DNA of 47,835 nucleotides from Acidobacteria bacterium RIFCSPLOWO2_12_FULL_66_21. GTDB lineage: Bacteria > Acidobacteriota > Vicinamibacteria > Vicinamibacterales > 2-12-FULL-66-21. The stretch is from contig MELC01000066.1 in the NCBI GenBank assembly GCA_001767455.1, positions 5,190-53,024 on the forward strand, read 5' to 3'. Below the pieces are notes generated by a model that was not told the origin of the DNA, searched no databases, and worked only from the letters and a program-made list of their open reading frames with translations. Positions 1 through 47,835 of this stretch are shown here, piece by piece (the first letter of the stretch is position 1; each line of letters starts with the position of its first letter). The position numbers and the translations under genes are program-made.

Positions 1-619
1 CCGCTTGGGCTGTTAGCTCCTGTTGGGCGGTCTCGATCTCATAGACGAATATGGGGTAGTCGCCCTCCGCCGCGAACCTCGACACAAGTCCGTTCTTCTG
101 GCGGTTGTCGGTCGTCAGGTACCAGACTTCGCCATCAGCCTTGACGCTCAGTTCATTCTGAGGGGCTTTCAGACAGGCATCGACGATTGAGAGGAGCACA
201 AGCGCGTCTCGAAACCCCGAATCTGAAGCGGCAAATGGAAGCTCGTGACGGGCTGACGCAATCACGAGTTCCCCGAGAGGCCGCGATGTCAACGGAAGCT
301 TAGAAAGTCGAAAACGTTCAAAAAGATCGGTGACCGCCTGATGGTAATGATCAACGTGATCGGTCTCGGTGCCTCTGATGGTCGCTTCAATGCCGACTTG
401 GGTGGTCTCGTCCCGAATGCGATCCATCAGCTTCTGACGCTTCCGTCGCCAAATCGCCTCAAGCTCCCAAAGCACAACTTCCGGTATGGCCGATCTCGGC
501 GCACTCCTAAGCAGTTGTTCAAGTCGCCCTGACCCCAGGGGCCAATTGAATTGTGCCAACACGCTCGCGTCAAAGACCAAGACCGATGGACGTCTTGAGC
601 GTTCTCTTCCAGACTTCAT
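1..619 (-). CDS. PIN-like (DUF4935-type) domain protein, 3' end off the left edge
   Basis: The frame is open on the minus strand from an ATG at 619 to position 1 (206 codons) without a stop, so the gene continues beyond the window. The start has VLVFDASVLAQFN, the usual first acidic strand of a PIN nuclease fold. IPEVVLWELEA follows near residue 48, then SGFRDALVLLSIVD and YLTTDN near residues 140-175. The FRDAL and TTDN motifs resemble PIN-like proteins of the DUF4935 type, which are predicted RNases. An in-frame ATG also exists at 640; neither start has a clear Shine-Dalgarno site. The segment looks less GC-rich than most of the window, which may mean transfer. Nuclease function is family inference. 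Confidence 0.7.
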   Translation of the reverse strand, partial: MKSGRERSRRPSVLVFDASVLAQFNWPLGSGRLEQLLRSAPRSAIPEVVLWELEAIWRRKRQKLMDRIRDETTQVGIEATIRGTETDHVDHYHQAVTDLFERFRLSKLPLTSRPLGELVIASARHELPFAASDSGFRDALVLLSIVDACLKAPQNELSVKADGEVWYLTTDNRQKNGLVSRFAAEGDYPIFVYEIETAQQELTAQA

Positions 620-952
620 GAGAGCCAGCGTCTCGAGCATGGATGCGGGTTTCGTGGTTGCCAGGGCACGCGCGTTCAAGGGTAACGCCGCTGTCAACAG
701 GGGCGAACGTCATCCGGAAGGCGTTCCGTGGGCCCAGTCCCCGGTTCTTTCTCTGCCAAGCTAAAGGTCTTCGGTAAGCCGAAACGTGAGTGGCAATGCC
801 CGCTTCTATCGCCAGGGTCACGCGACTGCTGCTGATCGCGGCTATAGCCGGTCCAATGGCCGCATCCAACCTGCCGGCGCCGATGAGCGCCGACGACGGT
901 CGTCGCCGGACATCGCGCACGTGCACGCCGGCAGCGAAACCCTGCGGCTCTC
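620..952. other. Gap with no supportable gene
   Basis: Several frames are open here but none has convincing protein character. The best candidate is a 57-codon plus-strand frame at 796-969 that begins like a signal peptide (MPASIARVTRLLLIAAIAG) and then turns Arg-rich. It has no ribosome binding site and is probably a remnant or chance. The stretch lies between the start of the PIN-like gene and two gene fragments, and is best read as decayed DNA. Confidence 0.5.
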
Positions 953-1010
953 ATGCCGGGACTCGTTAACGCGCACACGCACGTGCCGATGGCGCTCCTG
1001 CGCGGCCTGG
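953..1010 (+). pseudogene. Fragment of amidohydrolase gene (MPGLVNAHTH motif)
   Basis: The translated fragment reads MPGLVNAHTHVPMALLRG, the metal-binding HTH segment of MtaD/SsnA-like amidohydrolases. At nucleotide level about 55 of 58 positions match 4982-5039 inside the intact amidohydrolase 4 kb downstream. Similarity ends around 1010 and no other part of the gene is present. It is either a small duplicated piece or the trace of a recombination or assembly join. Confidence 0.65.
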
Positions 1011-1013
1011 CTC

Positions 1014-1334
1014 ATGCCGGAGCTGTCCAGCCGCAACCATCAACTGCGGAGCGAGGCCGAGCGGCGCGTGATGAACTTCCCGAGGCAGGGGTCGGCCGCC
1101 GACATCCTCAAGAAGGCCATGATCGACGTGCACGCGGCGCTGCCGGCGATCGCGGACGGCCGAATGCGCATGATCCTCACCGTCCACGACGAACTGCTGT
1201 TCGAGGCGCCGCGCGAGGCGGCCGACGAGGCGACGGCGGCCGTGCGGCGGCTGATGGAGGCGGCGGTCGCGCTCAAGGTGCCGCTCACCGTGGACGTCGG
1301 CGCCGGCGAGAACTGGAACGAGGCGACGGCGTGA
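1014..1334 (+). pseudogene. polA: C-terminal fragment of DNA polymerase I
   Basis: This frame encodes about 106 residues matching the extreme C-terminus of family A DNA polymerase. PELSSRNHQLRSEAERR is followed by QGSAADILKKAMIDVH, the motif C segment VHDELLFEAP, and the terminal LTVDVGAGENWNEA before the stop. The rest of the polymerase domain, the O-helix and the exonuclease regions are missing. Similarity begins almost exactly where the neighbouring amidohydrolase fragment stops, in another frame. An ATG at 1014 could in principle start a short peptide, but a functional product is unlikely. Confidence 0.8.
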
Positions 1335-1341
1335 ACTTGAT

Positions 1342-3120
1342 TCAGCGTGCGGTGAGATCCTGAACGCTCCGTTGGCCGGCCTCCACGTGCACTTTCCTCG
1401 CCGCGGCGGACAGCGGTTCGAGCTTCTCCGGGCACTGCCAGATCTCATACGCGGCGAGCGTGGCCATCACATAGTAGTCCCCCGGCAGCAGCGAGGGGAA
1501 TCGGTACGCGCCCGACGTCCCGACGCGCGTTTGTCGAAGGCGCAGCGGGAGCGGTCCGAAGTCGACCCAGCCGCTTCGATCCGTCGGAAAGACATAGACG
1601 GTTGCGTCAGGCCGCAGCTTGCCCGAAGAGTCACGGACGGTACCGGACAGCTCCGCAGGTCTGTCAACGAACGTAATAGTGACGCCGGATACGTCGCCGT
1701 CCTCCAGGCTGATGGCCTCGGTGGATACGTCACGCCCGTCGAGGTGAATCGATTTGAGGTGCCAGCCCCGGACGCTGACCATCGGTCTCGGCAGGTACTT
1801 TCCCGGCGGTAGACCGGCGGTGCGAAACGCGCCATGAGCATCGAGTCCGGACAACGGCAGGCCATTCAGTTCGCGTCCGTCGGCGATGGTGATGGCGACT
1901 GGTGTCGCCATCAGTTGGGAGGCAGCAGGCGGAGAAGTCGCCCCTTCGAACCGGACACGCCCGCTGATCCGCAGTCCGGGCCGGAGCGCGATGACGATGC
2001 GATCGACGTTCTTGTCGCCGACCGACAAGGACACCTCTCCCCACAGGGTCGGCTGCTCCGGGCTGGGAGGCAGCGGCGACCGCCCGCCTGGCGCGGCGCC
2101 GCCGAAACTCGAACCGTTGCCCAACTGCATCATGCGGGTCGTCCCCGGCTGGGACGGTTCGACAGGAAAGACGACGACGCTGAGCACGTACGAGCCGGGG
2201 GGCACGTGCGAAAACGAGAAGCGGCCATCGGTCGCCGCCGTCGTCCGCATGGCCTCCAGGTCCGACTGGAAATCGCTGTCTTCAGCCGGCACAAGCCGCA
2301 CCTGCACCGGACGCGTCCGATCAGCCGGGTAACCGGTCACTGCTCCCCTGAGTGTGACCAGGTTCACCGAAGCGCGGTCGAAGTCGATCCCAACTCGCTC
2401 GTCCCCGGCCTTCAATTCCAGCACTGCCGCCGCTGCGACAGTCGGTGCAGCCGGGTAGTAGATCGTCGCGTAGCCTTCTTCACTCGACACCGTCGTTGGG
2501 GGGGTCCGCGGTCCGCTCGCAGGAAGGGCGATGAGATAGCGGCCCGGAATCAGATCCGCAATGCGGTACATCCCTCGATCGTCGGTCTTCGCGTTCCTGG
2601 CTGCGCGAAGATGGTTTCTGCCCGCGACCGCCTCGAGGCGCAGCGAGCGAACCAGCGCATTCACAATCGGCTCGCCCGACTCGTCGCGCACGACACCTGA
2701 CACCACCGCGTTCTTCCAAAGGGACAGCGTGATGCCTGTAACCGATTGTCCCTCTGCGACTTCGAGATCCTGATGCGGGCCAAGTGGAAACTTCTGGCCG
2801 TGGTACCCACCGGAGTACCCGGCCTTGGAGGCGGCCAGCATCATCGTCCCCTGCGGCCCGTTGAAGACGAACCCTCCTTGGGGATCCGTCACGACGGTTC
2901 GACGTTCCCGACCGTCCACTCCGCTAATGGTGACGACGCACCTCGGAAGGGGTGTACCCGACGCGGCATCAATCACAATGCCGCTGATGGTCGTGGGCTT
3001 GGAGGGAGATTTTGGGGATTGCTGAGCGGCGACCACGACTGCGGCATACAACGCACAGGTCACCGCGGCTGCCACTCGTGCGCAACCCGATGTCGGGAAT
3101 GCCCTGAACAGACGGCCCAC
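1342..3120 (-). CDS. Secreted carboxypeptidase-regulatory-like domain protein
   Basis: This is a protein of about 592 residues with an N-terminal signal peptide (ACALYAAVVVAAQQ-like hydrophobic stretch ending near residue 33) and repeated beta-sandwich modules. The first module, around residues 44-110, has SGIVIDAASGTPLPRCVVTI; others begin at VVSGVVRDESGEPIVNALV, LRISGRVRFEG and AELSGTVRDSSGKL. These are transthyretin/CarboxypepD_reg-like domains, common in large numbers in Acidobacteriota secreted proteins and of unknown individual function. A GTG at 3126 is possible, but the GTG at 3120 has AGGAG 5 nt upstream, so I prefer it. It resembles the protein at 7341-9053 in layout and is probably a paralogue. 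Confidence 0.85.
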   Translation of the reverse strand: MGRLFRAFPTSGCARVAAAVTCALYAAVVVAAQQSPKSPSKPTTISGIVIDAASGTPLPRCVVTISGVDGRERRTVVTDPQGGFVFNGPQGTMMLAASKAGYSGGYHGQKFPLGPHQDLEVAEGQSVTGITLSLWKNAVVSGVVRDESGEPIVNALVRSLRLEAVAGRNHLRAARNAKTDDRGMYRIADLIPGRYLIALPASGPRTPPTTVSSEEGYATIYYPAAPTVAAAAVLELKAGDERVGIDFDRASVNLVTLRGAVTGYPADRTRPVQVRLVPAEDSDFQSDLEAMRTTAATDGRFSFSHVPPGSYVLSVVVFPVEPSQPGTTRMMQLGNGSSFGGAAPGGRSPLPPSPEQPTLWGEVSLSVGDKNVDRIVIALRPGLRISGRVRFEGATSPPAASQLMATPVAITIADGRELNGLPLSGLDAHGAFRTAGLPPGKYLPRPMVSVRGWHLKSIHLDGRDVSTEAISLEDGDVSGVTITFVDRPAELSGTVRDSSGKLRPDATVYVFPTDRSGWVDFGPLPLRLRQTRVGTSGAYRFPSLLPGDYYVMATLAAYEIWQCPEKLEPLSAAARKVHVEAGQRSVQDLTAR

Positions 3121-3161
3121 GCTCACTCCTGAGGGGAACGCCCACCCGCATTCGCCGCAGC

Positions 3162-3473
3162 CTACAGCAGATCACACGGGACGCAGTCGCAGGATCCGCT
3201 TGCCGTGTAGATGTCGCCGTTGGCCTCGCCCTCGCCGCAGAAGAGCAGCTCGCCCCCGCACGTCCACAATTCGCAGCGTTCGTCGACGTAATTGGTGGCG
3301 TAGCACCAGTCGTCGCAGTAGGGTCCGCTGATCTCGCAGGAATACTGCGCGTTCTCGGCTGTGTCTCCATTGCCCCATATGCCCGCCGCGCACTCGCTCG
3401 ACCCTTTCACGGGGTGCACCAGGAGGAGGACGGCGCACAGTCCGAGAAAGGAGAGATTCCTGAGCCTTCGCAT
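3162..3473 (-). CDS. Small secreted cysteine-rich protein, function unknown
   Basis: The product is 103 residues. It has a signal peptide (MRRLRNLSFLGLCAVLLLVH, cleavage likely after VKG) followed by a mature part of about 78 residues with ten cysteines, including PYCDDWC, WTCGGELLFC and SCDCVPC. The even cysteine count and export signal suggest a disulfide-stabilised extracytoplasmic peptide. The ATG at 3473 has GAGGGG upstream; a longer frame from 3563 has no such support. A DsbA-like protein lies on the same strand at 3922-4644 and may help fold it. I do not recognise a named family. Confidence 0.6.
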   Translation of the reverse strand: MRRLRNLSFLGLCAVLLLVHPVKGSSECAAGIWGNGDTAENAQYSCEISGPYCDDWCYATNYVDERCELWTCGGELLFCGEGEANGDIYTASGSCDCVPCDLL

Positions 3474-3604
3474 ACAACCCCTCGATTCCTCTCCATGGCC
3501 GGAGATCGCGGCACCCTCTATCACACGGGCAGTCAAAAGGCAACCGACAGAGCACGGCGGCACGGTAGTGGGGCAGTTTTATCTTCAAGAGCGCACGCCA
3601 TTCT

Positions 3605-3802
3605 CTATGGCTTGTCCCAGAGAACCTCGTGGCAAGTGTCACATAACCATCCCGAGTAGTTCACGTCTGGACGGCCTCCGACCATTCCGCTCGGCCGGAC
3701 AGTCGGATCCGCATTCAAGTCGACCTTCAGCTTCTCGTGATACGTCATGGTCCCCTTGCAGCCGGTCTTGTTGCAGGAATCCGTGTCGCCTTGTTTCGCC
3801 AT
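3605..3802 (-). CDS. Small zinc-ribbon-like protein
   Basis: The product is 65 residues. It has a C-x4-C pair at residues 10 and 15 (SCNKTGCKGTM) and a C-x2-C pair at 54 and 57 (LCDTCHEVLW), which together would bind one metal ion in a rubredoxin- or zinc-ribbon-like knuckle. There is no signal peptide, so it is probably cytoplasmic. The start ATG at 3802 has AGGGAGA upstream. A long overlapping frame up to 4555 shares the stop but lacks protein character in its N-terminal part. No specific function can be assigned. Confidence 0.6.
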   Translation of the reverse strand: MAKQGDTDSCNKTGCKGTMTYHEKLKVDLNADPTVRPSGMVGGRPDVNYSGWLCDTCHEVLWDKP

Positions 3803-3921
3803 ATCGCTCTCCCTATCCGGGTAGGCCAACGATTTCCTCAATGCTCCAGGCTGACCCACTACCAGCACGAGCACAAATGGCCTGCGGCACCCGGATGATT
3901 CGCGACGTTCGGACGCGATCT

Positions 3922-4644
3922 TCACGGGCGGCCGCCGACGATCTTGTCCAAGACCGAACTGAAATCGGCCACGTTGCGGGCACCGGACAGCACCTTGACG
4001 ACCTTGACCCGGTTGCCGGGCTCGAGGGTGCCAACAAGAAAGACAGGAGTCGACGTGATACCCAGTTGCTCCGCCTCCTTCTGGTCTCTTTGGATCGTCG
4101 CCGCGGCCTCTCCACCGAGGCACCGCTCGAATTGAATCGCATCGATGCCGGCCGAGAGGCCTTTCTGTCGGAGGCCGGCGGCGTCCAATCCCCGTTGATC
4201 CCGAAAAAGCGCGTCGTGCATCTCCCAGAACTTCCCGGTGCGATGCGCGCATTCCGCGGCTTCCGCCGCCTTGAACGCGTATTGATGCAGAGTCGTGAGA
4301 GGCAAGTGACGGAAGGCGAGCAACACCTTCCCCGGCTTCACATATCCCTCTTCGAGACGCGGCAGCGTCTCGCGCGCGAATCTGCCGCAAAAGGGACACT
4401 GAAAGTCCGAATACTCGATGATGGCCGCTCGAGCGGTCGGTTCGCCGCGAATAGCGGCGCCTTCCAGGGAAACTAATGCGGTCGGCAGGGCGGGGACCCT
4501 TGGCGCCGCACGCTTCTGATCTGGCTTTAGCAGATTGACCCAGATTATGCTGCACGCAGCCACCAGCATCGCGATCGCGACGAGGGCATCGAGGACGGCT
4601 CGCCAGCGCGCGGGGGGTCGTTCGGCGTCGTGGGAGGTAGTCAA
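3922..4644 (-). CDS. Membrane-anchored DsbA-like thioredoxin-fold oxidoreductase
   Basis: A TTG start at 4644 with AAGGAG 7 nt upstream gives 240 residues; the longer frame to 4746 has an Arg-rich extension with no ribosome site. Residues 15-37 form one membrane segment (LDALVAIAMLVAACSIIWV). The thioredoxin_4/DsbA domain follows, with AAIIEYSDFQCPFCGRFA, a CPFC redox pair, and a cis-Pro loop in ITSTPVFLVG. The length fits DsbA-family periplasmic thiol oxidoreductases tethered to the inner membrane. Thiol oxidation or isomerisation of exported proteins is the likely role, and the Cys-rich protein at 3162-3473 is a candidate client. Confidence 0.85.
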   Translation of the reverse strand: MTTSHDAERPPARWRAVLDALVAIAMLVAACSIIWVNLLKPDQKRAAPRVPALPTALVSLEGAAIRGEPTARAAIIEYSDFQCPFCGRFARETLPRLEEGYVKPGKVLLAFRHLPLTTLHQYAFKAAEAAECAHRTGKFWEMHDALFRDQRGLDAAGLRQKGLSAGIDAIQFERCLGGEAAATIQRDQKEAEQLGITSTPVFLVGTLEPGNRVKVVKVLSGARNVADFSSVLDKIVGGRP

Positions 4645-4792
4645 CGGTCTGCTCCTTCGGATCCCGTGGCGCCTGCGACAGGCATCCGGGGCCGGCCTAT
4701 CGTGAACAGAGCGCGTCGGTCTGTCAATCCCCGCGCTGGGAGCCACAGCCGGACGCCGAAGGCCGGCCTCTGAGGTCAGGGCCCGTCGGATC

Positions 4793-4798
4793 TATAGT
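4793..4798 (+). promoter_or_regulatory. -10 element, leaderless type
   Basis: TATAGT ends 6 nt before the ATG of the amidohydrolase gene at 4805, and no Shine-Dalgarno site lies between. Transcription would start at or next to the start codon. No good -35 is visible. Confidence 0.55.
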
Positions 4799-4804
4799 CG
4801 TTCG

Positions 4805-6772
4805 ATGGCCGAGGCCTGCGATCTGCTCCTGACGAACGCGACCGTCCTCACCATGGACGATCGCTTCACCATCCATCCCGACAGCGCCGTGGCCGTCTCC
4901 GGCGACAGCCTCGTCGCCGTCGGCCCGGACGCGGGGCGCTGGCAGGCGCGGGAGACCGTGGACTGCCGCGGCCGCGTCGTGATGCCGGGACTCGTCAACG
5001 CGCACACGCACGCGGCGATGGCGCTCCTGCGCGGCCTGGCCGACGATCTCCGCCTCGACGTGTGGCTCATGGGCTACATGATGCCGGTCGAGCGCGAGTT
5101 CGTCAGCCCGGACTTCGTGCGGCTCGGCACGCGCCTGGGCTGCGCGGAGATGATCCGGTCGGGCATCACCTGCTTCGCCGACATGTACTACTTCGAGGAG
5201 ACGGTCGCCGAGGCCACGGCGGAAGCCGGCCTGCGGGCGCTCTGCGCGCAGACGATCCTGCGGTTTCCCTCGCCGGACTCCTCGAGCTTCGAGGACGGCC
5301 TCGCGCGGGCGCGCGACTTCATCGCGCGCTGGCGCGATCACCCGCTCATCGTCCCCGCCCCGGGCCCGCACGCGCCCTACACCTGCACCCCCGAGATCCT
5401 CCGCAGCGCGGCCGAACTGGCGGCGGAGTTCGACGTGCCGCTGCACATCCATCTTTCGGAAACGCTCGCCGAAGTCGAGCAGTCGCGCGCGCTCCACGGC
5501 ATGCCGGTCGTGCCCTGGGTCAAGAAGCAGGGGCTCTTCGGCGCGAAGGTGCTCGCCGCGCACTGCGTGCACGTGGACGACGGGGAGATGCGCGCGCTGA
5601 AGAACTTCGGGGCCGGCGTGGCCCACAACCCGACGAGCAACCTGAAGCTCGGCGCGGGCGTCGCGCCGGTCGTCCGCATGCTGGAGCTCGGGCTCGATGT
5701 CGGCATCGGCACCGACGGCGCCGCCTCGAACAACGACCTCGACATGTTCGAGGAGACGCGCCTGGCGGCGCTCCTCGCCAAGGGCATCGGCGGCGATCCG
5801 ACGGCGCTGCCGGCGCGCGACGCGCTCGCCATGGCCACGCGCGGCGGCGCCCGCGCGCTGCACATGGCGCACCTGACCGGATCGCTCGAGGCCGGCAAGC
5901 GCGCCGACCTCATCGTGATCGACCTCGATCGCCTGCACAACACGCCCGCCTTCGAGCGCGATCCGAATGCGGTTTACGCGCAAATCGTGTATGCCTCCAA
6001 GTCCACCGACGTCACCGACGTCCTCTGCAACGGGCGCTGGCTGATGCGCGACCGGACGCTCCTGACGCTGAACGAGGCGGACCTGTGCGAGGAGGCGCGC
6101 GGCTACGCGCGGCGGATCGACGCCTTCCTCGGCAGCCGCGAGCTGAGCGTGCTCCAGAAGCTGGTGGCCGTCGGCGGCGCCATCGAGCAGGAAAGCTACG
6201 AGGTGCAGGTGAAGGCGCGCGTGCCCTCGGCCGCACAGGTGCTGCAGGTCATCGACAGCGAGGAGCTGACGGTGATTCGCGGGAGCCGGTATCACCAGTT
6301 CGACACGTACTGGTCGTTCGACGACCCGGCCCAGGGCCGGCTGCGCTACCGTGAGGACGAGTTCCTGGACCAGGGAGGCAAGGTCACCGGCGCGAGGGCG
6401 CGTCTCACGCTGACGGGCGGCACGCGCGAGGATCGATTCGGCGACGTGCTCCTCCACCGCTCGCGCTATCTCGCGCCCGCCACGCACACAGCGCGCTTCT
6501 ACCGCGAGTACTTCCGCCCGGCCGCCGAGCGCGTCGTGGAAAAGGAGCGGCAGCGATGGCTGGTCGCCTACCGGGGCGTCGAGTTCTACGTGCACCTCGA
6601 TCGGCTCGTGAACCCGCCAGCCGACGGGTTCTTCGTGGAGGTCAAGTCGCGGACGTGGTCGCGCCGCGACGCCCGCGACAAGGCGGCCATCATCACCGCC
6701 CTGCTCGCGCTCTTCGGCGCCCGGCCCGACGACGCGATCAGCGACGGGTACGTGGAGATGATTGGCAGGTAG
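4805..6772 (+). CDS. Amidohydrolase (MtaD/SsnA-like deaminase) fused to a C-terminal CYTH-like domain
   Basis: The product is 655 residues. Residues 1-450 are a metal-dependent amidohydrolase of the 5-methylthioadenosine/S-adenosylhomocysteine deaminase type: VVMPGLVNAHTHAAMALLRG, HIHLSE, LAAHCVHVDD, GIGTDGAASNNDLD and a final GKRADLIVIDL. These hold the expected metal-binding His residues and Asp. Canonical proteins end near residue 440. Here about 200 more residues resemble a CYTH (triphosphate tunnel) domain, with ESYEVQVKARV, GRLRYREDEF, EFYVHLDRL and FFVEVKSRTW. The usual ExExK motif reads E-V-Q-V-K, so activity is uncertain. It may deaminate a purine nucleoside, with the second domain binding a phosphorylated ligand; this is inference. 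Confidence 0.85.
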   Translation: MAEACDLLLTNATVLTMDDRFTIHPDSAVAVSGDSLVAVGPDAGRWQARETVDCRGRVVMPGLVNAHTHAAMALLRGLADDLRLDVWLMGYMMPVEREFVSPDFVRLGTRLGCAEMIRSGITCFADMYYFEETVAEATAEAGLRALCAQTILRFPSPDSSSFEDGLARARDFIARWRDHPLIVPAPGPHAPYTCTPEILRSAAELAAEFDVPLHIHLSETLAEVEQSRALHGMPVVPWVKKQGLFGAKVLAAHCVHVDDGEMRALKNFGAGVAHNPTSNLKLGAGVAPVVRMLELGLDVGIGTDGAASNNDLDMFEETRLAALLAKGIGGDPTALPARDALAMATRGGARALHMAHLTGSLEAGKRADLIVIDLDRLHNTPAFERDPNAVYAQIVYASKSTDVTDVLCNGRWLMRDRTLLTLNEADLCEEARGYARRIDAFLGSRELSVLQKLVAVGGAIEQESYEVQVKARVPSAAQVLQVIDSEELTVIRGSRYHQFDTYWSFDDPAQGRLRYREDEFLDQGGKVTGARARLTLTGGTREDRFGDVLLHRSRYLAPATHTARFYREYFRPAAERVVEKERQRWLVAYRGVEFYVHLDRLVNPPADGFFVEVKSRTWSRRDARDKAAIITALLALFGARPDDAISDGYVEMIGR

Positions 6773-6778
6773 CAGGGA

Positions 6779-6784
6779 TACACT
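6779..6784 (+). promoter_or_regulatory. -10 element, leaderless type
   Basis: TACACT lies exactly 6 nt before the ATG at 6791, just downstream of the amidohydrolase stop. There is no ribosome binding site in the interval, so a separate leaderless transcript is likely. Confidence 0.5.
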
Positions 6785-6790
6785 TGGGCC

Positions 6791-7255
6791 ATGACGAAAC
6801 ACCTTCTCGGTCCCGCGTTGGCCGTGGCCGTGCTGGCCACTCCTCCAGTGATGCCGGTCATGGCGCACGCCCAGGCGCCCGCGGCGCAGAGCGCGGCGCG
6901 CGCCGAGCGGACGGTCTGGTACTTCTACCGCGTGAAGTGGGGCTTCCAGGACGAGTTCGTCGCGCTCTTCGCGAAGCACCACCTGCCCGTGCTCCGCGAA
7001 CAGATGAAAACCGGCCGCGTCCTCGACGTTCGCACGTACGTACCGACCTATCACGGCGACGGGCGCGCGGACTGGACGTTCGCCGTCGTGATCACCTACA
7101 AGGACACGGCCGCCATGGTCGGGCCGTCGGGCGAAGACGAGATCGTCAGGCGGCTCTACCCGGACCAGGCGACGTTCAAGAAGGAAGAGCAGCGCCGGTT
7201 CGAGATTCTCGACGCGCACTGGGACGTGCCGCTCAACGAGGTGTCCCTCAAGTAA
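6791..7255 (+). CDS. Secreted protein of unknown function
   Basis: The product is 154 residues with a signal peptide (GPALAVAVLATPPVMPVMAHAQ, cleavage near residue 28). The mature part begins ERTVWYFYRVKWGFQDEFVALFAKHHLPVL and includes YVPTYHGDGRADWTFAVVITYKD. The alternating pattern with a central His/Arg-rich strand looks like a compact alpha-beta barrel, but I do not recognise a named family. It starts 18 nt after the amidohydrolase stop, yet has its own -10-like element, so it may be expressed both with and without that gene. Confidence 0.7.
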   Translation: MTKHLLGPALAVAVLATPPVMPVMAHAQAPAAQSAARAERTVWYFYRVKWGFQDEFVALFAKHHLPVLREQMKTGRVLDVRTYVPTYHGDGRADWTFAVVITYKDTAAMVGPSGEDEIVRRLYPDQATFKKEEQRRFEILDAHWDVPLNEVSLK

Positions 7256-7340
7256 CGCCTCATCGCGCCGAAGACGCCGGCGGTGACGAAGAGGCAGTAT
7301 CCTTTGCGTCATCGCTGATATCACGACATGGGGTGACGTC

Positions 7341-9053
7341 ATGTGGGACATCGTCGTTCTCGCCGCAGCGCTGATCGCCGGCGGGCAGCAGCCTGGCGTG
7401 CGCCAGGGCCAGGCCGCCACCGGCACCGCGTCGATCGGCGGTGTCGTGGCCAAGGCCGACACGGGCGCGCCGATCGCGCGCGCGACGCTGCGGTTGACGA
7501 GCCCGGGCGGCGGCATGTGGCAGTCGCGGAGCGATGCCGCCGGCCGCTTCGAGTTCACCAGCCTCCCGCCGGGCCGCTACTCGCTCGTCGCGCAGAAGCC
7601 GGGGTACGTGACGATGGGCCCCGGACAGCGCATGTCCTCCGACGCGAGACGGTCGCTGAACCTCGCGGACGGCGAAAAGTTGAAGGACGTCGTCATCGGG
7701 ATGCTCCGCGGCGGCGCCGTGGCTGGAAGGATCGTCGACGAGGACGGCGAGCCTGTTGTCGAGGCGTACGTCCGGGCGCTGCGCGCCGAATACATCCAGG
7801 GCGGACGCCGCCTCAGCGCGCGCCAGGGTGTCCAGACCAACGATCTCGGCCAGTTCCGCCTCTACGGCCTGCCGCCCGGCAAGTACTACATCGCGGCGGC
7901 CATGCGCGACGTCGATCTGGCGACGGTCGATCCCACCGCGAAGCGGCCCGAAGTGATGCGAGGCGCGAGCGGGTTCGCGCCGACGTTCTTTCCGGGCACG
8001 GCCGTGGCGGCCGACGCGCAGCCAGTGAGCGTCCGCGCCGCTGAGGACGCCGTCGGGATCGACTTCGCGCTGAGCGCGGTGCGCCTCGCGCGGATCAGCG
8101 GGGTGGTCGTGGACTCGCACGGCAGACCTGCGACTGGCACCATCGTCATGTTGAATCCGGCGCGAAGCGACGGCGCCATGGTGTCCAGCGCGCTGTCGGA
8201 CATGAACTTCGTCGAACCCGCCGCCGACGGATCGTTCGCCCTCTCCAATGTCAAGCCCGGTGACTTCCGGATCGATGTGCAGTCCAAGGCCGCGCTGGAG
8301 GCGATCGCGCAGACGGGCCGGTCGGGCCTGTCGCAGGCCTCCGCCGGCCTGGAATACGCGAGCCATCCGATTGTCGTCAGCGGCGAGGACCTTGACGGCA
8401 TCAGGGTGGTGACGAGGCCCGGCCGCACCATGACGGGACGGGTCGTCGTTGACGGTGCGGCGGCTGGACCGGATGTGCTGCAGCGGCTCAAGATTTCGAC
8501 CTACGACCTGCGCGCGGGCTTCTCGCTGTCGGTGACGCTCTTCGGCGCGTCGGCGCCCGTGCATCCCGACGGCACGTTCGAGGTCCGCGGGGTGAGCGGC
8601 ACACGCGCGGTGCGTGTGTACCCGCTGCCCCCGGGATGGGCGCTGCAGGCCGTTCGCGTTTCAGGAGTCGAGGTGACCGACGAGGGCGTCGAGGTGCGCG
8701 ATGCGGACGTCACGGACGTGGAGGTGATCGTCACCGCGAAGCCGGCGCAGATCGCCGGCAGTGTGGTGGACCAGATGAATCGTCCTGTCGCCTCTGCGTC
8801 CATCGTGGTTTTTGCCAGCGAGCGCGCGCGATGGGCGGTGGCGCCCAACCGGCACGTCGTGTCCACAGTCGCGGGCGCCGACGGGTCGTTCAAGATCGCG
8901 GCCCTGCCCGCTGGCGAGTACCACGTCGCCGTCGTGGACGAACTCGTCGATGGTGAGTGGGCGGAACCGGATCATCTCGAGCGGCTGCGCGCCGCGGCCG
9001 CGAGGATCACGCTGGCGGACGGCGAATCGAAGACACTGACGCTGCGGCGGTAG
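7341..9053 (+). CDS. Secreted carboxypeptidase-regulatory-like domain protein
   Basis: The product is 570 residues with a short hydrophobic export signal (MWDIVVLAAALIAGGQQ). Beta-sandwich modules start at SIGGVVAKADTGAPIARATL, VAGRIVDEDGEPVVEAYV, RISGVVVDSHGRPATGTIV, MTGRVVVDG and QIAGSVVDQMNRPVASASI. The last module ends in LPAGEYHVAVVDELVDGEW. The arrangement parallels the minus-strand protein at 1342-3120, including LPPGRYSLVAQKPGYVTMGPGQ early in the protein. The family is frequent in Acidobacteriota surfaces, but the ligand or role is unknown. The ATG has GGGGTG 7 nt upstream as a possible ribosome site. Confidence 0.85.
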   Translation: MWDIVVLAAALIAGGQQPGVRQGQAATGTASIGGVVAKADTGAPIARATLRLTSPGGGMWQSRSDAAGRFEFTSLPPGRYSLVAQKPGYVTMGPGQRMSSDARRSLNLADGEKLKDVVIGMLRGGAVAGRIVDEDGEPVVEAYVRALRAEYIQGGRRLSARQGVQTNDLGQFRLYGLPPGKYYIAAAMRDVDLATVDPTAKRPEVMRGASGFAPTFFPGTAVAADAQPVSVRAAEDAVGIDFALSAVRLARISGVVVDSHGRPATGTIVMLNPARSDGAMVSSALSDMNFVEPAADGSFALSNVKPGDFRIDVQSKAALEAIAQTGRSGLSQASAGLEYASHPIVVSGEDLDGIRVVTRPGRTMTGRVVVDGAAAGPDVLQRLKISTYDLRAGFSLSVTLFGASAPVHPDGTFEVRGVSGTRAVRVYPLPPGWALQAVRVSGVEVTDEGVEVRDADVTDVEVIVTAKPAQIAGSVVDQMNRPVASASIVVFASERARWAVAPNRHVVSTVAGADGSFKIAALPAGEYHVAVVDELVDGEWAEPDHLERLRAAAARITLADGESKTLTLRR

Positions 9054-9083
9054 TACACGCGAGATACAAAGGGGAACCTGGGA

Positions 9084-9707
9084 ATGCCACGACGCTGTCA
9101 CGTCTCGAGGCTTGTACGAATTGGCGGGGCGATCGCCATCCTCGCCGCCGCCGCGGCGGCCGACGCGCAGGTGCTCACGGTCGGAGACACGCTGGGGAAG
9201 GGCAAGAGCGGCGTGCTGCTCTCCGACAACGTCATCTACCCGGGCGACGGCATCCCCAGCCTCAACATCGCGTACGCGATGTTCGCGCGCGGGTTGAGCA
9301 AGCGATTCGACTTGTATCTGTCCGCGGGTGCAACGACGACCGAGGGGACCCGTCAGGGGTGGCTTGGCGGCGGAGGCAACCTGCACCTGGTGACCGCCGG
9401 GAAGATCAGCCTGTCGCTCTTCAACGTCGCGTCGGTTCCCCTCAACCGGCGAACCGAGGCCTGCGATGTGTTCCTCAACTCCGCCCTTGTCGCGAGCGTG
9501 CCGCTCGGACCGCGCGCGATGGTCTATTCCGGCGTGAACAGCCTCATTCCGATCGGCCACCGCGCCCGCGGCATCTTCACGCCTCCCGACACGAAGGTGA
9601 ACGTTCCAGTCGGGGCGACCTATTCGTTCGGCCCGTGGGGACTATGGGCCGAGGCCGACATCGGCCCGCTGCATGCGGTGGGGGTGGGGCTGACGCGGAT
9701 CTTCTGA
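9084..9707 (+). CDS. Secreted protein, probable outer-membrane beta-barrel
   Basis: The product is 207 residues with a signal peptide (RIGGAIAILAAAAAADAQ). The mature part is rich in alternating hydrophobic and polar strands with Gly/Tyr/Phe turns, such as LNIAYAMFARGLSKRFDLYL and VPVGATYSFGPWGLWAEADI. It ends in a terminal Phe (GVGLTRIF), a common outer-membrane barrel signature. It could be a small barrel of 8-10 strands; no family name is certain. It begins 30 nt after the preceding gene and may be co-transcribed with it. It converges on the minus-strand gene that ends at 9713. Confidence 0.65.
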   Translation: MPRRCHVSRLVRIGGAIAILAAAAAADAQVLTVGDTLGKGKSGVLLSDNVIYPGDGIPSLNIAYAMFARGLSKRFDLYLSAGATTTEGTRQGWLGGGGNLHLVTAGKISLSLFNVASVPLNRRTEACDVFLNSALVASVPLGPRAMVYSGVNSLIPIGHRARGIFTPPDTKVNVPVGATYSFGPWGLWAEADIGPLHAVGVGLTRIF

Positions 9708-9712
9708 AACCG

Positions 9713-10513
9713 TCATCCACCCCAGTTACGCTTGAACGCCTCCCACTCTTTCAGGAGTGCACTGGCGGCCTGTGCGTGATCGCGTGGTGAGAGGCGCGCG
9801 GCGCGCTCGGGAATGATCGCCTGGACGACCAGGCGTTCGAGATCGGCGCGCAGCGTGGCGCCACGGTCGTGGCCGAGCGGCGCGAGGATCCACGCGGCGA
9901 TGGCGCCGCTCCACGCGCGGTCCAGGTCGCCGGCGTTCCTCGCGGCGGCGACGATCCAGTATCGGGCGGCGGACGATCCGGGATCCTTCGCCGCCTCCTC
10001 GTTCATCCGCTGCCCGATGCGCACGTAGACGGCATACCGCTCTGCAGGCGGGCGCGCCTGCGCGTCGCGGTCGAGCGCGGTGGCCCACCAGTCGAGCGCG
10101 CGGTCGTGTGCCGACGGCCCCAGCACCGCCGTCCGATCGATCACCTGATCGAAAACCTCGGATGCCGCGCCGAACCGCTCCTCGAGAAACAGCGCTTCAC
10201 CCAGTCCAACCGCCAGTTCCACGCGCTCGCGGGGGTCGAGCGCAGCCGGATCGACGGTTCCCAGCGCCGCACGGGCGTCCGCGAGATCCTCCGGCGAGGC
10301 CGTCTGCCTGAACCGCTCGAGTTGAATGCGGCCAAGAACGACGCGCGCCGCATGCGCCGTCGACGCCACGGCGGCCGCCTGACGCGCCGCGCGCGCGGCG
10401 GCTTCGTACTGTCCGAGGTTGTAGAGCCGACGGGCATCGGCAAGCGAGTCGGCGGCGAAAAGCGGGGGAGCGAGCAACAGCAGGACGGCCACAAACGCGG
10501 AGACCGGGCGCAT
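9713..10513 (-). CDS. Secreted TPR-like protein of unknown function
   Basis: The product is 266 residues with a signal peptide (MRPVSAFVAVLLLLAPPLFA). The mature part is almost wholly helical, Ala/Arg/Leu-rich, and starts with a TPR-like repeat (DARRLYNLGQYEAAARAARQAAAV). Later helix pairs such as ALFLEERFGAASEVFDQV and ARNAGDLDRAWSGAIAAWILAP continue the solenoid pattern. It is probably a periplasmic scaffold. Its stop lies 6 nt from that of the plus-strand gene ending at 9707, with no room for a separate terminator. A -10 element sits 6 nt upstream of its start. Confidence 0.7.
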   Translation of the reverse strand: MRPVSAFVAVLLLLAPPLFAADSLADARRLYNLGQYEAAARAARQAAAVASTAHAARVVLGRIQLERFRQTASPEDLADARAALGTVDPAALDPRERVELAVGLGEALFLEERFGAASEVFDQVIDRTAVLGPSAHDRALDWWATALDRDAQARPPAERYAVYVRIGQRMNEEAAKDPGSSAARYWIVAAARNAGDLDRAWSGAIAAWILAPLGHDRGATLRADLERLVVQAIIPERAARLSPRDHAQAASALLKEWEAFKRNWGG

Positions 10514-10519
10514 AGCCGA

Positions 10520-10525
10520 ATCGTA
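10520..10525 (-). promoter_or_regulatory. -10 element, leaderless type
   Basis: TACGAT on the minus strand ends 6 nt before the ATG at 10513. No Shine-Dalgarno sequence is present between them. Confidence 0.45.
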
Positions 10526-10595
10526 GCACAGCCGACCCCACCCCCTAAATCTCGACCAGTCAGTGAGTTAGTCGCTATGGACGGGTTGTTGATGC

Positions 10596-10601
10596 TATAA
10601 T
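10596..10601 (+). promoter_or_regulatory. Consensus -10 element upstream of pcnB
   Basis: A perfect TATAAT lies 8 nt before the GTG at 10610, with a second in-frame GTG directly after it. A transcript starting 6-8 nt downstream of the hexamer would begin at the start codon. No -35 consensus is seen 17 nt upstream. Confidence 0.6.
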
Positions 10602-10609
10602 TCGGCCCC

Positions 10610-11944
10610 GTGGTGGAGCCGACCATCGTTCCCCGGGCCGCTCACACGATTTCCCGCCGAGACGTCGACCCTGACGCGCTGAAAGTGCTGTACCGGCTCC
10701 ACGAGCACCACTACATCGCGTACCTGGTCGGCGGCGGCGTGCGGGATCTCCTGCTCGGGCGCCGGCCGAAAGACTTCGACATCGGCACGTCGGCCCATCC
10801 GCATCAGGTCAAGAAGCTGTTCCGGAACTGCTGGATTATCGGCCGGCGGTTTCGCCTGGCGCACGTGAAGTTCGGGACCAAGGCCCTCGAAGTCGCGACC
10901 TTTCGCCGTCATGTCGCCGCCTGCGAGGCGACGCCGGAGGCGGAAGCGGCGACAGCCGGACCGGGTGACGTCGTCGGGCCTGGAGAAAGCCTGCCGCCGG
11001 AGGACGACCGCCGGCAGGCAAGCAGGCGCGCGGAAGATCGCCTCATCCAGCGGGACAACACGTATGGAACGCCGGAAGAGGACGCGTTCCGGCGCGACTT
11101 CACGGTCAACGCCCTGTTCTACGACATCGGCACGTTCGCCATCATCGACTACGTCGGCGGCCTGGAGGATCTCGAGGCCCGGGTCATCCGCTGCATCGGC
11201 GACCCCGAGGTCCGCTTCCTCGAAGATCCCGTGCGCATGCTGCGCGCGGTGGTGCTGGCCGCGCGGCTGGAATTCACGATCGACGAGCCGGTGCTGGAAG
11301 CCATCGCGGTGCACCGCCACGAAATCGCGCGCAGCGCGCCGCCGCGGCTGATGGAGGAGTACTTCAAGATCCTGCGGTCGGGTCACGCCGAGGTCGCGTT
11401 CCGGCAGCTTCGCGCCTCGGGCCTGCTCAAGTCGATCACGCCGGAGCTGGCCGCCGCCGGCGAATCGCTGTGGCGGTCGGTCGCCGCGCTCGACCGCTAT
11501 CGCGCCCGATTCGAGTCGGCGCCGGAAACGCTGACGAACGCCGTGCTCGCGGGCGCCCTGTTGCATCCGCTCGGGCTGATCCAGCGCCGCCGCTTCACGG
11601 CCGACGCACTCGAGCGGCGTGTCGAGCTCGGTCTGCTGCCGATCGCGCGCCGCGACACCGAGCGGCTCCATCAGATACTCGCGCTCCAGCCGCGGCTGCT
11701 CGACACCCAGGCTCCCGTCCGCGCGCAGCGATCGATCCTCCATCGCGCCTCTCTGGACGAAGCGCTGACGTGGCTGGATATGCATGGCGAGCGGCCCGAG
11801 GTGGTCGCGCACTGGCGCGAACTGCAGGCCGAGGCGGCCGCGCATCGCGAAGTCGATGTCGCCGCGGATCATCCGGCGTACGTGCCGCTCAAACGCCGGC
11901 GGCGGCGACGGCGGCGGCGGCGCGCGCCGGGGGCGTTGGAGTAG
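10610..11944 (+). CDS. pcnB: Poly(A) polymerase / CCA-adding-type nucleotidyltransferase (PcnB-like)
   Basis: The product is 444 residues and belongs to class II polymerase-beta-like nucleotidyltransferases. YLVGGGVRDLLLGRRPKDFD (residues 41-60) holds the GG and metal-binding DxD-like motifs. RRDFTVNALFYD and an RNA-binding helical region with ARLEFTIDEPVLEAI follow. A long Arg tail (KRRRRRRRRRR) near the C-terminus is typical of PcnB rather than CCA enzymes, so RNA 3' polyadenylation and decay is the likely role. The linker between EVATFRR and RDNTYGTPEEDAFRRDF is unusually long and encloses a palindrome. Translation starts at one of two adjacent GTG codons. Confidence 0.88.
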   Translation: MVEPTIVPRAAHTISRRDVDPDALKVLYRLHEHHYIAYLVGGGVRDLLLGRRPKDFDIGTSAHPHQVKKLFRNCWIIGRRFRLAHVKFGTKALEVATFRRHVAACEATPEAEAATAGPGDVVGPGESLPPEDDRRQASRRAEDRLIQRDNTYGTPEEDAFRRDFTVNALFYDIGTFAIIDYVGGLEDLEARVIRCIGDPEVRFLEDPVRMLRAVVLAARLEFTIDEPVLEAIAVHRHEIARSAPPRLMEEYFKILRSGHAEVAFRQLRASGLLKSITPELAAAGESLWRSVAALDRYRARFESAPETLTNAVLAGALLHPLGLIQRRRFTADALERRVELGLLPIARRDTERLHQILALQPRLLDTQAPVRAQRSILHRASLDEALTWLDMHGERPEVVAHWRELQAEAAAHREVDVAADHPAYVPLKRRRRRRRRRRAPGALE

Positions 11945-11961
11945 CAGACAGTGAAGCGTAG

Positions 11962-11981
11962 AAGGTGGAACCTTCCACCTT
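11962..11981. terminator. Hairpin between convergent pcnB and TonB receptor genes
   Basis: A perfect 9-bp stem AAGGTGGAA / TTCCACCTT with a 2-nt loop lies between two convergent stops and touches the stop of the minus-strand gene. There is no clear T-tract. The left arm continues a 7-bp-period repeat (CGTAGAA, GGTGGAA) found elsewhere in the window. Confidence 0.5.
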
Positions 11982-14141
11982 TCACCGTCTCCATCTCACG
12001 CCCACTCTCGCAGCCCTTCCCATTCCGATCGTCCTGATGGGCGTGCGTCCGACGTCCACCTGTTCGTCGAACAGGTTTTCAACCGCTCCGAAAATCTCCA
12101 AGCCCGACCGCGGCCGCCAACCCACGCGCGCGTCGGTCACCTGCGCCGCTCTCAGCGAGAACTGGTTCCGATCGTCGTCGAACTGACGGCCGGTGAAGCG
12201 CCACTCGACGGCGGCGGCGGCGCGTGCCCATGTCGCATGCACGCCGGCGGAGGCCTGGGCCCGCGGCACCTGCGGCACGCGGAGGCCGTCCAGCGGTGCG
12301 CCGCGGGTGAAGACGGAATCCGTGTAGACGGCCGATGCCGTCAACGACACCACGCGCGTGAGCCTGACGTCGGATTCGATCTCGAGGCCGGCGGCGCGTA
12401 TCCGGCCGGCGTTCTGCCGCTGCCGGAAGATCGAGCCCTCGAACTCGCTGAGTGTGACGCTGACCACCGGGTGGCGCAGTTGCGCCCAGAAGACGCCGAC
12501 GCGCAGCGATCGCCGGCCGGCGGTCAGCAGTACCGAGCCGTCCGCGCCGTACGACTCCTCGGGAATCAAGTACGGATTGGCGCTCGTCTGCACGTTGCCG
12601 ACGCGAAACGGCCGGTACAGCTCGTTCATCGTGGGCAGCCGATAGGCGTCCTGCAAGGAAAACCGGAACGCGACGGAGGGTGAGGCGCGGAAGGAGATGG
12701 ACGCCCGCGGGACGAAGCCGGCGACAGTCTGCCGGCCTTCGCCGCCGCGAATCTGCGACGACCACAGCTCGCCACGCCCGCCCGCGGCGACGGTCGTACG
12801 GGGCGATGCCGCCCACGACAGCTCGGCGACGAGCGACCCGCTGCGCTGCCGGGCCTCGAGCGTGTCGGGCGGCATCGAAGGCGGGGCGGGCAGCTTCAGA
12901 TCCGAGAACGTCGCGTGGGCCTGCTTCGCGGAGGCGGCCGCGAATACGGTCCAGCGCGGCCACGGTCTGAGCCACTCGACCGACACCGCTCTGGCGGTCG
13001 TGTCGACGTGTTGCGTGCTCGTTGGCCGCTCCGCCGTGCGATTGTTGATGACGGCGCTGAACGTCTGGTCGTAGCCCTGGGAGGTCAGCCAGCCCCTGGC
13101 CGTCCACAGCGCCTCGCCCACACTGCCTGATGCGGTGGCCGAGACATCGCGTCCGGTCGTTGCGTTCGCCTGGAACGGCGTGCCGTTCCCTCGCCGCTCG
13201 GACAGATAGCCGGCCCGCAGATCGATCCGTGTCGTACCGGCGACGGCGCCGGCGCTCCCAAATACGGCCGTGTGCCTGGAGGATGCCGCCAGGTCGATCG
13301 GCCCGCGCGATTCCGGCGCGACGGTGACGAAGCCGTCGGTCGTGAACCGCTCGGCCCCCGCGCGTACCGGCAGCCTGCCCTCGCGGCCGGCAAACGCGGA
13401 CACGCGCGCCGTGCCCTGGTTGCCGGCGTCCGCCACCAGACGCGCGCCGGCGATCGCGGTATCGATCCTGATTGCGCCCCCGAGTGCGTCGCTGCCGTAG
13501 ACGTCGCTCGCGCCGCCGCGCGCCACTTCGACGCGCTCGACCGCCGCGGCAGGCAGCCGATCCCAGTACACCCAGCCGCCGAACGCGTCGTTCAGCGGGA
13601 TGCCGTCGGCCACCACCGAGGCGCGGCTCGCTCCCGACGCCGACATGCCGCGCAGCGTGACGCCCTGCGTCGTGGGATTGGCCACGCGCGACGACGAGCG
13701 CCGGAACAGGCTGAAACCGGGAACGGATCGCAGTTGCTCGTCGAGCGTGAACTGCGGAGCGGAGGCCAGCGCTTCCGCGTCGAGCACCGTCACGCTCGCC
13801 GGGCTTCCCAGGCGGGGGCGGTTGGCGCCCGCGCTGACGGTCAGCGACTCGGTGATGCCGCGCGGCTCCAGCACGATCGTCAGCGGCAGCGCCGACGCGC
13901 TCGTCACGAGCCATCGCCGGCCGGCGAAACCGGCGGCGGTGACGACAATCGTGACCGGGGGAACGGCAGAGGGGAGATCGAAGGCGCCATCGGCCGCGGT
14001 GGTCACCTGCACGCCCCGCGCGTCCACCACCGCTCCTGCGATCGCGGCGCCGCTCGTATCAACGACGCGCCCGGCGATCCCTCCCGCCGGGGTTGCCGCC
14101 TGCGCAAACGCGACGAGCATGGCCACGCCGAATGAGGTCAT
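11982..14141 (-). CDS. TonB-dependent outer-membrane receptor with N-terminal carboxypeptidase-like domain
   Basis: The product is 719 residues with a signal peptide (SFGVAMLVAFAQAATPAGG) and a CarboxypepD_reg-like module at about 22-95 (GIAGRVVDTSGAAIAGAVV). The plug domain is at about 105-235 (VTVLDAEALAS, LRSVPGFSLFRR, VEVARGGASDVYGSDALGG), followed by a beta-barrel ending GRAARVGVRWRR. PLNDAFGGWVYWDRLP resembles small-molecule or cofactor receptors rather than the giant Oar type. The ATG overlaps the response regulator stop (ATGA), so it is translationally coupled to the two-component genes. The substrate is unknown. Confidence 0.88.
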   Translation of the reverse strand: MTSFGVAMLVAFAQAATPAGGIAGRVVDTSGAAIAGAVVDARGVQVTTAADGAFDLPSAVPPVTIVVTAAGFAGRRWLVTSASALPLTIVLEPRGITESLTVSAGANRPRLGSPASVTVLDAEALASAPQFTLDEQLRSVPGFSLFRRSSSRVANPTTQGVTLRGMSASGASRASVVADGIPLNDAFGGWVYWDRLPAAAVERVEVARGGASDVYGSDALGGAIRIDTAIAGARLVADAGNQGTARVSAFAGREGRLPVRAGAERFTTDGFVTVAPESRGPIDLAASSRHTAVFGSAGAVAGTTRIDLRAGYLSERRGNGTPFQANATTGRDVSATASGSVGEALWTARGWLTSQGYDQTFSAVINNRTAERPTSTQHVDTTARAVSVEWLRPWPRWTVFAAASAKQAHATFSDLKLPAPPSMPPDTLEARQRSGSLVAELSWAASPRTTVAAGGRGELWSSQIRGGEGRQTVAGFVPRASISFRASPSVAFRFSLQDAYRLPTMNELYRPFRVGNVQTSANPYLIPEESYGADGSVLLTAGRRSLRVGVFWAQLRHPVVSVTLSEFEGSIFRQRQNAGRIRAAGLEIESDVRLTRVVSLTASAVYTDSVFTRGAPLDGLRVPQVPRAQASAGVHATWARAAAAVEWRFTGRQFDDDRNQFSLRAAQVTDARVGWRPRSGLEIFGAVENLFDEQVDVGRTPIRTIGMGRAARVGVRWRR

Positions 14142-14836
14142 CGAGGCTCCGCAATGAACTTGTACCCGACGCCGCGGACCGTCCGCAGGTGCTTGGGGTG
14201 CGCCGGCTCCTTCTCGATGTACCGCCTCAGGCGGACGATGAAGTTGTCGATCGCGCGCGTGTCCGTGTCCTCGCGAACACCCCAGACCTCTTCGAGCATC
14301 GACTTGCGCGAGACCGCCTTGCCCTCGTGCGCGATCAGGTACCGCAGGAGATTCGCCTCCATCAGCGTCATCGGGAGCGTGTGATCTCCGACGCGCAGTT
14401 CGAGCGTGTCGAAGTCAATCGTCTTTCCGGCAAACGTGTATTGGTCTGCCGCCGGCCGCAGCCACTCCGAGCGCCGGAGCAGGCCGCCGACCCGCGCCAG
14501 CAGGATCTTCAGTTCGGTCGGCTTCGGAAGGTAATCGTCGGCCCCGGCGGCGAACCCCCTCAGCACGTCCTCGGGACGCCCGCGCGCGGTCAATATCAGG
14601 ACCGGAACGAACTGGCGCGCCGCCCGCAGCTCGGAGACGACGGCGAAGCCATCCTTGCCGGGCAGCATGACGTCGAGCACCACCAGGTCGAACGGCGGTG
14701 ACGGTTTTTCGAGCAGTACCTCGAGCGCGGCCTCGCCGGTATCCACGATCTGCGCCTGGTAGCCTTCCGCCTCGAGGTTGAACCGAAGCCCTTCGGCGAG
14801 GTGCTGTTCGTCTTCGACAATGAGGACGCGCGGCAT
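14138..14836 (-). CDS. OmpR/PhoB-family response regulator
   Basis: The product is 232 residues. The receiver domain (1-120) has the acidic pair in VLIVEDEQ, the phospho-acceptor Asp in LVVLDVMLPGKDG, and the conserved Thr and Lys in LILTARGRPED and DDYLPKP. The C-terminal winged helix (about 135-230) has DTRAIDNFIVRLRRYIE and VRGVGYKF. It lies 7 nt after the kinase stop and overlaps the receptor start by 4 nt, so it probably forms one operon with both and may regulate it. The frame can be extended to 14932, but that part runs into the kinase gene and lacks domain content. Confidence 0.92.
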   Translation of the reverse strand: MPRVLIVEDEQHLAEGLRFNLEAEGYQAQIVDTGEAALEVLLEKPSPPFDLVVLDVMLPGKDGFAVVSELRAARQFVPVLILTARGRPEDVLRGFAAGADDYLPKPTELKILLARVGGLLRRSEWLRPAADQYTFAGKTIDFDTLELRVGDHTLPMTLMEANLLRYLIAHEGKAVSRKSMLEEVWGVREDTDTRAIDNFIVRLRRYIEKEPAHPKHLRTVRGVGYKFIAEPR

Positions 14837-14843
14837 GATATCG

Positions 14844-15752
14844 CTACGCGGCGGCCGGTGCCTTGGGCAGCACCAGTGTGAACGTGCTGCCCCTCCCCGC
14901 GCCGGCGCTCTCGGCATAGGCGCGGCCGCCATGCTGCTTCGCGACGGAGCGGACGATGAACAGCCCGAGACCGCTGCCCTTCACGCGGATCGCCACGCTC
15001 GCGGGCACCCGGTAAAACCGCCGGAAGATGCGCTTCAGTTCCGGCGGCGAGATGCCGACGCCGTTATCGGTGACGCGGACGGCCAGCCGGTCGCCGTCGA
15101 GCTCCTCGAGCGTGACGGCGATGCGCACGGCCGCCGGCGAGTACTTGACCGCATTGTCGATCAGATTCCAGACGGCCGCCTTCAGCTCGTCCGGTTCGCC
15201 GAGCACGATCGGGGGGCCGGCCGTCGCGCGCGCCTCGTAGCGCATCGCGTCTTCCGCCAGGTGGAAGCGGGTCCGGGCGAGCGCCGTACATTCGCTGGCG
15301 ATCCCGCCGAGGTCCACGCGCACCCGCGCGCGGCGCCGCACCCGCAGGCCCGCGCTGCCGGCCCGCAGCACCTGCTCGATCGTGTGCAGCAGCCGGTCGC
15401 TGTCTTCCAGCATGATGCGGTAGAACTCGCGCCGCTTCGCGTCGTCGAGCTCGCGCGTCTGGAGGGTCTGGAGGTACAGCCGGATCGAAGCCACGGGCGT
15501 CTTCAGCTCGTGGGTGACGGCGTTGATGAAGGAGTCGTGCTGTTCGTTCCGGCGGATCTCGCGGACGAGAAAGATGGTGTTGAGGACCATGCCCGCGATG
15601 ACGAGCAGGAAAAAGACGCCCCCAAGCACCGCGAGGACGCCCATCCGCCAGTTGAGAACAATCCAACTGATGTTGAGCGCGACGGCGATGGCGACCAGGC
15701 AGATGCCGAAGACGGTGAAGAAGATCACCGACCGCCGGCGGCCGCTAATCAT
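14844..15752 (-). CDS. Sensor histidine kinase
   Basis: The product is 302 residues. Two membrane segments (about 9-31 and 37-62) are separated by only a few residues, so there is almost no periplasmic sensor. The HisKA domain carries the phospho-acceptor in SFINAVTHELKTPVASIRL near residue 80. The ATPase domain has N box LIDNAVKYS, G1 VTDNGVGI, F box FRRFYRV and G2 GSGLGLFIV. The lack of a large sensor loop suggests it senses membrane state or works with another protein. It is the first gene of the kinase-regulator-receptor operon. Confidence 0.92.
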   Translation of the reverse strand: MISGRRRSVIFFTVFGICLVAIAVALNISWIVLNWRMGVLAVLGGVFFLLVIAGMVLNTIFLVREIRRNEQHDSFINAVTHELKTPVASIRLYLQTLQTRELDDAKRREFYRIMLEDSDRLLHTIEQVLRAGSAGLRVRRRARVRVDLGGIASECTALARTRFHLAEDAMRYEARATAGPPIVLGEPDELKAAVWNLIDNAVKYSPAAVRIAVTLEELDGDRLAVRVTDNGVGISPPELKRIFRRFYRVPASVAIRVKGSGLGLFIVRSVAKQHGGRAYAESAGAGRGSTFTLVLPKAPAAA

Positions 15753-15758
15753 GCAGAC

Positions 15759-15764
15759 AGGATA
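15759..15764 (-). promoter_or_regulatory. -10 element, leaderless type
   Basis: TATCCT on the minus strand ends 6 nt before the kinase ATG at 15752. The region just upstream is the heptamer repeat at 15774-15822, which may contribute the -35 position. Confidence 0.5.
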
Positions 15765-15773
15765 CAGAAGAAA

Positions 15774-15822
15774 CGTAGAACGTAGAAGGTAGAACGTAGA
15801 AGGCGGAAGGCTGGAACGCGGA
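15774..15822. repeat. Tandem 7-bp-period repeat
   Basis: Seven consecutive degenerate heptamers read CGTAGAA, CGTAGAA, GGTAGAA, CGTAGAA, GGCGGAA, GGCTGGA and ACGCGGA. They fill the gap between the desaturase stop and the kinase promoter. Confidence 0.8.
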
Positions 15823-15836
15823 CCGAGCGAGGCGGC

Positions 15837-16700
15837 TTACGCCGCCTCGTCGATCGAAACCCGGGTCGTGATTTTCGCGACTTTCAAATCGCGGACGAGG
15901 CCCACCGCGTTCAACACCTTCAGCGTGATCCAGCTGATGTCGAACTCGTACCACGCCAGGCCGTGGCGCGCCGACACCGGGTGCGCGTGGTGGTTGTTGT
16001 GCCACCCCTCGCCGAAGGTCAGCAGCGCCACCCACCAGCTGTTGCGCGAGTCGTCGCGCGTCGCGAACCGCCGCGAGCCCCACATGTGCGTCGCCGAGTT
16101 GACGAGCCACGTCGCGTGGAGGCCGAAGACGACGCGCAGGAACACCGCCCAGAGGACCATCGACCACCCCCCGACCGCCAGCAGAATGACGCCGCTGAGG
16201 ATCAGCGGAACGTAGTGATAGGAATTCAGCCAGCGATAGACCGGGTCCGCGAGGAGATCCGGAGCGTACTTCCCCATCAACATGGTGTTGTTGTGGTGCG
16301 TGTCGCCGAACAGGATCCAGCCCATGTGGGCCCAGAACCCGCCGTCGCGCGGCGTGTGCGGATCGCCGCTCTGGTCCGAGTGCTGGTGATGGAGGCGGTG
16401 CGTCGCCACCCAGAAGATCGGCCCCCCCTCGAGCGTCAGCGTGCCGCAGATCGCGAGGAAGTGCTCGAAGGCCTTCGACGTCCTGTAGCCCCGGTGCGTG
16501 TGCAGCCGGTGATAGCCGAGGCTGATCCCGAAGCCCACCGCGAACCAGTGCAGCACGAGCGCCACCAGCAGGTTGGTCCAGGAGAAGAAGAAGAAGGCCG
16601 CCACGGCCGCGACGTGGAACAGGACCATGAAGATGGCGGTGATCCAGTTCACGGTGCTGTAGGCGTACGGGGCGCGAAGGGTGGCTGTGTCTGTGCTCAA
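15837..16700 (-). CDS. Membrane fatty acid desaturase (acyl-CoA / acyl-lipid Delta9 type)
   Basis: The product is 287 residues. It has all three His boxes of the membrane di-iron desaturases: HRLHTH at 64-69, HRLHH at 101-105 and HNNHH at 234-238, plus NSATHMWGSR. Hydrophobic segments near 18-58 and 160-195 span the membrane. It would introduce a cis double bond into C16-C18 acyl chains. The start is a TTG at 16700, supported by GAGGAG 6 nt upstream and by the absence of an in-frame ATG before the first membrane segment. It is monocistronic between two repeat-filled gaps. Confidence 0.92.
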   Translation of the reverse strand: MSTDTATLRAPYAYSTVNWITAIFMVLFHVAAVAAFFFFSWTNLLVALVLHWFAVGFGISLGYHRLHTHRGYRTSKAFEHFLAICGTLTLEGGPIFWVATHRLHHQHSDQSGDPHTPRDGGFWAHMGWILFGDTHHNNTMLMGKYAPDLLADPVYRWLNSYHYVPLILSGVILLAVGGWSMVLWAVFLRVVFGLHATWLVNSATHMWGSRRFATRDDSRNSWWVALLTFGEGWHNNHHAHPVSARHGLAWYEFDISWITLKVLNAVGLVRDLKVAKITTRVSIDEAA

Positions 16701-16784
16701 ACGAGGCTCCTCGAGTAAAGAACCGGAGCCTCAAAATAGCAGGTCCCGCGCGCCCCGTTTGTAAGAGTTCTGTAAGGAACTCCC

Positions 16785-16880
16785 AGCTTCCAGCTCCCAG
16801 CTCCCAGCTCCCAGCTCCCAGCTTCCAGCTTCCAGCGAGTAAAAAGAAGCTGGAAACTGGAAGCTGGGAACTGGAAACTA
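16785..16880. repeat. Opposed heptamer arrays forming a long inverted repeat
   Basis: Seven AGCTTCC/AGCTCCC units (16785-16833) are followed by a short A-rich spacer. Five units of the complementary family then follow (GAAGCTG, GAAACTG, GAAGCTG, GGAACTG, GAAACTA) to 16880. The two arms can pair as a cruciform or RNA hairpin. The last unit contains the serC stop codon, so the structure may terminate the serine operon. Confidence 0.8.
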
Positions 16881-17972
16881 CCCGTTCTTTTTCTCGAACT
16901 CCTGCATGAAGGAAATGAGCGCCGCCACCCCCTCTTCGGGGAAGGCGTTGTAGATGGACGCCCGGAGGCCGCCCACCGACCGGTGGCCCTTGAGACCGTC
17001 GAGCCCGGCCGCGGTCGCTTCCTTCGCGAACTGCTTCTCCAGCTCTTCGCTGGGCAGGCGGAACGTGACGTTCATCCGAGAACGGCTGTCCGCGTGCGCG
17101 TGCGCGCGGTAGAAGCCCGTCCGATCGATCTCGCGGTAGAGCTTGCTCGCCTTGCGGATGTTCTGCCGCTCCATCGCCTCGAGCCCGCCGCGCTCGAGCA
17201 GCCAGGCGAGCACCAGGCGCATCACGTAGATCGGGAACACCGGCGGCGTGTTGTAGAGCGACTTGTTCTCCGCGTGCACCGCGTACTGCAGCATCGTCGG
17301 CAGCGTCGCGGGTGTCCGCTTCACCATGTCGTCGCGCAGGATCGCGAGCGTCACGCCGGCGGGCGCGAGGTTCTTCTGCGCGCCCGCGTAGATGGCGGCG
17401 TACCTGGAGACCTCAATCGGCCGGCTGCACATGTCCGACGACATGTCGGCGACGAGCGGGACGTTGCCGGCGTCCGGCACGTAATGCCACTCCGTCCCGT
17501 AGATCGTGTTGTTGGTGGTGTAGTGGACGTACGCCGCGTTCGGGTCCAGCTTCAGCTCGTCCTGCCGCGGCACCCGCGAGAACTTCTCCGACTCGGTCGT
17601 CGCGGCGATGTTCACGGCACCGACCCGCCTGGCCTCCTTCACCGCCTTCTGCGACCACACGCCGGTCACGATGTAGTCGGCCGCGCCGCCCGCGGGCAGC
17701 AGGTTCATCGCGATCATCGAGAACTGCAGGCTCGCGCCTCCCTGCAGGAACAGCACCTGGTAGCCCTCCGGAATGCCCGCGAGCTTCCGCAGATCCGCCT
17801 CGCAGCCCTGGATGATCTCGTCGAACGGCTTCGAGCGGTGGCTGATCTCGAGGACGGACATGCCGACGCCGGGCAGCGCGATGAGGTCGCGCTGCACCTG
17901 CTCCAGAACGGGAAGCGGCAGCACCGCGGGACCGGCGGCGAAGTTGAGAATCCGTTCGGTGGTCGCAGCCAT
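16878..17972 (-). CDS. serC: Phosphoserine aminotransferase
   Basis: The product is 364 residues, the usual SerC length. It has ILNFAAGPAVLPLPVLEQVQ at the N-terminus, FLQGGASLQFSMIAMNLL, TTNNTIYGTEWHYVPD, DMSSDMCSRPI and the PLP lysine in YAGAQKNLAPAGVTL. The C-terminus has GHRSVGGLRASIYNAFPEEGV. It transfers an amino group from glutamate to 3-phosphohydroxypyruvate in serine synthesis. The ATG at 17972 has AAGGAG upstream, overlapping the end of the serA intergenic gap (10 nt). The longer frame to 18146 reads through serA and is not real. Confidence 0.95.
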   Translation of the reverse strand: MAATTERILNFAAGPAVLPLPVLEQVQRDLIALPGVGMSVLEISHRSKPFDEIIQGCEADLRKLAGIPEGYQVLFLQGGASLQFSMIAMNLLPAGGAADYIVTGVWSQKAVKEARRVGAVNIAATTESEKFSRVPRQDELKLDPNAAYVHYTTNNTIYGTEWHYVPDAGNVPLVADMSSDMCSRPIEVSRYAAIYAGAQKNLAPAGVTLAILRDDMVKRTPATLPTMLQYAVHAENKSLYNTPPVFPIYVMRLVLAWLLERGGLEAMERQNIRKASKLYREIDRTGFYRAHAHADSRSRMNVTFRLPSEELEKQFAKEATAAGLDGLKGHRSVGGLRASIYNAFPEEGVAALISFMQEFEKKNG

Positions 17973-17982
17973 ATATCTCTCC

Positions 17983-19293
17983 TTACCAGGCGCTCTGGGA
18001 CTTCGCGAGTTGATACGACGAGGCCGAGGATCCCAGCGGCACCACGCTGATGTCGAGAATCTCGGGATTGCTGCCCCTGATCCGGCGCACGAGCGTGTCC
18101 GACGGCTCCCCTTCGACGTTGATGCGCGCGACCGCGGCCTGCGCACCGGTGAAGATGATGTTCTCGGTTTCCTGGATGTTCACGCGCGCGTCGCGCAGCA
18201 TGTCGAACACGCTCGCGAGCACGCCCGGCCGGTCGTGGTGGCGCACGACGATGACGTGCGTCGCCGGCGTGTGCCGCGACAGGTTCACGACGTTCGGGAC
18301 GCGGCCGGTGTCCATGAAGGTGCGGACGATGCGCACCGTCTCGGTCGCAATCGCTTCCTGCGCCTGGTTCGTGGAGGCGCCGATGTGATGCGTGCCGTAG
18401 ACGTTGGGCAGCTTCAGGATCGGGTCGCTGAAGTCCGCCTGCGCGCTCGCCGGCTCCTTCGCGTACACGTCGAGCGCGACGCGGAGGTTGCGCTCCTTCA
18501 CTGCGAGCGCGAGCGCGTCGTAGTCGACGATTTCACCGCGGGCCGTGTTGACGAGGAACGAGCCCGGCTTGAGGCGGCTCAGCACGTCGGCGTTCACCAG
18601 CTTGCGCGTGCGGTCGCTGAGGCCGACGTGGACGCTGAGGATGTCGGACTTCTCGGCGAGCTCCTCCGGCGTATCGCACACTTCCGCGAACGGCTCGACC
18701 GGGTATCCCGACGACGGACGAAGCCGGACGAGCAACGGCATGTCGATTGGCAGGCCCGAACGATCGACCTCGACACCCAACTCGCTCCAGATGGCGAGGT
18801 GCATGCCGAAGGCCTGCGCCCGCCGTGCCATTTCCTGGCCGACGTTGCCGAACCCCAGCACGCCCAGCGTGAGGCCGTACAGCCCGCGCGCCTTGGAGTA
18901 CTCCTTCTTGTCCCACTTGCCCGCACGCAGATCCGCGACGTTGTCGGGAATGCGCCGGTCCAGCGCGAGGATGAGGCCGAAGGCGAGCTCCGCCACCGCG
19001 ACCGAGTTCTTCCCCGGGCAGTTGGCGACGTAAATGCCGCGCGCCGACGCGGCGGTGATGTCGATGTTGTCGTACCCGGCCCCCGCGCGGACGACCAGCG
19101 ACAGATGCCCCGACTCGAGCATCGGCTCGGTCACTTTCGTACTCCGCACGATCAGCACGTCGGCGCCGGTCTCCTCGATCGCCTTTCTCAGCGACTCTTC
19201 CTTGAGATCGGGGTTGAAGATCACCTCGCAGCCGGTCGCCTTGAGACCATCGAGACCGGACCGCTCGAACTTATCCGCGATCAGCACTTTCAT
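17983..19293 (-). CDS. serA: D-3-phosphoglycerate dehydrogenase
   Basis: The product is 436 residues. It has the 2-hydroxyacid dehydrogenase core with LVVRAGAGYDNIDI, NCPGKNSVAVAELAFGLIL, nucleotide loop GVLGFGNVGQEMARRA, NTARGEIVDYDAL and the catalytic His in THHIGASTNQAQ. A C-terminal ACT domain (HVIVVRHHDRPGVLASVFDML) probably binds serine or another effector. It oxidises 3-phosphoglycerate in serine synthesis. A segment after FGMHLAIWS is longer than in typical SerA. The ATG at 19293 has GAGGG upstream; an ATG at 19308 overlaps the DUF1015 gene stop (ATGA) and is an alternative start. Confidence 0.93.
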   Translation of the reverse strand: MKVLIADKFERSGLDGLKATGCEVIFNPDLKEESLRKAIEETGADVLIVRSTKVTEPMLESGHLSLVVRAGAGYDNIDITAASARGIYVANCPGKNSVAVAELAFGLILALDRRIPDNVADLRAGKWDKKEYSKARGLYGLTLGVLGFGNVGQEMARRAQAFGMHLAIWSELGVEVDRSGLPIDMPLLVRLRPSSGYPVEPFAEVCDTPEELAEKSDILSVHVGLSDRTRKLVNADVLSRLKPGSFLVNTARGEIVDYDALALAVKERNLRVALDVYAKEPASAQADFSDPILKLPNVYGTHHIGASTNQAQEAIATETVRIVRTFMDTGRVPNVVNLSRHTPATHVIVVRHHDRPGVLASVFDMLRDARVNIQETENIIFTGAQAAVARINVEGEPSDTLVRRIRGSNPEILDISVVPLGSSASSYQLAKSQSAW

Positions 19294-19304
19294 GGGACGC
19301 ACCC

Positions 19305-20534
19305 TCATATCAAGTGGACGAGCAGGCCGTCGCGCAGCTTCGGCTCGAACCACGTGGATTTCGGCGGCATGATGCCGCCGCCGTCGGCGATCGTCATCAG
19401 GTCATCGACCGTGACGGGGAACATCGAGAAGGCGACCGCGGCCCTGCCGCCCGTCACCGCCCGCTCGAGCGCGGCGACGCCGCGCGCGCCGCCGACGAAA
19501 TCGATCCGCCTGTCCGAGCGGATGTCGCCGATGTTCAGCAGCCGCTCGAGCACGTGCCGCTGGAGAAGCGCGACGTCGAGGCCGCTCGCGCGCGAGCCGT
19601 CCTCGGGCGCGGCCCCGGAGATGTCAATCGTGTGCCACCGGCCATCGAGGAACATCGCGACTTCACCCTTGTGGCGCGGCGTGGCGGCCCCCTCGGTGAC
19701 CGGGAATTGCCCGCGAAGGGCCTCCAGGAATGCCGCGGGCGTGCGGCCGGCGAGATCCTTCACCGTCCGGTTGTACGGCAGGATCTGCATCTCGGTGTCC
19801 GGAAACGCGACCGCGATGAACGTGTTCGCGTCCGCGGCGCCGCCGCCCGAGGCGCTGCGCGACCGCAGCTCCGCGCGCGCCCGCGCCGCGCTGGCCGCGC
19901 GGTGGTGCCCATCCGCGATGTAGACGGCCGGAATCTCGCGGAACGCGTCCGACAGCGCCTGCGACTCGCCGGCGCCGGCGCGCCACACCGTGTGCCGGAT
20001 GCCGTCGCTCGACGTGAAGTCGTAGAGCGGGGGACACGAGGTCACCTGCCGCGACAGGCGGTCGATCGCGCCCGTCGATCGAAACGTGAGGAACACGACC
20101 CCGGTCTGCGCCCGCAGCTCGATGATGTGCCGCGTCCGATCGTCTTCCTTGTCCCGGCGCGTCCGCTCGTGCTTCCTGATGACGTCCGCCTCGTACTCGT
20201 CGACCGAAAAACAGGCCGCGATGCCCGTCTGCTCGTGGCCGCCCATGCGCAGCCGGTAGAAGTACAACGCAGGCGCCTCCTCGACGACGAGCGGCGCACG
20301 CCGTCGCAGGCCGTCGAGATTCTCGCGCGCCTTCTGGTACACGGATGCGGAGTACGGATCCGTGTCCGGCGGGAGATCGATCTCCGACCGCGTCACGTGA
20401 AGAAAACTCAGCGGATTTCCGGCTGCGAGCTGGCGGGCTTCCTCGGCGTTGACGACGTCGTACGGAACGGATGAAACGGCGGCCGCGCTCTGCGGCGCCG
20501 GCCGCAAGGCCCGGAAGGGATGTAATGAGGCCAT
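19305..20534 (-). CDS. DUF1015-family protein in the serine operon
   Basis: The product is 409 residues, full length for DUF1015. The N-terminus reads HPFRALRP and SSVPYDVVNAEEARQLAAGN with LSFLHVTRSEIDLP. The centre has the family hallmark YIADGHHRAASAARARAE, and the C-terminus has NIGDIRSDRRIDFVGG. It is the first gene of an operon with serA and serC; the family often sits beside these genes, which suggests a role in serine or phosphoserine metabolism. The biochemical function is not shown by the sequence. A -10 element lies 6 nt before its start. Confidence 0.88.
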   Translation of the reverse strand: MASLHPFRALRPAPQSAAAVSSVPYDVVNAEEARQLAAGNPLSFLHVTRSEIDLPPDTDPYSASVYQKARENLDGLRRRAPLVVEEAPALYFYRLRMGGHEQTGIAACFSVDEYEADVIRKHERTRRDKEDDRTRHIIELRAQTGVVFLTFRSTGAIDRLSRQVTSCPPLYDFTSSDGIRHTVWRAGAGESQALSDAFREIPAVYIADGHHRAASAARARAELRSRSASGGGAADANTFIAVAFPDTEMQILPYNRTVKDLAGRTPAAFLEALRGQFPVTEGAATPRHKGEVAMFLDGRWHTIDISGAAPEDGSRASGLDVALLQRHVLERLLNIGDIRSDRRIDFVGGARGVAALERAVTGGRAAVAFSMFPVTVDDLMTIADGGGIMPPKSTWFEPKLRDGLLVHLI

Positions 20535-20540
20535 CGGAAT

Positions 20541-20546
20541 ATCTTA
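20541..20546 (-). promoter_or_regulatory. -10 element, leaderless type, serine operon
   Basis: TAAGAT on the minus strand ends 6 nt before the ATG at 20534. There is no Shine-Dalgarno sequence in between. Confidence 0.5.
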
Positions 20547-20641
20547 GTGCGAAAGGCTGAGCGAAGGGCACCGGCGGAAGACCGGCAGGCACACTACCAG
20601 CTCAACCTGTTAGCACTTTCTGTACCCGGAAGACAGGCGAC

Positions 20642-21907
20642 TTAGTGGATCGCGCGGACGGCGTCGGGTTTTTGCTGCGGCGCCTCGGCGAGCAGCGTCG
20701 CCGAGAGCTCGCGTAGCGTGCCGTCGCGCGCCGCGCGGAACGTGGCGAGGCGGATGGCGGGAATGGGATCGCCCGGCGGCTGCTTGCCGTGCTCCTTCAG
20801 CGGGTTGACGAACACGCCGTTGCGCCGCAGACGGTAATCGAGATGCGGCCCCGTCGCCGCGCCCGTCGCGCCGACCCGCCCGATCACCTGACCCTGCTCG
20901 ACTTTCGCGCCGCGGCGGATGCCCTTGCCGAACCCCGACAGATGCAGGTAGTAGCTCTCGAGGCCGCCGGAATGGCGGACGCGGACCATGTTGCCGCCCT
21001 CGCCGCTGTAGCCGGCCGACTCGACGACGCCACCGGCCACCGCGACGACCGGCGCGCCGGTGGGGGCGGCATAGTCGACGCCGAGATGCGCGCGGAACGT
21101 GCGGTGGATCGGGTGCAGGCGGCTCCTCGAGAATCGCGAGGTCACGCGCGGCTGGAACTGCAGCGGCGTCCGGAGCATGAAGCGCTTGAGCGATCGGCCG
21201 TTCTCGTCGTAGTAGCCGGCCCTGGCGGTCGCGGGATCGACCCACCGGAACGCCTGGTGCTCGCGCCCGCCGGCCACGAAGCGCGCGCCCAGGATGGCGC
21301 CGTACCCGGCGAACTGCCCTTCGCGCGTCGACTTCTCGAACAGCACCTCGAACCGGTCGCCCTGCTGCAGGTCGCTGTAGAAGTCGATCTGCCCCGCGAA
21401 AATGTCGGCGAGCGCCATGGCGAGCTGGACGTCTTCGCCGGTTTCCTCCATCGCGCCGACGACCGACGAATGGCCCGCGTCGATCGTGCCGCGAATCGCC
21501 GCCACCGAGGTTTCCTTCTCGTACGGCACCACCTCGGCGTCGAGCAGCTCCGGCTTCTCGCGATCGCGGGCGACGATCCGCAGGAACCGATCGCCGTCGA
21601 TCTGATACACGAATTCGCGCAGCACGCCGTCGAGCGACAGCACGAGACGATAGGGATTGTCCGCGCGCAGCTGGCGCAGGTTGAAGACGCTCCGCGCGGA
21701 CGTGACCGCCGCGTCCACGAGCCGGCCGGGCAACCGGTGGTCGCGAAGCAGTTGATCGAGCGTGGCGTGCGGAGGCACGCGCGCCTCGATGATCTCCGTC
21801 TCGGCGCGCAGGAGCACGTCCGCGTGGCGGACCGGCGCTGGCGCCGGGCGGGCGCACCCGGCGGCGGCCGCGGCCGCCACGGCGAGCGTCAAGGCGATTC
21901 GAGACAT
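20642..21907 (-). CDS. M23-family peptidoglycan metallopeptidase lipoprotein
   Basis: The product is 421 residues. The N-terminus (MSRIALTLAVAAAAAAGC) ends in a lipobox-like Cys, so it is probably a lipoprotein. Residues 50-270 form the N-terminal OapA/Csd3-like region, and the M23 domain is at about 285-390 with HLGVDYA, VVAVAGGVVESAGYSG, YYLHLSGF and ATGPHLDYRL. Classical M23 enzymes have HxH at the last motif; here it is H-L-D, so an Asp may replace the third zinc ligand. Cutting of peptidoglycan cross-bridges is the family role. Longer frames to 22291 run through repeats and are rejected. Confidence 0.88.
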   Translation of the reverse strand: MSRIALTLAVAAAAAAGCARPAPAPVRHADVLLRAETEIIEARVPPHATLDQLLRDHRLPGRLVDAAVTSARSVFNLRQLRADNPYRLVLSLDGVLREFVYQIDGDRFLRIVARDREKPELLDAEVVPYEKETSVAAIRGTIDAGHSSVVGAMEETGEDVQLAMALADIFAGQIDFYSDLQQGDRFEVLFEKSTREGQFAGYGAILGARFVAGGREHQAFRWVDPATARAGYYDENGRSLKRFMLRTPLQFQPRVTSRFSRSRLHPIHRTFRAHLGVDYAAPTGAPVVAVAGGVVESAGYSGEGGNMVRVRHSGGLESYYLHLSGFGKGIRRGAKVEQGQVIGRVGATGAATGPHLDYRLRRNGVFVNPLKEHGKQPPGDPIPAIRLATFRAARDGTLRELSATLLAEAPQQKPDAVRAIH

Positions 21908-22220
21908 GGAATCGCCGCAGTGTAGCACATGGAAAAACCGTGAAAGGTGGAATGTGGACGGGTGGTGCGCGGATTGCTCTGGCCTTCCCCGGACGGCCCC
22001 AATACGGCGGTACAACGAAGATCTGTGCCGGAAATCCGGCACTGCGAGGGAGCGGGGCGTAAGGGGCCCCCGCCCTTCGACAACGCTCAGGGCGTGCTGA
22101 GCCTGTCGAAGCACGCGAGCGACTAGCCGGCCAGCCTCCGCCGAGGCTGCGGCGGGCCCGCCGAAGCGTTCGTGCGAGGGCGGGGGTCCGGGGCGGAGCC
22201 CCGGTCTGGGGAGGACACCC
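21908..22220. repeat. Repeat-rich intergenic region
   Basis: This 313-bp gap holds no gene. It contains a heptamer-like stretch (21939-21966: GTGAAAG, GTGGAAT, GTGGACG, GGTGGTG) and a small palindrome GCCGGAAATCCGGC (22028-22041). A GC-rich hairpin follows with arms GCGGGG and CCCCGC (22052-22073). Next is a nested inverted repeat (22076-22110), TTCGACA and GCTCAG pairing with CTGAGC and TGTCGAA. The end (22163-22200) has GGGGTCCGGGGCGGAGCCCC, another palindromic unit. GGGGAGG at 22206-22212 is the ribosome site of the next gene. Confidence 0.7.
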
Positions 22221-23360
22221 ATGGCGAAATACAGGATTGCCTGGCTGCCAGGCGACGGAATCGGGGTGGACGTCCTCGAGGCCGCCCGCATGGTGCTCGA
22301 TCGCGTCGAGCTCGATGCCGACTACATCGACGGCGACATCGGGTGGGAGTTCTGGCGGCGCGAAGGCGACGCGTTCCCGCCGCGGACGATCACGCTCCTG
22401 CGCAGCGTCGACGCGGCCATGTTCGGCGCCATCACGTCGAAGCCGATGAAAGCCGCGGAAGCGGAACTCGACCCGTCGCTTCGCGGCACGGGCCTCGTCT
22501 ATCGCTCTCCGATCGTCCGGATGCGCCAGTTGTTCGACCTGTATGTGTCGCTGCGCCCCTGCAAGGCGTACCCGGGCAACCCGCTCAATTACCGCGAGGG
22601 CATCGACCTCGTCGTCTTCCGCGAGAACACCGAGGACCTGTACGCCGGCGTGGAATTCAGTCCGGTCCCGGGCGAGCTCGCCGCGGTGCTCGCGGCCACA
22701 TCGAAGCCGTTTGCGCATTTCTCCATGCTTGGCGGCACGGAGTACGCGGTGTCGTGCAAGGTGAACACGCGCCGCGGCTCCGAGCGGATCGCGCGCGCCG
22801 CGTTCGACTTCGCCCGCGCGAAGGGCCGCAAGAAGGTCACCATCGTCCACAAGGCGAACGTCGTGCGCGCCACGGATGGTCTCTTCCTCGAGACCGCGTA
22901 CCAGGTCTCGAAGGGCTACCCGGAGATACAGGCCGACGACGCGAACATCGACGCGATGACGATGTGGCTGTTGAAGAACCCGTTCAACTACGACGTGCTG
23001 GTGGCGCCGAACCTGTACGGCGACATCATCTCGGATCTGTGCGCGCAGATGGTCGGAGGCCTGGGCTTCGCCTGCTCGGGCAACGTCGGAGACGGGCTCG
23101 CGGTGTTCGAGCCCACGCACGGATCGGCCCCGAAGTATGCGGGGCAGTACAAGGTCAACCCCCTGGCGACGATTCTCTCGGTGAAGATGCTGCTCGAGTG
23201 GCTCGGCGAGCAGGACAAGGCGGCGCGCGTCGAGCGCGCCGTGGCCGGGGTCATTGCCGAGGGCCGCGTCCGCACGTACGACATGGGAGGGACGGCATCG
23301 ACCCTCCAGATGGCTGAAGCGGTGGCGATGCGGATCGGCACGGTGGCGGCAGGCGCATGA
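22221..23360 (+). CDS. Isocitrate/isopropylmalate dehydrogenase-family enzyme (possible methylmalate dehydrogenase)
   Basis: The product is 379 residues of the NAD(P)-dependent beta-decarboxylating dehydrogenase family. It has WLPGDGIGVDVLEAA, LRPCKAYPGNP, VFRENTEDLYAGVEF, catalytic Lys in IVHKANVVRATDG, metal-binding Asps in LVAPNLYGDIISDL, and FEPTHGSAPKYAGQ. The specificity helix reads RSPIVRMRQLFDLYVSLRP, keeping an ICDH-like Ser but with Ile where E. coli ICDH has Asn. It is therefore neither a clear LeuB nor a clear ICDH. Neighbouring LeuCD-like and CoA-linked genes suggest (2R,3S)-3-methylmalate or a related 2-alkylmalate as substrate, by inference. Ribosome site GGAGG; its stop overlaps the next start (ATGA). 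Confidence 0.85.
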   Translation: MAKYRIAWLPGDGIGVDVLEAARMVLDRVELDADYIDGDIGWEFWRREGDAFPPRTITLLRSVDAAMFGAITSKPMKAAEAELDPSLRGTGLVYRSPIVRMRQLFDLYVSLRPCKAYPGNPLNYREGIDLVVFRENTEDLYAGVEFSPVPGELAAVLAATSKPFAHFSMLGGTEYAVSCKVNTRRGSERIARAAFDFARAKGRKKVTIVHKANVVRATDGLFLETAYQVSKGYPEIQADDANIDAMTMWLLKNPFNYDVLVAPNLYGDIISDLCAQMVGGLGFACSGNVGDGLAVFEPTHGSAPKYAGQYKVNPLATILSVKMLLEWLGEQDKAARVERAVAGVIAEGRVRTYDMGGTASTLQMAEAVAMRIGTVAAGA

Positions 23361-24271
23361 GCGACGTATTTCTGCACGAAGTCGGCATGCGTGACGGACT
23401 CCAGGTGGAGGCCGGCGTGGTGCCGACCGCGCGGAAGATCGCGTGGATCGGGCGCCTGCTCGGTTCGGGTGTCGATCTGATTCAGGCGGGCTCGTTCGTG
23501 AACCCGAAGCTCGTGCCGCAGATGGCGGACACGGACGAGATGTTCAGGCACTTCGCCGCCATGGGGCGGCCGCGCGGGCCGCGGCTGTCCGCGCTCGTCC
23601 TCAACGAGCGGGGCCTCGAACGCGGGCTCGCGTGCGGCGCGGACTACTTCTGCATGGGCGTGTCGGCGAGCGAGACGCACAGCCGCAAGAACACCGGGAT
23701 GGGAACCGACGAGGCAATCGAGCGCATGCTCGCGACCGGCCGGCGCGCGCGCGAGGCCGGCGCCACGGTGCAGATGTCGGTGCAATCGGCGTTCGGCTGC
23801 GGGTACGAGGGAAGGGTTCCTGAGACGCGGGTCCTGAAGATCGTGGACCGGTTCGTGACCGAAGGGTTCCACGCGATCAGCCTCGCCGACACCGCCGGAC
23901 ACGCGGTGCCGCCGCAGGTGGCGCGGCTGTTTCGCGACATCCACGCGATCGATCCGGGCATCGTCTGCGCCTGTCATTTTCACGATACCTACGGGCTGGC
24001 GATGGTGAACGCGTGGGCGGCGCTCGACGCGGGCGTCACGTATTTCGAGTCGGCGTTCGCGGGGCTCGGCGGATGCCCCTTCACCGCGCTCGCCGGAGGC
24101 AACCTGTGCACCGAGGACTTCGTGCATCTCCTGCAGCGCACGGGACGCCGCCCGGATGTCTCGCTGGAGGTCATCAACGAGGTGGCCGCGGAGGCCGAGC
24201 GGTTCTTTCGCCGCGCGCTGCCTGGCGTCGTTCACCGGACCGGAGTCATTCCATCCGGGCGCACGTCATGA
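23357..24271 (+). CDS. HMG-CoA-lyase-family enzyme (possible citramalyl-CoA lyase)
   Basis: The product is 304 residues of the DRE-TIM metallolyase superfamily, HMG-CoA lyase branch. It has EVGMRDGLQVEAG (catalytic Arg-Asp), SETHSRKN, SAFGCGYEG, LADTAGHAVPP, metal-binding HFHDTYG, the mobile-loop Cys in GLGGCPF, and GGNLCTEDFVHLL. All key residues of HMG-CoA lyase are present. In Chloroflexus an enzyme of this type acts as (R)-citramalyl-CoA lyase next to a family III CoA-transferase; the same pairing occurs here. The gene overlaps both neighbours by 4 nt (ATGA), so it is translated as part of the operon. Leucine degradation (true HMG-CoA lyase) is the main alternative. Confidence 0.85.
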   Translation: MSDVFLHEVGMRDGLQVEAGVVPTARKIAWIGRLLGSGVDLIQAGSFVNPKLVPQMADTDEMFRHFAAMGRPRGPRLSALVLNERGLERGLACGADYFCMGVSASETHSRKNTGMGTDEAIERMLATGRRAREAGATVQMSVQSAFGCGYEGRVPETRVLKIVDRFVTEGFHAISLADTAGHAVPPQVARLFRDIHAIDPGIVCACHFHDTYGLAMVNAWAALDAGVTYFESAFAGLGGCPFTALAGGNLCTEDFVHLLQRTGRRPDVSLEVINEVAAEAERFFRRALPGVVHRTGVIPSGRTS

Positions 24272-25461
24272 AGCTGCTGTCCGGTGTCCGCGTCCTCGAC
24301 ATGACCAACGTCCTCGCGGGGCCGTTCGCGACGGCCCATCTCGCGCTGCTCGGCGCCGACGTCATCAAGATTGAGAATCCCGACGGCGGCGACCTCGCGC
24401 GCAGGCTCGGCGCGGTGCCGGCACTGAATGCCGAGCTGATGGGCACGAGCTTCCTGGCCCAGAACGCGAACAAGCGATCGCTGACGCTGAACCTGAAGGT
24501 CGAGGAAGGCCGCGCGGTGTTCACGGCGCTCGCGCGTCGGGCGGACGTGCTCGTGGAGAACTTCCGGCCGGGGGTGATGGACCGTCTCGGCGTGCCGTGG
24601 AGCGCGCTTCGCGAGTTGAATCCGCGGCTGGTCTATTGCGCGATCTCGGGGTTCGGACAGACCGGGCCCGACGCCGACAAACCTGCCTACGACCAGATCA
24701 TCCAGGGGCTGAGCGGCGTGATGGCGATCAACGGCGACGCGCGCCTCAACCCGCTGCGATGCGGATTCCCGGTGTGCGACACGGTCGGCGGCCTGAACGC
24801 CGCGTTCGCGATCATGGCGGCGCTCTACCATCGCGAGCGCACGGGCGAAGGGCAGTTCATCGACGTCGCGCTGCTGGATTCGGTCCTGCCGCTCCTCGGC
24901 TGGGTCGCGGCCAACTGGCTGATTGGCGGGCATCCGCCCGAGTTGATGGGCAACGACAATTTCACCGCGGCGCCCTCCGGCACGTTCGCGACGCGCGACG
25001 GGCACATCAACATCGCGGCCAACCAGCAGCAGCAATGGGAGGCTCTGGCCGACGCGCTGGACCTGCCCGAACTGAAGACCGACCCGCGGTTCGAGAAGCG
25101 GGACGCTCGCAAGGCGAACCGCCACGCGCTGACGCCGCTGCTGGAGGCGAAGCTGAAGGAGCACATCACCGATCACTGGGTCTGCGTGCTCAACCGCCTG
25201 GGCGTCCCGGCCGGCGCGATTCGCACCCTCGAAGAGGCGCTCGCATGCGAGCAGGTCGAACACCGGGGAACGTTGCAGACGGTCGCGGCGGAGGGGATCG
25301 GGGTGCTGAAGCTGTTCGCGCTCACAGCCCAGTTCGAGAAAACGCCCGGCAAGGTCACCTCGCCGCCGCCGCGGCTTGGGGCGGACACCGACGCGATATT
25401 GATGGAGCTCGGGTACAACGCGGACGACATTGCCGCGCTGCGATCAAAAGGAGCGGTGTAG
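24268..25461 (+). CDS. CaiB/BaiF-type family III CoA-transferase
   Basis: The product is 397 residues. LLSGVRVLDMTNVLAGPFATAHLALLGADVIKIENPDGGD is the standard N-terminal nucleotide-like fold (split here as LLSGVRVLDM and LGADVIKIENP). Asp171 in FPVCDTVGG aligns with the catalytic Asp of formyl-CoA transferase. HRERTGEGQFIDVALLDS follows. Family members move CoA between dicarboxylic acids, including succinyl-CoA:citramalate and mesaconate/itaconate transfers. Overlap with the lyase gene (ATGA) argues that it makes or uses the lyase substrate. The longer upstream frame to 24013 is a shadow of the lyase gene. Confidence 0.87.
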   Translation: MKLLSGVRVLDMTNVLAGPFATAHLALLGADVIKIENPDGGDLARRLGAVPALNAELMGTSFLAQNANKRSLTLNLKVEEGRAVFTALARRADVLVENFRPGVMDRLGVPWSALRELNPRLVYCAISGFGQTGPDADKPAYDQIIQGLSGVMAINGDARLNPLRCGFPVCDTVGGLNAAFAIMAALYHRERTGEGQFIDVALLDSVLPLLGWVAANWLIGGHPPELMGNDNFTAAPSGTFATRDGHINIAANQQQQWEALADALDLPELKTDPRFEKRDARKANRHALTPLLEAKLKEHITDHWVCVLNRLGVPAGAIRTLEEALACEQVEHRGTLQTVAAEGIGVLKLFALTAQFEKTPGKVTSPPPRLGADTDAILMELGYNADDIAALRSKGAV

Positions 25462-25466
25462 GTTTC

Positions 25467-25501
25467 AGCTGGAAGCTGGAAGCTGGTAACTGGAGACTGA
25501 T
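25467..25501. repeat. Heptamer array upstream of the LeuC-like gene
   Basis: Five units read AGCTGGA, AGCTGGA, AGCTGGT, AACTGGA and GACTGAT, in the 40-nt gap before the ATG at 25502. The fourth unit supplies GGAG at a usable distance, so the repeat appears to provide the ribosome binding site. Confidence 0.75.
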
Positions 25502-26788
25502 ATGTCCGGCATGACGATCACGCAGAAGATCCTGGCGCGCGCGACCGGCCGGGCGTCCGTCGCCGTCGGGGACATCGTCGAGCCCGCGGTCGATCTCGCC
25601 ATGTCGCACGAGAACGCCGCCCTGGTGATGAACCAGTTCGAGGAGATCTTCAAGGGCACGTCCCTGACGCCGACCGTCTGGGATCCGTCGAAGATCGCGA
25701 TCGTGTTCGATCATCGTGTGCCGGCGGAAAGCTCCAAGACGGCGACCAACCAGAAGAAGGTGCGCGAGTTCGTCCGCGCGCAGCGCATCGCGAGGTTCCA
25801 TGACGTGCGCGGCGACGAAGGCGGCATCTGCCACCAGGTCCTCGCTGAAAGCGGGTACGACCGCCCCGGATCCGTCATCGTGGGCACCGACAGCCATACG
25901 ACCACGCACGGCGCGCTCGGGGCGTTCGCCTTCGGCATCGGCGCGACCGAGATGGCCGCCGTGTGGGCCCTGGGCCGCGTGCTCAACGTCGAAGTGCCCG
26001 CGACCATCAAGGTGGTGGTGAGCGGCGATCTGGCGCCGTGGGTCGGACCGAAGGACATCATCCTCAGCCTGATCGGGCGGCTCACCGCGGAGGGGGCGAA
26101 CTTCCGCGTCATCGAATTCCACGGCGACACGATCGAGTGGATGAACACGTCGGGGCGGCTCGTGCTCTGCAACATGGCGGTCGAGGCGGGCGCGACCTCG
26201 GGGATCGTGCCGGCCGACGACGAGACGGTGCGGTTCCTCAGGAGTGAAGCCGCCGTCACCGGCGAGCTGGATCTCGTCTGCGCCGATCCCGGCGCCGAGT
26301 ACGAGGAGGTCGTCGAGATCAACGCCGCGACGCTCGCGCCGCAGGTGGCCTGTCCTCACTCCGTGGATCACGTGCAGCCGGTGACGGCCGTCGAGGGGCG
26401 GCGCATCCATCAGATCGTCATCGGCTCCTGCACCAACGGACGCCTCGACGACCTCGAGACCGCCGCGCGCATCCTGAGGGGACGGCGGGTCTCGCGTGAC
26501 GTGCGGATGCTCGTCTTCCCCGCGTCGTGGCGCGTGTACCGCGAAGCGATGGAACGGGGCTACCTCGCGGATCTCGTGGAGGCGGGCGCGGTCGTGATGA
26601 ATCCGGGCTGCGGGTGCTGCCTCGGCATCCACCAGGGAGCGCTCGGCGACGGAGAGGTCGCGCTTTCGACGACGAACCGGAACTTCAAGGGACGGATGGG
26701 GAATCCGAACGCCGAAGTGTACCTGTGCTCGCCCGCGGTCGCGGCCGCGAGCGCGCTCACGGGCACGATCTCGGATCCTCGATACTAA
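25502..26788 (+). CDS. LeuC/homoaconitase-like dehydratase large subunit
   Basis: The product is 428 residues, the size of the short archaeal-type 3-isopropylmalate dehydratase and homoaconitase large subunit. MTITQKILARA, FDHRVPAESSKTA, GICHQVL, GTDSHTTTHGALGAFAFGIG and the three cluster cysteines (one in GSCTNGR near residue 308, two in NPGCGCC near residue 368) show an intact [4Fe-4S] site. With the small subunit at 26852 it would isomerise a 2-alkylmalate through an unsaturated diacid. In this operon the likely reaction is citramalate to citraconate to 3-methylmalate. LeuCD in leucine synthesis is the alternative. Confidence 0.88.
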   Translation: MSGMTITQKILARATGRASVAVGDIVEPAVDLAMSHENAALVMNQFEEIFKGTSLTPTVWDPSKIAIVFDHRVPAESSKTATNQKKVREFVRAQRIARFHDVRGDEGGICHQVLAESGYDRPGSVIVGTDSHTTTHGALGAFAFGIGATEMAAVWALGRVLNVEVPATIKVVVSGDLAPWVGPKDIILSLIGRLTAEGANFRVIEFHGDTIEWMNTSGRLVLCNMAVEAGATSGIVPADDETVRFLRSEAAVTGELDLVCADPGAEYEEVVEINAATLAPQVACPHSVDHVQPVTAVEGRRIHQIVIGSCTNGRLDDLETAARILRGRRVSRDVRMLVFPASWRVYREAMERGYLADLVEAGAVVMNPGCGCCLGIHQGALGDGEVALSTTNRNFKGRMGNPNAEVYLCSPAVAAASALTGTISDPRY

Positions 26789-26791
26789 TTC

Positions 26792-26812
26792 GTTGCTCGC
26801 AGCTCGCGGCTC
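26792..26812. repeat. Short heptamer array
   Basis: Three units read GTTGCTC, GCAGCTC and GCGGCTC between the large and small dehydratase subunit genes. The complementary strand matches the GAGCTGC/GAGCGGC units near 37.4 kb. Confidence 0.6.
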
Positions 26813-26851
26813 GTGTGAATCACGGGCGGCAGCAAGGACTCGGAGGCATCG

Positions 26852-27355
26852 ATGAGTCGCGTGGTTCTGGTTCTCGGCGATGACGTCTCGACGGATGCGA
26901 TCTTCCCCGGACGCTTCATGGCGACGGTACTGCCGGCCGAGACGCCGCAGTTCGCCTTCGCGGACCTGGCGGACTTCAACAAGGGCGTCAGGGACAAGAC
27001 CATCACGCCTGGCAGCGCGATCGTGGCGGGGCACAATTTCGGATGCGGGTCCTCGCGCGAGCAGGCCGCTTCGTGCCTGAAGGGACCGGACCTGACGATT
27101 GTCGCGCGCGGGTTTGCGCGCATCTTTCTTCAGAACGCGAGCAATCTGGGCCTGCGCACGATCATCTGTCCGGAGATCGAAGCGAGCGAAGGGGACGAGA
27201 TCGAGGCGACGGCGGACGAGATCGTCAACGTCACGACCGGGCGGCGCTGCCGGGTGCTGCCGCTGCCGTCGGCGCGCCAGGCGATCGTGGACGCGGGCGG
27301 CCTCGTCGCCTATGCGCGCGAGCTCCTGATCGCGGAGCGCACTGTCACGCTGTAA
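26852..27355 (+). CDS. LeuD/homoaconitase-like dehydratase small subunit
   Basis: The product is 167 residues, the archaeal-type LeuD size. It has LVLGDDVSTDAIFPGRF, IVAGHNFGCGSSREQAASCL, FARIFLQNASNLGLRTII and VNVTTGRRCRVLPLP. The substrate loop that reads YLxT or similar in characterised isopropylmalate and homoaconitate isomerases reads FMAT here, so the side chain accepted may differ. The start has GGAGG 6 nt upstream. It is the last gene of the 22.2-27.4 kb cluster and presumably pairs with the large subunit upstream. Confidence 0.88.
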   Translation: MSRVVLVLGDDVSTDAIFPGRFMATVLPAETPQFAFADLADFNKGVRDKTITPGSAIVAGHNFGCGSSREQAASCLKGPDLTIVARGFARIFLQNASNLGLRTIICPEIEASEGDEIEATADEIVNVTTGRRCRVLPLPSARQAIVDAGGLVAYARELLIAERTVTL

Positions 27356-27431
27356 CGGCTATCTCGCTCCCATCACCCGCACGCCCCATTCGCCTGACCG
27401 GCGGCTGCGGTACGCCACGCGCCGGCCGTCG

Positions 27432-28331
27432 TCAGCTCGGGGCGACAGTGATCTGAATGAGCTTGCGATACGCGACCGGCGTGCCGTTGAGGGTGGCGGG
27501 ACGGTACTTCCACTCGCGGGCGCCGTTCACCAGGAGATTGTCGTACACAGGATGCACGGCGATCCGCAAGGTGATCTGCGTCACCCGGCCCTGCTCGTCG
27601 ATCACGATATCGAGCAGGCCGCGATCGCGTGTGCGTCCCAGGATTGACACCGGCACGCGCGGTACGTCCTGGCGGATCGTGACGGGCGCGACAACACCCG
27701 GGTCTTCGCCGTTGTAGATCTTCTTCACCGGCGGCGAGACGGGAGGCGGCGGCGGTGGCGGCTCTTCCTTCTTGGGCGGCGGTGGCGGCGTGAGCGCGGC
27801 GGCGCTCAGGTCGAGGAACCCGGCGGCGAGCACGCGCAGGTCGGCGAGACGTCCGCCCGTCTGCGGATCGTCGACGAGCGTCAGCACCTGCCGGAACTGG
27901 CCTTCGGCCGCCGCGAAGTCTTTCCTGTCGAACGATGCCTTGGCCTCGGCATATTGCGCGCGCGCCAGCTCGGGCAGGAGCCGCTGGCGCACGTCGCTGA
28001 ATGCGGCGCGAACGCGCGGCGAGGCGTCGGCCTCGCTCGGCTGGAACAGCGGATCGGCGGTCACGACCGCGGCGATGGCGGTCTCCGCCTCGGAGCCTCG
28101 CCCAAGCGCGAGCAGGCACAACGAGCGGTACTGCTCGATCGACTTGCGCTGGGGAGGATCGTCCGGACGGATGCCGTTCAACACGGCCAGCGCTTCGTCG
28201 TACCGGGCGGAGGCATAGAGATCGCGCGCCGCGGAAAGCGGCGTCTCGCGCCCGTCGGGCTGCTGCCCGGCCGCCAGCGGCGCCGCGGCCGCGAAGATGA
28301 AGCAGACGGTGGCAACAAGGCGGCTCTTCAT
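27432..28331 (-). CDS. Secreted helical-repeat protein with TonB C-terminal domain
   Basis: The product is 299 residues with a signal peptide (VATVCFIFAAAAPLAAGQQ). Residues 35-180 are helical, TPR-like (SAARDLYASARYDEALAVL). A Pro-rich linker (PPPPPKKEEPPPPPPP, about 185-200) leads to a TonB_C-like domain (about 225-299: VPVSILGRTRDRGLLDIVI, GAREWKYRPATLNGTPV). Unlike true TonB it lacks an N-terminal anchor after cleavage, so energy transduction is not certain. The ATG at 28331 has GAGGA upstream; a GTG at 28343 overlaps the stop of the preceding gene. It forms a pair with the pseudokinase gene. Confidence 0.8.
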   Translation of the reverse strand: MKSRLVATVCFIFAAAAPLAAGQQPDGRETPLSAARDLYASARYDEALAVLNGIRPDDPPQRKSIEQYRSLCLLALGRGSEAETAIAAVVTADPLFQPSEADASPRVRAAFSDVRQRLLPELARAQYAEAKASFDRKDFAAAEGQFRQVLTLVDDPQTGGRLADLRVLAAGFLDLSAAALTPPPPPKKEEPPPPPPPVSPPVKKIYNGEDPGVVAPVTIRQDVPRVPVSILGRTRDRGLLDIVIDEQGRVTQITLRIAVHPVYDNLLVNGAREWKYRPATLNGTPVAYRKLIQITVAPS

Positions 28332-28339
28332 GGCGATCC

Positions 28340-30418
28340 TCACTTCATGTCGACGCTGACGCGAACCGGCGCGGCCGTCGTCACCGACACGGCCTGCCGT
28401 TTCTCACCGAGCTGAGGGTTCTTGAACACGATCTCGTGCGGACCGATCGGAACGTGGAGGTTCCCGATGGGCGTCTCTCCCATGCGCTCGCCATCGATCC
28501 AGACTTCGGCCCAGGGCGTCGCGTTCAGGCTCAGCGTGCCCTTCGGCAGGTCGAGCGGCAGCGTCACGACTTTTCCCCCGGGCACCTGGACCACGCGCGT
28601 CGCGCGATAGCCGAGCGTCTCGTTCGTGAGCTCCAGCTCATGGCGTCCGGCCGTGGTCATGAGGCGATCGCTGTCGGTCGTCCCGAGCAGGCGTCCCTGC
28701 TCGCGAATCTCGATGGTGAACGGCGCCTTGAGCGCGAACCATCCCGACGACGGACCGGTCGCCGCGGCCGAGAGCGGCACCATCAGCGACGCGGTGCCGC
28801 CAGCCTGGATCGTCACGGTGTGCCGCGCGGTCAGCCCTTCGGCCTCCAGCACGACTTCGTGATCGCCGGGGGTCAGATCGAAAATCGTCACCGGCGCGAC
28901 GCCGCGCTCCGTGCCGTCCACCAGGACTCTTGCGCCGGCGGGCTGCGTCTGCACGGCAAGCTGGCCGACGGCGGGCGCATCCGCGAACTCCAGGTACTGA
29001 GACACCTCGGAGCCGGGGGCGACGTTGAGCGGGATCACGCGCGGCGTGCCGCGCCCGCGCAGTTCCAGGATGTGCGCGCCGGGTGCCGTGGTGATCCGCG
29101 CCGGCGTGACGCCGCGGTTCACGCCGTCGACGACCACCTCGATGCCCGAGGGATTCGAGGACACGACGAGTGTTCCCATCGGAGGGGCGGCCGCGACTCT
29201 GCCGTAATACTTGAACGCGACCGCGCCGCCGCCCACGGCGGCGACCATCGCGGCGGCCATCGCCAGCGTACGGACACTGATGCGGCGCCGGCGCGGCCCG
29301 TCGCTGCGCACGTCCGCGATCGGCGCGCTGAACGGGGCATCGGGATTGAAGAGCGGCGGCCCCGTCACGGGAGAAGGCTCGGGGGCCGGCAAATCGTCGA
29401 TGTTCAACAGCGCGGTGATCTCAACCGGCTGCGCCGCGGCGGTCGCCGCGACCGTGACCGGCGGCTCGGGCACCGGGACCGGCATGTCCCTCACCGGCGG
29501 CGCCGGAGCAGGTTCGAGCAGCGCGGCGCCATAGCGCGAGAGGAATGTCTCCAACGCCACCGGGGCCGCGACATACTGCGAGTCGTCGGCCAGCACCTCG
29601 TCGAAGGCCGCCAGCGCGTCGCGGCCCGACGCGAACGCACGGCGCACGTCGAGCTGGAGCGTGCGCGACAGCCAGCCGTGCAGCGCCGTGGAGAGCGGCC
29701 GCTCGCCGCCGATCGGGCTCCGTTCGCGCGCGCCGTCCAGGAGCTTGCCGATCTGGTTCGGGTACTCGTCCTGCGCGATCGGACGTCCGAGCAGCAGCGC
29801 GAGCGCCACGAGTCCCATTTCCGCGACGTCCGCGCGGTGGTCGAAGCGCGGAAGGCCGGCGCTCGGCGGCATCGCCACGCGGAACTCCTGCCACAGACGA
29901 TCCCGCCCGTACTGAAGCTGCTCGATCGCGGCGCCGAGGACGTGCTCGACAATCATCAGTTTCGCGTTGGGCGACACCACGAGACGCTCCGGCGCGATCA
30001 GTCCGTGCGCGACGTCGCGCGCGTTCTCGTGCAGCACGGCGACGGCCGGCACCAGCTGGCGCATCAGGCAGATCGCGGCGTTGACGTCGAGCTGCAGGTG
30101 CCGCTCTTCCGCGACGCGCAGAATGTCCGAGAGCCGCGTCCCCTCGACATGGTCGGACACGACGGCCAGCGAGCCTCCCGGCGGCATCGCGCGGTCGATG
30201 CGGCGAACGCGCGTGTAGTACGCGTGACGGAAGTTGGCAAGCCGCGCCGTGCGCTCGCGCAGCGCGAACTCGAACGAGGCGACCGCGGTCAGCGCCGGAC
30301 GGATCCGCAGGATCTGCAGCAGCTCTCCCGTCGCCCCGTCGGCGACGACGACGCGCTCGCCGAGCCCGTCCGAAAAGAGCGGCGCCTCAGGGTAATCAGT
30401 CATGGCGAGGCTGGACAT
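28340..30418 (-). CDS. Kinase-like (pseudokinase) membrane protein with PEGA repeats
   Basis: The product is 692 residues. About residues 30-290 resemble a Ser/Thr kinase fold, but the catalytic loop HRDLKPEN reads HGLIAPERL, and the DFG position reads VEH (LMIVEHVLG). The ATP-site Lys motif is also missing, so it is probably a pseudokinase. One membrane segment (about 382-402, LAMAAAMVAAVGGGAVAF) separates it from outside PEGA-type repeats: GTLVVSSNPSGIEVVVDGV, GQLAVQTQPAGARVLVDGT and GTLSLNATPWAEVWIDGE. The ATG at 30418 has AAGGAG 8 nt upstream. Its stop is 8 nt from the TonB-like gene start, so the two are co-transcribed. It may sense or scaffold envelope components. Confidence 0.82.
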   Translation of the reverse strand: MSSLAMTDYPEAPLFSDGLGERVVVADGATGELLQILRIRPALTAVASFEFALRERTARLANFRHAYYTRVRRIDRAMPPGGSLAVVSDHVEGTRLSDILRVAEERHLQLDVNAAICLMRQLVPAVAVLHENARDVAHGLIAPERLVVSPNAKLMIVEHVLGAAIEQLQYGRDRLWQEFRVAMPPSAGLPRFDHRADVAEMGLVALALLLGRPIAQDEYPNQIGKLLDGARERSPIGGERPLSTALHGWLSRTLQLDVRRAFASGRDALAAFDEVLADDSQYVAAPVALETFLSRYGAALLEPAPAPPVRDMPVPVPEPPVTVAATAAAQPVEITALLNIDDLPAPEPSPVTGPPLFNPDAPFSAPIADVRSDGPRRRRISVRTLAMAAAMVAAVGGGAVAFKYYGRVAAAPPMGTLVVSSNPSGIEVVVDGVNRGVTPARITTAPGAHILELRGRGTPRVIPLNVAPGSEVSQYLEFADAPAVGQLAVQTQPAGARVLVDGTERGVAPVTIFDLTPGDHEVVLEAEGLTARHTVTIQAGGTASLMVPLSAAATGPSSGWFALKAPFTIEIREQGRLLGTTDSDRLMTTAGRHELELTNETLGYRATRVVQVPGGKVVTLPLDLPKGTLSLNATPWAEVWIDGERMGETPIGNLHVPIGPHEIVFKNPQLGEKRQAVSVTTAAPVRVSVDMK

Positions 30419-30650
30419 GGCATCAGCTCCTTGTGCAACGACAGGACCATCGCGGGAGCCCGCCTCCGATCGCCGCAAATGGCTGACGGGACGGCACTCC
30501 GGTCGATCCTGCGCTTCGTGCCCGCGCGGGGCCGTTTACAGGCCTGTCAGCCCGCGCGCGGTTTGTGTAAGTCGCCTGACGGGCTCGTCCGGCGCGCGGC
30601 GGAGGGCGGGTGCGTTATGCTGAAACGCCCGCGCCCGTCGCGCATGTTTC

Positions 30651-32633
30651 ATGTCTGATACGTCCCGATCTCATCGCGACCACTGGCTGCCGGCGCTCGC
30701 GGGGTTCCTGGTGCTTGCCGTGGTGTGGACGTGGCCGCTGCTGCCGCACGTGGCCTCGCGCATTCCCAGCGACCTGGGCGACCCGGTCCTGAACACCTGG
30801 ATTCTGTGGTGGAACGCGCACGCGGTGCCGTTCACCGATCGGTGGTGGAGCCCGCCCTTCTTCCATCCGATGCGCGGCGCGCTGGCGCTCTCGGAGCACC
30901 TGGCTGGGCTCGGGGTCATCACGACCCCTGTGCAGCTCGCCGGAGGCAGCGCGCTCCTGGCCTACAACGTCGCGATGATCCTGTCCTACGCGTTGTGCGG
31001 GTTCTTCGCGTTCGCCCTCGTGCGGCATCTCACCGGATCCACGGTGGCCGGCGTGTGCGGCGGCGTGGCGTACGCCTGCGCGCCGTATCGGGCCGGGCAG
31101 CTCTCGCACCTGCAGGTGCTGACGTCGCAGTGGATGCCGCTGGCGCTGCTGGCGCTGCACCAGTATCTGGCGTCCCGGCGCGCGCGCTGGCTGTTCGTTT
31201 TTGCCGCCGCGTGGATCGTCCAGGCCCTGTCAAACGGCTATTACCTCCTGTTCTTTCCCGTGCTCGTCGGGCTCTGGCTGGCGTGGTTCGTGCGCTGGCG
31301 GCGTGATGCGCGTGCGGGAGCGGCGATAATCGCCGCCTGGGCAGGAGCGTCGCTCCTCCTCGCGCCGGTGCTGATGAAGTATGTCGCGGTGCACGCGTCG
31401 CTCGGCCTCGAGCGCAGCCCGGAGGAGATCCGCCGGTACAGCGCCGTCCTGTCGTCGTTCGTACGGCCGCCGCGTATGCTCGCCTTCTGGACGGCGCCGG
31501 ACATCAGCATGGCGGAGAGCTATCTGTTTCCGGGTATCACCGCGGTCCTGCTGGTCTGCGCGTCGGCTGTCGCGGCCTGGCGCGGCTCGATACGCGACGC
31601 CTTCCGCAGCCGATCGCCGCTGCTCTTCTACGGAGCCGCGACCGTGCTCTTCTGGCTGCTGACCCTGGGTCCCGCGCCACCCGGACATTGGCCGCAGGCG
31701 CTGCTGCATCCCTATTCACTGCTGATGGCGCTTCCTGGCTTCAACGGGCTGCGGGTCCCGCCGCGCTTCGCCATGCTCGCGGCGTTGACGCTGGCCGTCG
31801 CCGCCGGGATTGCCGTGGCACGGCTCGCGCCACCGCGCGGCAGATGGCGGGCGATCGTGTTCGCTGCCGTGTTCGCCGGCCTCGCGCGTGACGGCTGGAT
31901 GAAGCCGATGCCACTCGTGACACCTCCCGGACGGTTGTCACTCGATGTGCCTCGGGAGGCGGCCTTGCTCGTGCTGCCCGTCGACGACACGGAATCGAGC
32001 GCGGCGGCGATGTACAGCACGATGACCCACGGGCACCCGCTCATCAACGGGTACAGCGGGTACTTCCCGGCGCATTATCAAATCCTCGGGACCGCCCTGG
32101 CACGCGGAGACCGCTCGGTCCTGGAACGACTGGCGCAATCCGGGCCGATCGCCGTCGTTGTGAACACACGGTCCGGCGGCCATCCCGAGCTCATCGCGCT
32201 CGTCGAAGGCGTGCCCGGCGTCGTACGTTCCGGTGTCACCGGTGCCGGCCGGACGTACCTGCTGCCGGCACGACCCCGGACGCGGGAAGCCGAGACGGGC
32301 GAGGTGTACCCGGCGCGGGTCGAGGAGCAGCCGCAGGAGCATGCCCTCTTCGATCTGGGCTCGGAGAGGATCGTGCGCCTCGTCGAGTTCCCGTTGCGGT
32401 GGCATTACCCCGAGCTGGGCGAACGGCTGGCGATCGAGGTGTCGACCGACGGGCGCGCATGGTCGACCGCCTGGGAGGACTGGACCGGCGCCGCGGCGCT
32501 CTCCGCCGCGCTGCGCGACGAGCGCGACGTCCCCGTGCGTTTGACGATCCGGGATGTTCCCGCGCGATACGTGCGCGTCCATCCCGCGCCGCCATGGCTC
32601 TATCGAGAGCTGACGATTTCCGGCCCGCGCTGA
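30651..32633 (+). CDS. Polytopic membrane protein, GT-C-like, with C-terminal discoidin-like domain
   Basis: The product is 660 residues. Roughly ten membrane segments fill residues 12-400 (WLPALAGFLVLAVVWTWPLL, VAMILSYALCGFFAFAL, LFVFAAAWIVQAL and others). An early luminal-type loop has SDLGDPVLNTWILWW, with an Asp that resembles the GT-C glycosyltransferase acidic motif. The C-terminal 100 residues (ALFDLGSERIVRLVEFPL to YVRVHPAPPWLYRELTI) look like a discoidin or F5/8 type C sugar-binding domain. It may transfer lipid-linked sugars to proteins or lipids, but the acceptor is unknown. The promoter probably lies in the 230-bp divergent gap after 30418. Confidence 0.75.
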   Translation: MSDTSRSHRDHWLPALAGFLVLAVVWTWPLLPHVASRIPSDLGDPVLNTWILWWNAHAVPFTDRWWSPPFFHPMRGALALSEHLAGLGVITTPVQLAGGSALLAYNVAMILSYALCGFFAFALVRHLTGSTVAGVCGGVAYACAPYRAGQLSHLQVLTSQWMPLALLALHQYLASRRARWLFVFAAAWIVQALSNGYYLLFFPVLVGLWLAWFVRWRRDARAGAAIIAAWAGASLLLAPVLMKYVAVHASLGLERSPEEIRRYSAVLSSFVRPPRMLAFWTAPDISMAESYLFPGITAVLLVCASAVAAWRGSIRDAFRSRSPLLFYGAATVLFWLLTLGPAPPGHWPQALLHPYSLLMALPGFNGLRVPPRFAMLAALTLAVAAGIAVARLAPPRGRWRAIVFAAVFAGLARDGWMKPMPLVTPPGRLSLDVPREAALLVLPVDDTESSAAAMYSTMTHGHPLINGYSGYFPAHYQILGTALARGDRSVLERLAQSGPIAVVVNTRSGGHPELIALVEGVPGVVRSGVTGAGRTYLLPARPRTREAETGEVYPARVEEQPQEHALFDLGSERIVRLVEFPLRWHYPELGERLAIEVSTDGRAWSTAWEDWTGAAALSAALRDERDVPVRLTIRDVPARYVRVHPAPPWLYRELTISGPR

Positions 32634-32726
32634 CGCTTACGGCTTCTTCCCGGGCAGCCATTCCGGCTTGACGTTCGAGTTCGCGAGCCGGCTGTGCAGC
32701 AGCGTCGCGTGTATATTAGGTTCGAG

Positions 32727-35700
32727 ATGCGCATGCGCACGAATGTCACGTCGGTGGCGGCTCCCGTCTGTCTGCTGGCGTTGCTGCTGGCGCCGGCCAC
32801 CGGTGCGCAGCAGCACCGCGCGTCCCTGCGCGGCGCGATCGTCGACCCCTCCATGGCCCCCCTGACGGACGTCGAGGTACGCGTCATGAGCGAGGCGACG
32901 GGCGACGTGCGAACGGTCAAGTCGGACGGGGGCGGCCGTTTCGTCATGCCCGAGCTCCTGCCAGGACCGTATCGCGTCGAGGTCAGGCACGGCGGATACG
33001 GCCCGTTTCTCGCACGCGTCACACTCGAATTGAACGAGTCGCTGCCGCTCGAGATTGCTCTCCAGCTCGGCAACCTGATCCAGGCGGTGGACGTGACGGC
33101 GCCGACCGCCGCGATCGACCGCGACTCGGCGGCGCTGGGGACGTTCATCGACGCGCGGCAGCTCGCCGGCCTGCCGCTCGACGGACGGAACTTTCTGGAA
33201 CTGGCCCTGCTCGCGCCCGGGACGGCAGCCGCGCCGCAGGGCTCCGCCAGCTCACAGCGGGGCGACTTCGCATTCTCGGCGAACGGCGGCCGCGAGGACT
33301 TCAATGCCTTCCTGCTCGACGGCGTGTACAACGTCGATCCGAAGCTGAACACGCCCGCCGTCCGCCCGCCCGTCGATGGCATCCGCGAATTCAGCGTGCT
33401 GACGTCCACCTACGATGCGTCGTACGGCCGGCACGCCGGCGCCCAGGTCAACGTCGTCACCAGGTCCGGCTCCAACCGCGCCAGCGGAACGGCGTACGAG
33501 TTCCTGCGCGATCGCGCGCTCAACGCGCGCAATCACTTCGCGCCCGCCGGCGAGCCGGCGCCCGACTACCGGCGCCATCAGTTCGGCGGATCGCTCGGCG
33601 GCCCGATCGTCCGCGACCGCGCGTTCTTCTTTCTCGATTACGAAGGCACGCGGCTGCGTGAAGGGATCACGCGCGTCGCAAACGTGCCGACGCTTGCCGA
33701 GCGCGAAGGGGACTTCTCGCACACGCTCTTCCGGACGCCGGTGGATCCATTCACGGGGCAGCCGTTTCCAGGCAATCAGATGCCGTCGTACTACCTGAGC
33801 CCCATCGGTCACGCGATTGCGGCCTTGTACCCGGCGCCGAACCGCGGCACGCCGTTCGAGAACTACGTGTCGTCGCCGGCGCAACGCGACGCGATCGATC
33901 AGTTCGACGCGCGGCTCGATCAGTCGCTCGCCGCCGGCGCGCGAGTGACGGCGCGCTTCAGTGCGAGCGACCGGCGGCTGTTCGAACCGTTCGCGGGGCC
34001 CGGCTTCGCGGCCGTGCCCGGCTTCGGCACGAACGTCCCGCGCCGGGGGAAGAACGCCGTCGCGGGCTTCACGCTCGCTCCCGCGTCGCACCTGGTCAAC
34101 GACATGCGCCTCGGATACAACCGGGTGTCCATCGGAGTCTTCGCCGGCAACACCGGCGTCGACAACCGTTCGGTCGGGCTGAAGTCACTGACGTCCAGTC
34201 CCAGGGACGCCGGGCTGAGCGTGATCACCGTCAGCGGCTATTCCCCGCTCGGCCACGAATACACGACGCCGCAGGAAAGCACCTCGGATGTGTTTCAGGT
34301 CTCCGATACGGCGACGTGGGTGCGAGGCGCGCATCTGATCAAGTTCGGCGCCGAGTGGCTGGTCATCCATCAGCAGGCCTACCGCGACGTGCAGTCGCGC
34401 GGCTTCCTCAACTTCATCGACCGGGGCTACACCGGCAACTCGCTGGCGGATCTGCTGATGGGACTGCCGGTGCTGACCGGTGGCGCGACGCTCGATAATC
34501 CGCAGCGCCTGCGCACGTCGAGCTGGAGCGTCTTTGCCGGTGACGAGTGGCGCGCGGGCCCCTCGCTCACCATTTCCATCGGGCTTCGCTACGACTATTC
34601 GACGCCGCCGTACGACGCGGACAACCGCGTGAACGTGTACGACCCCGCCACCGGCGCGCTCGTGCAGGCCGGCGCGGGCGGCCTTCCGCGCGGCGGCCAC
34701 GAGCCGGACCGGAACAACCTCGCCCCGCGCGTGGGTTTTTCCCGCGTCTTCGGCAAGGATTCCCGGATGGCGCTGCGCGGCGGCTACGGCATCTACTACA
34801 ACCAGGGGGCGCTCGCGACGTCCGAAGGGCTGTATTTCAATCCGCCGTACTTCAAGCTGAACGTGTTCTTTCCCTATCCGGGCCTGCCGCCGCTGACCCT
34901 GTCGGATCCGTTTCCCGCGTCCTTTCCGTTTCCCATCCCGCAGTCGGCGACCGCGTATCAGCGCGATCTGCGGACGCCGTGGGTCGAGCACTGGAACCTG
35001 GACGTCCAGCAGCAGTTCGGCCGGAGTCGCACGATTGAGCTGGCCTATACCGGCTCGCGCGGGCACGATCTGATTTCCGCGCGCGACATGAACCAGGCAA
35101 CCGGGAGCGTCCGTCCCAATCCTGCCTTCGCCGACATCACGCTGATAGAGTCGCGCGCGACCTCGCGGTACGACGCGCTGCAGATCAAGCTTCAGCAGCG
35201 CGCGGCTGACGGCAAGTCCGCCCTGGTTTCCTACACCTACAGCAAGTCGACCGACGACGCCTCGGGCTTCTTCACGAGCGCCGGGGATCCGAACTTTCCG
35301 CAGAACAGTCTGGATCCGGGAGCCGAGAGGGGCCGCTCGGCGTTCGACGTGCGCCACCGCTTCTCGATGAGCGGCACCTACGATCTGCCGTTCGGCACGG
35401 ACAGGTCGTGGCTCGCCAACGCCGGGTGGGTGTCCACGGTGCTGGCGGAATTGGAACTGCAGGCTGTGTTCACCGTACAGAGCGGGCGCCCCTTCACCGT
35501 CGCACTTCTCCCCGAGATCGACAACAGCCTGTCCGGCCGGTCCAATCTCGGGTTCGGGTACAACGACCGTCCGCACGTCGTCGGCAACCCGGAGACCGGG
35601 ACTCCGTCGATCGACCGGTGGTTCGATACCGGCGCGTTCGCGCTGCCTCCCTCCGGCACTTTCGGCAACGCGCGCCGCAATGCCCTCACGGGACCGCGCT

Positions 35701-35903
35701 ACCAGAACATCAACGTGGCGCTCATCAAGCACGTGCGGCTCGCGCCCACCTCGGAGCTGCAGCTTCGCCTCGAGGCCTTCAATCTGACGAACCACCTGAA
35801 CCTGGATCTGCCCGACGCGTTCTTCGGGTCGTCGACGTTCGGGAGGATTCTGTCGGCGCAGAGCGCGCGACGGATCCAGCTCGGCGCGCGCCTGGCTTTC
35901 TGA
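32727..35903 (+). CDS. Oar-like TonB-dependent receptor with N-terminal carboxypeptidase-like domain
   Basis: The product is 1058 residues from the ATG at 32727. It has a signal peptide (AAPVCLLALLLAPATGAQQ). A CarboxypepD_reg module covers about 30-105 (ASLRGAIVDPSMAPLTDVEV). The plug covers about 125-235 with LPLDGRNFLELALLAPG, FAFSANGGREDFNAFLLDGV and REFSVLTSTYDASYGRHAGA. A large barrel ends GRILSAQSARRIQLGARLAF with terminal Phe. RHQFGGSLGGPIVRDRAFFF is a hallmark of Acidobacteriota Oar-type receptors. Substrates are thought to be large oligomers, but this is unproven here. TATATT lies 9 nt before the start. A longer frame from 32694 runs into this promoter. Confidence 0.92.
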   Translation: MRMRTNVTSVAAPVCLLALLLAPATGAQQHRASLRGAIVDPSMAPLTDVEVRVMSEATGDVRTVKSDGGGRFVMPELLPGPYRVEVRHGGYGPFLARVTLELNESLPLEIALQLGNLIQAVDVTAPTAAIDRDSAALGTFIDARQLAGLPLDGRNFLELALLAPGTAAAPQGSASSQRGDFAFSANGGREDFNAFLLDGVYNVDPKLNTPAVRPPVDGIREFSVLTSTYDASYGRHAGAQVNVVTRSGSNRASGTAYEFLRDRALNARNHFAPAGEPAPDYRRHQFGGSLGGPIVRDRAFFFLDYEGTRLREGITRVANVPTLAEREGDFSHTLFRTPVDPFTGQPFPGNQMPSYYLSPIGHAIAALYPAPNRGTPFENYVSSPAQRDAIDQFDARLDQSLAAGARVTARFSASDRRLFEPFAGPGFAAVPGFGTNVPRRGKNAVAGFTLAPASHLVNDMRLGYNRVSIGVFAGNTGVDNRSVGLKSLTSSPRDAGLSVITVSGYSPLGHEYTTPQESTSDVFQVSDTATWVRGAHLIKFGAEWLVIHQQAYRDVQSRGFLNFIDRGYTGNSLADLLMGLPVLTGGATLDNPQRLRTSSWSVFAGDEWRAGPSLTISIGLRYDYSTPPYDADNRVNVYDPATGALVQAGAGGLPRGGHEPDRNNLAPRVGFSRVFGKDSRMALRGGYGIYYNQGALATSEGLYFNPPYFKLNVFFPYPGLPPLTLSDPFPASFPFPIPQSATAYQRDLRTPWVEHWNLDVQQQFGRSRTIELAYTGSRGHDLISARDMNQATGSVRPNPAFADITLIESRATSRYDALQIKLQQRAADGKSALVSYTYSKSTDDASGFFTSAGDPNFPQNSLDPGAERGRSAFDVRHRFSMSGTYDLPFGTDRSWLANAGWVSTVLAELELQAVFTVQSGRPFTVALLPEIDNSLSGRSNLGFGYNDRPHVVGNPETGTPSIDRWFDTGAFALPPSGTFGNARRNALTGPRYQNINVALIKHVRLAPTSELQLRLEAFNLTNHLNLDLPDAFFGSSTFGRILSAQSARRIQLGARLAF

Positions 35904-35952
35904 GCGCGCGAGAAAACACCGACTATTTCTTTTCGTGGCTTCCCGGCCAGCG

Positions 35953-35975
35953 GGACAGCGATGGGAGGGCTGTCC
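35953..35975. terminator. Hairpin between convergent genes
   Basis: A perfect 7-bp stem GGACAGC / GCTGTCC with a 9-nt loop lies between the convergent stops at 35903 and 35979. It has no T-tract, but its position suggests a bidirectional transcription end. Confidence 0.45.
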
Positions 35976-35978
35976 GTC

Positions 35979-37301
35979 CTAACGGCGCCCGATCGCGAAC
36001 AAGTGCCTCTCTCCGCGAATGTAGATGCGCCCGTTGGCGATCGCCAGTGAGGACATCACCGGTTCGTCGATGGAGTTCGTGCGGACGATGGAGGGCTCCG
36101 GGCCGGTCTTCAGCAGAAATGTGCTGCCGTCCTCGCTGGTGACGGCGATGTAGCCGCCGTACGCGACCGGCGAGCTCGTATACCGCGCCGGAGCGGGCGG
36201 CCGCACGCCCTCGAACCTGACCGCGCCGGTTGTCGCGTCAAGACATGTGACGACGCCGGTGTCGGTGAAGAGATACAGGTCGTCGCCGTAGAGAATGTTC
36301 GAGATGACGTAGCCGGTGCCCTTGCCGTACTGCCAGGCGATGCGGCTGCCGGGATCGACGTCGCCCGGGCGGATCGCGATGATGCGCTTGGCGGGGAAAC
36401 CGGCGGTCACGATCACCAGACCCTTGCCGGCGATCGGCGTATGGATCGCGTTGCTCTCGACCCCTTTGGTGCGCCACAGTTCCTTGCCGGTCCGCGGATC
36501 GTACGCGATGATGAACTGGCTGCCGTTCGTCACCAGCTCGATGCGGCCGCCGCCGTCGACGAGCACCGGCGTTCCCCAGCTGATCTCGACGTCCCGCTTC
36601 GTCCTCCAGACCTCCCGCCCGGACCGCTTGTCGAATGCCACGACGAGCGAATGGTCGCCGTTGTCCTCGTCGCGCTGGATGATGACCAGGTTCTCGAAGA
36701 GCACGGGCGACGTACCGGTCCCGAGGCCGAGCGTGGGAAATCTCTCGACCACCTTCCACTGGAGCGTGCCCGCCAAGTCGTAGGCGTAGAGACCTTCGGG
36801 GCCGAAGTACGCGTAGACCATCTTCCCGTCGGTCGCGGCCGTCGGCGCCGCGAAGCTGCTGCGCTTGTGACGCGCGTCGTACACGGCGCCGTCGTACGCG
36901 GTCCGCTCCCACACGATCCGGCCGCTCGCCTCGTCGAGCGCCAGCACTTTCAGGGTCTGCCGGCGATCGCCCGAGATGCTGTCCGGGTGCACCCAGGGCT
37001 TGCCTCCCTGCAGGTGCACGGGAGGCTCGGCTCCGGCGACCACGTTGCCTTCAATCGCCGCGGTGACGAAGATGCGGTTGCCCCACACGATCGGCGACGA
37101 ATGCCCGGAAGGCACCTCCGTTTTCCATGCGACGTTCCGGTCGGACGCCCAGTCGGTCGGGAGCTGCTTCTCGATGGAGATGCCCCGGCTGCCCGGGCCT
37201 CGCCACTGCGGCCAGTTCTCGGCCGCGCTCACCACAGCGCCGCACGCGAGCAGCCATGCGAGCCCCGAACCGCGAGCCACGAGCCACGAGCCACGAGCCA
37301 C
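35979..37301 (-). CDS. Secreted PQQ-type beta-propeller protein
   Basis: The product is 440 residues. The signal peptide hydrophobic core is GLAWLLACGAVVSA, followed by ENWPQWRGPGSRG and propeller blades such as GKELWRTKGVESNAIH and VTCLDATTGAVRFEG. The family (PQQ_2/BamB-like) is usually secreted and acts as a binding scaffold or a dehydrogenase-like protein; no catalytic motif is visible. The start is a GTG inside a heptamer repeat, giving an N-terminal MARGSWL-VARGSGL peptide; GTG at 37280 is an alternative. It faces the PQQ gene at 37331 with only 29 nt between start codons. Confidence 0.85.
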   Translation of the reverse strand: MARGSWLVARGSGLAWLLACGAVVSAAENWPQWRGPGSRGISIEKQLPTDWASDRNVAWKTEVPSGHSSPIVWGNRIFVTAAIEGNVVAGAEPPVHLQGGKPWVHPDSISGDRRQTLKVLALDEASGRIVWERTAYDGAVYDARHKRSSFAAPTAATDGKMVYAYFGPEGLYAYDLAGTLQWKVVERFPTLGLGTGTSPVLFENLVIIQRDEDNGDHSLVVAFDKRSGREVWRTKRDVEISWGTPVLVDGGGRIELVTNGSQFIIAYDPRTGKELWRTKGVESNAIHTPIAGKGLVIVTAGFPAKRIIAIRPGDVDPGSRIAWQYGKGTGYVISNILYGDDLYLFTDTGVVTCLDATTGAVRFEGVRPPAPARYTSSPVAYGGYIAVTSEDGSTFLLKTGPEPSIVRTNSIDEPVMSSLAIANGRIYIRGERHLFAIGRR

Positions 37302-37308
37302 GAGAGAG
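37267..37308. repeat. Heptamer array containing a start codon
   Basis: Six units (GAACCGC, four GAGCCAC, GAGAGAG) run through the first residues of the minus-strand PQQ gene. Read on the minus strand, three heptamers form a 21-bp, 7-residue translated repeat. Confidence 0.75.
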
Positions 37309-37309
37309 G

Positions 37310-37317
37310 ACTATACT
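37310..37317. promoter_or_regulatory. Overlapping divergent -10 elements
   Basis: Plus-strand TATACT (37312-37317) and minus-strand TATAGT (37310-37315) share four bases. They lie 13 nt before the plus ATG at 37331 and 8 nt before the minus GTG at 37301. Both PQQ genes could be driven from this one core. Confidence 0.45.
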
Positions 37318-37330
37318 GGCGCCGGAACGC

Positions 37331-38842
37331 ATGCGCAAACATCTCCCGGTGATCATCGCGGCCGTGGGCGTCGCGGCGGCCACGCTGTCCGAACCACGAG
37401 CGGCGGGCCACGAGCCACGAGCCACGGACTGCGAGCGGCGAGCTGCGAGCTGCGAGGGAGGCATGTCGGACCCCGGCACCGGCGACTGGCCGATGTGGGG
37501 AGGCGCGCCCGATCGGAACATGGTCTCCGGCATGAAAGGGCTGCCGACCTCGTGGGACCTGAGCGCGAAGCGCAACGTGAAGTGGATCGCGGACCTGGGG
37601 TCGACGGCGTACGGCAATCCCGTCGTGGCGGGCGGGATGGTGCTCGTCGGCACGAACAACGATGCGCCGAGGGATCCCGCCGTCAAGGGCGACAAGGGCA
37701 TCCTGATGGCGTTCAGGGAGTCCGACGGCGAGTTCATGTGGCAATCCGTCCACGACAAGCTGCCGGCGGCCGGGGCGCACGACTGGCCCTTGCAGGGCAT
37801 CTGCTCCTCCCCGCTCGTCGAGGACGGCGTCGTCTACTACACGTCCAATCGCGGCGAGTTGATGGCGGTCGATCTCGACGGATTCCGCGACGGCGCGAAC
37901 GACGGCCTGGTGAAGAACGAAACGGCCACGAAGCCGACCGACGCCGACGTCATCTGGCGCGTCGACATGATGGCGGCGGTCGGCGTGCGCCAGCACAACA
38001 TGGCCAACGGCTCGCCGGTCGGCTACGGCGACCTCGTGTTCGTGAACACGTCGAACGGCCGCGACGAGAACGACGAGAAGATCCCCGCGCCCAACGCGCC
38101 GTCGCTCGTCGCCGTGGACAAGAAGACCGGCACGCTCGCCTGGCAGGACAACTCGGCCGGCGATCGCATTCTGCACGGACAGTGGTCGTCGCCCGCCGTC
38201 GGCAAGGTCGGAGACACCGTGCAGGTCGCTCTTGGAGAAGGCGATGGGTGGGTGCGCGGCTTTGACGCGCTGACGGGCCGGAAGCTGTGGGAGTTCGACC
38301 TCAATCCGAAGGACGCCGTCTGGCCGAAGACCCGCAACGAAGTCATCAGCACGCCGGTGTTCCACGAAGGGGTGGTCTACATCGCCAGCGGGCAGGATCC
38401 CGAGCACGGCGAAGGCGTCGGCCACCTCTATGCGATCGATGCGACCAAGCGCGGGGACATCACCGACACCGGCCGCCTCTGGCATTTCGACAAGATCCGG
38501 CGCTCCATGTCCACCGCCGCGGTGTACGACGGCCTCGTGTTCGCGGCCGACTTCAGCGGCTTCCTGCACGCGCTCGACGCGCGGACGGGAAAGCCGTTAT
38601 GGACGCATGACATGTTCGCCGCGGTCTGGGGTTCCCCGATCGTCATCGACGGGAAGGTCTACCTCGGGGACGAGGACGGCGACGTCGCCGTGCTCGCTGC
38701 CGCGCGCATCCTGAAGGTGATCGCCGAGAACACCATGGGCAGCGCCGTGTACTCCACCGCGGTGCCCGCGCACGGCACGCTCTTCATCCTCAACCGGAAT
38801 CAGCTCGTCGCGCTCGCCGAACAGCCGGGCGCCGGCAAGTAG
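37331..38842 (+). CDS. Secreted PQQ-type beta-propeller protein with repeat-encoded linker
   Basis: The product is 503 residues. The signal peptide is MRKHLPVIIAAVGVAAATLS. Residues 21-43 are encoded by a heptamer DNA repeat (EPRAAGHEPRATDCERRAAS). The propeller then begins GTGDWPMWGGAPDRNMVSG and has blades GVVYYTSNRGELMAVDLDGF and GLVFAADFSGFLHALDARTG. Several blades carry the W-docking consensus. It may bind a redox cofactor or act as a scaffold in the envelope. Its TAG is followed directly by the ATG of the next propeller gene, so the two are coupled. An upstream frame to 37127 lies in the divergent gene and is not used. Confidence 0.85.
   Translation: MRKHLPVIIAAVGVAAATLSEPRAAGHEPRATDCERRAASCEGGMSDPGTGDWPMWGGAPDRNMVSGMKGLPTSWDLSAKRNVKWIADLGSTAYGNPVVAGGMVLVGTNNDAPRDPAVKGDKGILMAFRESDGEFMWQSVHDKLPAAGAHDWPLQGICSSPLVEDGVVYYTSNRGELMAVDLDGFRDGANDGLVKNETATKPTDADVIWRVDMMAAVGVRQHNMANGSPVGYGDLVFVNTSNGRDENDEKIPAPNAPSLVAVDKKTGTLAWQDNSAGDRILHGQWSSPAVGKVGDTVQVALGEGDGWVRGFDALTGRKLWEFDLNPKDAVWPKTRNEVISTPVFHEGVVYIASGQDPEHGEGVGHLYAIDATKRGDITDTGRLWHFDKIRRSMSTAAVYDGLVFAADFSGFLHALDARTGKPLWTHDMFAAVWGSPIVIDGKVYLGDEDGDVAVLAAARILKVIAENTMGSAVYSTAVPAHGTLFILNRNQLVALAEQPGAGK
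37391..37460. repeat. Ten-unit heptamer array inside a coding region
   Basis: Units read GAACCAC, GAGCGGC, GGGCCAC, GAGCCAC, GAGCCAC, GGACTGC, GAGCGGC, GAGCTGC, GAGCTGC and GAGGGAG. The 70-bp array lies between the signal peptide and mature domain codons of the PQQ gene. Confidence 0.8.
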
Positions 38843-39955
38843 ATGAGACTCATCCGTGCGGCCTGCCTGCTGACGCTTGCCTCGCTCGGCGGCCTCACCC
38901 AGGCGCCCGCCGATGAGTGGCCGCAATTCCGGGGCTCGGCATCCCTGACCGGCACGTCAGCGGCAACGTTGCCGTCATTGCTGGCTCTCCTCTGGACCTA
39001 TGACGCCGGCGATGCGATTGAGTCGTCGGCGGCGATCGCCGAAGGCGTCGTCTACGTCGGGTCGCACACGGGAGAGCTGCACGCGGTGAACCTCTCCGAC
39101 GGGTCGCTGAAGTGGAAGTACAAGGCGTCGGAGGACGGCATCGGCGAATCGTCGCCGGCCGTGGCCGACGACCTCGTCTACGTCGGCGATCTCGCGGGAA
39201 CGGTGCACGCGGTCGACGCGTCCACCGGCAAGGCCGTGTGGACCTTCGCAACCGGCGGCGAAGTGAAGTCCTCGCCCGTCATCGTCGCTGACACGGTCAT
39301 CGTCGGCGCGTACGACACGTATCTCTACGCCCTCGGAACGAAGGACGGGAAGCTGCGCTGGAAGGTGCGCACGAACGGCTATGTGCACGGCACGGCCGCC
39401 ATCGCCGAGGCCGTCGCGTACGTGGCTGGCTGTGATGAGCTCCTGCACGCCGTCCGCGTCAGCGACGGCAAGGAGCTGTTCACCATCTCGTCGGGCGCGT
39501 ACACCGGCGCCTCCGTCGCCATCAGCGAAGGACGGGCATACTACGGCACGTACGACAACGAGGTGCTGGCGGTCGATCTGAAGACGCGAAGGGTCGCGTG
39601 GACCTACAAGCATCCGCAGCGGCATTTTCCGTTCTATTCGTCGGCGGCGGTGGAGGACGGGCGCGTCATCGTCGGCGGGCGCGACAAGATGGCGCACGGC
39701 ATCGACGCGAGGACAGGCAAGGGGCTGTGGACGTTCACGACGGGCGCGCGCATCGACTCGTCGCCCGTCGTCGCGTCGGGCCACGCCTACGTCGGATCCA
39801 ACGACGGGAAGCTCTACGTGCTCGACGCCGCCACGGGCAAGCTGATCCAGGCGTTCGACGCCGGCGGGCCGCTCTCCGCCTCCCCGGCGATCGCGTCCGG
39901 GCGGCTCGTCATCGGGTCAGGTGACGGAAAGCTGTTCTGCCTCGGTCCTCGATAA
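38843..39955 (+). CDS. Secreted PQQ-type beta-propeller protein
   Basis: The product is 370 residues with a signal peptide (LIRAACLLTLASLGGLTQAP). The mature start is DEWPQFRGSASLTGTS. At least seven blades follow, such as GVVYVGSHTGELHAVNLSDG, LVYVGDLAGTVHAVDASTG and HAYVGSNDGKLYVLDAATG, ending GSGDGKLFCLGPR. The shape is BamB-like, but it is secreted without a lipobox. It starts directly after the stop of the previous propeller gene. A sequence resembling its last blades recurs at 40817-40880, on the other side of the toxin-antitoxin pair. Confidence 0.85.
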   Translation: MRLIRAACLLTLASLGGLTQAPADEWPQFRGSASLTGTSAATLPSLLALLWTYDAGDAIESSAAIAEGVVYVGSHTGELHAVNLSDGSLKWKYKASEDGIGESSPAVADDLVYVGDLAGTVHAVDASTGKAVWTFATGGEVKSSPVIVADTVIVGAYDTYLYALGTKDGKLRWKVRTNGYVHGTAAIAEAVAYVAGCDELLHAVRVSDGKELFTISSGAYTGASVAISEGRAYYGTYDNEVLAVDLKTRRVAWTYKHPQRHFPFYSSAAVEDGRVIVGGRDKMAHGIDARTGKGLWTFTTGARIDSSPVVASGHAYVGSNDGKLYVLDAATGKLIQAFDAGGPLSASPAIASGRLVIGSGDGKLFCLGPR

Positions 39956-39978
39956 GAGATCGCGTCAGTGTCCTGTGG

Positions 39979-39999
39979 TAATCTGGTCAGTATGACCAG
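39979..39999 (+). promoter_or_regulatory. -10 element and palindromic operator at the antitoxin start
   Basis: TAATCT (39979-39984) lies 7 nt before the ATG at 39992. A perfect inverted repeat CTGGTCA-GTA-TGACCAG (39983-39999) spans the end of the -10, the predicted transcript start and the start codon. Phd-type antitoxins repress their own promoters through such palindromes, so this is the likely operator. Confidence 0.6.
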
Positions 40000-40309
40000 T
40001 TTTGGAAAAACCTCGTCGGCGGCAGGACGACGGCACAAATCAAGCGGCTCGCGACCTGGAAGGTGGCAGTTGCAGGACGCCAAGGCCAGATTCAGCGAAC
40101 TGGTCCGACGCGCGAAACAGGAAGGACCGCAGCACGTGACCGTCCACGGTCGCGAGGAGGTTGTCGTGATCGGCGCGGACGACTTTCGCAAACTTGCGGG
40201 CGAGCGCACGGGCCAGGCGCTCGTCGATGCGCTGCAGCAATCACCGCACCGGTCCACGAACATCGAGCCGCCGCGCTCGCGGATGCGGATTCGCGACGTC
40301 GACCTGTGA
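39992..40309 (+). CDS. Phd/YefM-family antitoxin
   Basis: The product is 105 residues. The basic N-terminal extension (residues 1-25) precedes the Phd/YefM domain WQLQDAKARFSELVRRAKQE, then HVTVHGREEVVVIGADDF. The C-terminal tail (SPHRSTNIEPPRSRMRIRD) would wrap the toxin. It should bind its own operator and neutralise the PIN toxin. The stop overlaps the toxin GTG by 4 nt (GTGA), the usual coupling in such pairs. The ATG at 39992 is chosen because a -10 and operator lie directly over it; the upstream ATG at 39968 precedes the promoter. Confidence 0.85.
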   Translation: MTSFGKTSSAAGRRHKSSGSRPGRWQLQDAKARFSELVRRAKQEGPQHVTVHGREEVVVIGADDFRKLAGERTGQALVDALQQSPHRSTNIEPPRSRMRIRDVDL

Positions 40310-40731
40310 CCGGCTGGCTCCTGGACACGAACGTTCTCTCGGAGATCCGTCGGCGGAGGCCACATCGCAAGGTGGTGGCCTTCGTCGCCGAACAGCCGCT
40401 CGATCTCCTTCACGTCAGTACGGTGACGCTTGCCGAGATCCGCTTCGGGATCGAATTGGTGACCGAGGCGAACCGCCGGGCCGAATTGAATGCATGGCTG
40501 ACGCACAAAGTTCGGCCGCTGTTTTCGCAGCGCGTGCTCGACGTCAGCGAGGATGTGCTGTTCAAGTGGCGCCTCCTTGTTGAGGAAGGCCGTAAGTCTG
40601 GACACACGTATTCGCAGCCCGATTTGTTCATCGCGGCGACGGCACTTCATTACGGAATGACCGTGGTTTCCCGGGACACGAGTGAGTACGAACGGGCTGG
40701 CGCTCCGGTGTTCAATCCGTGGGAATCGTGA
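40306..40731 (+). CDS. VapC-like PIN-domain toxin
   Basis: The product is 141 residues from a GTG that overlaps the antitoxin stop. PIN-domain acidic residues are seen in GWLLDTNVLSEI, VTLAEIRFGIE, QPDLFIAATAL and VVSRDTSEYERAG. Such toxins are Mg-dependent RNases that cut tRNA or rRNA and stop growth when the antitoxin is lost. The pair is inserted between a PQQ gene and a PQQ-like remnant. All four acidic positions are intact, so the toxin is probably active. Confidence 0.88.
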   Translation: MTGWLLDTNVLSEIRRRRPHRKVVAFVAEQPLDLLHVSTVTLAEIRFGIELVTEANRRAELNAWLTHKVRPLFSQRVLDVSEDVLFKWRLLVEEGRKSGHTYSQPDLFIAATALHYGMTVVSRDTSEYERAGAPVFNPWES

Positions 40732-40816
40732 ACGGCCGAACCTTTCGTTCGGCGAGGCGCTGTGCGGCGCCCCGCCGCTTGAAGCTATGCGCTTTCGGCG
40801 ACTGCCGCCGCCTCGC

Positions 40817-40880
40817 TCGGGCCGCGCCTACGTCGGCTCCAACGACGGGAAGCTGTTCTGCCTGGGCGCGCGGCGAACCG
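40817..40880 (+). pseudogene. PQQ-propeller C-terminal remnant
   Basis: The translated segment SGRAYVGSNDGKLFCLGARR matches the last blades of the propeller gene that ends at 39955 (AYVGSNDGKL and DGKLFCLG). No upstream propeller sequence is present and there is no nearby start. It is the tail of a deleted paralogue, or a duplicated end next to the inserted toxin-antitoxin pair. Confidence 0.6.
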
Positions 40881-40886
40881 GGCCAA

Positions 40887-41549
40887 TCAGTCGAGCGGGT
40901 GACGCAGCGCGAACGTCATCTCGATGGTGACGATCACGCTGACGGGCTTGTCGTCCCGCGTGCCTGGTTGGAACTCCCACTGTCTCAGGGCGCCAAGCGC
41001 CTGCTCGTCGAGCGACGGTTCGAGCGATCGCATGACTCGCGCGTCAGCCACTCTGCCATCGGGGCCCACGACGACGTCCATCACGACTATGCCCTCGATC
41101 TTCTGACGCATCGCGCTCTCGGTGTACGAGGGCTTCGTCTCCTTCAGGAGGCGCGGCGGGCGAACGCCGGCAGCGCACGTATCGACGGCATTCCCGCCGA
41201 ACGGAACGGTGTTGCGATGCGACTTGCGCTCGATCTGCGAGGGCGCGGTCACGAGCACGTAGGGCGCCGGGCGATCGCCGCCAATCGTGCCGGACACACA
41301 GAGGTCCTCCTGGAAATAGTCGGCCGCCCGCGCGGACATCTGTTTCCGGATGGCGTCGGGAATCACGATGTCGAGCGGCGTGGAAGCCCCCGCAGCTTTC
41401 AGCGTCAAATGCAGCTCGCACGAGCCGCGTCCAATCGTCCGGTAGCTCTCGATCACGCCACAGAACGGCCCCTGCTGTCCCGCCGTGTAGTCGGTCTGCC
41501 GGCCCAGGGAAACGCCGGCGAGCGCGAGGACGAAGAGTATTCGAATCAT
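40887..41549 (-). CDS. TonB C-terminal domain protein
   Basis: The product is 220 residues with a signal peptide (IRILFVLALAGVSLG). Residues 20-115 hold an uncharacterised region with two or three Cys (GPFCGVIESY, EDLCVSGTI). The TonB_C domain is at about 135-215 (GIVVMDVVVGPDGRVADARV, ALGALRQWEFQPG). It lacks a retained transmembrane anchor and Pro-rich linker, so it may not couple to ExbBD. It overlaps the M20 peptidase stop by 4 nt (ATGA) and is the second gene of that operon. Confidence 0.8.
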   Translation of the reverse strand: MIRILFVLALAGVSLGRQTDYTAGQQGPFCGVIESYRTIGRGSCELHLTLKAAGASTPLDIVIPDAIRKQMSARAADYFQEDLCVSGTIGGDRPAPYVLVTAPSQIERKSHRNTVPFGGNAVDTCAAGVRPPRLLKETKPSYTESAMRQKIEGIVVMDVVVGPDGRVADARVMRSLEPSLDEQALGALRQWEFQPGTRDDKPVSVIVTIEMTFALRHPLD

Positions 41550-42952
41550 CGGGTTACCGTCTCCTTCAGCGCATTGAACAGGATCCGTATCGCCGGACCG
41601 ACTGCCTCGGCCGGCAGGAACTCCGCGTCGCCGTGCATGGAGCCGACTGCCGCGGCCGGCACCACGACGGGCGTGAACCCATAGCTTTTGACGCCGAGCG
41701 GGCGAAAACCGTTTGAATCGGTCCCATACGGCACGACCATCGGCGTGAGGATCGCGTCCGGGTGCTCCTGCTTCACCGCGGATTCCAGCGCCTTGTAGAA
41801 CTTCGAGTCCTGCGTCGTCACGACCGGGTCCTCACCCTCATAAGTGATCTCGATCTTGATCTCGGGGTCGCCAAGCCTGCGCCTGATCTCCGCCAGCCAC
41901 TGCTCCTTCGTCGTGCCCGGCAGGACGCGGCAGTCGAGCGTCGCCTCGGCAACCGACGGGATGACGTTCACCTTCGGCGGCTCGCCGACGCCGGAACGGA
42001 AACTGGTGATCGAGATCGTCGAGTGCTGGATCGCGTTGTTGAACTTGTTCTGTGCAAGCGGGCCCACCCTTGACGTCATGTTCAAAGGCGGGGACCCCTG
42101 CACCCCGCCAGGCTCGTCGCTCGCGGGGACCCCTTCGCCCCGCGCCGCTCCTCGCTTCGTCTGAAGCACGCTGAACGGCGTCGTTGGCATCGGTTCGCCC
42201 AGCAGCCGCGCCAGCGCCCTGATCATCTTGTCGTTCGGGTTCCTGTCGTGCGGCTGCGATCCATGGCCCGCCACCCCTTCCGCGCGCAGCTTCAGCCACA
42301 GGATCTTCTTCTCCGCCACCGAGATGCCGAACACCAGCTTCCCGGGCGCGAACAGGTCGCGGCTCCCGAAGCCCCCCTCGTCCAGGACGTACTCGGGATC
42401 GAGCTCGTCGTAGTGGTTCTTCCGCATCCACTGTGCGCCGAGCTCTCCGCCGACTTCCTCGTCTGGCACGGCCATGAAGATGACGTCGCGCTCGAGCGGC
42501 ACGTTCTGCCGCTTCAGGGACAGGAACGCCATCAACTGAACGACGCCGAGCCCTTTCATGTCCATCGTGCCGCGGCCCCAGATTTTGCCGTCGGCAATCT
42601 CCGCCCCGAACGGATCGTGCTGCCATCGCGACGGATCCGTGGGAACGACGTCCATGTGGTGCAGCAGCAGGATCGGTTTGGCCGCGCCGGTTCCCTTCAG
42701 CCGCGCGAGCACGATCGAGCGCCCGGGCGCCGACTCGTAGCGCTTCACCGGCACGCCTTCACGCTGGAGGAGCGACACGAGCAGGTCGGCCGCCTTCGTC
42801 ACGTCCCCCGGCGGGTTGGATGTGTTGATGCGGACGTACGATTGAATCGTCCGGATTGCCTCCGCCTCGACCGCCTTCCAGTCAGGCGCCCCCTGCGCCC
42901 CGGCGGCGGCCGGCACCACCACGGCGAACAGGCCGGCGACAAGTCTCTTCAC
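41546..42952 (-). CDS. Secreted M20-family metallopeptidase with repeat-derived insertion
   Basis: The product is 468 residues with a signal peptide (RLVAGLFAVVVPAAAGAQG). Metal and catalytic residues are present: LLLHHMDVVP, GRGTMDMKG, VPDEEVGGE, VLDEGG and GSMHGDAEF. It would hydrolyse dipeptides or N-acyl amino acids outside the cytoplasm. Between PFSVLQT and MTSRVGPLAQ about 26 residues (GAARGEGVPASDEPGGVQG) are encoded by two palindromic repeats and look foreign to the dimerisation domain. The GTG start at 42952 has AGAGG 8 nt upstream; a divergent gene starts at 43034. Confidence 0.88.
   Translation of the reverse strand: MKRLVAGLFAVVVPAAAGAQGAPDWKAVEAEAIRTIQSYVRINTSNPPGDVTKAADLLVSLLQREGVPVKRYESAPGRSIVLARLKGTGAAKPILLLHHMDVVPTDPSRWQHDPFGAEIADGKIWGRGTMDMKGLGVVQLMAFLSLKRQNVPLERDVIFMAVPDEEVGGELGAQWMRKNHYDELDPEYVLDEGGFGSRDLFAPGKLVFGISVAEKKILWLKLRAEGVAGHGSQPHDRNPNDKMIRALARLLGEPMPTTPFSVLQTKRGAARGEGVPASDEPGGVQGSPPLNMTSRVGPLAQNKFNNAIQHSTISITSFRSGVGEPPKVNVIPSVAEATLDCRVLPGTTKEQWLAEIRRRLGDPEIKIEITYEGEDPVVTTQDSKFYKALESAVKQEHPDAILTPMVVPYGTDSNGFRPLGVKSYGFTPVVVPAAAVGSMHGDAEFLPAEAVGPAIRILFNALKETVTR
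42087..42144. repeat. Two GC-rich palindromic repeats inside the M20 peptidase gene
   Basis: Hairpin 1 (42087-42109) has arms GGCGGGG and CCCCGCC. Hairpin 2 (42122-42144) has arms CGCGGGG and CCCCGCG. Both loops read ACCCCTnCn, so they are copies of one unit. A similar unit lies at 22052-22073. Confidence 0.7.
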
Positions 42953-42966
42953 AGCGTTACCTCTTG

Positions 42967-42988
42967 GCTGATTTGCTCAAATATCAGC
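42967..42988. promoter_or_regulatory. Inverted repeat in divergent promoter region
   Basis: Arms GCTGAT (42967-42972) and ATCAGC (42983-42988) enclose the palindrome ATTTG-CT-CAAAT. It lies between the divergent starts at 42952 and 43034, where a regulator could control both genes. No binding protein can be named. Confidence 0.35.
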
Positions 42989-43033
42989 GCAATGTTACAA
43001 CCTCCACCAGCAATTATCTGCTCGGAGGCGTCC

Positions 43034-44086
43034 ATGACCTACGCGCGCACGCGGATCTTTCTGGCGGCAGTCACCTTCTCGACGGCGGCAACGCCGGCCG
43101 CCGCGCAGGCCCCCGTGACAATCGCGGGCGTCACCGCGGCTCCCGGGGCCACCGCATCGGGCACGCTGAACATCGCGGCACGGCCGGGGGATCAGGGCAC
43201 GACGGTTCCCTTCACCGTCGTCAACGGCAAGGAAGCGGGACCGGTGCTCGCGCTGGTCGCTGGAACTCACGGAATGGAGTACGTGCCGATCGTCGCGCTG
43301 CAGCGCATGCGCACGGCGATCGATCCGGCGACGTTGCGCGGTACGGTGATCATGGTGCACGTCGCGAACATGCCGTCCTATCTGGGCCGCACGATCTACT
43401 ACTCCCCCGTGGACGGCAAGAACCTGAACCGTGTCTATCCCGGCAAGGCCGACGGCACAATCTCGGAGCGGATCGCCGACGCGCTGACGCGCGAGGTCAT
43501 CGCGCGCGCGACGCACCTGATCGATCTCCACTGCGGCGACGGGAACGAGTCGCTCCGGCCGTACTCGTACTGGATCACCACCGGCGATCCGAAAGTCGCG
43601 CAGACCGGGCGCGAGATGGCGCTCGCCTTCGGCCTCGACCACATCATCGTCGATCGCGGGCGTCCGGTGGATCCGGCCGCGTCCGCCTATACGTCCAACA
43701 CCGCGATCACGCGCGGCAAGCCGGGCCTCACGACCGAGACAGGCGGCCTCGGACGCGTGGACGAGGAGTCGATCGCGCTCGTCGATCGCGGTGTGCGCGG
43801 CGTGATGCGCCACCTCGGCATGCTGACCGCGGGGCCCGACCCGGCCGGCCAGCCCATCTGGATCGAGCGGAACATCGTCATCCGCGCGGAGAGCACGGGC
43901 ATCTTCTATCCGGCGGTCGAGCGCGGCCACACCGTGGCGAAAGGGACGGTCATCGGCCGCATCACCGATTTCCACGGCCGCGCGCTGGAGGAGATTCGCT
44001 CGCCGTTCGACGGCGAGATTCTGTACGTCCTGGGCACGCCGCCCATCACCAAAGGAGAGCCTGTCGCCATGGTCGGCGCGCGTTAG
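43034..44086 (+). CDS. Secreted AstE/AspA-type succinylglutamate desuccinylase/aspartoacylase-like hydrolase
   Basis: The product is 350 residues with a signal peptide (RIFLAAVTFSTAATPAAAQ). The zinc-carboxypeptidase fold has LVAGTHGMEYVPIVAL (His and Glu ligands), NLNRVYPGKADG, THLIDLHCGDGNE (third His) and TRGKPGLTTETGGLG with the catalytic Glu candidate. A C-terminal biotinyl/lipoyl-like barrel follows (GHTVAKGTVIGRITDFHG). Related enzymes deacylate amino acids; an exported form would act on extracellular substrates, fitting the neighbouring M20 peptidase. GGAGG lies 5 nt before the ATG. The stop abuts that of the convergent gene with no gap. Confidence 0.85.
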   Translation: MTYARTRIFLAAVTFSTAATPAAAQAPVTIAGVTAAPGATASGTLNIAARPGDQGTTVPFTVVNGKEAGPVLALVAGTHGMEYVPIVALQRMRTAIDPATLRGTVIMVHVANMPSYLGRTIYYSPVDGKNLNRVYPGKADGTISERIADALTREVIARATHLIDLHCGDGNESLRPYSYWITTGDPKVAQTGREMALAFGLDHIIVDRGRPVDPAASAYTSNTAITRGKPGLTTETGGLGRVDEESIALVDRGVRGVMRHLGMLTAGPDPAGQPIWIERNIVIRAESTGIFYPAVERGHTVAKGTVIGRITDFHGRALEEIRSPFDGEILYVLGTPPITKGEPVAMVGAR

Positions 44087-45373
44087 TTAACGCCGTTCTC
44101 CCCTGCTCCTGTTGATGCTCCCGATCGCGTAGAGATGCTTGTCCGTCCGCAGGAAGATCTGCCCCTGCGAGATGGCCACGGAGCTCAACGTGAACTCGTC
44201 CACGACGTTTTCCGCGAGCAGCTCGAACTTCGGGCCCGCGGAGAAGACCGCCGTCACGCCCTCTTCGCTCGTCACGTACATCCGCCCGTCCGCGAGGATG
44301 GGCGAGGCGCTGTAGGTGCCCGCGCGCAGGCGCTCGGGCCCCCAGACGACGGCGCCGGTGTGGAGATCGAGCGCGTGCACAACGCCGTTGTCCGTCAGCA
44401 CGTACAGGTTCCTGCCGTCGCTGACCGGCGTCGGCACGTCCGGACCGTTGTTGAACTCCCACACCTTGTGCGTCGCCGTCACGTCTCCGCGCCCGCCGGC
44501 CTTCAGCGCCAGCAGCGGCCGCTGACGGGCCGGAGCGACAATCAGGCCATCCACCACCAGCGCCGACGCGACGAGCCGGTACGAAGGGTTGTTGCCGGGG
44601 TTCAATCCCCTCGCACGCCACAACTCCTTCCCTGTCGCCGGATCGTGGCCCGTCACGACGTCGCCGCCGGTGACGACGATCTCCGTCGTCGAACCATACT
44701 GCAGCAGCGCGGGTGTGGTGTACGCGTCCGGCGATTCACGGATCGCGTCGGTCGGGCGCTCGACCCGCCAGATCGTTGTTCCGGTCTTTGTATCGACGCG
44801 GAGCAGGTACGACGGATCGTCCGTTTTCATGCCGTGCAGGACCTGCACGTAGAGCGCGCCGTCGTGGAGCAGCGGCGACGAGGCGTAGCCCCAGTTCAGG
44901 CCAAAGGCACCGTAGTCCTTCTGGATGTCGCGCGCCCACAGCTCGCGGCCCGCGAAGTCGAATCCCTTGAGTACGCCCGTCCCGGTGATCACCCAGACGC
45001 TCGTGCCGTCGGTGACCGGCGACGGCGTGGACATGTTCTGCTTGCGCTGCCGGTTGTTGCCTCCGCCGAGCGGCGCCTTCCAGAGGATGGAGCCGTCCAG
45101 GCGGCTCACACACCACAGCTCGAGGTCGCCGCCCATCTCCTGCAACGCCACGTTCAGGAAGATCCGATCGTTCCAGACGATCGGCGTCGAGCCGCTGCGG
45201 GCCGGCATCGCGAGCGTCCAGGCGACATTCTCGGTCGCCGACCACGTGATCGGCAGCCCTTTCTCGGAGCTCACGCCGTTCAAGTGCGGCCCTCGCCACT
45301 GCGGCCAGTTCTCCGCGGATACGGCGCACACTCCGCAAACGACGAGCACCGCCGACAGGCATGACCGTTTCAT
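44087..45373 (-). CDS. Secreted PQQ-type beta-propeller protein
   Basis: The product is 428 residues with a signal peptide (SCLSAVLVVCGVCAVSA). ENWPQWRGPHLNGVSSEKGL starts the mature part and closely mirrors the start of the protein at 35979-37301 (ENWPQWRGPGSRG), so they are paralogues. Blades include DGSILWKAPLGGG, GVVHALDLHTGAVVWGP and GRMYVTSEEGVTAVFSAGP. The ATG at 45373 has GAAGGA 8 nt upstream. The longer frame to 45463 has no support. Its role in the envelope is unknown. Confidence 0.85.
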   Translation of the reverse strand: MKRSCLSAVLVVCGVCAVSAENWPQWRGPHLNGVSSEKGLPITWSATENVAWTLAMPARSGSTPIVWNDRIFLNVALQEMGGDLELWCVSRLDGSILWKAPLGGGNNRQRKQNMSTPSPVTDGTSVWVITGTGVLKGFDFAGRELWARDIQKDYGAFGLNWGYASSPLLHDGALYVQVLHGMKTDDPSYLLRVDTKTGTTIWRVERPTDAIRESPDAYTTPALLQYGSTTEIVVTGGDVVTGHDPATGKELWRARGLNPGNNPSYRLVASALVVDGLIVAPARQRPLLALKAGGRGDVTATHKVWEFNNGPDVPTPVSDGRNLYVLTDNGVVHALDLHTGAVVWGPERLRAGTYSASPILADGRMYVTSEEGVTAVFSAGPKFELLAENVVDEFTLSSVAISQGQIFLRTDKHLYAIGSINRSRGERR

Positions 45374-45463
45374 TATGGCGTGTCCTTCGGGCTGATCATC
45401 CCGATCGGACGGCTGGCCGTCAACCTGCGTCGAATGCCCGCGAGGCGCAGACCCCGGCGTCAA

Positions 45464-46210
45464 TCAAGCGGCGGGACGATCTCCGCGGTGCCGAGGCGAG
45501 TTCGCGTGTCCGTCCTGCCGTGCATCGTCGCGGAATCCGAGCATGACAATCGCTGCACCGAGATCCCAGAGTACGACGAGCCCAAACGCGTACTCGGCAA
45601 CAGCCTGGAGCTCGCTGAGACGCGGCGCCGCCGCCGTGACGACGCCAAAGAAGACACTGGCCACTGCCGCCGGAACGCCCAACAGACCGAACCATCTCGA
45701 GGCGACGCCGGTGCGGAGAATGGCAACTGAGTAGAGAGCGCCTCCGACCCCGAGCAGCACGTTGGCGACGGCCTGCTGCACGTCGATGATCGCGACCACT
45801 GTTCGTGCCAATGGCTCGAGGGCCCGGCGGGTCATCGCGTCTGCCGCGGCATAGTCGCTCGGGAACTGTCGCACGAACGCCACGACCGCGGCATCCTGCA
45901 CGATCCCGATCAGTATTCCCGCCGAAAACGCTACGAGCGCCCACAACGCAATGCTTCTGGCCGGTCGCGTCAGGTAGTAGAGGCCGACGCCCTCTCCCAC
46001 GGCGAACACCGCATAAGCCAGGAACAGCCATTCGCGGACGAGGTAGGACGGCCCTCTCTGTACAAGCGACAGGAAGTCGGCGGGGTCGCGAAGAGGAATC
46101 TCCTGTCCTCCCAGGCTGTGAACCGCACCGACCAACGCTCCCGCCAGTCCTGCGGACACCCCCAGTAGCGCGCAAGCGCCGCCGACCCTGACGATGGTTG
46201 CGTTGTTCAT
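45464..46210 (-). CDS. DUF4386-like polytopic membrane protein
   Basis: The product is 248 residues with about six membrane segments. Examples are VRVGGACALLGVSAGLAGAL, FLAYAVFAVGEGVGLYYL, IALWALVAFSAGILIGIV, ANVLLGVGGALYSVAIL and LGVPAAVASVFFGVVTAAAP. The layout fits the DUF4386 family, whose function is not known. No charged catalytic motif is visible. The ATG at 46210 is chosen from the membrane segment phase; the extension to 46267 is Arg-rich and unlikely. It lies just left of the integron-like array. Confidence 0.7.
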   Translation of the reverse strand: MNNATIVRVGGACALLGVSAGLAGALVGAVHSLGGQEIPLRDPADFLSLVQRGPSYLVREWLFLAYAVFAVGEGVGLYYLTRPARSIALWALVAFSAGILIGIVQDAAVVAFVRQFPSDYAAADAMTRRALEPLARTVVAIIDVQQAVANVLLGVGGALYSVAILRTGVASRWFGLLGVPAAVASVFFGVVTAAAPRLSELQAVAEYAFGLVVLWDLGAAIVMLGFRDDARQDGHANSPRHRGDRPAA

Positions 46211-46614
46211 GGCACTGTGAAGACGGCACGTCGACCGGTGCGGCTCAGTTGCGCGCCGCGGCGACATGATGGCACAAATGGTCGGCCGCTACATTGGACC
46301 TACGAGGTAGACGGCGACTTCGAGCGATCGCGCCGCACAGCCGGCGCCACGACTGCTCAACGGTGGGGACCACCGCGCGCCGCCGCGCGAGCGTGGCGCG
46401 GGAATGGACCCGCGCCACGGACCTGCACGAATGACCCCGACGCGCGCAGGAGCCAGATGCGTTCATCGATTGGCGCGACCGAGATCGGAACGCCGGAATC
46501 CCCCCAGACGCCGCGACCCACCCGGGTGTTGCGGAGCCGCAAGGCGCCGCGATGTACACCGAGAAGCTGCCACGACCCCGATGCAAAAGATCCGAGTATC
46601 TTGTTTCCCTGTCT
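46211..46614. other. Gap without a supportable gene; contains one strong hairpin
   Basis: No frame in these 404 bp shows protein-like composition across its length. A minus-strand stretch (46374-46610, reading ILGSFASGSWQLLGVHRGAL and onward) has some coding character, but no start or match that I recognise. It may be a relic cassette. A perfect 10-bp stem GTGGCGCGGG / CCCGCGCCAC (46393-46418, 6-nt loop) is present. Confidence 0.5.
46393..46418. repeat. Perfect 10-bp-stem palindrome
   Basis: GTGGCGCGGG and CCCGCGCCAC flank a 6-nt loop in a gene-free gap. It could be a REP-like unit or a structure near the end of the integron-like array. No T-tract follows. Confidence 0.55.
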
Positions 46615-46686
46615 GGCTAACGTGGGCGCTGAGCCGCGGCACTCACTCGCCGCGCCGGCGCCGACGGCTCCAGCGCGATGTTGGGC
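46615..46686 (+). other. Integron attC-like site 1
   Basis: The 72-bp site folds on itself with GGCTAAC (R'') facing GTTGGGC (R', GTTRRRY) at the ends. Inner boxes GCGCTGAGCCG and CGGCTCCAGCGC pair except for one unpaired base, as in attC extrahelical bases. A variable centre lies between. The cut would be between G46680 and T46681. Confidence 0.7.
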
Positions 46687-46701
46687 TGCTCCGTCCGGGT
46701 G

Positions 46702-46707
46702 TAGAAT
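46702..46707 (+). promoter_or_regulatory. -10 element, leaderless type, cassette A
   Basis: TAGAAT ends 6 nt before the ATG of the antitoxin remnant at 46714. The cassette therefore carries its own promoter. Confidence 0.45.
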
Positions 46708-46713
46708 CGTCTC

Positions 46714-46891
46714 ATGACGTCTCGAGCGCAAGAACTTCTTCGAGAAGCATTGACTTTGCCGATTGACGAACGAGCCGATGTCGCGTTTCCCCTATCACGT
46801 CGTCTACCTCGACACGCCTGGCGGACTCCGAGTTCTCGCCATCGCGCACGACCGTCGGAAGCCTGAGTACTGGAAGAGTCGTCTGCGGTAG
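46714..46891 (+). pseudogene. Deleted toxin-antitoxin pair (antitoxin start joined to RelE/ParE-type toxin end)
   Basis: The first 23 codons read MTSRAQELLREALTLPIDER, typical of small addiction-module antitoxins. In the next frame, from 46778, MSRFPYHVVYLDTPGGLRVL and AIAHDRRKPEYWKSRLR are the C-terminal strands and tail of a RelE/ParE-fold toxin. The antitoxin C-terminus and the toxin N-terminus are missing, so an internal deletion has fused the genes. The join lies near 46786. A 37-residue toxin-end peptide could still be made from 46778. Confidence 0.6.
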
Positions 46892-46914
46892 CCGACCTGT
46901 CACTGTATTCGTCA

Positions 46915-46984
46915 GCCCGACGTCTCCGGCTCACCCGCGGCCGTTCACAATCACGCGGCCGTCGGGTGCAGCCGGGTGTTCGGC
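46915..46984 (+). other. Integron attC-like site 2
   Basis: The 70-bp site has ends GCCCGAC and GTTCGGC. Long inner arms (CCGGCT-CACCCG-CGGCCG against CGGCCGtCGGGTGcAGCCGG) pair with two single unpaired bases on one strand. The R' box differs from GTTRRRY at one position. The fold matches attC logic. Confidence 0.6.
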
Positions 46985-47001
46985 GTCCATGGGCCAGAAG
47001 C

Positions 47002-47400
47002 TCAGACCCAGTTTGCCGTCTTGAGCCCGGCGACCCGTCGGAAGTGCTTGGCATTATTGGTGACAAGCGTCACGCCCAGAGACAGGGCGTGGGCCGCGAT
47101 CAGCGTGTCAAACGTGCCTATAGGCTCTCCCCGTTTCGCCAGTGCCGTGGCCACGCGCCCGAACCGATCGGATGCTGCCTTGTCGAACGGCATTACCGCG
47201 ACCGTTGTCGCGAATGTGTCGATCAACCCATGGAGCTTGCGCGACCCTTTGGCCTCCGCGCCGAAGCGCAATTCCGCCAACGTGATCGAACTCAAGCACA
47301 GCTGCGATGGCCGATGCTCCAGAAGACGCGTTGCAACGGCTCCTTGCCCGCGCAAGGCCCAGCTCACGGTGTCCGTGTCGAGCATGTACTCGAGTGTCAC
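47002..47400 (-). CDS. vapC: VapC-family PIN toxin
   Basis: The product is 132 residues from a GTG at 47400 that overlaps the vapB stop (GTGA); an ATG at 47385 is an alternative. PIN motifs are MLDTDTVSWAL, ITLAELRFGAEAKG, GTFDTLIAAHAL and LVTNNAKHFRRVAGL, the usual VapC layout. It should act as an RNase, with typical VapC targets being tRNA. It sits in a cassette between two attC-like sites, in reverse orientation to the array. All acidic residues are intact. Confidence 0.92.
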   Translation of the reverse strand: MTLEYMLDTDTVSWALRGQGAVATRLLEHRPSQLCLSSITLAELRFGAEAKGSRKLHGLIDTFATTVAVMPFDKAASDRFGRVATALAKRGEPIGTFDTLIAAHALSLGVTLVTNNAKHFRRVAGLKTANWV

Positions 47401-47633
47401 AGCGGATTCCGCACGTCGAGGATCGCACGTTGCCCGGGCCGCGGGATGTCTTCCGGCCATGCGCCCAGGCACGCGCGGAATTCATCCGACCACTCGTCGG
47501 CAGGTTCGAGAATGACGCGACGGCCTTCGCGATGGACCAACACTTCTTGCTGAGCAGGGAAACGGCACTCCTTGGGAAGACGAACCGCCTGACTGCCCCC
47601 GTTCTGGAACACCTTCGCGCGAGAACTTTTCAT
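47397..47633 (-). CDS. vapB: VapB-family antitoxin (AbrB/MazE fold)
   Basis: The product is 78 residues. AKVFQNGGSQAVRLPKECRF is the SpoVT-AbrB DNA-binding motif of VapB. VLVHREGRRVILEPADEW follows, then a toxin-binding C-terminal tail. It represses its own promoter together with VapC and is translated first from a likely leaderless mRNA. The stop overlaps the toxin GTG by 4 nt. Confidence 0.92.
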   Translation of the reverse strand: MKSSRAKVFQNGGSQAVRLPKECRFPAQQEVLVHREGRRVILEPADEWSDEFRACLGAWPEDIPRPGQRAILDVRNPL

Positions 47634-47639
47634 TGACTA

Positions 47640-47668
47640 AGTATATATGTGCGTCTATACACAGTCAA
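47640..47668 (-). promoter_or_regulatory. vapBC promoter and likely operator
   Basis: On the minus strand TTGACT (47663-47668) and TATACT (47640-47645) are separated by 17 nt. The -10 ends 6 nt before the vapB ATG, so the mRNA should be leaderless. Arms GTATA and TATAC (47641-47660, plus strand), and TTGACT against AGTCAA near the start, give inverted repeats suited to VapBC autoregulation. Confidence 0.7.
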
Positions 47669-47683
47669 CGGCTCGCTTTGTCC

Positions 47684-47750
47684 GCCGAACGCCTGCCGAT
47701 AACCTGCGGGCGCCGAAGGCGACCGTCAGGTTCATCGGCTTGTTAGCGGC
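47684..47750 (+). other. Integron attC-like site 3
   Basis: The site spans GCCGAAC to GTTAGCGGC. Arms GCCGAT-AACCTG and CAGGTTcATCGGC pair with one unpaired base, and AAC faces GTT at the ends. R' begins GTTAG. A new cassette would start at 47743 and run off the window. Confidence 0.55.
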
Positions 47751-47835
47751 CCACGCGATCTGATCACGATTCGTCACGCGAGAAACTGGGTGCTCAGTCG
47801 CGCGTATCATCACGAGACCTCCAGGAGCCGAGGCC

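Follow-up and report, generated by a model that had tools for sequence, protein, structure and literature searches.

The window analyzed here, a stretch of 47,835 nucleotides from Acidobacteria bacterium RIFCSPLOWO2_12_FULL_66_21, contained five plus-strand open reading frames (ORFs) between positions 22221 and 27355. As listed in Table 1, they encoded a dehydrogenase, a lyase of the HMG-CoA lyase family, a family III CoA-transferase, and LeuC-like and LeuD-like proteins. All five Pfam matches exceeded the gathering scores, and the five-gene cluster with these enzyme families in the original prediction was thus present. The ATGA overlaps predicted to join the first three genes were also found, at positions 23357-23360 (dh/ly) and 24268-24271 (ly/ct), but the order was dh-ly-ct; the first gene on the DNA was that of the dehydrogenase and not that of the lyase. 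The ORF list bore out the prediction that the cluster has no LeuA/CimA-type synthase, since none was present among the further ORFs between the cassette genes. No sigma-70-like promoter site was found in a promoter scan.

Table 1. Genes of the five-gene cassette, with positions in the window
Gene	Product	Position	Strand	Length (aa)	Pfam match (bits)
dh	Beta-decarboxylating dehydrogenase	22221-23360	+	379	PF00180 (Iso_dh), 299.9
ly	HMG-CoA-lyase-family lyase	23357-24271	+	304	PF00682 (HMGL-like), 112.9
ct	Family III (CaiB/BaiF) CoA-transferase	24268-25461	+	397 (start taken at ATG 24268; the ORF list gives an earlier start, 24013)	PF02515 (CoA_transf_3), 414.2
lc	LeuC/HacA-type [4Fe-4S] dehydratase large subunit	25502-26788	+	428	PF00330 (Aconitase), 332.6
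ld	LeuD/HacB-type small subunit	26852-27355	+	167	Aconitase_C, 41.5

Orthologues of the lyase were identified in 55 of 396 Acidobacteriota genomes (about 1 in 7), a sample that covers part of the phylum. The locus was retrieved for 36 of the 54 other carriers, and 27 of these loci had all five genes together. Because of this linkage, the cluster is more than a chance arrangement, and the five genes form a real conserved module. Complete cassettes occurred in two gene orders. On three named contigs (L017 to L019), which were possibly duplicated among the sampled genomes, two had all five genes and the third was a 3.4-kb contig with ld-ly-ct; the ct gene of L019 was broken by unknown bases. In carriers with a split cassette, the dehydrogenase was found elsewhere in the genome in all five cases searched (G264, G203, G043, G374, and G356). 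Two of these carriers, G264 and G203, had ly-ct alone, and lc-ld-dh or dh-lc-ld was grouped elsewhere.

Outside nine loci of one genus, no neighbor family recurred in more than three loci when ORFs of at least 120 aa were compared and cassette genes and overlapping ORFs were excluded. Conserved neighbors were therefore rejected as a clue to function, and the five genes themselves appeared to be the unit. Plasmid relatives were also rejected; the best place in each record was less than 60% identical. Genes for a 2-oxoacid:ferredoxin oxidoreductase, which could act on 2-oxoglutarate, were noticed near the cassette in only three loci. In two of these (G354 and G308, from one genus), the genes preceded the cassette on its own strand, separated from it by a single small ORF, and the third (G101) had them nearby on the opposite strand.

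The lyase scored 254.5 bits against NCBIfam subfamily model NF004283 (cut-off, 246), a match that says nothing firm about substrate. All 40 module lyases had Gln at residue 139. This position is that of Arg165 in human HMG-CoA lyase, on whose role in that enzyme the comparison depends. Arg was found at this position in the human and B. subtilis HMG-CoA lyases, in a second lyase of the same genome (L002), in L113, and in L119, whose gene adjoins that of HMG-CoA reductase. However, some lyases that carry an HMG-CoA lyase annotation are also without this Arg. It was missing from 7 of 10 comparators, including L117, which sits in a carboxylase/acyl-CoA dehydrogenase cluster. Gln43, also present in all 40 module lyases, was common to comparators L115 and L117.

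An AlphaFold model of the lyase (built on four sequences; mean pLDDT, 76) matched solved HMG-CoA lyases with Z scores of 31.7 to 33.2, and the alignment with 1ydo (Z, 33.2; rmsd, 2.5; 288 aligned residues) indicated an HMG-CoA lyase fold. The model also matched 6nds (Z, 32.1), a member of the same family that lacks the Arg and that, according to the entry title, was crystallized with CoA and 3-methylmalate. In a tree with the ten comparators, none of which was a characterized citramalyl-CoA lyase, the module lyases formed their own clade. Alignment A3 was made without L067 and L102. A role as the HMG-CoA lyase of leucine breakdown was rejected because L002 scored higher (431.5 bits) and the cassette lyase lacks the Arg. 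Judging from residue 139, the protein seems atypical for an HMG-CoA lyase, and we propose that it is an (R)-citramalyl-CoA (or other 2-hydroxyacyl-CoA) lyase.

The score of the CoA-transferase placed it well above the family III threshold of 23.3 bits. It reached no NCBIfam equivalog cut-off, the best match being succinate-glutarate CoA-transferase (304.9 versus 750), and its role as a succinyl-CoA:(R)-citramalate CoA-transferase is putative. The large dehydratase subunit exceeded the cut-offs of the LeuC/HacA superfamily model NF001614 (549.3 versus 385) and the homoaconitase family model TIGR01343 (512.3 versus 385.7) but fell below that of bacterial LeuC (TIGR00170; 241.6 versus 560). The small subunit exceeded the LeuD/DmdB cut-off (TIGR02087; 111.8 versus 108.95), and its nearest solved chain was the isopropylmalate/citramalate isomerase small subunit 3vba (E value, 6e-29). 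Its recognition loop, GRFMATVLPAET, followed the pattern GR[FY]MATVLPxET in 35 of 35 orthologues and had Ala at the position of an Arg in the homoaconitase chain 2pkp.

The dehydrogenase was assigned by sequence to the beta-decarboxylating isocitrate/isopropylmalate/homoisocitrate family, and it reached the cut-off of no NCBIfam model: the best match was AksF2_Meth (344.7 versus 540), and the scores against LeuB (TIGR00169; 197 versus 353.2) and the isocitrate dehydrogenase equivalogs (best, 287.8 versus 510) were also too low. Two motifs, SPIV at residues 96-99 and KY at 305-306, were present in all 34 fetched orthologues with more than 50% identity. The KY pair presumably corresponds to K344/Y345 of E. 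coli isocitrate dehydrogenase, which suggests that the enzyme is probably NADP dependent. In the same numbering, the Ile of SPIV stands at the Asn115 position; the Asn115-type residue was absent, with Ile in 34 of 34 orthologues, and the specificity positions were hydrophobic. This Ile and the Ala of the small-subunit loop point to a substrate with a small alkyl substituent. The nearest solved dehydrogenases by sequence were homoisocitrate dehydrogenases, and SPIV also occurs in the fungal homoisocitrate dehydrogenase 3ty3. Structure comparison did not choose among substrates because isocitrate, homoisocitrate, and isopropylmalate enzymes all had Z scores of 42.5 to 46.6 among the best 50 matches listed.

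We then turn to the leucine and isoleucine genes. The genome assembly, a draft of 91 contigs estimated to be 100% complete, had separate leuA, leuB (L006; 471.5 bits; TIGR00169 cut-off, 353.2), and leuC (L011; 622.8 bits; TIGR00170 cut-off, 560) genes on another contig, with a leuD-like gene (named by eye) beside this leuC. Thus, the cassette dehydratase and dehydrogenase were not the sole leucine-type copies. The genome search suggested in the original prediction also returned a threonine-ammonia-lyase-like (ilvA-like) protein (382 bits versus 378.75) but no match to CimA (TIGR00977) at an E value of ≤1e-60. There was no match to or candidate for ilvC (ketol-acid reductoisomerase; PF01450) in this genome, and no ilvD (dihydroxyacid dehydratase; TIGR00110) over the cut-off (best, 378.8 versus 618.15). 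For this reason, the predicted route to isoleucine lacks support in this organism, and the cassette probably does not feed isoleucine synthesis there.

IlvA (counted at E values of ≤1e-80 only), CimA, ketol-acid reductoisomerase, and dihydroxyacid dehydratase were sought in 80 genomes, namely, the 55 carriers and 25 genomes chosen from 332 without a lyase match. Neither ilvC nor ilvD was found over the cut-off in 30 of 55 carriers (this genome and 29 others) versus 14 of 25 non-carriers (Fisher P = 1.0), and a link between the cassette and ilvC/ilvD loss was rejected. One of the carriers without both genes, a single-contig genome, was also without a LeuA-strength match.

The enzyme types of the cassette fit four successive steps of a synthase-free, CoA-dependent 2-oxoacid elongation, an assignment supported by the family matches. 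Our tentative reading, which we hold with somewhat less than even confidence, is that the five proteins are one such elongation cassette, with pyruvate as the most likely substrate and 2-oxobutyrate as the product. The lyase would condense acetyl-CoA with a 2-oxoacid, most likely pyruvate, to form (R)-citramalyl-CoA, and the transferase would free (R)-citramalate by moving CoA to another acid, with succinate the likely acceptor. LeuCD would convert (R)-citramalate to 3-methylmalate, which the dehydrogenase would oxidize and decarboxylate to 2-oxobutyrate. The net conversion would be 2-oxoacid plus acetyl-CoA to the next 2-oxoacid plus CO2; the thioester, which citramalate synthase hydrolyzes, would here be handed on, and the loss of CO2 in the last step would pull the sequence forward. 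We infer the substrate, direction, CoA acceptor, and product fate; none of the residue or genome findings singles out pyruvate.

Because no ilvC or ilvD was found over the cut-off in this assembly, the product more likely goes elsewhere than to isoleucine. The 2-oxobutyrate would perhaps be converted to propionyl-CoA (and then to methylmalonyl-CoA and succinyl-CoA) or put to another use. A more specific proposal is possible, although we are doubtful of it: one five-gene cassette would encode, across Acidobacteriota, a bypass that has not yet been described and that is anaplerotic or yields propionyl-CoA. In this bypass, the above sequence of intermediates would lead from acetyl-CoA and pyruvate to propionyl-CoA independently of isoleucine synthesis, and the thioester would be saved on succinate.

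If 2-oxoglutarate were the substrate, the cassette would make homocitryl-CoA, homocitrate, homoisocitrate, and 2-oxoadipate in a CoA-dependent homocitrate route. The kinship of the dehydrogenase to homoisocitrate dehydrogenases, with SPIV shared by 3ty3, the TIGR01343 score of the large subunit, and the nearness of the transferase to succinate-glutarate CoA-transferase are consistent with this route. We regard it as unlikely, however, since no homoisocitrate dehydrogenase (HICDH) or HacA equivalog cut-off was reached, the small-subunit loop lacks the Arg of 2pkp, and in L017 the cassette adjoins an ORF resembling lysA (named by eye), which suggests a diaminopimelate route to lysine there.

With oxaloacetate, the intermediates would be citryl-CoA, citrate, isocitrate, and 2-oxoglutarate, and the cassette would be a CoA-dependent bypass of citrate synthase or its reverse. 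The cassette dehydrogenase and dehydratase were the only Iso_dh and aconitase-family genes in G083, and the only Iso_dh gene in G264 and G356 was of the cassette type. This reading seems quite improbable when set against L007 and L010, which were over or among isocitrate dehydrogenase models in the cassette's own genome, the further aconitase-family genes there, and the Ile that replaces Asn115. In addition, among the 18 carriers searched for aconitase and Iso_dh genes, 15 had at least one further Iso_dh gene (assigned by family only).

The cassette might also elongate 2-oxoisovalerate, or some other 2-oxoacid that is branched or aromatic, for leucine or for fatty-acid primers, which would agree with the LeuB/C/D kinship and the hydrophobic specificity positions of the dehydrogenase. 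Of 17 chosen carriers searched for HMGL matches, 5 had one over 300 bits, as expected for LeuA, and a sixth (G097) had one of 239.7 bits. With these matches and the separate leucine genes retained in the cassette's own genome, such elongation is distinctly unlikely overall, although it may occur in the other 11 carriers, which had no LeuA-like match.

Catabolism is another alternative: citraconate, itaconate, or 3-hydroxy-3-methylglutarate would be degraded, with the lyase cleaving to acetyl-CoA plus pyruvate or acetoacetate. A Roseomonas plasmid does carry HMGL, CaiB, and LeuCD genes with tripartite tricarboxylate transporter genes. However, the three HMGL-CaiB clusters examined had transporter genes and no annotated dehydrogenase of the dh family, and the cassette has a dehydrogenase, which itaconate or HMG degradation would leave unexplained, and no recurrent neighbor. 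We consider catabolism very unlikely.

Supply of 2-oxobutyrate to IlvB/C/D/E for isoleucine could occur in G027, G053 (both estimated to be 100% complete), and G284, which had ilvC, ilvD, and LeuA-strength HMGL matches (310 to 314 bits) but no IlvA at the above threshold and no CimA over the cut-off; this gap does not single out the cassette because non-carriers G010 and G115 (2 of 25) share it, and with 21 of 24 ilvC-positive carriers having an IlvA-type match or CimA and 30 carriers having neither ilvC nor ilvD, such a role is the most improbable of all.

If the proposed elongation pathway is correct, an operon for a lyase and a CoA-transferase takes the place of a synthase in an energy-saving 2-oxoacid elongation. 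To our knowledge, the known leucine-, citramalate-, and homocitrate-type elongations all begin with a synthase that hydrolyzes acetyl-CoA. In the 30 carriers without ilvC and ilvD, the cassette would be no isoleucine supply by the known route, and this, together with the presence of the lyase in about one-seventh of the sampled Acidobacteriota, raises a question about central carbon flow. The titles and abstract openings listed for citramalate, citramalyl-CoA or HMG-CoA lyase, the methylbutanoyl-CoA pathway, and branched-chain amino acids in Acidobacteria contained no report of the five-gene cassette, and nothing was found for Geothrix and citramalate. The two-step route to (R)-citramalate is already in print as a possibility: according to a passage of PMC8307300, acetyl-CoA and pyruvate could be converted to it indirectly by (R)-citramalyl-CoA lyase together with the CoA-transferase.

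Several known systems resemble the cassette in part. In Proteobacteria, three HMGL-CaiB(-LeuCD) clusters with tripartite tricarboxylate transporters (L112, L115, and L116) also have a lyase gene that adjoins a transferase gene, with LeuCD in L112, but they differ in the transporter and dehydrogenase content noted above and their lyases are in another clade. The 2-oxoacid elongation of methanogens and Thermus (Aks, LysT/U, and homoisocitrate dehydrogenase) uses a homocitrate-type synthase. It resembles the cassette in that the dehydrogenase is nearest to AksF2_Meth and the large subunit exceeds subfamily cut-offs that also cover homoaconitase, whereas the cassette reaches none of the equivalog cut-offs. 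The threonine-independent CimA-LeuCD-LeuB pathway has the same proposed intermediates, (R)-citramalate, 3-methylmalate, and 2-oxobutyrate, but the cassette has a lyase and a transferase in place of a synthase, in a genome with no ilvC or ilvD over the cut-off. The (R)-citramalyl-CoA lyase of Chloroflexus is akin to HMG-CoA lyase, and its succinyl-CoA:(R)-citramalate CoA-transferase belongs to family III. At the level of enzyme family, this pair (EC 4.1.3.46 and EC 2.8.3.20) and the cassette have in common an HMG-CoA-lyase-type lyase and a family III transferase; the difference is that the substrate is a predicted one here and that the lyase and transferase are accompanied by LeuCD and a dehydrogenase.

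All five ORFs of the cassette were encoded on the plus strand. ATGA overlaps joined the dehydrogenase gene (dh) to the lyase gene (ly) and ly to the CoA-transferase gene (ct), and gaps of 40 and 63 bases separated ct from lc and lc from ld, respectively. The overlaps among the first three genes were as originally predicted; the lyase had been listed ahead, and that order did not hold, as dh is gene 1. None of the five products reached an NCBIfam equivalog cut-off. At the subfamily level, ly scored above the cut-off of NF004283 (254.5/246), lc above that of NF001614 (549.3/385) and of two related models, and ld above that of TIGR02087 (111.8/108.95). One 7-base-period tandem array was found in the ct-lc gap.

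Cassette genes, other features of the window and related genes in the own genome
Feature	Location	Strand	Assignment or score
Cassette, five ORFs	window 22221-27355	+	
dh	first gene of cassette	+	beta-decarboxylating dehydrogenase
ly	second gene of cassette	+	HMGL-family lyase
ct	third gene of cassette	+	family III CoA-transferase
lc, ld	last two genes of cassette	+	LeuC/LeuD-like subunits
Upstream ORFs	window 16878-20534, immediately upstream of cassette	-	serC-, serA- and DUF1015-like (names by eye)
7-base-period tandem arrays	window 15772-15801, 16780-16836, 16846-16879, 25467-25494, 37259-37304, 37390-37456		differing units: AACGTAG, CTCCCAG, GAAACTG, AGCTGGA, CGAGCCA, CTGCGAG
leuA	contig C42		597.9 vs 532 for one among several models
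leuB	contig C42		471.5 bits vs 353
leuC	contig C42		622.8 bits vs 560
leuD-like gene	contig C42, adjoins leuC		by eye and by alignment
L002	own genome		true-looking HMG-CoA lyase, 431.5/246
L007	own genome		NAD-isocitrate-dehydrogenase-like, 440.8/432.4
L010	own genome		NADP-isocitrate dehydrogenase, 673/490
L051	own genome		threonine-ammonia-lyase-like, barely above cut-off, 382/378.75

The cassette is a real, conserved module. The ly product matched 64 of 396 phylum genomes (own genome counted) at E<=1e-60, and identity was at least 53% in 55 of them (the carriers), with a gap down to the next value, 47%. We retrieved 36 loci from the 54 carriers besides the own genome. The five genes were side by side in 27 loci, counting as complete one (L079) in which a contig end cuts ld; the order was lc-ld-dh-ly-ct in three and dh-ly-ct-lc-ld in the remainder. 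The other nine loci had ly-ct with some partners absent nearby, and one of these (L071) ended at a contig end. The nine split-locus genomes were G264, G203, G043, G374, G356, G005, G164, G156, and G021; a genome-wide Iso_dh search of the first five located a cassette-type dehydrogenase at a separate site in each, with identities of 52-77% (lowest in G356). In G264 and G203, the lc-ld pair accompanied this dehydrogenase; in G043, the two were at different sites; and in G356, the pair was still with ly-ct. The genome search of G374 found no lc-ld beyond a 25-bit match in an 80-residue frame. Contigs L017 and L019 (the latter labelled Gemmatimonadetes) also matched, each with the complete set of five genes, and the 3.4-kb contig L018 matched with ld-ly-ct. 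No neighbouring family recurred in more than three loci when the nine loci belonging to a single genus, the cassette genes, and ORFs that overlap these genes were excluded. Genomes G083, G264, and G356 each had one Iso_dh gene, of the cassette type, and the sole aconitase-family gene of G083 was the cassette one.

CoA-dependent 2-oxoacid elongation was well supported as the general type of the cassette, and its proposed substrate was moderately supported. A tree built with ten comparators placed the module lyases in a single clade. The family positions Arg12, Asp13, His207, His209, Asn249, and Glu253 were kept in 40/40 module lyases and Cys240 in 39/40. Position 43 was Gln in all 40 (Glu in seven comparators, Gln in two, Asp in one), as was position 139. 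At the latter, Arg occurred in human and B. subtilis HMG-CoA lyase and in three comparators: L113, L002 of the own genome, and L119, which adjoins an HMG-CoA reductase gene. The remaining seven had other residues, and structure 6nds, by its title a complex with CoA and 3-methylmalate, had Asn. The missing Arg is only suggestive as a mark against an HMG-CoA lyase, because L117, from a carboxylase/acyl-CoA dehydrogenase cluster, also lacked it.

In the case of dh, the SPIV and KY motifs were each present in 34/34 orthologues. We take the SPIV Ile to stand at the Asn115 position of E. coli isocitrate dehydrogenase; by the same numbering, KY suggests NADP as cofactor. SPIV was shared with the fungal homoisocitrate dehydrogenase 3ty3. 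The ld loop was GR[FY]MATVLPxET in 35/35 orthologues; for comparison, 3vba, an isopropylmalate/citramalate isomerase, has YLVY, and 2pkp, a homoaconitase chain, has YLRT. According to PMC7308503, the small-subunit recognition region determines substrate preference. Taken together, the lyase, dh, and ld evidence leans toward a small alkyl substituent and hence citramalate, but it is not decisive. The structure comparison favoured no one substrate class.

The own genome (6.48 Mb, 91 contigs, estimated 100% complete) contained five genes each of the HMGL, Iso_dh, and aconitase types; one aconitase-type gene was matched in two pieces. Because leu genes, an HMG-CoA lyase, and isocitrate dehydrogenases stand elsewhere, the cassette genes are an extra set; the alternative that they are the sole leucine copies fails on the separate genes of C42. 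These C42 genes (L097) were retained though the genome lacked ilvC, and ilvD over the cut-off, perhaps because imported valine is used for leucine synthesis or because the assembly has a gap. A 402-aa homocitrate-synthase/LeuA-like protein (L004, C5), a second LeuC-LeuD-like pair (L015/L016, C31), and a further dehydrogenase (L008, C64) were scattered and are possibly parts of a third elongation set. HMGL matches about as strong as that of L004 (about 147-174 bits) recurred in carriers without a stronger one.

An isoleucine route in this organism, as originally proposed, was not supported: the own genome had no match to KARI (the ilvC product) and none over the cut-off to DHAD (the ilvD product). 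We searched 80 genomes for IlvA, CimA, KARI, and DHAD. KARI and DHAD were both present in 24/55 carriers and both absent from 30/55, with DHAD alone in one (G164); among 25 non-carriers, 11 had both and 14 neither. Therefore, isoleucine is not the general role of the cassette, nor its role in the own genome by the known route. Carrier G087 (one contig, estimated 100% complete) kept the cassette and had neither KARI nor DHAD. It also gave no match to IlvA (E<=1e-80) or CimA (E<=1e-60), and both of its HMGL matches, at 156 and 134.5 bits, fell short of LeuA strength. Carriers G027, G053, and G284 had KARI and DHAD without IlvA or CimA, and there the cassette could serve isoleucine synthesis; non-carriers G010 and G115 showed the same gap. 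Chloracidobacterium, of the same phylum, is known to be unable to make branched-chain amino acids, according to part of PMC8245765.

Another possible fate is propionyl-CoA, to which 2-oxobutyrate would be converted by a 2-oxoacid:acceptor oxidoreductase. Such genes preceded the cassette on the same strand, with one small ORF between, in G354 and G308 (one genus; the G308 locus is cut by a contig end), and related genes lay nearby on the opposite strand in G101. In G354, the alpha subunit scored 571 against 482.75 and the beta subunit, at 257.5, slightly under 261.9. The enzyme, seen at these three loci only, could act on other 2-oxoacids instead.

The proposed chemistry is not new, because PMC8307300 already lists the combination of (R)-citramalyl-CoA lyase and the CoA-transferase among indirect sources of (R)-citramalate and mentions isoleucine and propionyl-CoA routes via (R)-citramalate. 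Our literature search found no report of the five genes as a conserved cassette, of their distribution across Acidobacteriota, or of their ilvC/ilvD independence. Three Proteobacteria HMGL-CaiB clusters differed in having transporter genes and no annotated dehydrogenase of the dh family. One of these three, on a Roseomonas plasmid (L112, 793-7092), combined HMGL, a CoA-transferase, and transporter genes with LeuC, LeuD, and a gene resembling oxaloacetate decarboxylase; it is probably a cluster for dicarboxylate catabolism.
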